Part shown: positions 1-64,000 of the stretch, in pieces
How the letters are laid out: every line of letters begins with the position of its first letter
Numbering within the stretch: the first letter of the stretch is position 1
Origin: Chaetoderma sp. LZ-2023a
Lineage: Eukaryota; Mollusca; Caudofoveata; Chaetodermatida; Chaetodermatidae
Direction: 5' to 3'
Assembly: GCA_034401795.1 (NCBI GenBank)
Contig: CM067374.1
Location: 133,942,300 to 134,006,299, forward strand
DNA length: 64,000 bases
Made by a program: the position numbers and the translations under genes
The notes under the pieces: generated by a model
Database searches by the model: none
The model's input: the letters and a program-made list of their open reading frames with translations, nothing else
Told to the model about the DNA's origin: nothing

Positions 1-1880
1 TTGGAATCCGGATTGCTGGTGGGAATGTGTATGCATACATTCCCTCCCAACTGATAGCTAAGGCATTTGTTGCATAAGCGCTTGGATCTGGAATTGGAGA
101 GACGTACGTTGTCATCTTCGCATTCTTGTTCGTTGCAAACAAATCTATTTTGGGCTTCCCCCAGTGGTCGAACAGATGATCCGCCACACATTGATTTAGT
201 TGCCATTCCATAGGCAAAACACTCATCCTTCGGCTCAATGAGTCTGCTAACAGATTTAGCCTTCCCGGAACGTGAACTCCCTTCAAGGTGATCATATGAT
301 CTAGACACCACTAAAGCAGTTTCCAAGTCATCATACAGAGACTGGGCGACTTCATTCCGCCCTGGCGGTTTATGCAAGTCACTACTGTTGAGTTGTCTGA
401 TCGAACTAGAACACTCTTGTCCTGAACTTTCTTTAAGAAATGTTCCAGGCCCAGAACTACTGCTCGTAATTCCAGTAGATTTATATGTTCCAGTGAGTGA
501 TCCAGATCCCAAAGCCCAGATACTGTGACTTCTTCCAGGCAAGCCCCCCCCCCCCAATCCCTCCATTGATGCATCTGTGTACATCATTAATTGAGGGTGG
601 GGTGGGGTGAGCATCACACCTGCCAGGAGATTCTCTCTTCGTCCACCATTGAAGTTGGTGAATAAGAGGTTCCAACACTGACACCTCTGAGTCCAGGGAA
701 CCTATCCTCTGGGGCCACTGTGCCATGAGAAATAACTGGATAGGCCACCTGCGCAAGGCTGCCTGTGGAATAACTGGTTCCAGAGAAACCATCAACCCCA
801 GCATTCTCAAGTAAACCCGTGTCAGTACATGATGACTGTTGCACACTGACTGTATTACCGAGATGAGTATTTCTACTCTCTCCTGAGTAGGATAAACATA
901 CCCTATCGCTAGATCGAAGAACATTCCCAGGGAAACAAACTTCTGGGATGGAGTCAGCTCTGATTTCTGAAAGTTTATTATTCAGCCTCAGTCTGTGAGT
1001 TTTCAAAGAGGAGCCTGCGAGACTTTCCTGATTGTGTGCTTTTAACAGCCAATAGTCTATCTAAGTGTGGACTGCTATGCTTCTCCTGCGGAAGTATGCC
1101 GTTATTGCAAGAACCACCCTGGTGAAGACCCGAGGAGCCATGCAAATTCTGAATGGTAAAACTTTGAATTCCCACTGTCGGCCCTGGAACGCGAATCTCA
1201 GGTACTGACGAAAACTCTTCGCAATTGGATTGTGGAAATAAGCATCCTTCAGTTCTAATGATGCTGTCCACATTCCCTTCTCCATCCCTGCCAACACCGT
1301 TTTGACTGTTTCCATCTTGAAACTTGGTGTGTCTATGAACTTGTTCAATGGCTTGAGGTTGAGAATTGGTCTCCACCATCCAGTGCTCTTTGTCACTAGA
1401 AACACGGTTGAACAAAAGCCTGGGAAATTTTGTTCCAGTTGAATTGCTCCTTTTTGTATAAGGGAATTTGTCTCTTCCTCTATACACAACCGTTGATCTG
1501 GATCTCTTGGAATTTGAGTCCAGATCGGAACCAGAGACAGGTGTGATGGTGGGCCTATTGCCCAGTCGGGCCGGTACCCAGCTGAAAGCCATCGCAAGAC
1601 TAAGCAACCACTCCCACCCCTGCTTGTGGAAGGTCAATCGATCTCCCACGGGTCCACCTAGGGAGAGAGATGGACATAAGCAGTGCAAGAGCGGGACTGT
1701 CTCTGGTTCCAGCATTGGTTTGGTTCTTGTGGAAATCAGCCCATCAGGCACGATTACCACGACCAGATCCTCACGCGCCATGGCTTGCGCTGCCCGCACC
1801 ACGCGCGCCACGGCCCGCTCCTCGGTGTGTGGCCGGCTGCCCGCACTAGAGGAGCCTGCGACACACACACCCCCCCCCTA
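1..1880 (-). pseudogene. Degenerate RT/RNase H region of DIRS copy 1 (truncated by window edge)
   Basis: This stretch matches the reverse transcriptase/RNase H frame of the intact copy at 34621-36807 almost collinearly. Position 1 corresponds to about 34988, so the tyrosine-recombinase end lies outside the window. Recognisable pieces on the minus strand are the RT stretch near 1061-1597 (with LELKDAYFHNPI, where the intact copy has IDLKDAYFHIPI) and an RNase H piece near 311-574 (SDNSTVVTCINRQGG). Several frameshifts and stops break the frame, and the C run at 545-554 breaks the RNase H part. It cannot encode a functional polyprotein. It runs in the same orientation as the anoctamin gene. Confidence 0.9.
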
Positions 1881-3620
1881 CTGCAGGCCATGCTGGCATG
1901 GCCGTGGCCTAGGCTGCGCCAGTGACTGGACTCTGCCCTGACCAGCGCCACCTCGGGCCTGCTGTGGATGGTATGCAGGGGGCGCAGTGCGAATGTACGC
2001 CCTACGAAGAACCTCAAATAGTTCACGTAGCACCCTTTGATTGTTGACTAGAGTGACTGTCTCCTGGAGGTGTCTAGATCCCCCACCCCAAAAGAGACCA
2101 GAACCTGACATAGGCATCCGCAACAGCCTGTTGTACAAATCCTGAGATGGACACAAATTATCTAGAGCAAATGTGCGTCTCGCCGTGACACTTCTAGTCA
2201 CTGCCCTAGTCATGCAGTCCAGAGCCAGATTAATACCATCCTAGATGGCTCTCTGAACTGAGACAGGGCTTGCTTGGCACGATGCAGAATCTGTTACTAC
2301 ACCCTGTAACAGCTGTGACACATGCCAGAGTGCCTCTATGGACGCTCTTGAGCTCTCCTCTGCATTGTGCAATGCAGTATTTGCTGAGCGCAGGGCACTC
2401 GAGCACAGCGCTCCCATGTCAGAACGGGAACCTGGCTGCGTGTTCTCGACAAGCGCTGCCCGATCATCAGCACTCGGCTTTGGCACTGTACCGTATGACT
2501 GGTACTGGCCAGCAATGATACGACACCGCCTCGCCACCTCGCGGGGGGGGGGGGCTTCGCAAGCCGTCCATTAGGCTTAATGGACGTCTCGGCCGCCGTG
2601 AACATATCAACTATATGTTCTGCTAATGGCAGAGATGACATAGCGGTAACTGCCGGCTTTCCAGCCAACCATGGGCGCTGGTCCCACTAGCTTGCCGACT
2701 GTTCTACAGAGCTCTAGCCTAACGCTTACCAGCCATTGGCACGCGTCAGACCAGTCCCCCTGTGACCACCTGTGAGTACTCAACAAGGCGCGGGCCTTCG
2801 TCATCCTCTACAGCACTCGCAGGTGTAAACGTGGCTGGAGCCGTGGATACTCCTGGCAGGACGTGGAAAACATGTGGGCCCGAGAGAGCAAGCATGTCTT
2901 GTGCCACGGCTGAAAAGCCAGGAGCCGGCGCCATGTAAGCATGCGGGGTGTAATCCACCACACCATGACCCGGACCAGCCGCCGTCATATCCTCGCTAAG
3001 CCGAGGTATATACGGAAACAGCGGTCATCTGCTCCAACCTGGCCCACCCTTTGAGCCGTGAAGGCTACCTCTGCGGGAGTAGTTCCACGAAAAAAATTGG
3101 CTGTGCTCCCCGCGAGTGGTGCACAATTGTCCGTTTCCATTTCCACGGCTTCAACGGGTGAACCCAGCAGAAAATCCTCTTCCTCCTGGCCATCATACAC
3201 TGCCTCAGGACCATGACGGACACCAGAATCAGTGGTGGGGATTTTCTGCTCAGGGGCAGATGAAGAAGACAATAAAGTACTCGGCCCAGGGAGCATGCTG
3301 CAAAGTAGCTCCTGTACCAAATCTTTTATTGTCTTTTTCATCTCCCCCATCATTTCCAACCTGAAAGACTCCATTTCCGAAAAAACAGAGGCCTTTCTCT
3401 TACCCTTGCCACTTACACTCTTCTTCGCACACTTCTCCTCCTCCAACACCTTATCCTTCGCCTGTAACGACTAGAATTCAGAGAATAAGTCACCCCACCA
3501 CCCCCCCCACTGTTTACAGCCATCACATTTTAATAATGGACCACTAGGTGAACATTTTACACACAAGTGAGGAGAAAACTTGGGCTTGATAGAGCGGTTA
3601 GAACCGGCACAAGGTGTCTG
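1880..3620 (-). pseudogene. Degenerate gag-like ORF of DIRS copy 1
   Basis: This is the counterpart of the gag-like ORF of the second copy. The start region near 3449 (MLEEEKCAKKS, then GEMKKTIKDLVQELL) aligns with EMKRTIKDLVPGLL of copy 2. The middle piece at 2241-2537 (ARRCRIIAGQYQSYGTVPKP) aligns with ARRCRIVPLDYQRYGVVPKP. The frame is broken into at least four overlapping pieces. Around 2375 this copy keeps a continuous frame (ANTALHNAEES) exactly where the younger copy has a one-base insertion. Confidence 0.85.
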
Positions 3621-3706
3621 AAAAAAGGGACAAGACGATGACAATGAGTTAAAGATTCCTTTATAATTAAATAAATTAAATAACTCATAAATGAGTTAAA
3701 GATTCC

Positions 3707-3948
3707 TTCTTCTTCTTTCTTCTTTTCGTTCGCTGATCATACTGCCAGTCCTGTAAGTGACTATCGACATGATCATATGCGCTAAGTGCGTGGATCCATG
3801 GTTTATTAAAGTGCACCGTGCGGCCTGGAACCTCCGTCTTCAGCACTCGAGGTTTCTGTCAGGGTTACCTCACCCTTACCTCCTTTAGTCGCCTCTTACG
3901 ACACGCAGAGGATACGGAAGGTGTATTCTAAGCCAAACCTACAGGGCA
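3707..3948 (-). mobile_element. SINE insertion with A/G-rich tail inside DIRS copy 1
   Basis: The insert is flanked by AAAGATTCC on both sides (3698-3706 and 3949-3957), a likely target-site duplication. Read on the minus strand it has a head containing CGTAAGAGGCGACTAAAGG and ends in a (GAA)n-like tail, which appears on the plus strand as TTCTTCTTCTTTC. The head motif is one I associate with SINEs common in molluscs and other invertebrates; that family assignment is from memory. A 41-bp AT-rich segment is also duplicated on both sides (3651-3691 and 3949-3989). Confidence 0.6.
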
Positions 3949-3989
3949 AAAGATTCCTTTATAATTAAATAAATTAAATAACTCATAAA

Positions 3990-4058
3990 GGAGAAAGAAT
4001 TCACCTATAGGCCTAAAGAGGACGGTGAGAAAGATGAACAACCAGCCTCACAGAGGAT

Positions 4059-4104
<46 letters not shown>

Positions 4105-4845
4105 TTGATTATGATGTCATAATATCCATAAATAGAAACAGATGAAGAACATCCAGGTGTAAGATGAATTGTATGAATACAAGAGCATAATAAACAGTAA
4201 ATGAACACAGTAATAGCTCATGGTAACGATACAGAAAACCACTGACTGAAAGAATATTGGCAGCAAATAATCACAAATATTTTCAAATACTTTACAGTGC
4301 CATAAAGCATAACTAGAGTACCTGTGTCTTTAGCAAAAGCATACCACCACATTCTGCTCTTGGAAGCTCCACCAGACAATCACTCTTCATCACCACTTAC
4401 TTACTTATAAAGGGAAGGGTGGAACCAGAGGGCAGAACGACAAGCTCTCGCTTATGGAAGCCTATATCACTCTGGGCAGGCTTTTTTCCTAACATTTATA
4501 GGGAAATAGTGGCGACAAACCACTCTTTAGATGTGAACAAACCTCACAGAAACCTGTGGACACAATCATAAAGAGATATTAGCATTTTATGGTGCCAGAT
4601 AATAAAGTTACCAGTTTTCTGAGCGCCTATAACATCTATTCCACATCACAGAAATAGGTGACACCGCGTAATTAACACGTAATTAAAACATAATTGTAGT
4701 AGAGATCATCTGATAACTCAGTCCTGAAGTGGCCTCAAATGGAATATGATGATCAGACATGATAATCAAGACTCTACAACAACTCTTAGATAGAAAATTG
4801 AGCAGAAACTAAGCAAGTAGTAAAAAACACAAGCATGTGGTGCAG
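3990..4845. other. Untranslated 5' part of DIRS copy 1
   Basis: This lies between the gag relic and the terminal repeat. Apart from the TAA run I see no coding frame. Its counterpart in the young copy is 38821-39710. Confidence 0.5.
4062..4103. repeat. (TAA)n microsatellite
   Basis: About 14 perfect TAA/AAT triplets within DIRS copy 1. Confidence 0.95.
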
Positions 4846-5032
4846 GCCAATAGTCAAGAAAGAGGCAGTGACAGTCTGCGCATGCGCGAGGTTGGGGCCA
4901 GCATCCGGCTGACTGTCACCTGTCTATCTGCCCAGTAAGGGCACCTACCTTTTTAATCTGGGGTTATTGAGTGAAGGGCGATATTTAGGAAATATCAGTG
5001 TTACAGAGGTACGTATATCTCTTGAAGTGAAA
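4846..5032 (-). repeat. 5' terminal inverted repeat of DIRS copy 1 (diverged)
   Basis: The segment aligns with the right terminal repeat of the intact DIRS copy (39711-39902). Shared pieces include CTGCGCATGCGCG, GCCCAGTA-GGGCACCTA, TTATTGAGTGAA and the extreme tip CTCTTGAAGTGAAA. Many substitutions separate them, so this copy is clearly older. The tip lies about 230 bp from the donor of visible anoctamin exon 14. Confidence 0.85.
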
Positions 5033-5260
5033 CATATAGTTGATTGACAGATGAATAAACTGGAAAGGTCCATTAATATCTCAGTCTTAAAAGGTATCAG
5101 CTTTGAATCCTGATAATTATCAACAGACTAATATGGCTACAGGTACTTTCTATGCCTAAACAGTTAGAATACCATGAGTGGAAAAAGTTTTAAATTTAGT
5201 GTTGCCCTGTCAACATATCCCACAAAAAAATTAATTTCCCTGTACTAAGTAAGCTCTTAC

Positions 5261-5366
5261 CTCAAAGATAATAACAAATGTGAGTCGCAGAGCAAAGATA
5301 TGCCAGAACTCTAGTGTGAATGAGTACCTCTTGTCATCCCATGGAGGCTCACGATTGTCACGATAC
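5261..5366 (-). CDS. Anoctamin, visible exon 14 (last membrane helix)
   Basis: This exon encodes (R)[14 protein letters not shown] followed by [20 protein letters not shown] and a final Glu. The YRD-REPPW box and the helix [16 protein letters not shown] are the standard C-terminal membrane segment of TMEM16 proteins. The acceptor is TGTCTTTAAG/G and the donor GAG/GTAAGAGC. It is 106 bp: one base completing the Arg codon left by exon 13, plus 35 codons. The tail exon that normally follows (the family's -IPD-P region) was not found; it should lie left of the window, beyond the old DIRS insertion. Confidence 0.95.
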
Positions 5367-5950
5367 CTTAAAGACAGGGGAACGACGTAATTGTAAATAA
5401 AGTAGGGTTCCCAGCACTTTAGCAAACCAAAATTCCCCTGAGTTTTCGGTGACATTTCCCCGAGAAATTTCCAAAATTCCATGATAAATATTTTCATTTT
5501 AACGAAGTTGTTGGGAAGTCAAGAGGTGGTTGCAGCAAAGCAACTAAGATGCTGATAATAGAGGCTATAAAACAGTCATTGCCTGTGCATACAATGAGTT
5601 TAATTTATTTCCATTTTCAGTCAACGGACACAACTTGGATACATGACAGAAGATGTTTTCCAGGATTTCTGGTGTTTTTTCTAAATTCCCCGAGTCTTGC
5701 CCCGACTTCCAGAGGGACTGGGAAGCCTGCAGAGTAGATATAAGGAATATTAGCATTATTATCTAGCATCATTTATATAAATTACATGTAGTCAGTGCGT
5801 TCTTGTACATGAATGTCAATGCTATCCAGGAGATAATTGATGATGAACAGATGAACGCATAGAAAATGCTGTAGTTCTATTAAACAAGAGGCCAAAGGGC
5901 ATTGCTGCTCGTCTGCCAAACATTTACCATTTTTATATGAGATTATCCAT
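5367..5950. other. Intron sequence, no feature recognised
   Basis: AT-rich intron between visible exons 13 and 14. Short ORFs here resemble no protein. Confidence 0.4.
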
Positions 5951-5952
5951 AG

Positions 5953-6382
5953 CTTAAAGATGCATATTCACAATAGAATGCCCAAAAACAAAATTGTTAA
6001 AAAGTGTATACTTTTATTGGCTTCGATTGCGTGCCCAGATGTAATGAAATGAAATAATTCTTAACATATGATGACTTCATTGCATAAAATTAGTATAGTT
6101 GTGAATTTGAATTAGGGGCTCATTTCTCTAATTTAATTTCACAACTTAAAATTTTTTATTAATTCACATGGACTGAAATAATCATACATGTATGTTAAGA
6201 TTTACAGTTGTGAATTTGAATTAGGGGCTTATTTCCCTAATTTAATTTCACAACTTAAAAAATTGTATTAATTCACATAGACTGAAATAATCATATGTTA
6301 AGATTTATTTCGTTTTATTACATCTAGGCACACAGTTTAAGCTTAAAAAGGACAAAATTTTAACCATTATACACCTTTAACC
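5953..6382. mobile_element. Foldback MITE of family D with duplicated internal hairpin
   Basis: The element starts TTAAAGATGCATATTCAC and ends CACCTTTAA. An internal hairpin, GTGAATTTGAATTAGGGG paired with CCCTAATTTAATTTCAC, occurs twice in tandem (near 6109-6145 and 6208-6255). The same family is at 27494-27843. Confidence 0.75.
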
Positions 6383-7542
6383 CATCAATATGTCACTGTC
6401 TCACTTTCAAGACAACTGTACACGAAAGCTGTTGAATATTTTAAAACTAATTCAGCTGGAACCTGTCAATGCCATCAAAATATTCAAGAAAATATTCCTT
6501 ACATTTGGCGTTTGTGGTCAGTGTGGGTTAAACGGTTGATAGCTAATGGGGTTTTGCTTTGGCATTTGAAATCAAATAAACTTTATTCCCTTTATATTAC
6601 TACAAGAATGTGCAGTCAATGGCCGCCATTGTAAATCTGCATGGTTTCACCAACCTCAACATTCTGCCACACACACCCCACCCTGGAGATGGAGTCTAAT
6701 GTAAACACTGGCGCACGATCTGCAATCATATGACTGGATAACTAACATAAATTTGGTTGCATTCCACAAACTTTGACATTCTGCTCCTTCCTCCACCTTG
6801 CCTTAACACTCCCCTAATCCTACTCAAAACCCCTACCTCCATCAGCCCCACCCACCCACCCCCCACACACACACAACCCTGCACCTTTGGTATGGAGACG
6901 AATGTTAATGTTGTCTTGTAGTCCGCAATCATATGGGTAACTCACATAAATAATTTGATTGAATTCCACTAAACGGTTTTGGAGGGGATAGTCATATGGA
7001 CAGACAGATGGACGGACAGACAAATGGATGGCCAGAGACGATTGCAATACTCCCTCCATTTTTTCAAACCATGTGGGGATAATTAGTTCCCATTTTATCA
7101 TACCCTCTCAGTACAAGGAAGAATGTGTCTAATTTTGGGTGCAATATGTTTAACCAAACATGTGATATAAACCACCAAGTTTAACAAAATGCCAAAAGTT
7201 GAGGTTGAAAGCAGGTTTTTTATCAAGGGCACAGTGACCTTGGCCTTGACCTTTTGACCCACAGGTCATTACGCCATGCCATTATAAGGAGGCACGTGTC
7301 CAAGTTTGTGTGCAATATGATTGACACAACATAAATTGAGCCAAATCCAAATTGGCCGCGTACGCCACCACTGTCACCACCATCCGCCATGGAGGATATT
7401 GCAATAGCTCGTTTTGCTTCGCAAAGTTGTGGTAAAAGCGAAGCTAAAACCAAACAAAGATCAAACAAAAATGAAACATAGCAAACAAGTGGCATTAGAT
7501 TATGATGTCTGTTCAACTGACATCAGTTGGATTTAAACTTTA
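6383..7542. other. Intron sequence with diverged repeats
   Basis: No gene is seen. A C-rich CACACACCC stretch lies near 6843-6873. The tail near 7200-7440 (GACCTTGGCCTTGACC, then GCTTCGCAAAG) looks like the end of a dispersed repeat also present near 13.9 kb. Confidence 0.4.
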
Positions 7543-7612
7543 ACCTTTGAAATTCCAGTGTCACAAAGCTGTTGAATATTTTAAAACTAATTTGACTGGG
7601 AGGCTCTCAGGT
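7543..7612. repeat. Left half of a family-A foldback MITE
   Basis: It contains GCTGTTGAATATTTTAAAAC and TAATTTGACTGGGAGGC without the inverted partner. The matching right arm is at 8885-8960, on the other side of visible exon 13. Confidence 0.7.
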
Positions 7613-7756
7613 CTCTGAAAGGTAAGTGTTAAGGAAAGCATGCTTAAATGACAGAAATGACAAATGATTTCGAAATCCGATTTCCTTGAAACCACACCCC
7701 TGTAGGCAAGCAAACTAAAAACCATCCCCATACATAGACAAGACAAGCATACCAAC

Positions 7757-7965
7757 CTGCAGTATGAGACATTGCCAAACTTCTCAATTTGAATGTCCCT
7801 CGGATAGGTTTGATTTTGAAAATCAGCCACACTAAAGTATGACAAGCTATGGTTGACATATCCCGACATATCAAACGTGCAGTCCGATCCCGTGTCATAG
7901 CATTTGTACAGATATAGGTATGTCAGCTTAGGTATAAAGTCTGATGTGAGGGCTATTATGAAGGC
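7757..7965 (-). CDS. Anoctamin, visible exon 13 (helix 8 continuation and extracellular loop)
   Basis: The 209-bp exon encodes 69 codons plus two bases. It opens with AFIIALTSDFIPKLTYLY, the family's signature after helix 8, and continues into an extracellular loop with three N-glycosylation sequons (NHS, NQT, NVS) and GYVNHSLSYFSVADFQN. The acceptor is TTTGTTTTCAG/GCC and the donor CTGCAG/GTTGGT. The region immediately 5' of the acceptor is a minisatellite derived from the acceptor and exon start (see 7983-8640). The loop sequence resembles ANO1/ANO2 here, while other exons look more like ANO3/ANO4, so I do not assign a subtype. Confidence 0.96.
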
Positions 7966-7982
7966 CTGAAAACAAACATGGA

Positions 7983-8640
7983 ATAAGAGCCTGTAGAAAA
8001 GGATAGAATAAGGTCTGGCATGGTGGCTATGCCTGTGAACAACGATAGAATAAGGTCTGGCATGGTGGCTATGCCTGTGAACAACGATAGAATAAGGTCT
8101 GATATGGTGGCTATGCCTGTGAACAACGATAGAATAAGGTCTGATATGGTGGCTATGGCGGTGAACAAGGACAGAATAAGGTCTGATATGGTGGCTATGG
8201 CGGTGAACAAGGACAGAATAAGGTCTGATATGGTGCCTATGCCTGTGAACAACGATAGAATACGGTCTGGCATGGTGGCTATGCCTGTGAACAACGATAG
8301 AATAAGGTCTGATATGGTGGCTATGGCGGTGAACAAGGACAGAATAAGGTCTGATATGGTGGCTATGGCGGTGAACAAGGACAGAATAAGGTCTGATATG
8401 GTGGCTATGGCTGTGAACAAGGACAGAATAATGTCTGATATGGTGGCTATGGCGGTGAACAAGGACAGAATAATGTCTGACATGATGGCTATGGCTGTGA
8501 ACAAGGACAGAATAAGGTCTGACATGGTGGCTATGGCGGTGAACAAGGACAGAATAATGTCTGACATGATGGCCATGCCTGTGAACAAGGACAGAATAAT
8601 GTCTGACATGATGGCTATGCCCGTGAACAAGGACAGAATG
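7983..8640 (-). repeat. 42-bp minisatellite derived from the exon 13 splice-acceptor boundary
   Basis: About 15 units of 42 bp (plus strand: GTCTGATATGGTGGCTATGG, then CGGTGAACAAGGACAGAATAAG). The adjacent exon boundary reads GTCTGATGTGAGGGCTATTA and then TGAAGGCCTGAAAACAAAC, so the unit is that boundary with about 6 bp removed. Because 42 is a multiple of three, three reading frames stay open throughout, which explains the long ORFs on both strands. I regard these as repeat artefacts rather than genes. Confidence 0.85.
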
Positions 8641-8784
8641 TACAAATTTGGGCCCAAAAGTGCAATAATTTGGTGAGAAAATGTGACAATTTGGCATCTC
8701 ACTCTTTAGGCAAATCAAAACCTGGCACCTCCACACAACGACAGAATAAAGTTGAATATGGGAACATGTGAACAAGGATGGAAT

Positions 8785-8817
8785 AAAGGCTGATGTGACA
8801 GTGATTATGAAGTCCAG
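8785..8817 (-). pseudogene. Decayed duplicate of the start of exon 13
   Basis: At the far end of the 42-bp array, the minus strand encodes DFIITVTSAFIPSL, against AFIIALTSDFIPKL at the start of the real exon. At base level, ATAAAGGCTGATGTGACAG here matches ATAAAGTCTGATGTGAGGG in the exon. Confidence 0.7.
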
Positions 8818-8884
8818 TAAAGAAGATTCTTTCACAGATGAGTTCCCCAAGTCTTATTGTCAAGGCAACCATACAACGGCTTGC

Positions 8885-8972
8885 AGTCAAATTAATTTCA
8901 AAATATTCAACAGCATAAGTTTTATATTGTAAAGAATCTACCTTTTAGGGATTTGATGGTGAACGGGTTACA
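8885..8972. repeat. Right half of a family-A foldback MITE
   Basis: It contains CAGTCAAATTAATTTC, then AAAATATTCAACAGC, and the family terminus GGGATTTGATGGTGAACGGG. It pairs with the left half at 7543-7612. Confidence 0.7.
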
Positions 8973-9092
8973 ATCTGGCATGATGGCTAGTATTAAGGTG
9001 CATGCGGAGTACTAGTATCCTAACATCAAGCTAAATATCTGGCATTTTGTTGGTATTAAGATGTTGATGCTGGTATTCTATTATAACATGTC

Positions 9093-9328
9093 TTAACCCT
9101 TCAACAAATTTGTTCAAGAAAATTTAAATTTTCTCATGGAAAATATCCATTTGCAGACCAAGAGAAGACTATTTTTGAAAATTTCCCACTGGAATGACTG
9201 GTTCGGTTATCGAGCCAGTCATTCCAGTGGTAAATTTTCAAAAATCATATTCTCTTGGTTTGCAAATGGACATTTCTCAAGACCACTGCAGAGGCCGTTT
9301 TTGGCTGATATGAGTGTTAAACGGTTAA
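9093..9328. mobile_element. Family-B TTAA-flanked foldback MITE
   Basis: Bounded by TTAA-CCCTTCAAC and GTTAAACGG-TTAA. The interior is a long palindrome: TTACCACTGGAATGACTGG-like arms (here CCCACTGGAATGACTGG) meeting at GGTTATCGAGCC. The outer part carries TTTGCAGACCAAGAGAAG and its inverted partner. No coding capacity. TTAA flanks with CCCTT ends suggest mobilisation by a piggyBac- or Kolobok-like transposase (inference). Confidence 0.85.
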
Positions 9329-10393
9329 TTTCAACATGCAAATGAATAATTTATACATTGCAACAAGATCAATCAGAGATTGCACTCCCGCAAATCGTTC
9401 CATCTTTTTAATTTTGGGGGTTTTTCTTTTTATTAGAGCGAGCCCAAAGTCAGCAAATCCTAGTTTGTACTGGAATATTAGTTCTTGCATTAAAATGGAG
9501 TCACACCGGATCAGCTTCCAAGATACTTCGGTACTAAGCATATTTGCCAAGTTTCTCTTAGATCCTTTTATGGTTCCAGAGGACAAATAATTTTTGTGAA
9601 AACTAGGTTATCTAAGATGTTCACCAGGCAATTGAGAAACTCCTGAACAAACTTGGTGATATTTCTGTGCTAGATAAGTTTTATATAAATCGGCAAAGCA
9701 TTTTCTTCGAAGATTTTTTAATTTGTTTCTAGAAATAACCCAAAATACACAATGGTCACTGACAAGATTGACCAAACTTCTTTGTTTGAACATTAGTATT
9801 CAGTAATACCTATATATTGCCATTTTGCTATCAAAATGTATCAACTAACATGACACTCATACTTGTACTTGATTGTTCAATGGCGGACATGAGTTTTCAA
9901 CTTTCCATGAACAAACTTAAATGGTCCTTAATCCATAATCATATTTCCAAAATTTTCAGCCCAATCCCTTCTACGGTTACAGATGGCAGTTGTCTTTCAA
10001 AAAAACAAGATCATAAAAGATGGCTGCCAGGCAAATCGACCAATCAGCGTCTCTTGAATAACTGTGGTTCAACACTTAACCTAAATGAAGGTTCTTGAGT
10101 TTCAAATCAATCAGCTAATCGGTTTCAAAGGTGTTATAGATGTTTCTAAAACTATCCAAAAATCCAAGATAGCCACCACACAAATCAAACAAGCATCTCC
10201 ATTTGACCACTCTATGCCATAAAGATGCATCCTAACAAATTTAATTGAAACTGACCCAGTGGTTCTTGAGAAGCCATTCTTAGAAAATGTTGACAGATGA
10301 ACGGATGATGAAAAGAGAACGGGTGGATCTCATGGCATAAACCTCTGTCCAGGTGTGCTTTATTCAATTTGACCATGCCTGGCTTGGTCATTA
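9329..10393. other. Intron sequence, no feature recognised
   Basis: Between two family-B MITEs I see only short ORFs without recognisable similarity. Confidence 0.4.
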
Positions 10394-10632
10394 GCCCTTT
10401 AACACTTATATTAGTAAAAAAACAGGTTTTGCAGTGGTCTTGAGAAATGTCCATTTGCAGACCAAGAGAAGACTATTTTTGAAAATTAACTACTGGAATG
10501 ACTGGGTCGATAACCGAGCCAGTCATTCCAGTGGTAAATTTTCAAAAAAAAGTCTTCTCTTGGTCTGCAAATGGACATTTTCCATGAGAAAATCTAAATT
10601 TTCTTGATCAAGTTAAATGTTTAGAGTTTTAA
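10394..10632. mobile_element. Family-B foldback MITE
   Basis: Nearly perfect arms, TTAACTACTGGAATGACTGG and its complement, meet at GTCGATAACCGAGCC. The outer pair is CCATTTGCAGACCAAGAG and CTCTTGGTCTGCAAATGG. Confidence 0.85.
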
Positions 10633-10682
10633 CCATATTTTTACTCTAATAATTAAAATCCCTAACCTGACAATATCACAAC

Positions 10683-11360
10683 AGATGGCTCCATTTCTAG
10701 CTATACCCACCCATTTCTAGTTATATCCCACTCATTTCTAGTTATACCCCACCCATTTCTAGTTATACCCCACCCATTTCTAGCTATACCCCACCCACCT
10801 CTAGCTATACCCCACCCATTTCTAGTTATACCCCACCCATTTCTAGTTATACCCAACCCATTTCTAGCTATACCCCACCCACTTCTAGCTATACCCCACC
10901 CATTTCTAGCTATACCCCACCCATTTCTAGCTATACCCCACCCATTTCTAGCTATACCCACCCATTTCTAGTTATAGCCCACCCACTCCTAGCTATACCC
11001 CAGCCATTTCTAGTTATACTCCGCCCATTTCTAGCTATACCCAAGCCATTTCTAGTTAAGCTCCGCCCACTTTTTACACTTGTTAGAGTTGATTTGAAAC
11101 CTGAAATACTAGAAACTAAATTTCAAGGTAACTAACAGGTAAGCTGTTAAATTATTTTAAAACTAATTTGACTGGGGGCTGTTGCGGAATGTTTATTAAA
11201 CTGGAAATTCATCAAAATTATACAATCCATGCATTGTCGAGACAGACATTTCAATTTTCAAACAGAGCCACATCATTGATTGTGATGTCAGCTAACAAGT
11301 GGCGTAACTGATTATGACGTTAAACACATGAGTGACAGATCACATCCTTCCATTAAATTG
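10683..11360. mobile_element. Family-C MITE with expanded internal minisatellite
   Basis: The first part (10690-11070) is a tandem array of about 18 units of roughly 21 bp (CCCACCCATTTCTAGCTATA). It is followed by family-C body sequence: GGTAAGCTGTTAAATTATTT, GTTTATTAAAC and GATTGTGATGTCAGCTAAC. Other family-C copies carry only one or two of the CTAGCTATGCCCC units. Confidence 0.75.
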
Positions 11361-11387
11361 GCAACTAGTCTAGTAAATAATACTTAC

Positions 11388-11440
11388 ATTTGTGACAATT
11401 GCAATTGCTGATATTCCTCGCAAAATGCCGAACCAAGCAC
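11388..11440 (-). CDS. Anoctamin, visible exon 12
   Basis: A 53-bp exon encoding the Gly codon shared with exon 11 and then AWFGILRGISAIAIVTN, the start of the eighth membrane helix region. Acceptor AATTTTAG/GTGC and donor ACAAAT/GTAAGT. Phases fit exons 11 and 13 exactly. Confidence 0.95.
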
Positions 11441-11746
11441 CTAAAATTATTATTATTATTATTATTAGTCTTTATTATTATTTTTTTAATATTAGTATTA
11501 TTATTAATTTAACACAAATTATGATGGCAATAAATAATATTAATTTTATTAGAACAAGTATTCAGAATATTTAGAGTCTCGCCTATACTCCCACTCCCCC
11601 ACCCCCAGACCCACCCCTCCCTCACCCCACCCCCAAGTCATTCCAGTGGTAAATTTCCAAAATATTCCCTTGTTCCACAGATGAAAATTTACTATAAGAA
11701 AATTTAAATCTGAGCTATATCTGACCATTAATCATTAATTAGCTAT

Positions 11747-11969
11747 TAGCCCTTTCACCCAAGAATTCCCTAAATATCATTTCCAAGGCAGGAAAACTGT
11801 TGAACATTTAGAGATTAATTTTCACTGGAAGCCGTTGCTGCCTTAGGCAGCAACTGCTTCCAGTCAAATTAATTACAAAATATTCAACAGATTAGGTTTT
11901 ATTTCGTAAAGAATTTACTCTTTAAGGGATTTGTTACTCTTTAAGGGATTTGTCATTTGAAAGGATTAA
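11747..11969. mobile_element. Family-A foldback MITE
   Basis: Ends CCCTTTCACCCAAGAATTCC and TTTGAAAGG-ATTAA. The core hairpin is CTGTTGAACATTTAGAG / CAAAATATTCAACAG around GCTGCCTTAGGCAGC. The end ATTTGTTACTCTTTAAGGG is repeated once. Confidence 0.8.
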
Positions 11970-12091
11970 TGCCATTGCTCCAATACACTTAGGTCTAAGC
12001 AGCCAACAAGCAAACGCATAAGTAAACATGCACACACGTACGCCACGCGCGCATACGCACGCACGCACGCACACAATATCTATCAGATTAC

Positions 12092-12244
12092 CAATATCTT
12101 GACTCCTCGTAGCAAGCGGTCGTCTCCACTGAGTTGTAAATTTATACGCGTCCAATCGGATTTCAATGATATTATTGATGAGGGCAAATAGCGGTGCCAA
12201 AGGAAATGCTGCCACGAAGATCGTTACAAAGCCAAATTGGATAA
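12092..12244 (-). CDS. Anoctamin, visible exon 11 (helices 7-8, calcium ligands E and D)
   Basis: The 153-bp exon encodes [20 protein letters not shown] followed by [20 protein letters not shown] and [11 protein letters not shown](G). [10 protein letters not shown] is the most conserved block of the TMEM16 family; its E-x3-D pair contributes two calcium ligands. QWRRPLA-R--DIG resembles the ANO3/ANO4 branch. Acceptor GATTTTCAG/TTAT and donor GATATTG/GTAATC. Phase 1 at both ends matches the neighbours. Confidence 0.97.
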
Positions 12245-12655
12245 CTGAAAATCAGAATAAATAAGACCAAAACAATTATTTATAACGTTATGCACCAGAC
12301 TCCCATGTGAATATCACCAAATAAGTACAACGGCATAACCCCTTAAATGCAAAGGATATATAAAATGACGTCATAAATATAAATTTTTTTAAAAACCATC
12401 CTAACTTAATTTTTCCATATCTCAAAAAAACAAGAACGCTGAAGCAAACAATGTCTCTCCTGTTAAGGCATGGATAGTGTTGATTGGCAAAGCAAACTTG
12501 GCATGGTTTGTAACACACATATTCAGTAATGCACCAACAAACAAGTGTAACCAATTAAACATGGAAACCATTTACCAAACTGCAGATAGTCTGATCTTGA
12601 AATTTTTTTTCCAAATCAAACTAGTAATGATGCAGATAGTACTTCTTGCATAGTA
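12245..12655. other. Intron sequence, no feature recognised
   Basis: Short stretch between exon 11 and the tandem repeat block. An (ACGC)n-like run lies just on the other side of exon 11 (12040-12073). Confidence 0.4.
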
Positions 12656-14310
12656 TATAACTCTGCTGTACAATTTTGTTGATATCTGGTAAGCCATTGT
12701 TGAAAAAATAGCCAAGTCCAAAACCGTGAAAAAAATAGTTAAAATGCCCCAAAATTAAATCCATTGTTTGTAGATCACATCCCTGTACAGAATAGATCAC
12801 TTCTGTATAGTTTCATTGAAATCGGATGAGCCAGTGTTGAAAAATAAGTTTGACCCCTGGCCACTGCCCCCAGATTGACTCAAGAACAAAATAATTTGTT
12901 GTACTGTAGTCTACTAAATACAAGCTTCAAAATGACATGTGACATGACCTCATTTGCTAAAATTTATTTTCTGCCCACCATTTCCCCCACCACTGCCCCT
13001 GGGGTGATATCAAAATTCCAATGTGTCATGCACATCTCTGGCCATATGTGTAATCATACAGAAAGTTTCAAGTTTCTATCTGAAATGGTCTAGAAGCTGC
13101 GTTACAATAGATTGGTGCCAACTTTTGGCCCCGGCCCCCACCCCATCCACCCCCCCACCTTCCCCCGTTTCACACAAGATCAAAATATTCCCTGTAGTCT
13201 ACTCATCATTGTCTTGAAAATGATATGCGACATTACACGCTTTGGAAAAAAATTTTATACCGCATTTCCCACCCCCAGGGCCGTAACCCTGGGGTCATGC
13301 CAAAATTTCAAAAGTATCATGCACATTCCTGGCGATATGTGCAATCATCCCCAAAGTTTCAAGTTTCTATCTGAAACAGTCTAGGAGTTGCATTACAATA
13401 GATTGGTGCCAACTTTTGACCCCGCCCCAACTACCCTCAGTTTGTGACCCAAGATCAATATAATTCCTTGTACTGTAGTATACTCTTCATTAGCTTGAAA
13501 ATGATATGCGACATCTTTGGAAAAATCTAATTTTTGACCCACATTCCAACGCCCCCGCCCCCACCGCCCCTGGGGGCATGCCAAAATTCCAAGTGTCATG
13601 CACATCCCTGTCCATATGTGCAATCATCCCTAAAGTTTCAAGTTTCTAACTGAAATGGTCTAGGAGGAGTTGCATTACAATCGATAATTACTGGCCAAAA
13701 CTGCACTTGCAAAACACATTAAAAAAGTCCAAGTCCAAACCGTGAAAAAAAAGTTAAAATGCCCCAAAATTAAATGTGATGTTATGTAGATCACATCCCT
13801 GTATAGTATAGATCACTTCTGTAAAGTTTCATTGAGATCGGATGATCCAGTGTTGAAAAATAAGTTGATTAGAAAACCTTAACCAAAACGGCACAAATGA
13901 TGGACAACGCCGCCACCGCTGTCACCGCCGCTGACACCGCCGCCGCCGGAATGAGTAATCCCTATGTCTCGCTTCTGCTTCGCAGGCGAGACAAAAACAT
14001 GTACATTTTCTATGTCGAAAACCATGGAAAATTCAGCAAAAAGATTTCAAAATTTGAAAACATTTTTTGATGGAGTATGCTTCCCTATATTATAGAGAAC
14101 ATGTCTGTAAAGTTTCAGCAAGATCTGATGGGTCAATGCTGAGAAATAATGATCTCTAAAAACCTTAACCATAAAAAACCTGTACATTTTCTATGTTGAA
14201 AACCATGGAAAATTCAGCAAAATTTTGTTCAAATAATGATGGAATGAGCTTCCCTACATTATAGATAAGATGTCTGTAAAGTTTCAGCAAGATCTGATGG
14301 GGCAATGATG
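12656..14310. repeat. Large dispersed repeat with about 285-bp tandem units
   Basis: Three successive units restart at 12.85, 13.11 and 13.40 kb. Each has TTACAATAGATTGGTGCCAA (near 13103 and 13394; diverged at 13675), a C-rich stretch, GAAAATGATATGCGACAT and TTTCAAGTTTCTA. A flanking module with CCCCAAAATTAAAT and AGATCACATCCCTGTA occurs at 12.75 and again at 13.77 kb. It ends in a hairpin-like GTCTCGCTTCTGCTTCGCAG / GCGAGAC near 13970, a motif repeated near 14400. Confidence 0.75.
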
Positions 14311-14556
14311 AGAAATAATGATATTTAAAACCCTTAACCATAAGTACAGATATGGTGAAGCCGACGCCGCCGACGATGACGGAAATAGTGATCCCAATGT
14401 CTCGCTTCTGCTTCGCAGGGGAGACAAAGATAATGCTGGATATTATAAGGCATTATTTTCAACATTCTTTACATCTAGCAATTTTTCGCATTCAAATCCT
14501 CATCACTCAAAATTCCTCAGAATTTTCTGTAACTCGTTTTGTTCTCTGTAGCTTTG

Positions 14557-14803
14557 TTAACCCTTTAATGGCCAAGCCACTCAAAATGGCTTTGCAAAGG
14601 TCATAAGAAAAGTCAATTTGCTGGCCAAGAGAAGACTATTTTTGAAAATTTACCACTGGAATGGCTGACTCGTTAATGAGCCAGCCATTCCAGTTGAAAA
14701 TTTTCAAAAATAGTCCTCTCTTAGTCTGCAAATGGACACTCACTGAGAAAATGTTTAGGATATTCTTGATCAATCTTGAAAATAAATGTTATGAAAGGAT
14801 TAA
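14557..14803. mobile_element. Family-B TTAA-flanked foldback MITE
   Basis: TTAA-CCCTTTAATGGCC at the left and AATGTTATGAAAGGA-TTAA at the right. Central arms: TTTACCACTGGAATGGCTGA / AGCCAGCCATTCCAG. Confidence 0.85.
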
Positions 14804-15134
14804 TACTGTAATATCTTAAAACCGCTGACTTTGAAATTGAGCATTAATAATTTTGCACTATTTTAATTTTTTTTCCAATCTCCGATCTTGTGTTTTGGGT
14901 CGGAATTTTTGTAAAACAAAACATTAAACTGATCTGGCCTAAAATAAAAATGGCCTTAGTCTACATATCAAGTTCTACGCATATGCTAGCCATAGCCATT
15001 TAACCTGTATAGACAAGAAATGACAAATATTTCGAAAGTAACAACTGCCAGACAAAATAATTTTCAAAATATTCAACAGCATTTGAGCATAAGTCTCTTA
15101 AAATAGAATCATTGAGATTTCAATGGTAAAATGG
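14804..15134. other. Intron sequence, no feature recognised
   Basis: AT-rich, with a stray half arm of family A near 15050-15080 (TTTTCAAAATATTCAACAGC). Confidence 0.4.
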
Positions 15135-15388
15135 TTAACCCTTTCTCAGAGAATTCCCTGACAAAGTATATTCTTTACGATATAAAACTCATTCTGTTGA
15201 ATATTTTGAAATCAATTTGACTGGAAATCTTGCTGCATATGGAATATTCTGTTGAAGATTTTGAAGCTAATTACCTATGGCAGCAAAATCTCCCACTCAA
15301 ATCAGTTTCAAAATACTCAACAGCTTTCCTGGTATAGGCTCCTTGAAACTGATGGACGCTGAAATTTCAGGCGCTAAAGGGTTATTAG
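15135..15388. mobile_element. Family-A foldback MITE abutting exon 10
   Basis: TTAA-CCCTTTCTCAGAGAATTCC at the left and CGCTAAAGGGTTA at the right. It has two consecutive left arms (TCTGTTGAATATTTTGAAAT and TCTGTTGAAGATTTTGAAGC) and one right arm. It ends about 24 bp from the exon 10 donor. Confidence 0.8.
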
Positions 15389-15411
15389 CTGGCACATTTT
15401 AAGATTTTTAC

Positions 15412-15545
15412 CCATTTCCAGGTACTCATCGAAGAGTCCAAATGCAGGTGCGGGGGCTAACACATTGTCCTTCTCCCATTGGTGAAGGCTGGACTTCTCA
15501 CCATCTTGATTAATTCGTCGAGATTTATACCACACAACAAGCTTC
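15412..15545 (-). CDS. Anoctamin, visible exon 10 (helix 6-7 linker, calcium ligands EYLE)
   Basis: The 134-bp exon encodes KLVVWYKSRRINQDGEKSSL, then HQWEKDNVLAPAPAFGLFDE and YLEM(V). GLFDEYLEM is a TMEM16 signature; the E-x2-E of EYLE supplies two calcium ligands. The first base completes the Pro codon from exon 9. Acceptor GTGTTTTAG/GAAG and donor ATGG/GTAAAA. This is the exon-proximal of 27 identical acceptors; the array at 15546-16820 consists of further copies of this boundary. Which acceptor is used in vivo cannot be read from DNA. Confidence 0.95.
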
Positions 15546-16820
15546 CTAAAACACGACAATAGTATCAGGGATTTATACCACACAACAAGCTTCCTAAAAC
15601 ACGACAATAGTATCAGGGATTTATACCACACAACAAGCTTCCTAAAACACGACAATAGTATCAGGGATTTATACCACACAACAAGCTTCCTAAAACACGA
15701 CAATAGTATCAGGGATTTATACCACACAACAAGCTTCCTAAAACACGACAATAGTATCAGAGATTTATACCACACAAAAAGCTTCCTAAAACACGACAAT
15801 AGTATCAGGGATTTATACCACACAACAAGCTTCCTAAAACACGACAATAGTATCAGGGATTTATACCACACAACAAGCTTCCTAAAACACGACAATAGTA
15901 TCAGGGATTTATACCACACAACAAGCTTCCTAAAACACGACAATAGTATCAGGGATTTATACCACACAACAAGCTTCCTAAAACACGACAATAGTATCAG
16001 GGATTTATACCACACAACAAGCTTCCTAAAACACGACAATAGTATCAGGGATTTATACCACACAACAAGCTTCCTAAAACACGACAATAGTATCAGAGAT
16101 TTATACCACACAACAAGCTTCCTAAAACACGACAATAGTATCAGAGATTTATACCACACAACAAGCTTCCTAAAACACGACAATAGTATCAGAGATTTAT
16201 ACCACACAACAAGCTTCCTAAAACACGACAATAGTATCAGAGATTTATACCACACAACAAGCTTCCTAAAACACGACAATAGTATCAGGGATTTATACCA
16301 CACAACAAGCTTCCTAAAACACGACAATAGTATCAGGGATTTATACCACACAACAAGCTTCCTAAAACACGACAATAGTATCAGAGATTTATACCACACA
16401 ACAAGCTTCCTAAAACACGACAATAGTATCAGAGATTTATACCACACAACAAGCTTCCTAAAACACGACAATAGCATCAGGGATTTATACCACACAACAA
16501 GCTTCCTAAAACACGACAATAGTATCAGGGATTTATACCACACAACAAGCTTCCTAAAACACGACAATAGTATCAGGGATTTATACCACACAACAAGCTT
16601 CCTAAAACACGACAATAGTATCAGGGATTTATACCACACAACAAGCTTCCTAAAACATGACAATAGTATCAGGGATTTATACCACACAACAAGCTTCCTA
16701 AAACATGACAATAGTATCAGGGATTTATACCACACAACAAGCTTCCTAAAACACGACAATAGTATCAGGGATTTATACCACACAACAAGCTTCCTAAAAC
16801 ACAACAATAGTATCAGGGAT
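15546..16820 (-). repeat. 48-bp minisatellite made of repeated exon 10 splice acceptors
   Basis: About 26 nearly identical 48-bp units in perfect register, plus a partial end unit. On the minus strand each unit reads CTGATACTATTGTCGTG, TTTTAG, GAAGCTTGTTGTGTGG, TATAAATC. It therefore carries a branch-like CTGAT, a T-rich tract, an AG acceptor and the first 25 or so bases of exon 10. The phase is kept (48 = 16 codons) and no unit has a stop, so a 16-residue repeat (KLVVWYKSLILLSCFR) is open throughout. Variation is limited to a few positions (GGG/GAG before ATTTATA, one TAGCATC, two ACATGAC, one V-to-F change), which implies recent amplification. Confidence 0.97.
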
Positions 16821-17311
16821 TTTCATAAGGGTCCTTTTGAGGGTATATAGCTGATTTGGACCCCCAAAAGTAGTGGCAGTAGGTCCCATGGGACCCCTGG
16901 AAATATTTTATGATTGTTAAATCCTAAGTAGTTGTATAGGTTTTTGCACAAGAATACCTACCAAATCTAGGATAGAATCAATATAATTCAGTCGTGAGCC
17001 CATTGCTACCCTCTAACTTATCTTAGCATTGAAGAGAAATACTGCTTGGGAACACAATGTTTCAATTTGGTACCCCCAGATTTCAGCTTGAGACCCCCAG
17101 ATTTAAGAGTGTGGGGTCCTTGGGACCTCCAAAATGTAGGTGCCATGGGAGACAGTGAATATTATATCTCAAACAACAAACATGTACTCATTAAGGTTAA
17201 GTTAGGTTAATGGACATGTTTGCCTGTGTACATGTGTATGTCCATTTTCAGGCAATGAGAAGATATTTTTTGAAAATGTATCACTTGAATGGCTGACTCT
17301 GTTATCAACCC
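16821..17311. other. Intron sequence with GGGACC-rich repeats
   Basis: No gene is seen. Several imperfect copies of CCCATGGGACCCC / GGGTCCTTGGGACC lie between 16860 and 17150. Confidence 0.4.
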
Positions 17312-17712
17312 TTGAATTCACCTTTCCAGAGTATCCACCCATCATATGACATCATAATCAACTACGTGATGTGTAGAATGACATCATAATGAATGATGTC
17401 ATGAATGACGTCGATAAGTACGTCACGAAGGCATATTTGAAGACGGTTTATACGTTGTTGTACAAATTCTATGTCCTTATTATTTAATAAATATTCTGTT
17501 GAATATTTTGAAACTAATTTGACAGGGTGCTGTTGCTGGCAGCAACAGCATCCAGTCAAATTAGTTCCAAAATATTCAACAGCTTCCCTGTATAGTTTTC
17601 AGGAAATTTATAGTCAGGGCATTCGGGGATCATTCAATCCCAACATGGCGAGGTGTGGGTGGAGCTATGCTAGTGATGGGCGGGGCATAGCTAAAACCGG
17701 AACGGGCCATTC
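17312..17712. mobile_element. Family-C MITE, reverse orientation
   Basis: Starts near CACCTTTCCAGAGTATCC and ends AAAACCGGAACGGGCCATT. It carries ATGACATCATAATCAACTAC, the internal hairpin TGTTGAATATTTTGAAACTA / TAGTTCCAAAATATTCAACA around GCTGTTGCTGGCAGCAACAG, and a single GGGCGGGGCATAGCTA unit. Confidence 0.85.
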
Positions 17713-18476
17713 TAGTCAAACATTTAACAAAAATAGTCTTTTCATAGCCTGCATATGGATATCAAGACCATTGCAGAGGCCGATTATGGCCGGGCTTAAA
17801 GGAAAACACCCGAGAACCAACAAATGATCTTGAATGTTAACTATAATAAATAGCCTCTAACCACCAGTAACAAAACAGAAATGGGAATAATTTGAAAAAG
17901 CATCTAAATAGCATTTATGTTACTCTGGCGGGAACCAATTCGTGAATCCCCTGGTCCTTTGTGCTCTGACATATGCTAAGGGAATAAATAATATCTTCCA
18001 CAGCCAGTCATATAATCTTAGTTATATTCGTGTTAAGCTGATTAGCCTCTACGTCCCACAAGTCTAATTTTAAAACAATTTGACTGAAAGCCATGGTTTC
18101 CAGTGACAGGACGCACTATCAGTCACAAAAATTTCAAAATATTCGGTAAGTATCATGCTACGACCCTGGAAAACAGCAGAGTATATTTGAAAAAATTCTG
18201 ACCAAAACTTGTTGCTTCCACCAGAAACAGGTCTGCTTTCCTTATATTCAGGTATTCAGTATCTGTATACATAGTCGACACATGGCGGAGTGGGAAGCAC
18301 CAGCTGCTTGACTAATTAGTCCAAATTAGGCACTATTAAAGCTGGTAAATGCTTTTTCTCAAAATTAATCTGATTCATTTCCGTTTTTACCAGTGGCAGT
18401 TTATTTAATATTGTATGAAATTACCAATAAACATCATTTCATGGTTCTCTTTTGCCTTCCTTTAACTATTAAAGTG
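17713..18476. other. Intron sequence, no feature recognised
   Basis: No coding or structural element beyond a decayed family-A fragment near 18070-18150. Confidence 0.35.
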
Positions 18477-18716
18477 TTAACCCTTCAATGGCCAAATTTG
18501 GTCAAGAAAATGGAAATATTTACTTATTGAATATCCATTTACAGGCCAAGAGAAGAGTATTTTTGAAAATTTATCACTGTAATGACTGGCTCGATTATCA
18601 AGCCAGCCATCTTAATGTTACATTTTCAAAAAATACTCTTCTCTTTACCTGCAGATGGACAATCCTCAAGACTACTACAGAGGCCAGTTTTGATAACTTG
18701 ACCATGAGAATGTTAA
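18477..18716. mobile_element. Family-B TTAA-flanked foldback MITE
   Basis: TTAA-CCCTTCAATGGCC and GAGAATG-TTAA. Arms have diverged (TTATCACTGTAATGACTGG / CCAGCCATCTTAATG). Confidence 0.8.
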
Positions 18717-19559
18717 GGAAGGCAAACCATACATTCGAGATATATACATATATATGACATACTATTTATGCTGTAAGAAATATTGTCAAGAAATAGTGTT
18801 AAATCTTTTGAAATTCATTTGACTGGAATAAACTTCATGGAAAAGAAGGATTTTATAAGCTGAGAAAAACTTATCGAAATATATACGTCACCTAGTACAA
18901 TAAAAGATCAGATCTGATTACATGTCACCTGACATTACATGTAATGTTCATTGAAGCAATGTTATTAAGCCACAAAGTTGCAATGGAGGTAACTTTGGTG
19001 AAAATGGATGCATTCAAATGTTATGCAATCACAAGACTAGGCTTGTCCAGCGGTATTCATGCACCAAATTTGAACCGAATCCATGTACGATCTCTAGTTA
19101 AAATCTGGAAGCCAATTTTTTTATGAATGTTAAATCTTAAGTTTTTCAGGGGAGGATAAATACATGTATCCTCTTTGTATCCATTTTCAACTATATTAAT
19201 TTTATTGATTTTTCAGTCTTGTGAATAAAATTTGACTTACGTTACCACTTTTAAATCTAGCGACCAGATTTTAGAAATTCTTTGCAACCTAAGAAATATT
19301 CAGTTAAATATTGTGTAACTAATTTACATGCTTCCCATGGTGAATTAGTTTCAAATTATTAATCAGCTTTCCTGCACGATTATCTCGGAGCGGATACATA
19401 TGCTTGAATTTTCAAACATCTCCTTTCCAACAAGATATTTAGAAGACATTAGTTCCCTGTTTTGCGTCTAGATTCTCTGATTTCATGACTTTCCACGATG
19501 TTCAGGATGATCAGAACAAACTCTGTGATACAGCGTTGTTAAAAAAAGCGGTTACTTAC
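18717..19559. other. Intron sequence, no feature recognised
   Basis: Contains only a decayed family-A pair near 19290-19375. Confidence 0.35.
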
Positions 19560-19657
19560 GGCAGGATAAGCTCCTTGAAGTTGTTAAATGTTTGTTTACC
19601 GATCATGACAATAGCCAGCTGTATGCAGAGTTCAATCAGACAGCCAGCCGGATCACA
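19560..19657 (-). CDS. Anoctamin, visible exon 9 (helix 6, calcium ligands N and E)
   Basis: The 98-bp exon encodes [20 protein letters not shown] then [12 protein letters not shown](P). [14 protein letters not shown] sequence and GKQ-x3-NN-x2-E are family hallmarks; the N-x3-E pair supplies calcium ligands in helix 6. Acceptor CATTTACAG/TGTG and donor CTGCC/GTAAGT. The split Pro codon is completed by the G that follows any of the exon 10 acceptors. Confidence 0.96.
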
Positions 19658-19958
19658 CTGTAAATGTACAGGACACATTCTGCTAGCCGTAGTTACACCT
19701 TTATCATAATCTAAACATACAGCCATGGATTCGTGCCGAGAAATACGTCTCTAACGTAATCACCGGCCATTTTGCCATGTCATCATAACGACTACCCTGT
19801 TACACAGACTCAACTTTGAACAGAGGCCAAACAGGTTGGGACCCAGTCTATCTCAGTAGTGGACGGTAAATGCAACACTGCGTTAAACAAGATACTTTTC
19901 TAAATCTCGTATCAAAGAAGATATCGTGAGACATGACTGCCCTTTATCTCTCGAACAT

Positions 19959-20098
19959 GTTCAAGAAAATTTCCACTTTCTCAAAGAAAATGTCCATTTG
20001 CAGATGAAGAGATTATTTTTGAAAAATGATTACTGGAATGACTGGCTCGGTTATCAAGCCAGTTGTTCCAGTTGTAAATTTTCAAAAACAGTCATGCC
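19959..20098. mobile_element. Family-B foldback MITE, truncated
   Basis: It has TTCAAGAAAATTTCCACTTT and the central arms ATTACTGGAATGACTGGC / AAGCCAGTTGTTCCAG; the right end has lost the family terminus. Confidence 0.7.
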
Positions 20099-20494
20099 TG
20101 TGCGGTACTATTTTCTATGATAACCTGTTAGAGGTTGACTTATAAGTCACTATGGCTCTATAATGAAACCTTAGAAACCTCATTGATGACCATAAGCAAA
20201 TCAATATGTAAGATAAACCATTTTGTGTTCCCTAAAACTGCATTACGCCAACCTCACGGAGACCCATTTCAACAGATCTCCATAACAACACAGGCCTGAT
20301 TCTCTTGGTCTGAAAATGTACATTTCAGACGTTTTGGGTCACACTGAATGTTAAAGGGCTAAACCAAGGTGATAATCACAGATTGCTGATTTATATCCAC
20401 ATCTCAGTAGCTTTCACAAGTTTCCTATTGTTGACTTTCATTAATTTCCATAATTACGTTAACATGGTCCTGACCGTTTCAAAATCAATGAAGA

Positions 20495-21055
20495 ATTCCA
20501 GTTTATCCATCAATCATATGACATCATATTCAACTATGTGATGTGTACAATGATGTCATAATCAATGACATCATGAATGACGTAGCTAAGTTCATCACGA
20601 ATGCTTAATTGATGACGGACTAAGTGCTGTTGTACGAATTTTATTACTTTAACATTTAATATTTTTACTATTTAATAAACAAGTTGAATATTTTGAAACT
20701 AATTAGATTGTGAGATGGCAGCAACAGCACCCAGTCAAATTAGTTTCAAAATATTCAGCAGCTTACCTGTATACTTTGCTGGAAATCGCTAGTTAAGGAG
20801 TTCAGGGATCGATCGAATAGCTAGAAATGGGAAGGAATAGCTAGAAATGGGAAGGAATAGCTAGAAATGGGAAGGAATAGCTAGAAATGGGCGGGTATTG
20901 CTAGAAATGGCTGGGTATAGATAGAAATGGACAGGCATAGCTAGAAATGGGTGGGTATTGCTAGAAATGGCGGGGTATAGTTAGAAATGGGCGGGTATAG
21001 ATAGAAATGGATGGGTATAGCTAGAAATGGGTGGGTATAGATAGAAATTAATCCC
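20495..21055. mobile_element. Family-C MITE with expanded internal minisatellite
   Basis: Left end TTCCAGTTTATCCATC, then ATGACATCATATTCAAC and a family-A-like hairpin near 20682-20762. This is followed by about 11 units of 20 bp (GGAATAGCTAGAAATGGGAA and GGGTATAG variants) at 20815-21050. The array is an expansion of the segment present once in ordinary copies. Confidence 0.8.
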
Positions 21056-21380
21056 TTTATTGAAAACCGTCTGGGAAATATTTCCAATCAGTAGGACTGG
21101 AGTTATCATCTTCATTCCAGAACTGGGTCGCCACGACCTAGATTTTTTAGTCAAACTCCAAAATCTAGTCTTCATGCAAGCAACAACAAATAGGCCAAGA
21201 TTAGCTCAAATTACTTCAGCAGTTATCATCTAGAAATGGACTTCTCTATATTAGTTACCGAAACCTTGATTATCAAACTTTTGGCACTTGCCTGCAAATG
21301 TGCATTCAAATATCTTTTGATTTTTAATCCAATCCTGAGAATGAAATGATTAAATTTCATAAATGTTATTATTGCCGTAC

Positions 21381-21438
21381 CTCCTCCTGTCGTGAGCCAG
21401 TCAGTGAATAATCATAATGTCCTGGATTTCCTCCGAAC
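21381..21438 (-). CDS. Anoctamin, visible exon 8
   Basis: A 58-bp exon. Its first base completes Arg; the rest reads FGGNPGHYDYSLTGSRQEE, the family's short loop after the FFxGRF motif. Acceptor ATTATTACAG/GTTC and donor GAGGAG/GTACGG. Confidence 0.93.
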
Positions 21439-21604
21439 CTGTAATAATATAAACCTGTACTATAATCCATGTTAAAACCGCTCAAGGGGCCAACTGCTTT
21501 CAGGGTCAGGGCAACGAGACACCTACCCATTAGCCAAATGACACGCAAACTGAATTTTGACTAAATGCATGGAGTATGTGTAAGCTAGATTTGTAAAGGC
21601 ATGA

Positions 21605-22150
21605 TCTGATGTAGCAATCAAGTAGATGACATCATAATCAATTACATCACATGTTAACCGACATCACAATCATAATGCATAATGAGGCTTGCAGCACTGG
21701 TGTGGTCGAAGCGGTTGGCAGCTATGATGGTTGGTTGGCGCTTTGGCCGGTTGTGTGCTAAGTTCCTCGTTAATGCCATTATACCATACTGACATGACTA
21801 CTTGTATAAATAATACATAATGAATGACGTATCTAGCTCTGTCATGAACATTCATAAGTCCGTCAAGTGTACGAATTCTGTCTTTGATGGGTTTACTATT
21901 TAATAAACATCCTATGACAGCAACAGTGCTGTCAAATTACTTTTAAAATATTCAACAGCTAACTTGTATATCAAAATATTCAACAGCTAACTTGTATAGT
22001 AACTTGTATAGTAACTTGTATAGTAAACCTTGAAACTGGGATTCTGGTAATTCAGGGTCCAAAGTATATAAATCGCTCCTAACATGCATCCGAAGTGGGC
22101 GGAGATTAGCTAGAAATGGGCGGGGCATAGCTAGAAATGTATCCCTATAT
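21605..22150. mobile_element. Family-C-like MITE (subtype C')
   Basis: Contains GATGACATCATAATCAATTA, CATCACATGTTAACCGACATC, a degraded right arm (AAAATATTCAACAGCTAACT) that is partly duplicated, and two AGCTAGAAATG(GGCGGGG) units. It ends about 8 bp from the exon 7 donor. Confidence 0.65.
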
Positions 22151-22157
22151 GACTGAC

Positions 22158-22269
22158 CTGCCCTTGAAGAAGGCGATGTAGAAGATAGTTGAGTAGTAGT
22201 TGACAAACTGAAACATGAACATCTTCAGTGTAAAACTGTCCTCCCATTCTGTATCAGTGCGAGGCTTCT
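22158..22269 (-). CDS. Anoctamin, visible exon 7 (helix 5)
   Basis: The 112-bp exon encodes (E)[17 protein letters not shown], then [19 protein letters not shown](R). The block TEWE-SFTLKMF-FQFVN is closest to ANO3/ANO4 as I recall that branch. Acceptor TTTATTTCAG/AGAA, donor GGCAG/GTCAGT. Confidence 0.97.
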
Positions 22270-22375
22270 CTGAAATAAACAACGTCCGTAATGAAATAGA
22301 AATATCAGTTCATAGACCTCGCCAGTTATTCCAATCTAAATTTTCAAATGTAGTCTTGTCTTCGACTATATATGT

Positions 22376-23385
22376 TCCGGTCATCATTAACTATATACGT
22401 CATGGTCATCATTAACTATATAGGTCACGGTCATCAGTAACGATATAGGTTATGGTCATCATTAACTATATATGTCATGGTCATCATTAACTATATAGGC
22501 CATGGTCATCATTAACTATATAGGTTACGGTCATCATTAACTATATATGTCATGGTCATCATTAACTATATAGGTCATGGTTATCATTAACAATATAGGT
22601 TACGGTCATCATTAACTATATACGGCATGGTCATCATTAACTATATAGGTCATGGTTATCATTAATAATATAGGTTACGGTCATCATTAACTATATACGG
22701 CATGGTCATCATTAACTATATAGGTCATGGTCATCATTAACAATATATGTCATGGTCATCATTAACTATATAGGTCATGGTTATCATTAATAATATAGGT
22801 TACGGTCATCATTAACTATATACGGCATGGTCATCATTAACTATATAGGTCATGGTTATCATTAATAATATAGGTTACGGTCATCATTAACTATATAGGT
22901 CATGGTCATCATTAACAATATATGTCATGGTCATCATTAACTATATAGGTGACGTTCATCATTAATGATATAGGTTACGGTCATCATTAACGATATACGT
23001 CATGGTCATCTTTAACTATATAGGTCACGTTGATCATTAACGATATAGGTTATGGTCATCATTAACTATATACGTCATGGTCATCAAAAACTATATAGGT
23101 CATGGTCATCATTAACAATATAGGTCACGGTCATCATTAACTATATAGGTCACAGTCAGCACTAACTACATAGGGCGTGGTCATCACTAACTATATAGGT
23201 CATGGTCATCACTGACTATATAGGTCATAGTCATCACTGACTATATAGATCATGGTCATCACTGACTACATAGGTCATGGTCGTCACTGACTATATAGGT
23301 CATGGTCATCACTGACTATATAGGTCATGGTCATCACTGACTATATAGGTCATGCTCAACACTAACTATATATAGGTCATGCTCA
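22376..23385. repeat. 25-bp minisatellite upstream of exon 7
   Basis: About 40 units of 25 bp (GGTCATGGTCATCATTAAC + TATATA), with the 5' part in CATTAAC form and the later units shifting to CACTGAC. The unit shows an internal GGTCAT duplication. Unlike the arrays at exons 10 and 13 it is not similar to the neighbouring exon boundary. Confidence 0.9.
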
Positions 23386-24065
23386 TCACTAAGTGCATTG
23401 TCAGGACAAGAGTGCAAAGGCATGAGTCAGCATTTCCCTTGAGTGCATTCTACTTATTATTAGTGTCAACTGTTTATTTATTTATTTGTCTGTTTTATCC
23501 ATGCAATATCTGCAGAGTCCAAGAAGGTAGAATCAGCAAATTTGGCGTATCTATTCATATTGTAGATTGCTAGGCAACAAATAAGTTTGATGTCAAACAG
23601 TCAAATATCTTAAGTCACACGGTCACGAAGTACATCCTGACATATACATGTTTAGCCATAACTCAGAACTGCAAGTAGGTAATCAGCAAATTTGGCACAT
23701 ACATTCATATTATAGGTGGCTAGAAGTTCTTTGAGTTTCCGGACAAAGCATCAAATACATAGGCTATAGGGTCATGAAGTGCATATCAAAATACACATTT
23801 GTGGCCATACAGTAGTAGTGTTGTTCCAATTAATCGATTTGATCGATGATTGATTGCATATCCAATCAACACATCGATCATGATTTCACTAATCGGTTTT
23901 GACTGTTTATAAATTTACGATATTAAAACTGCTGAAAATGATTTTTTTTTTGTGGCAAAACCATTTTAATTTCATTTGTACAACTATATAACATAGTATT
24001 ACTCCATACGAGTCCATATTCTAAGACATTAACCTTCACAACACTGAAACAGTATGCTAATGTCA
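23386..24065. other. Intron sequence with a twofold diverged repeat
   Basis: The phrase AATCAGCAAATTTGGC recurs at about 23530 and 23680, marking a decayed tandem duplication of about 150 bp. No gene is seen. Confidence 0.45.
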
Positions 24066-24077
24066 AAACCACCATAC

Positions 24078-24170
24078 CAATAACCTGTTGAATATTTTTA
24101 AACTTATTTGACAGGAAGCTGTTGCAGCAACAGCTTCCAATCAAACTAGTTTCAAAATATTCAACAGATT
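24078..24170. repeat. Family-A foldback hairpin
   Basis: CCTGTTGAATATTTTTAAAC and TAGTTTCAAAATATTCAACA enclose AAGCTGTTGCAGCAACAGCTT, a nearly perfect hairpin. Confidence 0.85.
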
Positions 24171-24510
24171 ATTTCTTAAATTATTACGGTTAAATATCCA
24201 TGAACATGCAATAATTATTGCATTCAAAATTTCTGAATGGGTAAAAATGAGAAAATATTATGATCGATTATTAATAGATCATCGGTTAGTATGCAAAACT
24301 AATCATCGATCACAAAAATAGTATCAATTCCCAATGCTAGGCCATACGCAAAAAGCTAGAATCAGCAGATTTAGCACACGTTTTCATATTGCAACAGGTT
24401 CTGATTGCTTTTAGTTTGACATTAAAGGATAGACTATCTAGGTCAGGGGGTTAGTAAGAGCATTGTCAAGGCAGAGCGCAAATGTGAGTCAGCATCTCCA
24501 TCGAGTCCTA

Positions 24511-24514
24511 TCTA

Positions 24515-24566
<52 letters not shown>
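24511..24566. repeat. (TTA)n microsatellite next to exon 6
   Basis: About 18 triplets ending 7 bp from the exon 6 donor. Confidence 0.95.
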
Positions 24567-24568
<2 letters not shown>

Positions 24569-24572
24569 ATAC

Positions 24573-24609
24573 CAAGATTGGTAAGAATTTTGGCAACTCG
24601 TGTATAAAA
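24573..24609 (-). CDS. Anoctamin, visible exon 6 (37-bp microexon)
   Basis: This exon is too short for ORF calling but is required to join its neighbours. It encodes FYTRVAKILTNL plus the first base of a Glu codon, completed by exon 7 (AG-AAG-CCT). Acceptor TTTTGCAG/TTTT and donor CTTG/GTATGT. The joined product LNV-FYTRVAKILTNLE-KPRT matches the family's cytosolic stretch (-LTNLE-PRTE-), so I consider it real although it is only 12 codons. Confidence 0.9.
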
Positions 24610-24791
24610 CTGCAAAAGAAAAGTGTTTGATACACTCAGTCACCAACAAAGCCGCAGGTTAATAAACACTCAGTCACCGACCTGCCCCTAGGTTAATATG
24701 GTCATAATATAGTACCATCCTGTTTAATACAACCATCTTATGCGCTCAACAAAGAGAGGTCATAAGGAAAGGATAAGGTTTGGAAAGACCA

Positions 24792-25018
24792 TGCCTAATC
24801 CTTCAGCTCTCATATCAGCCAAAAACGGCTTCTGCACTGGTCTTGAGAAATGTGCATTTGCAGACCAAAGGGATTATTTTTTTGAAAATTTACTATTGGA
24901 ATGACTGTCTCAATAACAAAGCCAATCATTTATGTGGTAAATTTTCAAAAATAGTATTCTCTTGGTCTGCAAATGGACATTTTCTATGAGAATTTTCTTG
25001 AAGAAATTTGATAGTTAA
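24792..25018. mobile_element. Family-B foldback MITE
   Basis: Diverged copy: arms TTTACTATTGGAATGACTG and CAATCATTTATGTGGTAAA, outer pair GCATTTGCAGACCAAAG / CTTGGTCTGCAAATGG. Confidence 0.8.
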
Positions 25019-25167
25019 AGAGAAGCAGTGTCAGATAGAGAGCATGAGCCAGATTCACTGACTTTTCATGAACTAGGAGCTTAAATGTACATCTGGTATA
25101 ACAAATGCATGTTACAATAAGGCATATTAGGGAGTTATTGGCTTGAATAGCCCTAAATCAAGTCCAT

Positions 25168-25565
25168 AATGCAGGAATCTAGCTTTAGCCATGCTCCGCC
25201 AATATCTAGCTAGGCTACAACTACGCTTTGTCCGTGTTGGGATTGATCAATCGCTGAACTCCGGGAATCTCAATTTCCAGAAAACTATACAGGTAAGTTG
25301 TTGAATATTTTGAATCTAATACGACTGGGTGGTGTTGTTGCCTATGGGAGCACCAGCGCCTCAAATTAGTTTCAAAATATTCAATAGATGTTTATTAAAT
25401 AGTAAAGACATACAATTCGTATAACAACGCTTACTCCAGCATCAATTAAGCATTCGTAACGAACGTATCTACCACATTCATGACGTATTTGATTATAACG
25501 TTATCCTACATGCCACGTAGTTAACTATGACGTCATATTATTGATTGACAAACTGGAAAGGTCCA
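25168..25565. mobile_element. Family-C MITE
   Basis: It carries CCATGCTCCGCC, TTGGGATTGATCAATC, a hairpin pair near 25300 and 25375, TTATTAAATAGTAAAGACAT, an intact CATCAATTAAGCATTCGTAA segment and the right terminus ACTGGAAAGGTCCA. The uninterrupted CATCAATTAAGCATTC serves as the empty site for the nested copy at 48.2 kb. Confidence 0.88.
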
Positions 25566-25882
25566 TTTCTATGTCCCATTCAGGCCACATTGAGACTAGT
25601 TTTGTTTCTAGTCTATTATCCCATCACAGATAACTTCCCTTTTCTACTGACCAGTACCATTTATACTTTTGGGTGGAAAGCGGCAAGGTGGAGACTGCCC
25701 ATATCTCCAATGACATCGAGAGAGTGATGCACAGAGACACAAACCAGGTTTGCTGGATAACAACGCTAACAACCAAGACACCATCTTCTCAGGCATGTCA
25801 GCTTCCTGTCAATTTAGTTTCAAAATATTCCAGCCTACCTGTACGAATAAAATTGATAACTGAGAATTCAGGTTTCAAAGAG

Positions 25883-26093
25883 TTAACCCTTTCAACACTG
25901 AATTCCCCATATTTCAATTTGAAGGCAGCCACACAAGAAAACTGTTGTATATTTTGAAATTAATTTGACTGGAAGCCATTGCTGCCTTCAGCAGAGATGG
26001 TTTCCAGTCAAATAATTTTCAAAATATTCAACAAAATAAGTTTTATAGCGCAAAGAATATAATATTTCAAGGATTTGTTAGTGAAAGGGTTAA
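25883..26093. mobile_element. Family-A TTAA-flanked foldback MITE
   Basis: A complete copy: TTAA-CCCTTTCAACACTGAATT at the left and TTGTTAGTGAAAGGG-TTAA at the right, with the hairpin AACTGTTGTATATTTTGAAA / TTTTCAAAATATTCAACA. It ends 37 bp from the exon 5 donor. Confidence 0.88.
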
Positions 26094-26129
26094 TATATAT
26101 ATATATGATGAATTAGGTTGTTAACTCAC

Positions 26130-26294
26130 AACATTAAGGATGATAATGATGATTAAGTTAATAACAGCAGCAGTGGCAGTGGTGAGAATCTTAGCACGGC
26201 TCTGAATGACTGGTTCACCGACACCATACAGGAGGGCCGTCACGATAATACGATATATGATCACACCAAACACCGCTGCCACCACCAGTAGTAA
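26130..26294 (-). CDS. Anoctamin, visible exon 5 (helices 3-4)
   Basis: The 165-bp exon (55 codons, phase 0 at both ends) encodes LLLVVAAVFGVIIYRIIVTA, a polar loop, and AKILTTATAAVINLIIIIIL + NV. AAVFGVIIYRI is a strongly conserved TMEM16 helix. Acceptor TCGTTTCAG/TTAC and donor AATGTT/GTGAGT. Confidence 0.97.
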
Positions 26295-27085
26295 CTGAAA
26301 CGATAAAATATAGCGGTATTGTGGCGGCATTGGCAGCAGCAGTCATAGGTGTTATTATTATTATTATTATTGTCTTAACAGATACAAGACTAACGAACAT
26401 ATAAAAATAATTATTTTAATAATTTTTTAAGGAATAAAGTTCTGACACTAAAAACAAGAATTCTGCGGCATTATGTTTCGTCTGTCTCGTGTTTGTCACA
26501 GTGTCATTGACTTTAACATTGAAAAAACAGGGTTTGTATTAGGTCAGTGACCGTGATTTTTTTTTACCTTGTGACCTCAGTATCATCATGCAGCTTCCTC
26601 ACAGTATAGGCAACCAAATAGTCAAGTTTAGTTGCAATAGAATTAACTGATCATAAAATATAAGCTCAGAAAAACTTAACATTGTTGACGCCACCGCCTT
26701 GGAACAGTGACACATATGTCTCGCTTTCTGCTTCGCAGGTGAAATAAAAATGGCTATAATTAATGAATGATATCTGACTAATATTGTGAATAACCGAATC
26801 ACAATTAAAACAAAAGCCATCTAGTTTTTCTGACATTTTAAATTCCAGATTTTCCTGACTTTTATTTTCTAGATTTTCATCACGGATCACACGAAATGTG
26901 TACGGTTATAAACTTAAAAACTGCAATATTCATAAACCCTAAATTTCATGCGATTCGGATCAAATCCCGATCATAGCCAAAGCCTGGCAATCATATTTCG
27001 CAGTAACAGCCTTTTGTTGTGTTAAGATTTGAGGCAAACAAGTTCAGTATTTGTTTTAGATACAGTTCTAGACACAGAAATAGAC
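26295..27085. other. Intron sequence with hairpin motif
   Basis: Contains a short (ATT)n run near 26350 and TCTCGCTTTCTGCTTCGCAG near 26715, the same repeat end as at 13.97 and 14.40 kb. No gene is seen. Confidence 0.4.
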
Positions 27086-27102
27086 ATACACACATACAAA
27101 CA

Positions 27103-27153
27103 CACAGGCAGGCAGGCGTGCAGAAAGGCAGGAAGGCAGACAGGTAGGCAGGT

Positions 27154-27184
<31 letters not shown>

Positions 27185-27186
27185 TA
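27103..27186. repeat. (CAGG)n microsatellite
   Basis: Tetranucleotide run CAGGCAGGCAGG with a few TAGG interruptions. It yields spurious Cys/Leu/Pro ORFs on the minus strand. Confidence 0.95.
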
Positions 27187-27272
27187 GACATAGACAGATC
27201 TGAATACAAATGCCTTCTTCCTCTTCCATGGTGAGGTAAATAATGAACAGCAAGGCTTCAGCTATACGAGGG

Positions 27273-27497
27273 TTAACCGTTTCACTGATGAATTCCCCTT
27301 ATCCTCTTATCTCATTATCAAAGCAAACGTACAGGAAAACTGTTGAATAATTTGAAATTAATTTGACTGGAAGCCATTACTGCCTTAGGCAGCAACCGTC
27401 AACGGCTTCCAGTCAAATTAATTTTAAAATATTCATCAAAATAAGTTTTATATAATGAAAACTACTTTTTTCCTGGATTTGTCAGTGAAATGGTTAA
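27273..27497. mobile_element. Family-A TTAA-flanked foldback MITE (first of three abutting MITEs)
   Basis: TTAA-CCGTTTCACTGATGAATTCC at the left, TTTGTCAGTGAAATGG-TTAA at the right, hairpin around GCCTTAGGCAGC. Its right TTAA (27494-27497) is also the left TTAA of the next element. Confidence 0.88.
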
Positions 27498-27843
27498 AGG
27501 TGCATATTCACACCAGTGGTCTAAAATAAAATTATTTAAATTGTATACACTTAGAAGCTTAAATTTTATACCTCAATGTAATGAATCGAAATGAATCTTA
27601 ACAAATGATGATTTCATTCCGTATAAATTAATATAATTTTTTTATTGTGATCTTGAAATAGGGGCACGTGTCTCTAATTCAGCTTCACAACTTAAGAAAA
27701 TTATATTAATTGAAACAATGAAATCATCATATGTTATGATTTATTTCATTTCATTACACCTAGCTACACAATCTAAGCCTCTAAAAGTATATAATTTTAA
27801 CCATTTTATCTTCAAGCATTCTGGTGTGAATATGCACCTTTAA
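27494..27843. mobile_element. Family-D MITE, TTAA-flanked (second of three)
   Basis: Terminal inverted repeats TTAAAGGTGCATATTCACAC and GTGTGAATATGCACCTTTAA are nearly perfect, with CCAG / CTGG continuing inward. The interior is AT-rich and palindromic (AATGATGATTTCATT / AATGAAATCATCATATG). No coding capacity. Confidence 0.9.
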
Positions 27844-28022
27844 CTCTAACACTCAAGAAGACTATTTTTGGAAATTTACCACTGGAATGACTGGCTCGAT
27901 AACCGAGCCAGTCATTCCAGTGGTAAATTTCCAAAAATAGTCTTCTCTTGGTCTGCAAATGGACATTTTCTACGAGAAAATCTAAATTTTCTTGAACAAA
28001 TTCGACGGTCAGCGGGATAATT
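27840..28022. mobile_element. Family-B foldback MITE (third of three), ending beside exon 4
   Basis: Begins TTAACTCTAACACTCAAG. Arms AATTTACCACTGGAATGACT / AGTCATTCCAGTGGTAAATT are perfect around GGCTCGATAACCGAGCC. It ends about 8 bp from the exon 4 donor. Confidence 0.88.
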
Positions 28023-28030
28023 ATACGTAC

Positions 28031-28105
28031 CATGAACAGGATAACAAATGCCGACGTGCAGTAACGAATGAGTTTACTTAAGATTGGTAAGAACGGCTCA
28101 TCTTC
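28031..28105 (-). CDS. Anoctamin, visible exon 4 (entry to helix 3)
   Basis: A 75-bp phase-0 exon encoding EDEPFLPILSKLIRYCTSAF and VILFM. The E-P-x-LP-x4-R pattern precedes the third membrane helix in TMEM16 proteins. Acceptor TTGCTTCCAG/GAAG and donor TTCATG/GTACGT. Confidence 0.95.
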
Positions 28106-28369
28106 CTGGAAGCAAGGTTTCCACAACATGTTAGTATTATAACAAAGTAACATCTCATTTTTCATAATTAACATTTTTAGCTTGTTAAAACCTGTCATGA
28201 AACTAGATATAGCTATACACTTTCTAAAATCATCTAACACACTCAGTCACATAGATCTTCTGATCACCTCATTTTATTAGACTCGCATTCCCGCACACCC
28301 ACACGCAAGTACGCACGCACGCATGCACACACGCACGCACACACACATTACATAATACCATTGACTTAG

Positions 28370-28590
28370 CCGGTTTTGTATCAACTTAGGGTTGACAATC
28401 TTCAAACTGGTCAAAAATGGACTTTGCAGTTGTCTTGAGAAATGTCTTTTTAACAACCAAGAGGCCATTTGAAAAACTTACCACTAGAATGCCAGTGAAA
28501 TTAAATCATCTTTCACTTGGTCCGCAAATAGACATTTTCAATGAGAAAATTGAAAATTTTCATGAACAAATTTGAGGAATATCCCATCAC
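28370..28590. mobile_element. Diverged family-B MITE
   Basis: It keeps TTGTCTTGAGAAATGTC, CTTACCACTAGAATGCCAG and the outer TTGGTCCGCAAATAGACATT, but the central palindrome is lost. Confidence 0.65.
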
Positions 28591-28755
28591 CGATAAATTC
28601 CCTGCATCACAAACAAACACAAAATCTGTTGAATATTTTCAAATTAATATGACTGGAAGCCAATCCAGTCATATTAATTTCAAAATATTCATCAGAATAT
28701 GCTATACATCATAAATAATTAACATTTTTAAGGAATTGTCATCGAAAGGGTCAAA
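28575..28755. mobile_element. Family-A foldback MITE
   Basis: TCACCGATAAATTCC at the left and TTGTCATCGAAAGGG at the right, with hairpin arms TCTGTTGAATATTTTCAAAT / ATTTCAAAATATTCATCAGA. Confidence 0.8.
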
Positions 28756-29141
28756 GGATTAAATCAACCTGAATGATCACATTTTTACCATTTCAGGGGA
28801 GACAACTCCTCCAATAAGGGATGCAAACTAATGGCATGAACAGATCTATCCAAATATACACAGGTCAAAGTTCAATCAAGATGAGAAATAAAAATAGTTG
28901 TGATGATGAGAAGCCATATGACATTACCATGGTGCTATCAAATGTACCCGTCTATCACAATCAGAAACATTCATACGACAACAGTACCCAACCAGGGTGC
29001 ATGATAACTGACAGCGGGCACAAACTCAGGCCCATTAATTCCAGAAATGCACTAAGTGTCACAAACAACTTTCAGTCAAACTGTTTTCAAAATATTCAGC
29101 ATAACCAGTGTTAATTTCCATGTAAAATAGTCTGCAGAAAT

Positions 29142-29245
29142 TCAGGAGACAGACAGTTCAATTCAGGAGACAGACAGTTCAATTCAGGAGACAGACAGTT
29201 CAATTCAGGAGACAGACAGTTCAATTCAGGAGACAACCAGTTCAA
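29142..29245. repeat. 20-21-bp minisatellite
   Basis: Five units of TTCAGGAGACAGACAGTTCA. A related array (TTCAGTAGGCAGACAGTTCA) lies at 29598-29680, on the other side of a family-C MITE. Confidence 0.9.
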
Positions 29246-29601
29246 TGGGCCTTTCCAGTTTTAGCTATGCCCCGCCTATCTCTAGCTAAGCGCCACCCAC
29301 ACCTAGCTCGTGTTGGGGTTGATCAATCCCTGACCTCCCTGACTATCAATTTCCTGAAAACGATACAGAATTCAAGCTGATGAATATGGCAGCAACAGTG
29401 CCCAGTCAAATTAGTTTTTAAATATTCAACAGCATGTTTATTAAATAGTAAAGACGTACAAATCATACAACCTGTCGGACTATTAAGCTTTTAAGATGGA
29501 TAAAGTGTGTCATTCATGATGTAATGGTTATGACATCATCCTACATGTCACATAGTTGATTATGATGTCATATAATGGATGGGTAAACTAGAAAGGTCCA
29601 T
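29245..29601. mobile_element. Family-C MITE
   Basis: GGGCCTTTCCAGTTTTAGC at the left and AAACTAGAAAGGTCCATT at the right, with ATGCCCCGCC, GTTGGGGTTGATCAATCC and TATGACATCATCCTACATG inside. It is bracketed by two related minisatellites (29142-29245, 29598-29680). Confidence 0.88.
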
Positions 29602-29695
29602 TCAGTAGGCAGACAGTTGAATTCAGTAGGCAGACAGTTCAATTCAGTAGGCAGACAGTTCAATTCAGTAGTAGGCAGACAGTTAAAATACTTAC

Positions 29696-29758
29696 ATCAT
29701 TGATCAGATTCTTTCTCATATTCGTTACACTTGCTTCAAACTCTGGCCGCACAGTCTC
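29696..29758 (-). CDS. Anoctamin, visible exon 3
   Basis: A 63-bp phase-0 exon encoding ETVRPEFEASVTNMRKNLIN + D. (E)E-x-RP-FEA is the family's cytosolic linker after the FWKRR motif; exon 2 supplies the preceding EAEE. Acceptor TGTATTTTAG/GAGA and donor AATGAT/GTAAGT. The intron between this exon and exon 2 holds the 7-kb DIRS element. Confidence 0.93.
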
Positions 29759-30057
29759 CTAAAATACAGGATACTCAAGGTTACGATGTCCAAAACAACA
29801 TTTACATCATGTTTACCTGCAATGGTCAAGCCGGCCAAAACAAGCGTTTTGTAGTGGTGTTACCACCAAATAGCCATTTACAGAAAACAAGCGTTTTGTA
29901 GTGGTGTTACCACCAAATAGCCATTTACAGAAAAGGGATTCCAGTGGCAAATTTTTAAATATGGTCTTCTGGTGACCTGCAAATCTTCAATTCTCAAGAC
30001 CATTACAGAAGCAGTTTTGGTGCGGCATGGCTACTGGCATGGCTACTGGCATGGCTA

Positions 30058-30266
30058 CTAACCCTTTAACACTCAAGCCGGCCAATAAACAGTTTCTACA
30101 CTGGTCTTGGGAAAAGTCTCTTTGCAGACAAAGAGAAGATGATAATGATAAATGAGCCAGTCATTCCAGTGATAAATTTTCAAAATAGTCATCTCTTGAA
30201 CTGTAAGTGGACATTTTCCATGAGAAAATTAAATTTTGTGTGACAAGATGTGGGGCTTAAAGGTTT
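30058..30266. mobile_element. Family-B foldback MITE
   Basis: CCCTTTAACACTCAAGCCGGCC and GGGGCTTAAAGGTTTAA ends. The left half of the central palindrome is deleted (only AATGAGCCAGTCATTCCAG remains). Confidence 0.75.
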
Positions 30267-30418
30267 AATTCGTGAGTGTTAAAAGGACACTCACATGATC
30301 CTATACTGGCATGACCTGGCAATGTACTCAGGTGTTAGAGTATACCATACATAAAAGATACATAATTATACATTACTTCTAGATTTCTACCACACTGTCA
30401 AAGAAAGATAGTTGGTAT

Positions 30419-30560
30419 TTAACCCTTTCACTGACAAATCCCTGAAAACGTAAATTCTTCACGACATAAAATTTTTCTGTTGAATATTTTGAAATTAACT
30501 TGACAGAATGTCGTTGCTGCCTAAGGCAGCAATGGCTTCCAGTTAAATTAATTTCAAATA
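30419..30560. mobile_element. Family-A MITE, right end missing
   Basis: TTAA-CCCTTTCACTGACAAATCC at the left, hairpin TCTGTTGAATATTTTGAAAT around CTGCCTAAGGCAGC; the right arm stops at TTAATTTCAAAT. Confidence 0.8.
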
Positions 30561-30599
30561 AAAGACTAGTTCTGGTCACAGTCATCCCCCGACCAAGTA

Positions 30600-31745
30600 C
30601 AACCCCAATTTTAAAAATCCCAATAAGGGAGATAACTCCGGTGTACCTGGGCACATCTTACTGATATGCAATTCCCACTGAGGTCTTGTCATAAGGAGTT
30701 GGCATTCCAAATTTGAAATGAATCCATTAAAGCTCACTGAAGTTATCGAGCGGAAACCACATATTTTATGATTTTCAAGAAATCAAAGGAGATAACTCTG
30801 GTGTGCCTGCCTGCAGAGATTTTGCCGATATGCAATCCCCACCGAGTTCTTGTGACAAGGAGTTGGCATTCCAAATTTGAAATGAATCCATTAAAGCTCA
30901 CTGAAGTTATCCAGCGGAAACCACACATTTTATTTTTCAAGAAATCAACGGAAATAACTCTGGTGTGTCTGGACACATTTTTCCAATATGCAATCCCGAC
31001 TCACGTCCAGTCATAAGGAGTTAACATTAAAAATTTGAAATGAATTAATTCAAGTTAGCTAAAGTTATCGAGCGGAAACCATATATTTTACGTTTTTCTC
31101 AAGAAATAAAGGGCGATAACTCTGGTTGGTCTGGACACATTTCGTCGATATGCAATCCCCACCGAGGTCTTGTCATAAGGAGTTGACATTCCAAATTTGA
31201 AATGAATCCATTAAAGTTCACTGAAGTTATCCAGCAGAAACCACATATTTTATGATTTTTTAAGAAATCAAAGGAAATAACCCTGGTGTGTCTGGACACA
31301 TTTTTCTGATATGCAATCCCCACTGACATCTTGTCATAAGGAGTTGACATTCCAAATTTGAAATGAATCCATTCAAGCTAACTAAAGTTATCGAGCGGAA
31401 ACTATATATTTTACGGGGTTTTTCAAGAAATAAAGGGGGATAACTCCGGTGGGTCTGGATACATTTCATCGATATGCAATCCCCACTGACGTCTTGTCAT
31501 AAGGAGTTGACATTCCAAATTTGACATGAATCCATTGAAGCTAAGTGAAGTTATTGAACGGAAACCACATATTTTACGATTTTTCAAGAAATAAAGGGGG
31601 CGAACTCTGGTGGGTCTAGAGACATTTCGCCGATATGCAATCCCCAACGAGGTCTTGTCATAAGGGGTTGATATACTAAATTTGAAATGAATCCATTCAA
31701 GCTAACTGAAGTTATCGAACGGAAACTAAATGCAGATGAACGGAC
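30600..31745. repeat. About 164-bp tandem repeat, seven diverged units
   Basis: Each unit contains GATATGCAATCCCCAC, TCATAAGGAGTTGACATTCC, AAATTTGAAATGAATCC and AAGTTATCGAGCGGAAAC. Restarts occur near 30690, 30855, 31012, 31174, 31338, 31496 and 31658. The block ends with AACGGACGCACGAATGC, a typical end of such dispersed repeats. Overlapping short ORFs here are artefacts. Confidence 0.88.
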
Positions 31746-31923
31746 GCACGAATGCACTTACGCACGGATGAGGCCCGTTTCTATAGTCCCCATTGACGAT
31801 GTCGGGGGTGGGGGGTGGGGGGAGGACTAAATATTCAACAGTTTTCCTGTATGGTTGCCTTCAAAAATGAGATGTGGGGAATTCATCAGTGAGAGGGTTA
31901 ACATCTAAATATAGGCATTGGAT

Positions 31924-32055
31924 ATGGTCAAGATCTTGTCTGATTGCTTAAATGTTAAATCAACAGGTCTTTTATCGTGTGGACAAATACATTTGTCCAC
32001 ACGATAAAAGACCTGTTGATTTAACATTTAAGCAATCAGACAAGATCTCGACCAT
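31924..32055. repeat. Long near-perfect palindrome
   Basis: Two arms of about 65 bp meet at GGACAAAT-AC-ATTTGTCC (31981-31998). Left arm GATTGCTTAAATGTTAAATC; right arm GATTTAACATTTAAGCAATC. Only a single internal mismatch is visible (TCAAGATC against GATCTCGA). It belongs to none of families A-D. Confidence 0.93.
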
Positions 32056-32865
32056 GCCCAACGCTATATTATCAGTCTGAGAGCTATTGAATAAATATGT
32101 AGTTTGTCAGTTTTACCTAAAAGTAATGCTACAGCTAGCCTAAGTTGATGCATATTTTGACAGTACTTTAACTGTAAGATGTGTCTGCATTATAGTCAGG
32201 AACATGAGCCAGTCAAATTAATTTCAAAATATCCAGCGCCTCCAATCACAAAAGAGCCAGATAACCAACTCCAATAAATACAATGTTTGAAAGCCAAGAG
32301 AGGGATTCATCGCAAACCCTCGCACTCACACTTTTGTCACGTAAAATTTGAGGGGGGGGGGGGATTTTTCATATTGTCCAGGGTCAAGTCCGACTCGCTA
32401 ACTGTAGTCAGTTTCACGGTTTACTGAACATGCGCAGTTGCTATGCCAAGCCGAACACTGAATAGTTAACTATAGTTCGTTGGTACCCGATCCCCCATTG
32501 AATTACTATTGCAGAAAAGTTGGAGCCAGATACCAGTCTCCATTAACCCTTTCTGTCGTCTGTTTTGATGACCTACGAAAATTGGTTATTTTTGTCCGCT
32601 AAGACATCAAAAAGCGTCCATATGACATAAAGTGGGAAGGAATATGGGCTTGGGAACATTGACATACAATGAGAAAGCATAATTTCATCAAACCTAAGTT
32701 ATTTAGTGAAATATTTACACTTTTATATGCATTTATTCGTGACAAGCTATCGGTGCCCGCCATTTTGAAATTTACACAAATATCGGACTAACCATCTGGA
32801 AATACTCTTTTCCACCCAAATCAGATCAGTAGCTTTTGACATACATCTCCCGCACGCACGCAAGC
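32056..32865. other. Left flank of the young DIRS element
   Basis: No gene is seen. It contains GCGCCTCCAATCACAAAAGA followed by GCCAGATAACCAACTCC near 32237, a motif repeated three more times at 41.76-42.0 kb, and a G run at 32353-32362. Confidence 0.45.
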
Positions 32866-33081
32866 TAAACGAAATCTAGGATTTCTTTTTTCACGAGAGA
32901 GTTGATACTTACCTCCCTAATACTTTTGATATTGCTAAATATTGGCTTTCACTCAATAAACACTCAGATTTAAAACAGTTAGGTGCCCCTACTGGGCAGG
33001 GAGTCAGAGCGTAGTCTGGCGGATGCCAGCCCCACCACCGCGCATGCGCAGACTAGCACTTCCTCTGACTAGATTATTGGC
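32866..33081. repeat. Left terminal repeat of DIRS copy 2 (3' end of element)
   Basis: The inner 176 bp (about 32906-33081) is the inverse of the right terminal repeat with few mismatches, sharing CTAATACTTTTGATATTGC, GGTGCCCCTACTGGGCAGGG and CGCGCATGCGCAGACTAGCA. The outermost 40 bp (from TAAACGAAATCTAGG) is specific to this end. Confidence 0.93.
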
Positions 33082-33150
33082 TGACACACATGCAACTATT
33101 AAGAGCCTGAAGACCGAGCCTCTGTGGGGTGGAGAGGCCGGGTCCGTATC

Positions 33151-33250
33151 TAGGGAGGTAAGTATCAACTCTCTCGTGAAAAAAGAAATCCTAGATTTCG
33201 TTTATTTCACTTCAAGAGTATACTTACCTCCCTAATACTTTTGATATTGC
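33151..33250. repeat. Internal complementary region of DIRS copy 2
   Basis: 33151-33204 is the exact reverse complement of the left tip (32866-32919). From 33205 it continues as the reverse complement of the right tip (ending at 39902), TTTCACTTCAAGAGTATACT. The segment therefore reproduces the two outer ends joined together, as DIRS replication models require of the template for circle closure. Confidence 0.93.
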
Positions 33251-33781
33251 CAGAATTCGAAAGTGAATCTGGCGGGAGGGAGGCGAGGTCAAAAGACCAG
33301 CTCATCCCTATACGCTTTTCTGCGTTTAAGGCACTTAAACTTCTGAAACTGTAAGAAAAAACAGTCAGGATTTGACTAACCATCGGATAACACTACCGAT
33401 GTATGAGAGATGACCGATGTCATATGCGCTCCCCCCCCTCCTTCCTGGGAGGAAGAGTCGCCTGACCTCAATGTCCTATACGCTCTCTACGTACAAGTGC
33501 CATGTACTACAGGACAGAGACGAAAAAGCTCCATTTTCGTAACTCTCAACAATGAACCACACAAATACACAAACCATCACCATATTAATAACGGGTAATC
33601 GTGACAATACAATCAACAACGGACAACACATGAACAAGACTGACCTTGTTGAAAATGGCTGCTGACATCATCTTCCCATTGGTAAAGACTGATGCAGGCC
33701 CAAAAAAGTGGGTGTTTCCATAAATTAATTGTGAAATATATAAGTAATGAGGAAAAACCTCCTCAAAAAATATAAACCGAG
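33251..33781. other. 3' untranslated part of DIRS copy 2
   Basis: Between the internal complementary region and the recombinase stop codon. No ORF of interest; a C run lies at 33431-33438. Confidence 0.5.
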
Positions 33782-36718
33782 TTATTTTTTCAAAATCGAC
33801 AAGGCGAGAGGATTAGAGGTGTCACGGAGATAATGGTCTGTAAAACTTGACTCACAGTGCCACTGAGCCACCGACATAATATCATCCACAGGGACCCCAT
33901 TAAATAGGGCCGTGGATGTCACTACGCCGCGGACACTGTGAGCCTTGGCCACGTCAACCTGCTTCCCGGTGGCGGATTTATGGCAAAACTGAATGCATTC
34001 CACAATCCACCTGGAAATGGTGTCCTTAGAAGCCCTGCCATGGGGTTCAATATATGACAACCATAACGCTGACTGGTCGGTGCGCCACTCCGCCGTACGT
34101 TGTTTGTACCGGCGCAGCGCCCGGACGGGACACCATGCTTTAGAATTAGGATCATATCTAGTTAAAGCAGGCAAAATAATAGGTTGACCTGGATATTTCA
34201 ACGACTGATTTTTAGCCAAGAAATTAATCCTAGGTAGCAGCTTAAGGCCTTCCCCTGAAACCACAAAACGGTCATCCTCGGCTGATAAGGCATGAATTTC
34301 ACTCCTACGCCTAGCCGAGGCCGCAGCAATTAAAAACACAGTCTTCAGTGTTAATAGTTTCATAGAAATGGAACTAAGTGGTTCAAAAGGCTTATCACCT
34401 AGTACTTGAAGCACTAGCAATAAACTCCAAGACGGAATCACAGGTGGATTCCTTGGTCTTAGATTGCCCATGCCTTTAATTAATACATTTAATGTATTTA
34501 CTTCATCACTTCCCCTCTTAGCCAAGCAAGGAATAACAGACATTAATGCTGATTTATAACCAGCAATAGAGTTAGGCTTGAGGCTATAGGCATCATAGAG
34601 GTGACAGAGGAAATCAGCTACTACTTGAATAGATGAATCCATTGGATCAATACATCTTTTTGAGCACCATTCTGCAAATCTGTTGATTTTATAATTATAT
34701 GCTCTGGAGGTTGACCCCCTCCTGGCTTTGGCCATAAACATGGCTGCTTGCTCAGAAAAGCCCTCCTTAATTCTAGATTCCTTGACAACATCCACGCAGT
34801 CAATCTGAACATTGACGGATTGTTCTGAAGGGCCTTGCCCTGGAAGATAATATCGTCCATCAGAGGCAGAGGAACCGGATTGCAGACCAGAAGGTCCAGC
34901 AGATCCGTATACCATGATCGGCTTGGCCAATCCGGGGCGATCAGAAGCACTTGGCATTCCTCTTGTCTGATTTTCTGAAGAATTTTTGGAATCAGGATTG
35001 CTGGAGGGAATGCGTATGCATACATTCTCCCCCAGCTGATAGCTAACGCATCTGTTGCGAAAGCGCTTGGATCCGGAATCGGAGAGACGTACGTCGTCAT
35101 CTTCGCATTCTTCTTCGTTGCGAACAAATCGATGTTGGGTTTCCCCCAATGGTCGAACAGACGATCCGCCACACATTGATTTAGTTGCCATTCCGTGGGT
35201 AAAACACTCATCCTTCGGCTCAATGAGTCTGCTAGCAGGTTTAACCTTCCCGGAATATGAACTGCTTTCAAGGTAATCTGGTGATCCAGACACCAACAAA
35301 GCAGTTTCCATGTCATCATACAGAGACTGGGCGACTTCGTTCCGCCCTGGCGGTTTATGTAAGTCACAACTGTTGAGTTGTCTGAACGAATAAGAACAAT
35401 CTTGCCCTGAACTTTCTGTAAGAAATGTTCCAGGCCCAGGACTACTGCTTTTAGCTCCAGTAGATTTATATGTTCCTTTGACTGTTCCAGATTCCAAAGC
35501 CCTGATATCGTGGACTCTTCCAGGCAAGCTCCCCAGCCCTCCATCGATGCATCTGTATACACAGTCACCTGAGGGTGGGGAGGGGTTAGCAAAACCCCCG
35601 GCAAGAGATTCTCTGTATTCAACCACCATTGCAGGTGGTGAATGAGAGGCGCCAACACTGACACATTCGAGTCCAGCGAACCTGTACTCTGGGTCCATTG
35701 TGTCATGAGAAATAACTGGATCGGCCGCCTGCGTAAGGCGGCCTGAGGAATGACTGGTTCCAATGAAACCATCAACCCCAGCATTCTCAAGTAAACCCGT
35801 GCCAGGACATGACGACTGTCGCACACTGACTGAATTAATGAGATGAGTTTCTGAACTCTCTCCTGAGTAGGATAAACATATCCTGTCTCTAGATCGAAGA
35901 ACATCCCCAGGTAAACAAACTTCTGGGATGGAGTCAGCTCTGATTTTGGGAAATTGATCATCCAGCCTAAGTCTGTGAGAGTTTTCAAAACAATCTCCAG
36001 ATTGGCCGACAAACTTTCCCGGGTGTGCGCTTTCAACAGCCAGTCGTCTATGTACGTGTGGACTGCTATGCTTCTCCTGCGGAGGTATGCTGTGATCGCA
36101 AGAACCACACGGGTGAAAACCCGAGGAGCCGTGGAAATTCCGAAGGGCAACACCCTGAATTCCCACTGTCTGCCCTGGAATGCAAATCTCAGGAAGCGAC
36201 AGAAACTCCCGTGGATGGGGATGTGGAAATAAGCGTCCTTCAAATCTATCGACGCCGTCCACATCCCCCTCTCCAACCCCGCCAACACCGAGCGCACCAT
36301 TTCCATCTTGAAACTGGGCGTCTCGATGAACTTGTTCAATGGCTTGAGGTTGAGAATCGGTCTCCACCCTCCGGTGCGTTTTGTTACTAAGAACAGGGTT
36401 GAATAGAAGCCCGGACACCTTTGTGCCGGCTGAATAGCTCCTTTTTGTACGAGGGAATTTATCTCCTCCTCGATACACAACCTTTGCTCTGGATCTCTCG
36501 GAATGGGAGTCCAGACTGGCACTAGAGACAGTCGCGACGGCGGGCCTGTCATCCACTCTGGATGATACCCGACGGAAAGCCATCGCAAGACTAAACGGTC
36601 CTGAGTTAACCGTTCCCACTCTTGCATGTGGTCGGCTAGCCGGCCTCCCACCGGTCCACCTAGGGACCGCGGTGGACACAAGGCATGCAAGAGCGGCACT
36701 GTCTCCGTCGCCATACAC
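33782..36718 (-). CDS. DIRS tyrosine recombinase (978-codon open frame; recombinase in the C-terminal third)
   Basis: The recognisable protein is about residues 645-978. It has a helical SAM-like N-terminal domain (SRAYNYKINRFAEWCSKRCI near 665-690) and a catalytic domain with SARRRSEIHAL (Arg 803-805), KAHSVRGVV (His 927, Arg 930), QWH (953-954) and DHYLRD (Tyr 963), the R..H-x-x-R..Y set of tyrosine recombinases. It would cut and rejoin DNA to integrate a circular copy. Upstream, the same frame is open across the whole RT gene in another frame; that part resembles nothing and translation may start internally. The frame differs from RT/RNase H, as is common in DIRS elements. Confidence 0.92.
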   Translation of the reverse strand: MYGDGDSAALACLVSTAVPRWTGGRPASRPHARVGTVNSGPFSLAMAFRRVSSRVDDRPAVATVSSASLDSHSERSRAKVVYRGGDKFPRTKRSYSAGTKVSGLLFNPVLSNKTHRRVETDSQPQAIEQVHRDAQFQDGNGALGVGGVGEGDVDGVDRFEGRLFPHPHPREFLSLPEICIPGQTVGIQGVALRNFHGSSGFHPCGSCDHSIPPQEKHSSPHVHRRLAVESAHPGKFVGQSGDCFENSHRLRLDDQFPKIRADSIPEVCLPGDVLRSRDRICLSYSGESSETHLINSVSVRQSSCPGTGLLENAGVDGFIGTSHSSGRLTQAADPVISHDTMDPEYRFAGLECVSVGASHSPPAMVVEYRESLAGGFANPSPPSGDCVYRCIDGGLGSLPGRVHDIRALESGTVKGTYKSTGAKSSSPGPGTFLTESSGQDCSYSFRQLNSCDLHKPPGRNEVAQSLYDDMETALLVSGSPDYLESSSYSGKVKPASRLIEPKDECFTHGMATKSMCGGSSVRPLGETQHRFVRNEEECEDDDVRLSDSGSKRFRNRCVSYQLGENVCIRIPSSNPDSKNSSENQTRGMPSASDRPGLAKPIMVYGSAGPSGLQSGSSASDGRYYLPGQGPSEQSVNVQIDCVDVVKESRIKEGFSEQAAMFMAKARRGSTSRAYNYKINRFAEWCSKRCIDPMDSSIQVVADFLCHLYDAYSLKPNSIAGYKSALMSVIPCLAKRGSDEVNTLNVLIKGMGNLRPRNPPVIPSWSLLLVLQVLGDKPFEPLSSISMKLLTLKTVFLIAAASARRRSEIHALSAEDDRFVVSGEGLKLLPRINFLAKNQSLKYPGQPIILPALTRYDPNSKAWCPVRALRRYKQRTAEWRTDQSALWLSYIEPHGRASKDTISRWIVECIQFCHKSATGKQVDVAKAHSVRGVVTSTALFNGVPVDDIMSVAQWHCESSFTDHYLRDTSNPLALSILKK

Positions 36719-36807
36719 ACCGGAGTGGTTCTTACCGCGGTAAGCGTCCTGTCAGGACCGATAACCACGCCCAGATCCTCGCGCGCCCCGCCCCGCCCCG
36801 CGCGCAC
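34621..36807 (-). CDS. DIRS reverse transcriptase / RNase H
   Basis: A 728-residue frame. RT motifs: GWRPILNLKPLNKFI (147-161), IDLKDAYFHIP (187-197), VLPFGISTAPRVFT (219-232) and the active-site YIDD (252-255). RNase H: VYTDASMEGWGACLE (416-430), LLELKAV (449-455), SDNSTVV (475-481) and HIPGRLNLLADSLSR (517-531). Past it, LLIAPDWPSRSWY (621-633) recalls the methyltransferase-like tail of many DIRS elements (inference). It copies element RNA into DNA. The first 70 or so residues are Arg/Gly-rich and the true start is uncertain. Confidence 0.95.
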   Translation of the reverse strand: MRAGRGGAREDLGVVIGPDRTLTAVRTTPVCMATETVPLLHALCPPRSLGGPVGGRLADHMQEWERLTQDRLVLRWLSVGYHPEWMTGPPSRLSLVPVWTPIPRDPEQRLCIEEEINSLVQKGAIQPAQRCPGFYSTLFLVTKRTGGWRPILNLKPLNKFIETPSFKMEMVRSVLAGLERGMWTASIDLKDAYFHIPIHGSFCRFLRFAFQGRQWEFRVLPFGISTAPRVFTRVVLAITAYLRRRSIAVHTYIDDWLLKAHTRESLSANLEIVLKTLTDLGWMINFPKSELTPSQKFVYLGMFFDLETGYVYPTQERVQKLISLIQSVCDSRHVLARVYLRMLGLMVSLEPVIPQAALRRRPIQLFLMTQWTQSTGSLDSNVSVLAPLIHHLQWWLNTENLLPGVLLTPPHPQVTVYTDASMEGWGACLEESTISGLWNLEQSKEHINLLELKAVVLGLEHFLQKVQGKIVLIRSDNSTVVTYINRQGGTKSPSLCMMTWKLLCWCLDHQITLKAVHIPGRLNLLADSLSRRMSVLPTEWQLNQCVADRLFDHWGKPNIDLFATKKNAKMTTYVSPIPDPSAFATDALAISWGRMYAYAFPPAILIPKILQKIRQEECQVLLIAPDWPSRSWYTDLLDLLVCNPVPLPLMDDIIFQGKALQNNPSMFRLTAWMLSRNLELRRAFLSKQPCLWPKPGGGQPPEHIIIKSTDLQNGAQKDVLIQWIHLFK

Positions 36808-37350
36808 CTTGGTGCGCGGGCGGCTGCCTGGCTGACGGCGCCTGAGGAACCTGCGCCCCCCCTCGCTGCTGGCCGAATCGCACGCGGCCGAGGCCGACGC
36901 TGCGACGGTGGCTGGCCTCTGACTTGGCCAGCACCACCTCGAGCCTGCAGGGGACGATACGCAGGGGCTGCGGCGCGAACGTTAGCACGACGCAGCACCT
37001 CAAACTGCTCGCGCAGCGCCCTCTGGTTATTCACCAGGGTGACCGTCTCCTGGAGGTGGCGACATCCCTCACCTCCAAAAAGACCAGGACCCGTCATAGG
37101 CGTACGGAGTAGCCTATTGTACAGGTCCTGAGACGGGCACAGATTGTCCAGGGCAAACGTGCGTCTTGCCCGGACACTCCTGGTCACCGCCCGAGTCATA
37201 CAGTCCAGCGCCAGGTTAATACCATCCTGGATGGCTCGCTGGACCGTGACCGGGCTTGGCTGGCGCGATGCGGATGCCGTTACTACCCCCTGTAACAGCT
37301 GGGAGACGTGGGACAGAGCGGCAATCGAAGCCCTCCCACTCTCCTCCGCA
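36732..37350 (-). CDS. DIRS gag-like ORF, C-terminal part in shifted frame
   Basis: This continues the gag frame after a one-base insertion near 37352-37360. HVSQLLQGVVTASASRQP, CPSQDLYNRLLRTPM and LQETVTLVNNQRALREQFEV match the old copy (HVSQLLQGVVTDSASCQA and so on). The C-terminus is Arg/Gly/Pro-rich (RGGAGQVRGQPPSQRRPRPR), consistent with nucleic-acid binding. Confidence 0.8.
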
Positions 37351-38820
37351 TCACGCAAACGCGGTATTCGCCGAACGCAACGCGTTCGAACACAAGACCC
37401 CCGTGTCAGAACGGGAGCCTGGCCGCGCATCCTCACCCAAAGCCGCGCGGTCATCCACGCTGGGCTTGGGTACCACACCGTACCGCTGGTAATCCAGGGG
37501 CACGATGCGACAACGCCTGGCCACCTCGCGAGGGGCCTTCGCGAGACGTCCACTCGAGTTAATGGACGACTCCGCCGCCTTGAACATGTCAACGACATGC
37601 TCCGCCAGCGGCAGAGAAGGCATAGCGTTAGCAGTCGGTTTCCCAGCTAACCACGGCCTGTGGTCACGCTGGCTAGGCGACTGCTCCACGGGCAGATCAG
37701 GCCTAACGCTCACCAACCACTGGCAAGCGTCAGACCAATCCTCCTCCGTAGCAAGACGGGGTCCTTCGTCTTCCTCCTGAGCGCAAGCAGCAGAGCTTGA
37801 CGGCGGGTACGCTGATACACCTGGCAAGCCAGGGAAAACATGCGGGCCTGATAGCACCGGCATGACAATATCACTGGTTTGACCAGGAGCAGGCACCGTG
37901 GCAGAGCGCGGGGTATATACCGCCCCACCACGGGCCCGGCCAGCACCAGCAACACCCTCGGCAAGCCGAGGTATGCGGTACCGCTGGCCATCAGCAGCGC
38001 CCTGGGCCACCACCTGAGCTGCGGACTCTACTCCAGGGTGAGTAAAACCGTGGAAGAAGCCGCCTGTATTCCCCGCGAGGGGTGCACAAACGTCTTCATC
38101 CATGTCCACGTCGTCAGACGGCGACCCTAGCAGGTAATCCTCATCACCCTGGTCAGAAAGATTAGACCCCGGGTCAGCAAAGAGAGCTAACCCGGGCTGA
38201 CCAGGAACGGTGCCATAGGAGGTACTGGCCACCGCGGCGTGCGGATACCCCTGGACTGATAAGCAGCCCGCGGGTTCCAGCGACAACCGTCCACGGTCCC
38301 CTCTCGGCGCGGCAATAAGCCTGCTGCCAGGGTCGTGGAACGCCCCCTCTAATGGGGCCACCTCTGAATCGTCGAACAACGGAAGCGGTCTAAGGAAAAC
38401 CGATCCAGAGGCGGGGATTACCTGCTCCGAAGCCGATGATGAGGACAGTAAAGGATTTGGTCCAGGAAGCATGCCACGAAGCAACCCTGGAACCAAATCC
38501 TTTATTGTCCTCTTCATCTCTCCCAACATCTCGGTCCGGAAGGCCTCCATATCCACCGCGGACGAGACCTTCCCCTTACCCTTCCTACTTACAACCTCTC
38601 GTTTCCGCTTCTTCTTCTTCTCCTCCTCTACCACCTTGTCCGTCGCCTGTAAGCAGCACAAGAATTCGGACATTAACTCGCCCCCCCAGTGCTTACATAT
38701 GTCACAATTAACCAAGGGACCACAAGGGCTACATTGATAGCACAGATGAGGCCAGAACTTTTCATGTAGAAAACGTCCACAGGACGCGCAACCCGGTCCC
38801 TGAAACAGGGCAAAGGACAA
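37351..38820 (-). CDS. DIRS gag-like ORF, N-terminal 489 residues
   Basis: The N-terminus has a Cys-rich module (CASC, CYQC, CGPLVNCDIC, residues about 11-42), probably zinc-binding. A Lys-rich stretch (EEEKKKKRKREVVSRKGKGK) and a conserved helix (EMKRTIKDLVPGLLRGMLPG) follow, then acidic low-complexity sequence. The old copy shares the helix and the ARRCRI-x9-YG-VPKPS block. The frame ends prematurely at ANTAFA-stop. By position it should be the structural protein; I see no classical gag fold motif. Confidence 0.85.
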   Translation of the reverse strand: MSFALFQGPGCASCGRFLHEKFWPHLCYQCSPCGPLVNCDICKHWGGELMSEFLCCLQATDKVVEEEKKKKRKREVVSRKGKGKVSSAVDMEAFRTEMLGEMKRTIKDLVPGLLRGMLPGPNPLLSSSSASEQVIPASGSVFLRPLPLFDDSEVAPLEGAFHDPGSRLIAAPRGDRGRLSLEPAGCLSVQGYPHAAVASTSYGTVPGQPGLALFADPGSNLSDQGDEDYLLGSPSDDVDMDEDVCAPLAGNTGGFFHGFTHPGVESAAQVVAQGAADGQRYRIPRLAEGVAGAGRARGGAVYTPRSATVPAPGQTSDIVMPVLSGPHVFPGLPGVSAYPPSSSAACAQEEDEGPRLATEEDWSDACQWLVSVRPDLPVEQSPSQRDHRPWLAGKPTANAMPSLPLAEHVVDMFKAAESSINSSGRLAKAPREVARRCRIVPLDYQRYGVVPKPSVDDRAALGEDARPGSRSDTGVLCSNALRSANTAFA

Positions 38821-39710
38821 GGAGTATGAGCAAACTAGTTAAGCTTAGACACTCAAACCAACTCAAAGAGAAGGAAAACGATCATAAAGATCAATATACA
38901 TCAGAAACCAGCATAGCGACTTGAATTGCTGATAAATACATAGCCAGGCTGATTATGACGTCATTAATCCCGTGACAGGAAAAATTCGATCCCAACAAAA
39001 CATCCAAGTGCAAGGACGAATTGTATGCTGAATGGATACGTCGACTACACAACCATCAGATACATATAGATAACTCTTTTCTGGCAAAAATGTTAATTAT
39101 CTCCCTTTGCTTGTTTACTATAATTAACATCACCACATTATCAATAACTAGATACCTGACGCTTTGTATAGACAAACCATCCAACGTGACGAACCGGAGA
39201 ACTCCACCATCTGCACGCCTCTTAACTCTCTCCACCTCATGGGGAAGGAATTGGATCAAGAGGGCAAAGTGAGAAGACCTTTATACTAGGCCTCCAACTC
39301 ACTGGACATAATTTTTCATTTGGTTAGATAACCTAACAGTATTAGTAGGAAATGGAACCATGGTGGAGAGAAAACTAACTCTCTGCTGCTGTGACGTCAC
39401 CACCTAGCGTCATACAGACCTGTGGACATAAACAGAAAGAGAAATTAGCCTTAGGTAGCACCGAGTTGACATAAACCAACTAACCAAGGCGCTTATCACG
39501 GTAAACGCGAGTCCCGGAAACACAATACACCGGGAAGAAAACTCGCTAATTTTACTAGAAGTCACCTGATTTAAAGGTCCTAAGTCCTCCTTTGGCGAAG
39601 TGTTCCTTCCTGCCATCCAAAAAAGTGACTATCACTCCAAAATAACACCACTTAAACAGTTTAAGAATAAGAAAAAGCTTTTGCACAAAAAGACATGTGT
39701 GATCTCTCTG
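38821..39710. other. 5' untranslated part of DIRS copy 2
   Basis: No coding frame. It corresponds to 3620-4845 of the old copy, which additionally received a SINE. Confidence 0.5.
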
Positions 39711-39902
39711 CCAATAATCTAGCAAAGAGGTAGTGCTAGTCTGCGCATGCGCGGTGGTGGGGCTGGCATCCGCCAGACTACGCTCTGACTCCCTGCCCAG
39801 TAGGGGCACCTAACTGTTTTAAATCTGAGTGTTTATTGAGTGAAAGCCAATATTTAGCAATATCAAAAGTATTAGGGAGGTAAGTATACTCTTGAAGTGA
39901 AA
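39711..39902. repeat. Right terminal repeat of DIRS copy 2 (5' end of element)
   Basis: Inverse of 32906-33081, from GCCAATAATCTAGCAAAGAG through GCGCATGCGCGGTGG to GGGAGGTAAGTATACTCTTG, ending at AAGTGAAA. The terminal tip is present again in the internal complementary region. Confidence 0.93.
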
Positions 39903-39956
39903 ACACACACACACACACACACACACATCATAAGCACAATACACTATTCATATTAT

Positions 39957-40009
<53 letters not shown>

Positions 40010-40028
40010 ACACACACATCATGAGCAC

Positions 40029-40089
<61 letters not shown>

Positions 40090-40090
40090 A
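39903..40090. repeat. (CA)n microsatellite with embedded repeated phrase
   Basis: Three CA blocks separated by copies of AGCACAATACACTATTCATA. It directly adjoins the DIRS right end. Confidence 0.95.
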
Positions 40091-40173
40091 TGAGCACAAT
40101 ACACTATTCATATTATGGGACAAGGTAATAATAAATACTATATAACTGACAGAATACAACGGATTATACAAAC

Positions 40174-40256
40174 CTCTTCAGCCTCAAAATTAGCCACATC
40201 CCAGTCATAGTCAATCTCGGCTTGCCTACGCTTCCAAAACTCGTGAAAGAACGTCG
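40174..40256 (-). CDS. Anoctamin, visible exon 2
   Basis: The 83-bp exon completes an Ala codon and encodes TFFHEFWKRRQAEIDYDWDV then ANFEAEE. W-x-FxEFWKRR-x-EIDYDWD is a TMEM16 hallmark just after helix 2. Acceptor CATTTTAG/CGAC and donor GAAGAG/GTTTGT. Confidence 0.97.
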
Positions 40257-40319
40257 CTAAAATGAAATATCAGCCATTTAACTATCTGACAATAATTTTA
40301 ATAGGCAATAACGCTGGAC

Positions 40320-40425
40320 CTGATGAATATTTTGAAAACAATCTGACTGAAAGTTGTTGGTGGATTAGCCGCTTAACCACCAACAACTTTCAGTCAAATT
40401 GTTTTCAAAATATTCAACAGGTCCA
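40320..40425. repeat. Family-A-like foldback hairpin
   Basis: GAATATTTTGAAAACAATCT, GAAAGTTGTTGGTGG and their inverted partners (CCACCAACAACTTTC, CAAATTGTTTTCAAAATATT), with GTCCAG/CTGGAC ends. The arms are nearly perfect. Confidence 0.9.
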
Positions 40426-40486
40426 GAGTTAACCCCTCTTGTGTTTCACTAACGCAGTAAAGCGCTCAAAAGACTATTTATTTCTA

Positions 40487-40808
40487 TTAACCATTTAATT
40501 GCCAATACTTTTCTAGGAAATTTTGATTTCTGCAGCCAAAGATAATTTTTGTAACTTTATAATGAAAATTTACAAAAAATTAATTTCTGTTATCCTTCAA
40601 ATGGACATTCATCAAAAGTGTAATGGTCACGAAAATTCAAATTTCTGCTTAACCAGTGTCCAAATTGCAGACCAAGAAGAGTATTTTGACAATTTACCTA
40701 GGGTTAATGAGCCAGTCATTCCAGTGGTAAATTTTCAAAAAATATTGTCTTAGCCTGCATCACAGCAGCGGTCGTTTTTTTTTACCAATTTGACAATTAA
40801 AAGGTTAA
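40487..40808. mobile_element. Family-B TTAA-flanked MITE
   Basis: TTAA-CCATTTAATTGCC and TTTGACAATTAAAAGG-TTAA. The inner sequence has diverged and part of it is duplicated. Confidence 0.75.
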
Positions 40809-41088
40809 GTTGCCACAAGAGGGGCTAAACCCCACTGAAAATGTAATCTGCAGAAATTCAGCAGGAAGAATTGATGGTCAGAGCCATAGTTATCAATAAA
40901 TGGCTTCAGCAGCGGTGTTGAGAAATGTAGATTTGCAGACAAAGAGAAGTCTATTTTTGAGAACTTAGCACTAGACAGCAATATCTTCCAACACAAGGTG
41001 TTCAAAACATTCAACAGCACCGTTTTAGTTTGTTTTGGAAACATGTTAAGTTATTTCTGAACTATACAGTATAATTATATACACTTAC

Positions 41089-41276
41089 CCCATATAACCA
41101 TGAAGGCAGCAAATGCCACTGTAGCGTAATTATCAAAGAGGTACGTGAACCTGGCATAAGTGCAGCTTAGCGACAGACGCCAATACGGACAAATCACATC
41201 ACACATCGGACACATAATTAAATCACCCGACCGCGACATGTCGCCGCCCTCAGCAGAGCCATCACAGATCTCCTGA
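41089..41276 (-). CDS. Anoctamin, visible exon 1 (extracellular Cys loop and helix 2)
   Basis: The 188-bp exon encodes QEICDGSAEGGDMSRSGDLI, then MCPMCDVICPYWRLSLSCTY and ARFTYLFDNYATVAFAAFMV + IW. The four-Cys pattern EIC..MCP-x-CD-x2-C..SC with LFDN-ATV-FA-FM--W is diagnostic of TMEM16 proteins. Acceptor TTATTTTCAG/TCAG and donor TATGGG/GTAAGT. It starts in phase 2, so at least one further coding exon precedes it; I could not find that exon to the right. Confidence 0.97.
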
Positions 41277-41405
41277 CTGAAAATAAGCATGATTATGCAG
41301 GAGAAATTATTCATGATTATTCGATTATTTAATTTTTTATCATATAAATTAACGATTCAACAACTAATCGAGATTTTCCATTAAATCACGTAATTGTGCA
41401 AGCCT

Positions 41406-42316
41406 ACCGTAAAAATTCGACTAAAGGACGCAGTTTTTTGGTCAAAATACATCTACTAGAAAGGGGTGTGTGTCCTATAATCGAGAACATGCCTTCCACA
41501 CATTTTTGGGTCAAAAATTTTCTTAAAAATTCACAGATTATACCACGGAAATTGAACTAAATGTTACCCTAGACAATTCGCGCCGCCTGACGACTATGTT
41601 TAATGTATACTCCAAAAACACCAAGCGGAAGTGAAATTATTAAATTGGGCCGCCTAAATATTGCTTATTCTTTAATACATATCACTTATTACATCAAAAT
41701 TAATCCAGAATTTGACATAAAATGGCGTCGAGAAAAGATATGTGTATAAATCACGTGATTCGCCTCCAATCGCAAAAGATCTTTATTCTAATTAGAGCGA
41801 GTACTCGGATCTAAATATTCTGGACTCGGAAATTGCTATATATCATCATTGCACAATAGGAACTGAATGTTCCCGTACCCGTTTGATAACCAACTCCCGT
41901 TAACGCTTAAGATTACACAGCGCCTCCAATCACAAAAGAGCCAGATAACCAACTCCTGTTAGCGCATAAGATCACACAGCGCCTCCAAATGCAAAAGAGC
42001 CATTACAATCTGTTTCTATCATATTTTATGCCAAAATTAGATTGATTTTGATGTAATAAACAATCTTTATTGAAGATACACGATATTTAGGCGGTCCTAT
42101 TTAATAATTTCTCTTCCACCATGATAATTTAATCATGCATTAAACAAAGCGCTGAATGATGGTTATTTTTTATACCAATTTTCGTTTTTTTAAAGGTACA
42201 TTTTTTCTAAATTTAACAGCGTCTTATACTTGATTTTAAGTTTTTTGGGCGGATTTTGGTCAAATTTGGGACAGCGTCCTATATTCGAGGGCGGCCTTTA
42301 GTCGAGAAATTACGGT
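41406..42316. mobile_element. Non-autonomous DNA transposon with TACCGTAA-type ends
   Basis: The left end TACCGTAAAAATTCGACTAA, then AGGACGC, is inverted at the right end as GCGGCCTTTAGTCGAGAAAT + TACGGTA. Inner repeats GGGCCGCCTAAATATTGC and CGATATTTAGGCGGTCC also face each other. A triplicated module (GCGCCTCCAATCNCAAAAGA) lies inside. No transposase frame is present. Confidence 0.8.
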
Positions 42317-42349
42317 AATTACATGCCATGCTGGGGATCAGATGTCAAA

Positions 42350-43519
42350 CATGACCTCCACATACATCACACATTGCACATCACACAGCAAGTGCCATGC
42401 ATCACACGTCACATGCCATGCATCACACGTCACATGGTATGCATCACACATCACACACCATGCATCACACATCACACGCCGTGCATCACACACCATAAAT
42501 CACACACCTTATATTACACATGACATGTCATGCATCACACGCCATGGATAACACATCACATGCCATGCATCACACACCATGAATCACACACCTTACATTA
42601 CACATGACACATCATGCATCACACGACATGGATAACACATCACATGTCATGCATAACACATCACACACCATGGATGATATGCACCACACACCATGCATCA
42701 CACATCACACACCATGGATACACATCACACACCATGCATTACACTTCACCCACCATGCATCACACACCATGCATCACACATCACACACCATGCATCACAC
42801 GTCACACACCATGCATAACACATCACACACCATGGATACACATCACACACCATGCATCACACATCACACACCATGCATCACTCACCATGGATACACATCA
42901 CATGCCATGCATCACACATCACACACCATGCATTACACATCACACACCATGCATCACACCGCACACACCATGGATAACACATCACACACCATGCATCACA
43001 CATCACACACCATGGATACACATCACACACCATGCATTACGCATCACACAACATGCAAAACACATCACACACCACAGATAACACATCACACACCATGCAT
43101 TACACATCACACACCATGGATAACACATCACACACCATGGATAACACTTCACAACCATGGATAACACATCACACACCATGCATCACACATCACACACCAT
43201 GGATACGCATTACACACCATGCATTATGCATCACACACCATGAATTACACATTACACACCATGGATACACATCACACACCATGCATCACACATCGCACAC
43301 CATGGATAACACATCACACACCATGGATACACATCACACACCATGCATTATGCATCACACACCATGCATTACACATCACACACTATGGATACACATTACA
43401 CACCATGCATTACACATCACACACCATGCATCACACATCACACACCATGGATACACATCACACAAAATGCATTACACATCTCACACACACCATGCATTAC
43501 ACATCAACATCGTCGTGTC
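42350..43519. repeat. CATCACACACCATG-type satellite array running into the gap
   Basis: Hierarchical array of short units (CACACCATGCATCACACATC, CACCATGGATACACATCA), higher-order about 35-60 bp. All frames are His/Thr/Met-rich and open, giving false ORFs on the plus strand. Confidence 0.95.
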
Positions 43520-44019
43520 NNNNNNNNNNNNNNNNNNNNNNNNNNNNNNNNNNNNNNNNNNNNNNNNNNNNNNNNNNNNNNNNNNNNNNNNNNNNNNNNN
43601 NNNNNNNNNNNNNNNNNNNNNNNNNNNNNNNNNNNNNNNNNNNNNNNNNNNNNNNNNNNNNNNNNNNNNNNNNNNNNNNNNNNNNNNNNNNNNNNNNNNN
43701 NNNNNNNNNNNNNNNNNNNNNNNNNNNNNNNNNNNNNNNNNNNNNNNNNNNNNNNNNNNNNNNNNNNNNNNNNNNNNNNNNNNNNNNNNNNNNNNNNNNN
43801 NNNNNNNNNNNNNNNNNNNNNNNNNNNNNNNNNNNNNNNNNNNNNNNNNNNNNNNNNNNNNNNNNNNNNNNNNNNNNNNNNNNNNNNNNNNNNNNNNNNN
43901 NNNNNNNNNNNNNNNNNNNNNNNNNNNNNNNNNNNNNNNNNNNNNNNNNNNNNNNNNNNNNNNNNNNNNNNNNNNNNNNNNNNNNNNNNNNNNNNNNNNN
44001 NNNNNNNNNNNNNNNNNNN
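43520..44019. other. Assembly gap (500 N)
   Basis: Exactly 500 N, which is probably a placeholder length. It falls inside or at the end of the satellite array; the sequence resuming at 44020 is not satellite. Confidence 0.99.
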
Positions 44020-44785
44020 ATTTCTTTTTAATATAACATATATGTGCCATTAAAACTTTTTTTGTTGATTTTTTCATGTGGTGTTTTATAGGATCGTGTT
44101 GTGTTGAGTTGTTTAGTCAAAATAACATCATCCTTTGGTATTTGTATGTAAGGTAATTTTTAACGCACTTATTGTTTGACACTAAGCATCCCTTTGTCTG
44201 ACCTTCAAAACAACCATATAGGTATTATGTTGAATATTTTCTAATTAATTTTACTTGAAGCTGTTGTAACGGACTAATTTGAAAATATTCAAGTGAATTC
44301 TTGTCTAATCCTAAAAAGGAATAAATCTGAGCTATTTAGTGAGGTATGTATTGCTTGCTGGTCTATGACCACCCTCATGAAAGCAGGATTAAACCCAGCT
44401 AAGTATAACGCATTAATAAATATTTTGAAAACAATTTAGCTGAATGCGGTTCCTCATTTTACCAAGAATAAAGTACGTGCCTGTATGCATATGTGTTTAC
44501 ACATTGTTTCAACAACAATCTCAGTCCTTGGCGGTCCAATCATACGCTTAATTATACTGTCAGCGATCAGTTCATGCGCTTTATAATACTGTCAGTGGTC
44601 AGTTACTGATAATATTTGTTTATTTGCATTGTTCTTTTCTATATAAAGGAATTTTTATTTAATTAAAAAAGTTTATAAATATGATTTAAACATGTATTTT
44701 GACTGCTCAAGGTTAATCTGTGCTTTAAAAAACATTTTTTGTGTGTGGTTCTCTGTTTTCTATCACGTCCAGTTCTTCTCTAAGC
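44020..44785. other. AT-rich sequence, no gene recognised
   Basis: Contains a decayed family-A hairpin near 44229-44293. I searched here for missing anoctamin exons and saw none. Confidence 0.4.
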
Positions 44786-44984
44786 CTTCACCCTTTCACC
44801 GATAGATTCCCCATATTTCATTTTCAAGGCATACAGTAAGACTGTTGAATATTTTGAAATTAATTTAACTGAAAGTTAGGCAGCAACATCTTCCAGTTAA
44901 ATTAATTTTAAAATATTCAAATGGATAAGTTTTATATCATAAAGAACTTAGTTTTTCAGGAATTTGTCAGTGAAAGTGCTAACA
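44786..44984. mobile_element. Family-A foldback MITE
   Basis: CACCCTTTCACCGATAGATTCC and ATTTGTCAGTGAAAGTG ends, with hairpin ACTGTTGAATATTTTGAAAT / AATTTTAAAATATTCAA. Confidence 0.85.
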
Positions 44985-45202
44985 GAGATTGTGTTATTGT
45001 CCCTAATAAAATTGCCAGCAGATTTTTCAAAATATCCGGAATATATACTTTCCATAGGCAGATTTAATTATTTTCCGGTGTTAATGAAAACTTGTAATAT
45101 AGAAATCGTTTCAATGTGAGCCGAAATTACTGTATATTTACAAAATATACACTTATGTACAAATCATGACAGGAAATATCTCAGTCGATTTACCAGAGAG
45201 GA

Positions 45203-45552
45203 ATCTGATCCGTCAATCAAGTATATGACATTATAGTCAAATATGTCACTTGTTAATTGATGTCACAAGCAAAATGATGCAGGTGTGTGCAAGCATTTAC
45301 AAATTTGTCACTAATGTGAACAAATTGTATATTTTTTACTTATGAATTTAAAATTTACTAAACATTCTGTTGAATATTTTGAAATTAATTTAACTTAAAA
45401 CAGTCACCAGTCAAATTAATTTCAAGATATTCAAGAGCTTACCTGACAGTGTATAGTTAGGTACTTTAGAATTTAGATTATGTTAATTCAAGTATCAAAT
45501 CAATTCCAGGCCGTGACAGAAGTGGGCGTGGCATAGCTTGTAATGGATGCTT
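45203..45552. mobile_element. Family-C' MITE
   Basis: AATCTGATCCGTCAATCAAG, TATGTCACTTGTTAATTGATG, hairpin arms near 45367 and 45412, and a single GGGCGTGGCATAGCTTG unit. Confidence 0.75.
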
Positions 45553-45659
45553 CTATTAATTAACATATGGTGCTCCTAATGGCCACTCTTTCTCATACAC
45601 AGTTCTAAGCTGTTTGTATGTTGGTCATGTAAACAGGAAACTGTGCATCTTATTCAACT

Positions 45660-45850
45660 TTTTTAATAATAATAATAAAAATAAAAAATAAAATAATAAT
45701 AATAATAATTTATAGATCATAATAAATACTAATAATAATAATAATAATAATAATAATAGATCATAGTAATAATGGTAATGATAATAATAATAATTCATAA
45801 TTATAGATCAATAATAATTTGTAGCCTTTAATAATAATTCTGTGCAATAA
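45660..45850. repeat. (TAA/AAT)n-rich microsatellite cluster
   Basis: Interrupted AATAAT runs with TAGATCATAATAA interspersed. Confidence 0.9.
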
Positions 45851-46051
45851 TAATTCTACAATTCTGCTCAGGTCTATGTGCTACTGCTAATAGATGACAT
45901 TTGTTAATAAAGCTTTACTTGGATATACAATCAGTTAAATTCAAATTACAAATTTTATATGAATTTGTCAGTATTTATTAGGAAAACATCTACAGATTTT
46001 ACACATTTATTTATGAAAAAAATAATAATCAAATTTCATTAATCTTTCTAA

Positions 46052-46290
46052 TTAACCCTTTAATGGTCGATTTTTCACAAAAATTAACATTTTTCCTCTG
46101 TGTGTCCATTTGCAGGCCAAGATAAGGCAATTAAAAAAAATTTATCACTGGAATGACTGGCTCGATTATCGAGCCAGTCATTCCATTGGTAAATTTTCAA
46201 AAATGGTCTTCTCTTGGTCTGCAAATGGACATTCCTCAAGACCACTGCAGACGCTGGTTTTGGCCGGCTTGACCCTAAAAGTGGTAACCA
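46052..46290. mobile_element. Family-B TTAA-flanked foldback MITE
   Basis: TTAA-CCCTTTAATGGTCG at the left; near-perfect arms TATCACTGGAATGACTGGCT / AGCCAGTCATTCCATTGGTA; outer TTTGCAGGCCAAGA / TCTTGGTCTGCAAATGG. Confidence 0.85.
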
Positions 46291-46756
46291 TCACGAAGTA
46301 TATTTTTGATTATATATACAAATAGAAAATTATAGTCTGAACTGCAACATATTTTATACCCAGCATATCAGTTATCAATCCATTCACAATGTATAAACCT
46401 TAAGTTGCCCACATGCCCTCGAACAAGACTTTCTTCTTTTCAGAACATTAATTTAATGGCTTATTTCGCTCCCGATGACCAATATCTTGCATGATAATGA
46501 TGATATATGGTTTTCTGTGGCTGCAGTAGTTTGACCACATCCTGATGCTGCAATCAGTCGTTCTTCTATGGCGAGTGTTTTATTGTTCTTAGCGAGAGTC
46601 CTTAGCTACCACTTCAGAAAGCTTTCTCATTAGGCTAAACAATTTTAAAACAGCAAGAGAACAATTTTATTTCAAATGAAAAATTCGATTTCAAAGGGTC
46701 AATGAAAAGTCTTTTTGATGATATCAAAAGAAAATTGGTATGACTTCTGATGGTAA

Positions 46757-47165
46757 TGGAGGAATCCATTTCTAGCTATGCCCCACCCATTTCTAGCTAT
46801 GCCCCACCCATTTCTAGCTATGCCCCACCCATTTCTAGCTATGCCCCACCCATTTCTAGCTATGCCCCGCCCATTTCTAGCTACGCTCCACCCACTTTTT
46901 ACTCATGTTTATCAATTTGAAACATTGAAACCTGAATTCCTAGAAATTAAATTTTAAGGTAACTATACACGTAGGCTGTCGTATGCTTTGAAATTAATTT
47001 GAATGAACTGCTGTGCTTCCAGTCAAATTAGTTTCAAAATGTTCAACGGAATGTTTACTAAATTTCAAATCCATCAAAGACATAATTCATTCAATTGTCA
47101 ATTATTTCAATTTTCATGATGGATGACTGCGTGTGATGTCGGCTAACTAGTGACAGAATTTACCT
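46757..47165. mobile_element. Family-C MITE with expanded internal minisatellite
   Basis: GGAGGAATCCATTTCTAGC followed by six 21-bp units (TTTCTAGCTATGCCCCACCC), then AGGTAACTATACACGTAGGC, hairpin arms and GTTTACTAAATTTC. It is close in sequence to the copy at 10683-11360. Confidence 0.82.
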
Positions 47166-47526
47166 TGCCAGTTTATCCATCCATCATATGATGCCATAAT
47201 CAAGTACGTGACGTATATGATGACATCATAATCATGAAGGATGTAGATAAGTATGTCACGAATGCATAATTGGTGACGGACTAAGTGTTGTTGTACGAAC
47301 TGTATGTCTACTATTTAATAAACATTCTGTTGAATATTTTGAAACTAATTTGACTGGGCATAGGCAGCAACAGCACCCAGTAAAATTAGTTTCAAAATAT
47401 TCAACAGCTTATCTGTATCGTTTTCTAGAAATTAATAGTCAGGAATTGATCGATCACAACATGGGCGAAGCGTGAGTGTAGCTTAACTAGGGATGGGTGG
47501 AGTATAGCTAAAACTGGAAGTGTCCA
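47166..47526. mobile_element. Family-C MITE, reverse orientation
   Basis: TGCCAGTTTATCCATCCATC at the left and AAAACTGGAAGTGTCCATT at the right. Hairpin TGTTGAATATTTTGAAACTA / TAGTTTCAAAATATTCAACA is complete. Confidence 0.88.
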
Positions 47527-48001
47527 TTAATTATGATGTCATATACTTGAGTGACAGATTGGATCCCTCCATTCCAGTGATGTTAAAGGTGAGTTTTAAT
47601 GACATGAAGGGCAAAAGAGCACCTCTACGACATCGAGGCAAAGTTTCCATGACATCAAAGGAATGTTTCTATGACATCAAAGGAATGTTTCCATTACATC
47701 AAAGGAATGTTTCCATGACATCATATTGGAGAGGTCTGCATGGTTTCTTGGTTTTAGGCAGTTTGATAAGTGTATTGTTATCTCATTCGTTCTCAGTTGC
47801 CAAGGTAACCCTAACACAAGCGCTCACGTTTACAAGAAGTTAAAGGATGTTATCTCCAAACGTGTAATATATAATTTTGGTTGTCATGGTTATTTTGCCG
47901 GCTGTTATTCTCCAAATACAGCTGCTGCTACTCTAGATCTGAAGCATTCACTGTCATGATGGGTGGGGGAGGGTGTGTTGTCCAGCAATGATACTAATTG
48001 A
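47527..48001. other. Repeat-derived sequence, no gene recognised
   Basis: A short triplication of AATGTTTC(C/T)ATGACATCA lies at 47640-47720. The part from 47780 on resembles sequence near 49060, suggesting another diverged family. Confidence 0.45.
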
Positions 48002-48244
48002 TGAATCCAGTTTTTGCTATGCCCCGCCAATCTTTAGCTATGCTCTACCTACGCTTCATTGTGTTGGGATCGATCGATCGATTCCTGAACTCCCTGACTA
48101 TCAATTTTGAGAAAACTGCAGGTAAGCTGTTGAAAATTTTGAAACTAATTTAACTGGGTTCTGTTGCTGCCAAAATATTCAACAGATTCCCTATTAAATT
48201 GTAAAGACATACAATTCGTACAACGATGCTTAGTCCGTCATCAA

Positions 48245-48827
48245 TTAACCGTTTCACCAATGAATTCCCCGTATCTCGTTTTCAGGGCACCGATACAGGA
48301 AAACTGTTGCAGGGTTCGTACAAACTTGAAAGGCCCTTGAATTTTGGCATCTGCCTTGAAAAGCCTTGAACTTGAAATTTGTCTTGAAAAGTACTGGAAT
48401 TACACCCATTCATCTGAAAAGCCTTGAAAATCAACATTTCCTTCCATGTGATTTCTACTGTTTGCAAAACGTTCACGTACTTATGTAAATAAAGATTTAA
48501 GAAAATTTGATTGGCAAAATCTATCTGGAACCGAGTAAGTTCCAAAATTCAAACTGTAATTTGAAAGGTTCTAAAGGTAAACTGTATGAAATTTTGCACC
48601 AGTGTCATATTCACACTTTGTCCAGGATGCTGGTTCTGAGACCTTGAGAAATCAACTTTTTTAGTCTTGAAAGTCCTTGAATAAGAAAACCTGCCAGCTG
48701 TGTGAACCCTGCGTTGAATATTATGAAGCAATGGCTTCCAGGAAAAATAATTTCAAAATGTTCAATAGAATAAGTTTTATATCATAAAGAATTAACTTTT
48801 TCAGGGATTTGTCAGTGAAAGGGTTAA
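48245..48827. mobile_element. Family-A MITE nested in family C, duplicating TTAA
   Basis: TTAA-CCGTTTCACCAATGAATTCC at the left and GATTTGTCAGTGAAAGGG-TTAA at the right. Its host reads CATCAA-TTAA-GCATTC when the insert is removed, identical in structure to the empty copy at 25.45 kb. It is itself split by 48309-48712. Confidence 0.93.
48309..48712. mobile_element. 404-bp MITE with GCAGGGTTC ends, nested in family A
   Basis: Ends GCAGGGTTCGTAC and GTGTGAACCCTGC are inverted. The flank GTT is duplicated (48306-48308 and 48713-48715), and removing the insert restores ACTGTTGAATATT of family A. Inside are many copies of the phrase CCTTGAAAAG / CTTGAAATTTG. The transposase superfamily is unknown to me; a 3-bp duplication would fit a Harbinger-like enzyme. 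Confidence 0.85.
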
Positions 48828-48940
48828 GCATTCATGACAGACTTATCTAAGCATTCATGACATCATTGATTATGACATCATCCTACACATCATCTAGTTG
48901 ATTATGACGTCATATGATTGATGGGTAAACTGGAAGGTTC

Positions 48941-49454
48941 ACTTCCTGATTACTATCCAAGCAATGCTGCAGGAGGTTAAAGTCTACTAGACCTTTAATT
49001 ATGACAGTGGATGGGCTGAAAGTTGATTAATAATTAGATTATATCATTCGTTTTCCTTTGGTTGGCATGGTAACCTGAGCATAAGAGCAGATCCCGCTGT
49101 TTTATGTTAGATGTATGTATGATTACTGTATTCTGCGGCTGCAATTGTAGAAACATCCTACGGCAGCAATCAGTCCTTTTCCGCTTTTGCCCACTGTTTT
49201 GTCCTCAGCCGAAATCCTTAGGTTCCTCAGTTCCATTCTTGACTTGAGTGGACCGAATTCTACTTTCTTGAGGTCACCTCAAATTAGATGTATTTTGTCA
49301 AAAATAAAAAAAATAAAAAATTTGTATTATCATGTTTGTTATTTGTGCATGTGTCAAGGTAAATTGTCTAGTAAAGCATTTGTCCTGGGAACAATTGTCT
49401 CAATTAGTATCAGTTATTACGATATAATAGTATTTGATTTTAATATATATTTGA
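48941..49454. other. Repeat-derived sequence, no gene recognised
   Basis: Contains a segment (GGCAGCAATCAGTCCTTTTC) related to one near 46540. No coding similarity. Confidence 0.4.
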
Positions 49455-49693
49455 TTAACCCATTCAGGATGAAGCCGGACGAAACCGGCCTCTAATGTGG
49501 TCTTCAGAAATGTCACTTTGCAGACGAATACAGGACTATTTTTTAAAATTTACCACTGAAATGACTGGCTCGGTTTCTGAGCCAGTCATTTCAGTGGTAG
49601 ATTTTAAAAAGTAGTCCTATTAACCGGCAAATGTACCTTTAATAAGCAAATATTTTTGATGTTTTTGAACAAATTTATCCTTTGAAGGGTTAA
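49455..49693. mobile_element. Family-B TTAA-flanked foldback MITE
   Basis: TTAA-CCCATTCAGGATGAAGCCGG and CCTTTGAAGGG-TTAA. Arms TTTACCACTGAAATGACTGG / CCAGTCATTTCAGTGGTAG. Confidence 0.86.
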
Positions 49694-50566
49694 GCAATTT
49701 ATATTCATTATAAAGAATCTATTGAAGTATTAATTTTATTGATCAACGGTAATTGTCGCTGATAAATCAAAACAGAATGTAGCTATTAATAAAAATAAAA
49801 AATCCTAATTCATGTCAGTTAATTATAACCATAAATTCATGTATGTAATAACATAGCGTCACATTAGTGTTTTGTAATTTTTTATACAAATATTAAATTT
49901 TATTGACAAATTTAAAACCACTTCAATTTATATTGATAATAGCAATTAACATTTTGACATTTGCTGCGGCGATAAGGGTTAAAAAAAATGTGGATGCGAA
50001 TATGGGTCATTGCTATGAGCCGGTCATTCTCATGGTAAATCTTAAAAAATAGTCTTCTTGTCCTTATAAATGGACAATCACGAAGCAGAGGTAAATTTTC
50101 TAGGCCTAAATCTTGATCGAATAGAGATGTTATTTTTGTTGATGATGTATACGGTGTGCAATGTGCGGTGGGGCTAGCCGTGTTATTGTTTATTTTACTT
50201 TGATTTAGCTTTACTTTAGTGAGTACTTTGACTTTAGTTTTACATGTCTTTGTACCGTAGATGACATAACAGAACATTATTTAATTTCGCTTTTGCTTTG
50301 TTGCTTTCATATTTTTATACTTGGCTAAATTACATTTATTTATATACTATCTATATATTTATATATCTGGATATATTTTGAACAAATTGTTGTCACTACA
50401 AATGAAATATAAATGTTGTTTTGAGTATCAATTAGATTATTTTGTAAAGTCTTATTTTCTGTTAAGATCTGTTGTTTTGATTTGATTTTTTATGAATTTA
50501 TTAAAATTAGTATTTTGGGAGGTGTACAAGTCGCATGTCATGTATGTGTATCTAAAGCTCTGTCTC
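49694..50566. other. AT-rich sequence with a decayed family-B fragment
   Basis: 49976-50095 keeps ATGAGCCGGTCATTCTCATGG and TAAATGGACAATCACG. The rest shows nothing. Confidence 0.45.
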
Positions 50567-50701
50567 TTAACCCTTTAATTCTCATATCAGTCAAAAATGG
50601 CTTCTGTGATGTGCTTGTAGATTTTCAAAAACAGTCTACAAATGGACATTTTCTGAGAAAATTAAGATTTTCTTGAAAAATTTGAGTGTTTAAAGGGTTA
50701 A
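50567..50701. mobile_element. Short family-B MITE lacking the central palindrome
   Basis: TTAA-CCCTTTAATTCTC and GAGTGTTTAAAGGG-TTAA enclose only 127 bp, so it is an internal-deletion derivative that shows both ends cleanly. Confidence 0.88.
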
Positions 50702-50801
50702 AAAGTTAATTAAAATATCATTTAAAAAAGTTAATTAAAAAATGTGATTTTTTTTTGTTGATCAGTATGTCAGAATATATTACAACTCTTTCTCTATGGA
50801 G

Positions 50802-51295
50802 GAATCCAGTCTGTCACTCGGGTATCTGATGTCATAATCAAATACATCCGTCACATGTTCACTGACGTCACAATCAAAATAATGTAAGTCTGGTCACAAA
50901 GGTAAAAAATTTAAGTGAAATTGTATAATTTTGATGAATTTACAATTTAATAAACATTCTGTTGAATATTTTGAAACTAATTTGACTGGGAGATGTTGCT
51001 GCAATTGGCAGCAACAGCTCCCAATCAAATTAGTTTCAAAATATTCAAATAATTTGAACCTAATTTGATTTGGAGATGTTGCAACCAGGCAAATTAGTTT
51101 CAAAATATTCAACTGCTTACCTGTGTAGTTACCTCAAAATTTTCATTCTGGGAATTCAGGTTTCAAAGCTTTCAAATTAATTCCAATACAACGTGGCCAG
51201 AGCTGAAATAGAAATGGGTGGCGTATGGCTTGAAATGTGCAGGGGTTTAACTAGAAATGGGCAGGGCATAGCTAGAAATGGAACCCTGTGTTTTC
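50802..51295. mobile_element. Family-C' MITE with duplicated hairpin arm
   Basis: GGAGGAATCCAGTCTGTCAC, ACGTCACAATCAAAATAATG, a complete hairpin at 50958-51048, a second right-arm set to 51118, and AGCTAGAAATGG units at 51205-51285. Confidence 0.82.
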
Positions 51296-51874
51296 TAACA
51301 TCTTTAAGAGGAATTTTTCTAATTTCAAAGTTATTTATTTCAATGTTTATGCTTAATAAATTCAATTTATTGTCGGTATGGCCCACCAAAAGGAATATTT
51401 ATTTAGTGATTGGCATCTTGCTTAGAAGTACATAAAACATGTGTAGTTGCTTGGTTAAGTTAACCTGTGGTGCTTGACAATCTGTGCCATCTTTTATATA
51501 TATGCTGTGCAATAAATCTATTTACTAGGTTATTATACAACATTAAGTTATTTACACTTTGTATTATTAGATAGAGTTTAACTTTAATTTATATTTTCAG
51601 GCATATTCTTTTTAAATTCTTCATTACCATTATTGGAATCGGGTGTCCTCTAGGTATTCAGGATGAGAAGAGTTAAACGTTGGATATTTTGCTCAACCTT
51701 TACTGCTATTTATCGAAGTAATGTGTATGATTCTGTTGTTTCCTTGCGTTGTCTGTGTGTGAAACTATTTATATTCCTTTATCAAAACATATATTTGTGT
51801 CAAAATTGTTTAACAATGGTGTTTAAGTTCAAATTTGTCTGCGGGACTTGATGGCTTCTGCTGGCATAAGAACT
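51296..51874. other. AT-rich sequence, no gene recognised
   Basis: Only short ORFs without similarity. Confidence 0.4.
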
Positions 51875-52073
51875 TTAACCCCTTCACTGAGAAATCCCCT
51901 GTATCTCAATTCCAAATAAAGAGCAAAGCTGTTGAATATTTTGAAATTAATATCATTGCAAGCCATTGTTAGGTAGCAACAGCTTCCAGTTATATTAATT
52001 TTAAAACATTCAACAGAGTGCTATACATCGTAAAGAAATTACTTTTTCAGGGATTTGTCGTTGAAAGAGTTAA
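51875..52073. mobile_element. Family-A TTAA-flanked foldback MITE
   Basis: TTAA-CCCCTTCACTGAGAAATCC and ATTTGTCGTTGAAAGAG-TTAA. A family-C copy begins just after it. Confidence 0.87.
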
Positions 52074-52079
52074 TTATCT

Positions 52080-52474
52080 GTCTTAATGGTTTAATGAAGA
52101 AATCAATTTTTAGCGATGCCCCGCCCATCTTTAGCTTAGCTCCACCCACACCTCACTCTTGTTGGGATCGATCAATCCCTGAACTCCTTGACTATCAATT
52201 TCCAGAAAACTATACAGGTAAGCTGATCAATATTTTGAAACTAATTTGACTAGGCGCTGACCAGTCAAATTAGTTTCAAAATATTCAACAGCATGTTTAT
52301 TAAATAGTAAAGACATACAATTCGTGCAACAACGCATAGTCCGTCATCAATTACACGTTTGATACAAATCTAGCTACGTCATTCATGACATCATTGAATA
52401 TAATGTCAGCTTACATGTCACATAGTTGATTATGATGTCATATGATGGATGGATAAACTGGAAAGGTCCATTAT
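52080..52474. mobile_element. Family-C MITE
   Basis: GCGATGCCCCGCCCATC, GTTGGGATCGATCAATCCC, a short hairpin, TTATTAAATAGTAAAGACAT and the right end AAACTGGAAAGGTCCATT. Confidence 0.87.
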
Positions 52475-53215
52475 CAACCCGGCCAGACCTAGCCTCTGCA
52501 ATCGTCTTGAGGATGGTCAAGAAAAGACTTTAAAACTACAGGTAAAATTTTGACAAGGAAATCAAAATACTACCCTATTGAATGCCCATTTGAAGACTAA
52601 AAATGAGTATTTCTTACATTTACAGCTGGAATGACTGGCTCTGGCTATCCCGTGGTAAATTTTCGCCTGCATGGAGGTTCCTTGAAACCGCTGCAGAGGC
52701 TGATTTTGGCTTAAAGCATTAAAAAATTTACTGCTGTCTATTCACTTGTGGCTTGATAACAAAGCGTGTTATTCCAGTGGTAAATTTTCAAAAAATATTC
52801 TCTTGGTCTGAAAATGGATATATCTCGATACCATTGCAGAAGCCGTTTTTGTCTGACTGTTTTATGGGGTTAACTAACCACTATTGTCTGTATACACTAG
52901 TTGGACAAGAATGCTTGTGTATATATATATTATCAATACCATTTATAAGGCATGATCAATCTTAAAATATTGATTGCCATCATAAATAGTGGAACTGAAC
53001 GCTTTAACAATAAATGTTTTCATTAATCATTACCTTGGTGTTTATGTTATTAAATAAAGAAAGCTATATAATGTATTATTATAATAGAATGAAGTTCTGA
53101 GCAACAGGCTCATTGCTTTCATCCGGTGAGAGGGTATGACATTTTGCTCTACCTCTATCTCTTTGTTATTGCCAACAATTCTAATTTCCACCAACATAAT
53201 GATTGGTTCGTTTAA
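52475..53215. other. Two decayed family-B copies, otherwise no gene recognised
   Basis: Fragments CTGGAATGACTGGCTCTGGC near 52626 and TTATTCCAGTGGTAAATTTT near 52770. Confidence 0.45.
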
Positions 53216-53217
53216 TC

Positions 53218-53282
53218 AGTGTGTCTGTGTCTGTCCATCCATCCGTCTCTGTCTGTCTCTCTGTCCGTCCATCCATCCATCC

Positions 53283-53341
<59 letters not shown>

Positions 53342-53384
53342 GGTCTGTCTGCATCTGTCTCTGTTTGTCTGTCTGTCTGTCTGT
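53218..53384. repeat. (CTGT)n / (CATC)n microsatellite
   Basis: A GTCTGTCTGTCT run flanked by CCATCCATCCATCC. It gives Ser/Val/Cys- or Thr/Asp-rich false ORFs in all frames. Confidence 0.97.
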
Positions 53385-53624
53385 GTCCAATCTCGATCAA
53401 GTTTTACGTTCAGCTCGATGTATTGTCTTATATCTCAAGATTGCTTCACCCTATTGAGACTAAACTTGGACACATGCGTCCCTATTTCAACAGGATGGAG
53501 CACAATGATATTGAGGTAAGAGATCAAGGTCACTGTGACATTGGTTGTTAAAGTTTTGGAGATGTAGTTTTAATCTTCATGTTCTGCATTGAGCAACGTT
53601 TAATAACATTAATAATGATACAAG

Positions 53625-54690
53625 GAGCCATGAGAATTTCGTCACTCAATTATATGATGTCATAATCAATTGCATCATTTGCTAGCTGATGTCACAATCA
53701 TAATGATGTATCCAACGTCATCGTGAACATGGAAAACTCTGCCAAGTTTATGAGTTGAATGTATTTGATGGATTTACAATTTAATGAGCAATCTGTTGAA
53801 TATTTTGAAATTAATTTGACTCGGAGATGTTGCTTTCATGTATAGCTACCTTGAAGTTGGGATTCGGGTAATTCAAGGTTCAATAATTAAATTCAAACAT
53901 ACAAAGTGGTTGCAGCTAGCTCGAAATGTGTGAGAGGCTTGCTCGAAATGTGTGAGAGGCTTGCTTGAAATGTGGGAGAGGCTTGCTCGAAATGTGGGAG
54001 AGGCTTGCTCGAAATGTGGGAGAGGCTTGTTAGAAACGTGGGAGAGGCTTGCTCGAAATGCGGGAGAGGCTTGCTCGAAATGCGGAAGAGGATTGCTCAA
54101 AATGTGTGAGAGGATTGCTTGAAATGTGTGAGAGGCTTGCTGGAAATGCGGGAGAGGCTTGCTCGAAATGTGTGAGAGGCTTGTTCGAAATGTGGGAGAG
54201 GCTTGCTCGAAATATGGGAGAGGCTTGCTCGAAATGTGTGAGAGGCTTGTTCGAAATGTGGGAGAGGCTTGCTCGAAATGTGGGAGAGGATTGCTTGAAA
54301 TGTGGGAGAGGCTTGCTTGAGATGTGGGAGAGGATTGCTTGAAATGTGGGAGAGGCTTGCTTGAAATGTGGGAGAGGCTTGCTTGAAATGTGGGAGAGGC
54401 TTGCTTGAAATGTGTGAGAGGCTTGCTGGAAATGCGGGAGAGGCTTGCTCGAAATGTGTGAGAGGCTTGCTCGAAATGTGGGAGAGGATTGCTCGAAATG
54501 TGGGAGAGGCTTGCTTGAGATGTGGGAGAGGATTGCTTGAAATGTGGGAGAGGCTTGCTTGAAATGTGGGAGAGGCTTGCTTGAAATGTGGGAGAGGCTT
54601 GCTTGAAATGTGGGAGAGGCTTGCTAGAGATGTGGGAGAGGATTGAAAATTAATTTCAAAGTATTCAACATAATGTTTATTAAATAGTAA
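53625..54690. mobile_element. Family-C' MITE with a 22-bp minisatellite expansion
   Basis: Body TATATGATGTCATAATCAAT, TCTGTTGAATATTTTGAAAT and GGTAATTCAAGGTTCAA is followed at 53925-54645 by about 33 units of GCTTGCTCGAAATGTGGGAG + AG. It then resumes with AATTTCAAAGTATTCAACAT, GTTTATTAAATAGTAAAGAC. The unit corresponds to the AGCTAGAAATGGGCGGGG segment of ordinary copies. Confidence 0.85.
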
Positions 54691-54824
54691 AGACATACAA
54701 TTCGTACAACTTGACCGCCTATTAAGCGATTATACCGGAATATCCGATTACCCACAGAGTGCTATTTGACCCTGGGTCTTCTCAGGCCGAAATTAGGCTC
54801 ATCGTTAACCGCCGGTCAATGGAG

Positions 54825-55100
54825 GAATCCAATTTTAACTGTGTTCCGCCCATCTGTACCTAAGAGCCATGCACGCTTTGGCCGTGTTGGGCTCAAGCGA
54901 TTCATGCACTCTGAATCTTGATTACCGGAAAAGTATACGGGTAAGCTGTTGAATATTTTTAAACTAATTTGACTGGGTGATGTTACTGGTCATGGCGACA
55001 ACAACGTAGAGTCAAATTAATTTCAAAATATTCAACATAATGTTTATTAAATAGTAAACATACCATTCGTACAACTTGACAGCCTATTAAGTGATTATAC
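54825..55100. mobile_element. Family-C MITE, partial
   Basis: GGAGGAATCCAATTTTAAC, GTTGAATATTTTTAAACTAA and its partner AATTTCAAAATATTCAAC, then TTATTAAATAGTAAAC. The right end is replaced by a segment also found at 54700-54780 (TTATACCGGAATA). Confidence 0.75.
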
Positions 55101-55132
55101 CGGAATAGCTGATTGCCCACAGTGGACTAATG

Positions 55133-55517
55133 GACCTTTCCATTTTTAGCTATTCCCGGCCTATCTCTAGCTAAGCTCCACCCACACCTCGATCGTGTTT
55201 GGATTGATAGATCTCTAAACTCCATGACTAACAATTTCCAGATAACTATGCAGGTAAGCTGTTGAATAGTTTGAAACTAATTTAACTGGGTGCTGTTGCT
55301 GCCGATGGCAGAAATAGCGCCCAGTCAAATTAGTTTCAAAATATTCAACAGCATGTTTATTAAATAGTAGAGACATACAATTCTTACAATGTGTCAGACT
55401 ATTAAGAATTAAAGACAGGCCTAATAGAATCATTTATGACGTAATGATTATGACATCATCCTACACGGCGCTTAGCTGATTATGATGTCATATGACGTCA
55501 TTACTCTGGAAAGGTCC
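55133..55517. mobile_element. Family-C MITE, complete, best view of its termini
   Basis: The left end TGGACCTTTCCATTTTTAGC and right end CTCTGGAAAGGTCCA are inverted. Interior hairpin GTTGAATAGTTTGAAACTAA / TTAGTTTCAAAATATTCAAC around GCTGTTGCTGCCGATGGCAG. Confidence 0.9.
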
Positions 55518-57459
55518 AGTGACCCTGGGTCTTCTCAAAGAGCCAGGAACCTTTGAAGCTATTTAATTACACTCATTAGAGACTATCAATTGTCCTTACA
55601 CAATACATTAACCATTGTGTCTATTGTCCTGTCTCGAAGAGATCGGAGCTTTTGAAGTCGCTTAATTACCCTCATTAGGCCCTGCCAATCATCACTACAC
55701 GATAGGACGCTAATTACCCTTAAGCTCACCTGATTGGATGACAGGCGACACATGACTTAATGAGGGGCGGGACTTTTGGCCACCCACTCTATCTAAAAAA
55801 AGGCGGAGGTGACAAGGGCGTTTTTTCAAAGGAAATAACAAAGGGAAAAATGTGAAAAGGACAAAGGAAACAACAAAGGAAATTATTTCCTTTGCTATGG
55901 TAACAAAGAAAATAAAAAAATGAAAAACGTGAAAAAACGTCCCCTTCAGCCTCCTTACTTGCTTGATCGGGAAATTATTCTACTTTTGCTTATTTTCTCC
56001 CAAAAATTGTACATGTACCCTTAGGATTTTTGAGGGTCTAGGGGCGTATGTAATGTCGCCATTCCAAATGTCATGGAAAGAATTTGACCGTTTTATAACA
56101 ACTCTGTCAATTGTCATTAGGCACATTTACCACGCTCTTCTCAAAAAGACTACAAGAAATAGGTCATAACTGGTATACAGCGAGAAAAAAGTATGTTGAA
56201 ATATGAAGTGATCTGGTCATTATAAGCAGTATTTAAGAGTAATTTAGAGCATAGTTTAATTTAACTACATTTGATACATAGGTTGAGCGCATCCCACAAC
56301 CATGAAACACGTTCACTATTTTTGGTGGTATCTCTCAGAATGGGTTTGAAAATGGTGCTTTTGAAAGTAAAAGCGGTTTTAAGTGATTTTTGCATCGGTA
56401 TATCCAGTACAATGTAAGAAATGGTGAGTGTCTTATGTAGTTCCATGTAGCATTGCATTCAATGGGCAAGGGCTCCATGCTGTTTGTAACCCCCTGTTCC
56501 CAATGTTTTACGTGTACTGCTTTAATCTGATGTTAATGCCTTAATAACATTAAAAAAATAAAGCCCTCAGTTGCATGTATGCCATGCAGCTGGGCCCCCT
56601 TGACACGTGGGGAACTTGCTTCATATCATAGGTTGATATGGTCCTGGACTTCTGCCATTTAGCTGGAGCGCATGTGTTAAGGCAGATTTTATTGGTGGGC
56701 GTAGGCTATGCTGTCTTCGTGAATACAGATTTATTGCACTTCGGAGGCTTACGACCTAGTTACCCCTATGCTATGCCTCGTAAAAACGGCCCCTGTTGTG
56801 TATGTGCATGCCTGGCCGAACCTAAGACATTGCAACAAGTGCATTTGCACATGGCCTCCCAATTTCCAGGGACCCCAAAACCAAAACGGGACACAAATTC
56901 TTTTTTGTCTTAATGTGCCCCCCCCCCCCTGAATATAGTGTAGGGTCCAATGTAGCGAAATAAAGTCCAGTGGGATTTTAATGTAAATGTTTGGTTTTAT
57001 ATATAAAAGTATTTGTCATAGAACCACGAATCAGAAAAATGATGTTGCCATTTTATCTGAGGACTTTGACGGTCCTTTAGAGGTCATTTAATATAATGAC
57101 CCGCAATGACCAATTTTTACATTCGAAAATATATAAAAATCATAAGAATCTGGTAATGTAGCATATCAAATGAAAGGTAACGATGAGAAACTGTTGAATC
57201 TTCGAATTGCTATTGATTACTTAGTTCGCACTTATCTCACCGATCATATAAGCGCATTTACTCAAAACAAGGGGTTTTTATTCGGTCATCTGAGATAAAT
57301 TTCACATCTGTAACTGATAACTGACATTTATAGGTTTATTGGTTTGTAATATATGATAATGTACCCACACCTCTTAACACACTGGACTCCATTTGATGAT
57401 TGTGGGATTAACAATGACACTTAAAACTGAAAGTATGGAAAGATCTGTCAAATCAAAAA
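55518..57459. other. Unrecognised sequence with short ORFs
   Basis: A decayed duplication (GAGC--TTTGAAG-C-ATTAATTAC type) spans 55540-55720, with CACCTGATTGGATGACAGG and GGGGCGGGAC near 55730-55770. An ORF of 91 codons at 56638-56913 has no recognisable similarity, and a C run follows at 56918-56930. Confidence 0.35.
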
Positions 57460-60024
57460 ATATAATTATTGCGCAGAATATAATGTACATATCTACATTT
57501 ACCATGATCGTATAGGTTTTTGCCATCCAAATGAAAATCATTTGGTATTTGGAGTTGGAATGGCAATACATTATGCTATAAGAAGCACGACTAAAGTTAT
57601 CAATTTGTTGCGTAAACTTGGATACTGCATTGACTATCATTGTGTATGTCATGCATAAACACAACTACCTAATGCCGTCATTCAGCAGACGAGGCAAACT
57701 GTGATGATGTGTACATTCCGACGTCCATTGTTCATGGACGGTACATATTCTTTTGCAGCAGACAATGCTGATTTCAACGAGGACAATGTTAATGGAAAGA
57801 GAACATTTCATGCAACAGGGTTAGCAGTATTCGAATAGAGAATGCCAGATGACCCATCATATCAAAGAAAAATAACTTTATTGCCCCAAGCTAAAGATAC
57901 ATAATTAACAAATGTTATTTCGGCCATCAATGAACTGCTACCATGCAACATCAAAAGGGCAAGCAAGTCAACAAATACCACAAAATATGATGAATTTCAG
58001 ATACATAAGATTAAAGAGGTATTTCAGGAAAAGCAAATGGATGACATTGCTTGGCGGATGGTACGCTCATTTCAAAGAACCATACGTGAACCAGAAACAA
58101 ATCTGCATGCAGAGAATGAAATGGATGATATGATTGTGGAAAATTATCAGTTCGCCATTATTCAATCATAGAAAACTCCACCTTGATCAGCTTACAATTG
58201 ATAGGGGTGTACATGCACACACCCACACACAGCTAGCAATGAATTGCCACTGATTGCAGTATCAGCTCATGAATGGAAGCCGTTACTAACTGTTTTGAAA
58301 CAAGCGCATCACATAGATGCAGTAATCGTGGGACCAGGCCGAAAAACGGTAATTATCTTGATAGCACGTCAGATTATCAAAAGAAACATGAACAAATCAC
58401 TTGACATACATATCACTTCCTTGCAGGTATTGAATGATCTGTTTCAAGAAAGCTACCTCAATGACAACCTTGTAGCGAAATTATTTGTTGAGCAGATGCA
58501 TGCCTTCTCTGATGACTGTAGCAGTATGGCAGGCAATGATATAGCACAACACCACAAAAACCTGGTAGATGCGCTTAATCCGAACCAATTACAATATCAA
58601 CTTCACAAAATTTATGAAAAACTGCATCCATTGTCTAAATTCTCGCATCAGTATATGGAAATGGTTATGATTCTACTTCTTTTCATTTGTACAACTCGGG
58701 AAGGAAATGGGATACTACGTCTATTCTTGACAGAATATACAGGCACTTCTTTCCTAAAATCTGACTGAGTTATACCAGGGTGGGTTCCCAGTACATCATT
58801 GAGACACCATTGGAGTAGACATGACTAGACCATGATATTGAGCATAATTAATCAGATGATAGCCGTCAAATGTGGGCTTGACAGGATAATGCCGAAGTAT
58901 GCAGTACTGTCCAGTTTTCTCTTGATCGCCCCAGTGCTTATTTGTCTTTCAGGTGATATACAATGTATCACAAATATTTCTCAACAACACAGGACAAAGC
59001 GTCATGAGCTATCTGATGCCATAGTTATGTAACAAGGACAAAACATACAGAAGCCGTGGTTGCTGAGTGTACCCCATTTACTGATAAGAAAGATCAGCTA
59101 ATCAACATTGATACAAAGGTGCTTATGCCAGTAAATATAGAACATGATAGATTGCACAGTGATAATGTAGGAATTGAACTGTATAGTAATGTTGTAGAAG
59201 AACGCATCATAGGTCCCACTAATCTCTGGGATAGAATGACTAAACCCAAGCTGCTGAACTGGACTGATGGAAGCCAAGTTGTCAAGGTGAATCTAAGAAC
59301 AAGAGGGGTTGAGCTAAAAGAAAACAGAAGTGATTGGTGAACACGAATCTTGATGCCTTTCACGAGCTTTGTCTTCACCAGATCGATCTCTTCTTCCCTC
59401 TACAGGCTAAATTAAAATGATATCAAATGTAGAAGCAAATATCCATTGAAAAAGCGATTAGTCAAGATGTTGATGAACAAGTCATTACTAATGCCATTGT
59501 GATTGATGCTATGTCGGTTGTACAGGAAATATCAGGTCAAACTATCAGGTCAGGTGCAGAAATATCCAGGCAGTTTCTACATCTAATTGATTTGAAGACA
59601 AGGAAGTATGAAATTGTACATACAGTATTTGATCGATATGATACCGAGCATTCACTCAAGGAAGGTACACAAAATCATCGACAAAGGAAGACCATAAGTT
59701 GTTGCAGCTCTGAAATCACAGATTCAGTGCAAATCAAGATGCCACTCAAACGCTTTCACGCCAACAGGAAAAACAAAGTTGGTCTTATTGTCTATTCGGC
59801 TGACAAATTAGTTGACCGTTTCAAGCATGATCTGTGGTTGTGGCCAACAAAGGTGGTTCAAAATCTAACCATCATGATGCCAATCACCTATCCAGCAATC
59901 ATGATGAAGCAGATACCGTGCTGATTCTTCATGTTATACATTTGGTCAGCATGTATATGAGGTGCAGATTATGCCACCTGATGCAGCCGTATTTGTCATA
60001 GCTCTCCAGAAATTCCCTAGTCTC

Positions 60025-60086
<62 letters not shown>

Positions 60087-60810
60087 CGCATGTATGATAG
60101 TTGTACGAGAGGCAGTTACTACATTTGCAACATGTCTACAACGCTATTTGACAAATACTGACTTCCAGGGTTTCATGCCTTCACCAACACCGATAACACT
60201 GGGAGAGTATGTGGAAAGAGAAAGGTAGCACGCTGAAAAACATTGCAAACATCCAGTAATACAGTTACAATGGGTTTAATGCATTCGACGAAGTAGGGAC
60301 GATTCCATGGTTATCTGAGCACACCATGAAAGAATGGAAGAATATATGTGATCTCCATTTCTTAATAAAATTAAGCAAGCTCAGATATCATCTGTTCAGG
60401 AAACAAACAACCTGAAGCAGAGAAACCACACCCTACTCGAGGGGCCTTGAAGCAGCATATTCTCCATGCACAGTACCAAGCTATGATTTGGCACTAATCT
60501 GATGTAGCTAATCCTAACCTTCCACTGCCTGCAGAATATGGTCGAGAAGAAGAGGATGGAATGTTGGTACTAGATGTGGTAGCTCATGGTGGTACGTGCT
60601 GGTCCACCATGTCATTCCGTTCCATCGCACCACAAGTGCACGATGTGCGGGAGGACTGGTTAGCTGCAGATCTCTGCGTTGCGGATCCCATATCGCATCT
60701 CTCTGGATGGTACAAAGACCGACTTCTAGAGCCGTGCGACCATTGCCGGTGAGATTGAACCACACGGTATCATCCAAACTATTCATGTTACCAGCATGTC
60801 TGTCCATTCT
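57460..60810 (+). pseudogene. Broken copy of a widespread multicopy animal gene family (PIN-like nuclease motifs)
   Basis: Pieces in changing frames match, in order, an uncharacterised family I recall from many cnidarian, molluscan and fish genomes: HYAIRSTTKVINLLRKLGYC (about 57.57 kb), AADNADFNEDNVNGKRTFHA (57.76), FICTTREGNGILRLFL (58.69), VFDRYDTEHSLKEG (59.62), SSNHDEADTVLILH (59.90), PPDAAVFVIALQKFPSL (59.97) and GALKQHILHAQYQAM (60.45). The EADT and (D-T-)D-V type motifs suggest a PIN/FEN-like nuclease fold (inference); here the second is altered to DAA. More than six stops or frameshifts and a CAA expansion disable it. It is probably carried by a mobile element. Confidence 0.75.
60024..60088. 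repeat. (CAA)n expansion inside the pseudogene
   Basis: About 21 AAC/CAA triplets directly after the FPSL motif, encoding an Asn run in frame with that segment. Confidence 0.97.
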
Positions 60811-62630
60811 AATTTAGAGCAATGGATAAGATGTTAATAATAAAAAAGTCACACATTTTGATAATACTATACAAACAGTTCTATGTGTTTGACAATAAAT
60901 GAGCACAATAATACACAACATAGTGCTATCCGATGTCCTTTTCACGTGGTTCCGCCGGAGGTACCACACAGATCCTTGAATCCGCAGAGGTATCCCCACA
61001 AGACCTCCGCTACGAAGTCACTGGATAGTTTAATATAAAGTAGTATGCCCCTAACACACACACACACACACACACAAAGAGAATATTGTTGTTGCGAGAG
61101 GTAAATGCCTCGGGCGGGCCTCCGTCACAAGAAAATTCCTTCAACGCCGAAGTGGAGGAAAAGAGTTGTTCAACAGAAAATTCTAAATGCTGAAAATCCT
61201 AGTGAAGCTACAGTTAAGGTGTTGCACACTGGTTTACATGAAGACGGGACGAACGATTTCCGAAGAATTCCCAGGTCACCGTCTTATTGAGTTCCAAAGT
61301 TACTGCATTGGTAGTCGCCACTTTATTTATGCGGGCCTTCTGCTACACCGTAACCTACCAATTGGTTGTTAGTAACGAAAACAAGCTTTGGCCGCAATTG
61401 GCAGGGATTACTACCTAACTTTAGATACGTTTATCCGTCGGGCGTAGATGCTCGGCTTCCTGCAGGTTGCCCCGCATAGCATCTAGCTCTAAGGATAGCA
61501 TGCGTACATGTTATGGAGCAAGGCTCACTGTATAGTATTTCCTAGCGTACTGCGGTCTAGAGTTTTTACAAATAAACAAAACATATTAACTAGATGGCTA
61601 CTTGCCATATGCACAACTAACCATTACACATGATGAATACGGTTCGAATAAATATATGATTAGAATAAGTATTACAGGCCATTGGACCTAACAGTGCAAC
61701 TACTTGAAAGCACCCACAGTAAACAAGGATAATATTCACAGTATGAAAGTGCGGTCCTAGGACCGGTATGGTACCTATTAGCCATCAGTACCAATATACG
61801 GAAATAATTAAATGTTTAATAGTATAGCCACTTGAGTACCTATTGGTCATCGGTACGGAGCAAGTTCAGGAGTTACTGAAATTGAGGCACTAACATATAA
61901 ATAGCGCGAGATGGCATGATCTCTAAGGCTGGACAGATTTCCGCAGGAAGACATCCGCAGGTCGGTATCCGCAGGAAGGTCTCCGCAAGCTGGCTTCTCC
62001 AGGCAGGTCGGATACGGCACACTTTCAGGACAGTGAAACAGAACATTTCAGGAGATGTCCATTAGATAGTCTCTTAGCTGCTACATAATAATTTAAACAG
62101 TAGTTGTAAAGTTTTCCGTCCGCGACAGTAGTATGAAAGTTGAAAGCACTCCATTAACAGAGAGGGATACTTATATAATGATTATGCATGTACAATAACT
62201 GGCACACGGTGCGGGATACGGCGCACCCAGCAAAGTCCACCCAGACTGTGGTAAAAAAGTTAATTAATTCACACACGATATGTGGTGTGGAAATTGAAGT
62301 CCACTTTTCGGCAGATCCGGCGAGTCATCCACCAAGAATCACCATCGGCTCTACATTCCGTAGAATTACATATGGGCCTGCATGGCCCTTACGCGCAAAG
62401 ACTCCCTTAGAAAAGTTTGGATGTGGGAGTTATTAATCTAAGTTATTTTAACCCTGGATTGTTGTCCGGGGGTATCCAAAAATTCGCAGAAGCAGAGGAC
62501 TCCTTACCACCGTGGAGGAACTGAAATCCGAATGGCACCGGATGATGCAGGAATCACCGTCGGTTAGCAGTTGCACACGTCAATCCCGTTGGTCCAGCAG
62601 TCTTGCACAGGCCGGCTTCCACGCTGGTGA
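60811..62630. other. Unrecognised region, possibly a retroelement remnant
   Basis: No protein is recognised. Several related purine/CCGCAG phrases occur (ATCCGCAGAGGTATCC near 60980; CATCCGCAGGTCGGTATCCG near 61955), plus a short (CA)n at 61057-61076. On the minus strand AATAAA occurs near 61325. Long-repeat or LTR status cannot be shown from one copy. Confidence 0.3.
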
Positions 62631-62644
62631 TCTCCTGACTCGAT

Positions 62645-62750
62645 TTTCCCCCTTTTTATACCACTCGTGATGTCAGAGGTAGGCGCCTCAGCCAATCAGC
62701 GGCCGAGCAGTAGCCAATCAGCGTGCAGCTAGAAGTGGTGACGTGACTAT
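62645..62750 (-). promoter_or_regulatory. Candidate promoter: two CCAAT boxes, CRE-like site and TATA box
   Basis: Read leftwards, ACGTCAC-type (62737-62745), two GATTGGCT boxes (plus strand GCCAATCAGC at 62691-62700 and AGCCAATCAGC at 62712-62722) and TATAAAAAGG (62651-62660) are spaced as in a compact RNA polymerase II promoter. A consensus donor CACGGTG/GTAAGG follows near 62506. What it drives is unknown: a retroelement or an upstream exon of a leftward gene. Confidence 0.45.
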
Positions 62751-62984
62751 AACGTGCGCAGTACATTCGACGTCAAGAGAAATATTTTGAAAATAATTTA
62801 TCGGGATTTTCGAAGATAACTCAGCCATTTCTGGACATTTAACATTGAAATCTCACAGGATTGCATGCGATCCTACACTAAAAAATTCAAGCTACATGCG
62901 TAAATGCCACACATATAGTACAACTCATAAATCAGCCAACCTTTTCAGAAAGAAAAAACCTTTTTAAACACAGATATTAAAAAA

Positions 62985-63085
62985 ATGTTCTGTTGAATAT
63001 TCTGAACATAATTGGATTGGAAGTCATTGCTGTCTTAGACAGCAATGTCTTTCAATCCTATTATGTTCAAAATATTCAACAGCAA
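62985..63085. repeat. Foldback hairpin related to family A
   Basis: TCTGTTGAATATTCTGAACA and GTTCAAAATATTCAACAGC with GCTGTCTTAGACAGC in the loop. Confidence 0.85.
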
Positions 63086-63309
63086 TTTTTTATGTTGTGT
63101 TTCAAATTATTTCTGAAGTGTATGAATAGGACTGATGTGACCAAATCCCACTGCTCTCGGAGCTTAAAGGCCCCATCACCATTATGGACCAAACTGGACC
63201 ATGGCTTTCTCGGAGCAGTTCCTCAGGTAAGAATTTCAGAAACTTTGCACAGGACCACCTGCGTCTTAACCCCTATTGTGTCAACAGCGCCTTAAAGCGC
63301 TCAAAATTC

Positions 63310-63620
63310 TACTTATATCAATTAAACCTTTCATGGTCAAGATTTCTCAAGAAAATAAAAATTTTTACAATAAAATCTACAAAAATAACTTTCTGTTGTC
63401 GTGCAAATAGATATTACTCAAGACCGCTACAGGTGCTGTTTTTGTGGCCGGCGTGACCATCAAGATGGTCAGGTAAATCAAGTTTTTTCTTATCTATTTG
63501 TCGGCTGAGAGAAGACTATTTTGGAAAAAATTTCAAAAATCATATACTCTTGGATGAAAAAGTGGACTTTCCTCAAGACCACTACATAGTCCGTTTTTGG
63601 CGGTCTTTGCTATTAAAGAG
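63310..63620. mobile_element. Diverged family-B MITE
   Basis: TTAAACCTTTCATGGTCAAG and TCTCAAGAAAATAAAAATTT at the left. Later pieces GAGAGAAGACTATTTTGG and CCTCAAGACCACTACATAG remain, but the palindrome is lost. Confidence 0.65.
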
Positions 63621-63810
63621 ACAATGTAACACAAGAGGTGAGGAGCATGTTACTGATGTCATAATGGAGTAGGTGTACATAGCACGTTTTGCCACGCTGT
63701 TGGTATATGCTGCATTTAGGATTGCGCTGATTCCATTGGATTCTCCAATTAATAGTCGTGACACTCCATTGATCATCACAAACTTGACATACGCACAGAT
63801 GTACAACAAG

Positions 63811-64000
63811 TTTTAGCTATGCCCGCTCATTTTAGCTAAGCTCCACTCACACTTCGCCCATGGTGGGATCGATCGAGCCCTGAATTCCATGACTATCAAT
63901 TTCCAGAAAATTATGCAACAGCACCAAGTCAATTTAGTTCCAAATTATTAAACCGCATGTTTATTGAATAATAAAGATATACAATTCGTGCAACAACGCT
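63811..64000. mobile_element. Family-C MITE, cut by the window end
   Basis: TTTTAGCTATGCCCGCTC, TGGGATCGATCGAGCCC, CAGCACCAAGTCAATTTAG and TTATTGAATAATAAAGATAT follow the family order to the last base. Confidence 0.8.

Follow-up and report, generated by a model that had tools for sequence, protein, structure and literature searches.

Twenty-seven tandem copies of a 3′ splice-site boundary in an anoctamin gene of Chaetoderma sp.

Introduction

In amphioxus, the globin genes BflGb6 and BflGb9 and the Adh3 gene have minisatellite-like duplications of intron-exon boundaries, which are called "mirages" (PMC3087553). RT-PCR indicated that regular splicing is undisturbed by these mirages, and the BflGb6 mirage varies in copy number between haplotypes, with 6 and 3 copies (PMC3087553). 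Other minisatellites are known to provide splice sites. In the human IFI6 (6-16) gene, two downstream units of a minisatellite are extra splice donors, resulting in three mRNA species (PMC4526556, citing Turri et al. 1995). In genes of human segmental duplications, cryptic splice sites can be activated by minisatellites at exon-intron boundaries, which average 4 units of 30 bp (PMC2812944). Earthworm metallothionein genes have intronic minisatellites (PMC12783039).

Here, I describe an array, termed A1, in a 64,000-nucleotide stretch of contig CM067374.1 of Chaetoderma sp. LZ-2023a (this whole stretch is called the window below). Judged by its sequence, A1 is a large new example of the mirage kind that has already been described. 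As in the amphioxus mirages, an intron-exon boundary is duplicated in tandem, the splice signals are repeated, and the authentic section lies alongside. Unlike them, A1 has 27 copies (6 and 3 in BflGb6), all of its signals are intact, its unit is in frame and open, and it resides in a different gene and in a 2.44-Gb genome. A1 also resembles the IFI6 minisatellite in that both provide a single exon with additional splice sites through their units, but the IFI6 sites are donors instead of acceptors and two further units are really used. In 1995, Turri et al. reportedly placed the IFI6 (6-16) minisatellite in exon 2 and found a short unit. The internal tandem repeats of segmental duplications share with A1 the position at an exon-intron boundary, but they have about 4 units of 30 bp, and complete-acceptor arrays are not described in the accessible portion of that paper (PMC2812944). 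The first-pass annotation of the window knew of no described equivalent of this size. The kind itself has been described, as amphioxus mirages and IFI6 show, but no example reaching this number of intact acceptors was found in the accessible portions of the open-access literature.

Results and Discussion

The host gene

The exon numbers follow the first-pass annotation, which counted the visible exons of the gene in the window. When exons 9 to 13 of this minus-strand gene are joined, the translation matches the anoctamin family PF04547 of Pfam with an E value of 5e-59. The best structural alignments of these exons are with Anoctamin-1 and Anoctamin-6, and in these alignments the calcium ligands of TM6, TM7, and TM8 are present (ligand positions as given in PMC8640346). 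Exon 9 (19560-19657, minus strand, as are all exons and arrays of the gene below; 98 nt) carries the TM6 calcium ligands and ends with CC in phase 2 (CTGCC/GTAAGT). The canonical exon 10 (15412-15545, 134 nt) extends from the 27th acceptor of A1 to the donor GAAATGG/GTAAAA. Exon 11 (12092-12244) encodes the TM7/TM8 region and is followed by exon 12 (11388-11440, 53 nt) and exon 13 (7757-7965), whose authentic acceptor is TTTTCAG/GCC. Another anoctamin exon lies at 22158-22269, starting at 22269 and having an approximate end. Other exons of the gene start at 21438 and 5366, and one more exists at about 40.2 kb; no exon was identified in the window upstream of the latter.

Structure of the array A1

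Tandem Repeats Finder (TRF), run on the 64-kb window, reported a 48-bp unit in 27.1 copies at 15522-16822, with 98% matches and 0% indels. In a unit-by-unit reading, TTTTAG/GAAG recurs at an exact spacing of 48 bases in all 27 units, each of which consists of 24 intron bases and 24 exon bases and thus spans the boundary in the manner of a mirage. The CTGAT in the unit may provide a branch adenosine about 20 bases 5′ of the exon. The first-pass annotation had proposed 27 tandem, frame-preserving copies of an anoctamin 3′ splice site, and this was borne out by both analyses. CTGAT and TTTTAG/G are present in each unit as it had stated, while its "25 or so" exon bases are really 24.

The array is highly homogeneous. 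The consensus is matched exactly by 15 of the 27 units, and only six distinct unit types exist. Five of the 48 columns are variable; CTGAT, the AG, and the first exon base are all invariant. The unit types are ordered in a pattern, and unique sequence lies at both edges of the array. The pentanucleotide AAATC in the 5′ flank (16818-16822, minus strand) also ends the exon part of the unit. As a short direct repeat bordering the repeated segment on both sides, it is a likely seed of slippage. The unit had no second location in the 2.44-Gb assembly in a search that skips very common words and scores the best candidates only. In a 214-nt stretch of four units, no special RNA structure that might hide the sites was found (z = +1.04).

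Reading frame and the ancestral boundary

Every acceptor of A1 supplies the G that completes the proline codon begun by the CC of exon 9, as the first-pass annotation had read. Its statement that the unit is 16 codons without a stop is also correct. Splicing to the first acceptor would give an exon 10 of 1382 nt (16793-15412) that is stop-free to the donor. Intron 9 is 4014 nt long up to unit 27 and 2766 nt up to unit 1.

Which boundary is ancestral? A paralog (L049) lies on the same contig, at a distance of about 22 Mb. Its exon 9 ends with ATACC/GTAAGT and its exon 10 begins at ATCACAG/AAAAGTG; the intron interrupts the same proline codon in phase 2, there is one acceptor, and no array spans the boundary. 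Since the L049 intron shares the codon and the phase with unit 27, acceptor 27 marks the ancestral boundary, and the intron half of unit 27 (15546-15569, minus strand) corresponds to the ancestral 3′ splice site. The authentic boundary, that is, unit 27 joined to the rest of the exon, thus lies beside its duplicates as in a mirage. The earlier suggestion that choosing acceptor n would add n copies holds insofar as in-frame additions are possible. Because acceptor 27 is the canonical one, however, the maximum is 26 units (416 amino acid residues), not 27.

An open in-frame unit is not rare by chance. Among the unit sizes tried at seven acceptors with known phase (five of the window gene and two of the paralog), 18% gave such a unit, ranging from 0 to 33% by acceptor. 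Frame preservation was therefore rejected as a sign of selection. The array itself is obviously more than a product of chance, but its meeting a boundary is less remarkable: arrays with a period of at least 10 and a length of at least 100 make up 11% of the 192 kb sampled around 78 exons. With such coverage and such a chance of openness, neither the overlap with a boundary nor the open frame needs selection.

The possible insertion site

Counted in the structure alignments, the split proline corresponds to P654 in TMEM16A and P628 in TMEM16F. An insert would thus be placed in the gating helix TM6, at the kink proline of its cytosolic end. According to a review, the P654A mutation moves TMEM16A toward the closed state, and TMEM16F has a kink in TM6 at P628 that depends on PIP2 (PMC8640346). 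The first-pass annotation had placed the insert between the calcium-binding helices 6 and 7. The alignment supports this placement, but the position is the TM6 kink proline and no indifferent linker. The insert is hydrophobic, with a mean Kyte-Doolittle value of 1.08 versus -0.64 for exon 10. The repeat peptide matched no Pfam family (six units tried) and no solved structure.

Sister arrays in the same gene and in a myosin gene

A second array, A2 (7989-8639, minus strand), lies immediately upstream of exon 13. It consists of 15.5 copies of a 42-bp unit and is an older, diverged copy of the acceptor boundary of this exon. In the alignment of the unit with this boundary, 37 of 47 aligned bases are identical, with one 7-nt gap. 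A score as high was reached by none of 2000 base shuffles and by none of 1048 other stretches of the window; when the gap cost was made stricter and the target shortened, 3 of 1000 shuffles scored as high. The AG is kept at nine of the 16 positions and lost at seven. All nine sites that keep it run into a stop codon in the phase of exon 12, seven of them at the second codon. To score acceptors, I used a crude matrix built from nine acceptors (seven of the window gene and two of the paralog), two of which score below 0 when left out of training. With this matrix, the surviving A2 acceptors score 6.5 to 10.0, versus 3.8 for the authentic exon 13 acceptor left out of training. That sites leading to stops outscore the authentic one is an argument for position, rather than site strength, as the deciding factor.

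A third array was found on contig C6. A myosin exon (G000:C6:59853847-59853960; loci L070 and L094) has nine extra copies of its acceptor boundary upstream, at 433-709 (0-based) of the L070 reverse strand. The spacing of the copies is 26 bp for seven steps, followed by steps of 46 and 48 bp, and eight of the nine keep the AG. The exon upstream of the array ends in phase 0, and all nine copies lead to a stop after 4 to 21 codons. From the in-frame openness of A1, the first-pass annotation had offered a length-variable linker as one of two options; with a chance of about 0.18 and two unreadable sister arrays, the inference from openness to such a linker is not supported.

Are such arrays common? 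A first screen by alignment with the arrays masked, covering 38 loci and 25 array rows, gave no other boundary array. In a second masked screen, which covered 78 exons and 46 rows and used different gap costs, the L070 arrays reached ranks of only 42 and 55 among 500 shuffles, since masking had concealed the boundary; L070 was singled out for reading because its unit contains TATTTCAG. Three other candidates of this screen were dropped: L019 (0 of 500 shuffles) as a GT-rich simple repeat, L063 (2 of 500) since no splice-boundary copy was seen on reading, and L008 (14 of 500) with its sequence unread. An unmasked copy-count screen comprised 87 entries representing 85 distinct exons (65 of myosin, 14 of anoctamin outside the window, and six of the window gene); A2 is too diverged for this screen. 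The acceptor zone was positive at two exons, exon 10 of the window gene and the L070 exon, which corresponds to one of the 79 exons outside the window gene. No tandem donor array was found among the 85 exons. A donor-zone score at L081 stems from two scattered copies, which were judged to be chance when the locus was read, and an exon-interior score at L031 from a simple repeat. Of 22 anoctamin matches in the genome, 17 were examined. A preference of arrays for the acceptor side was rejected: within 200 bp, arrays lie upstream of 9 and downstream of 8 of the 78 exons.

Which acceptor is used?

All surviving upstream acceptors in A2 and in the myosin array lead to stops, which suggests that splicing probably uses the copy adjoining the exon. 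If the genes of the sister arrays are functional, as this argument presumes of both, their transcripts must skip nine (A2) and eight (myosin) upstream AGs in favour of the exon-adjacent acceptor. Extended to A1, this rule would yield a normal exon 10 from unit 27, in line with the RT-PCR results on amphioxus mirages (PMC3087553). Taking only sequence into account, I consider it quite likely that A1 is a recently expanded mirage and that the canonical splicing of exon 10 from unit 27 is dominant, perhaps beside a small tail of isoforms longer by multiples of 16 residues.

The history of the locus may have been as follows. A 48-bp segment between the AAATC direct repeats, one in the intron and the other formed by the last five of the first 24 exon bases, would have been tandemly duplicated, and 27 copies may then have been reached by slippage or unequal exchange. 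The spliceosome would define exon 10 mainly via the downstream donor and the unique exon sequence, which only unit 27 adjoins. An intron of 2766 to 4014 nt has sufficient length for the exon to be defined by its downstream donor. I propose that, with such a definition, chiefly unit 27 would be used and a normal anoctamin made, the remaining 26 copies being spliced out as intron. A minor choice of units 26, 25, and so on might add 16, 32, and more residues at the TM6 kink, and such low use would be tolerated in frame. The site sequence does not favour unit 27. With the crude matrix, 23 of the 27 units score 3.2, unit 8 scores 3.8, units 3 and 4 score 0.6, and the top score, 6.1, belongs to unit 1, which is encountered first; 11 of the 139 AGs of the upstream intron outscore the common unit.

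Other readings were weighed, and the probabilities assigned to them overlap and are not meant to add to one. The extra acceptors might be decoys that lower or regulate the output through slow splicing of intron 9 or mis-spliced RNA, making no functional long isoforms. I regard this as unlikely. Many self-contained acceptors do precede the true one in three places, and the loss of the AG at seven of the 16 A2 positions would be expected under selection against decoys, or under drift, but the in-frame units of A1 would trigger no stop-codon-mediated decay. A working device, in which a stochastic or regulated choice of acceptor generates anoctamins with 0 to 26 KLVVWYKSLILLSCFR inserts at the TM6 kink, seems very unlikely. 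None of the 27 sites is damaged and the in-frame unit is open, but chance would give such a unit in about 18% of cases, and stops would prevent the sister arrays from working in this way. The use of two IFI6 units as extra donors (PMC4526556) is a precedent, and the effects at P654 and P628 (PMC8640346) show that the site matters for gating; against this, the insert is hydrophobic and matches no Pfam family or solved structure. Equally improbable is a graded use of the 27 acceptors, those nearest the exon most often, by which the copy number of an individual would set a ladder of isoforms with 16-residue inserts at the TM6 gating kink.

A decaying pseudogene, at least in the case of this allele, whose splicing would be irrelevant is highly improbable; the failure to identify an exon upstream of about 40.2 kb would fit, but the exons read open, have AG/GT edges, and keep the calcium ligands of TM6 to TM8. 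Least probable of all is an assembly artefact, with the real A1 much shorter or absent. Although the copy number of a 1.3-kb array with 98% identity depends on read length, six unit types in an ordered pattern between unique edges argue against an artefact, as do the other minisatellites that are common in the assembly. Thus, a mirage with dominant use of unit 27 is preferred. The 27 near-identical, self-contained acceptors before one donor constitute a natural experiment: is the first acceptor met chosen, or the one nearest to the donor? The presence of three arrays in one genome, of which an anoctamin gene has two and a myosin gene has one, suggests that boundary minisatellites are not a curiosity of amphioxus. 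Minisatellites spanning boundaries may let introns slide, give rise to new introns, and produce isoforms that depend on copy number and would escape short-read annotation.

Minor observations in the window and the assembly

A 25-bp array of 41 copies (22365-23392) lies about 100 bp upstream of the exon starting at 22269, and no relation between its sequence and the neighbouring exon boundary was found. An (ATT)n tract (11446-11506) forms the region directly 5′ of the exon 12 acceptor. A dispersed minisatellite family with a unit of 20-21 bp (CCATTTCTAGCTATACCCCAC, its relatives, and the complement) occurs at 10691-11069, 20815-21048, 22092-22139, 46766-46894, and 51209-51281, and also outside the window at the loci L003, L006, L022, and L037. 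Positions 1-4000 of the window are GC-richer and have retroelement-like open frames on the minus strand. Elsewhere in the assembly, the 4.76-Mb contig C18 (loci L017 and L018) has two bacterial-type oxidase subunit I genes, with open frames of 690 and 708 amino acids, and looks like a bacterial genome of a symbiont or a contaminant.
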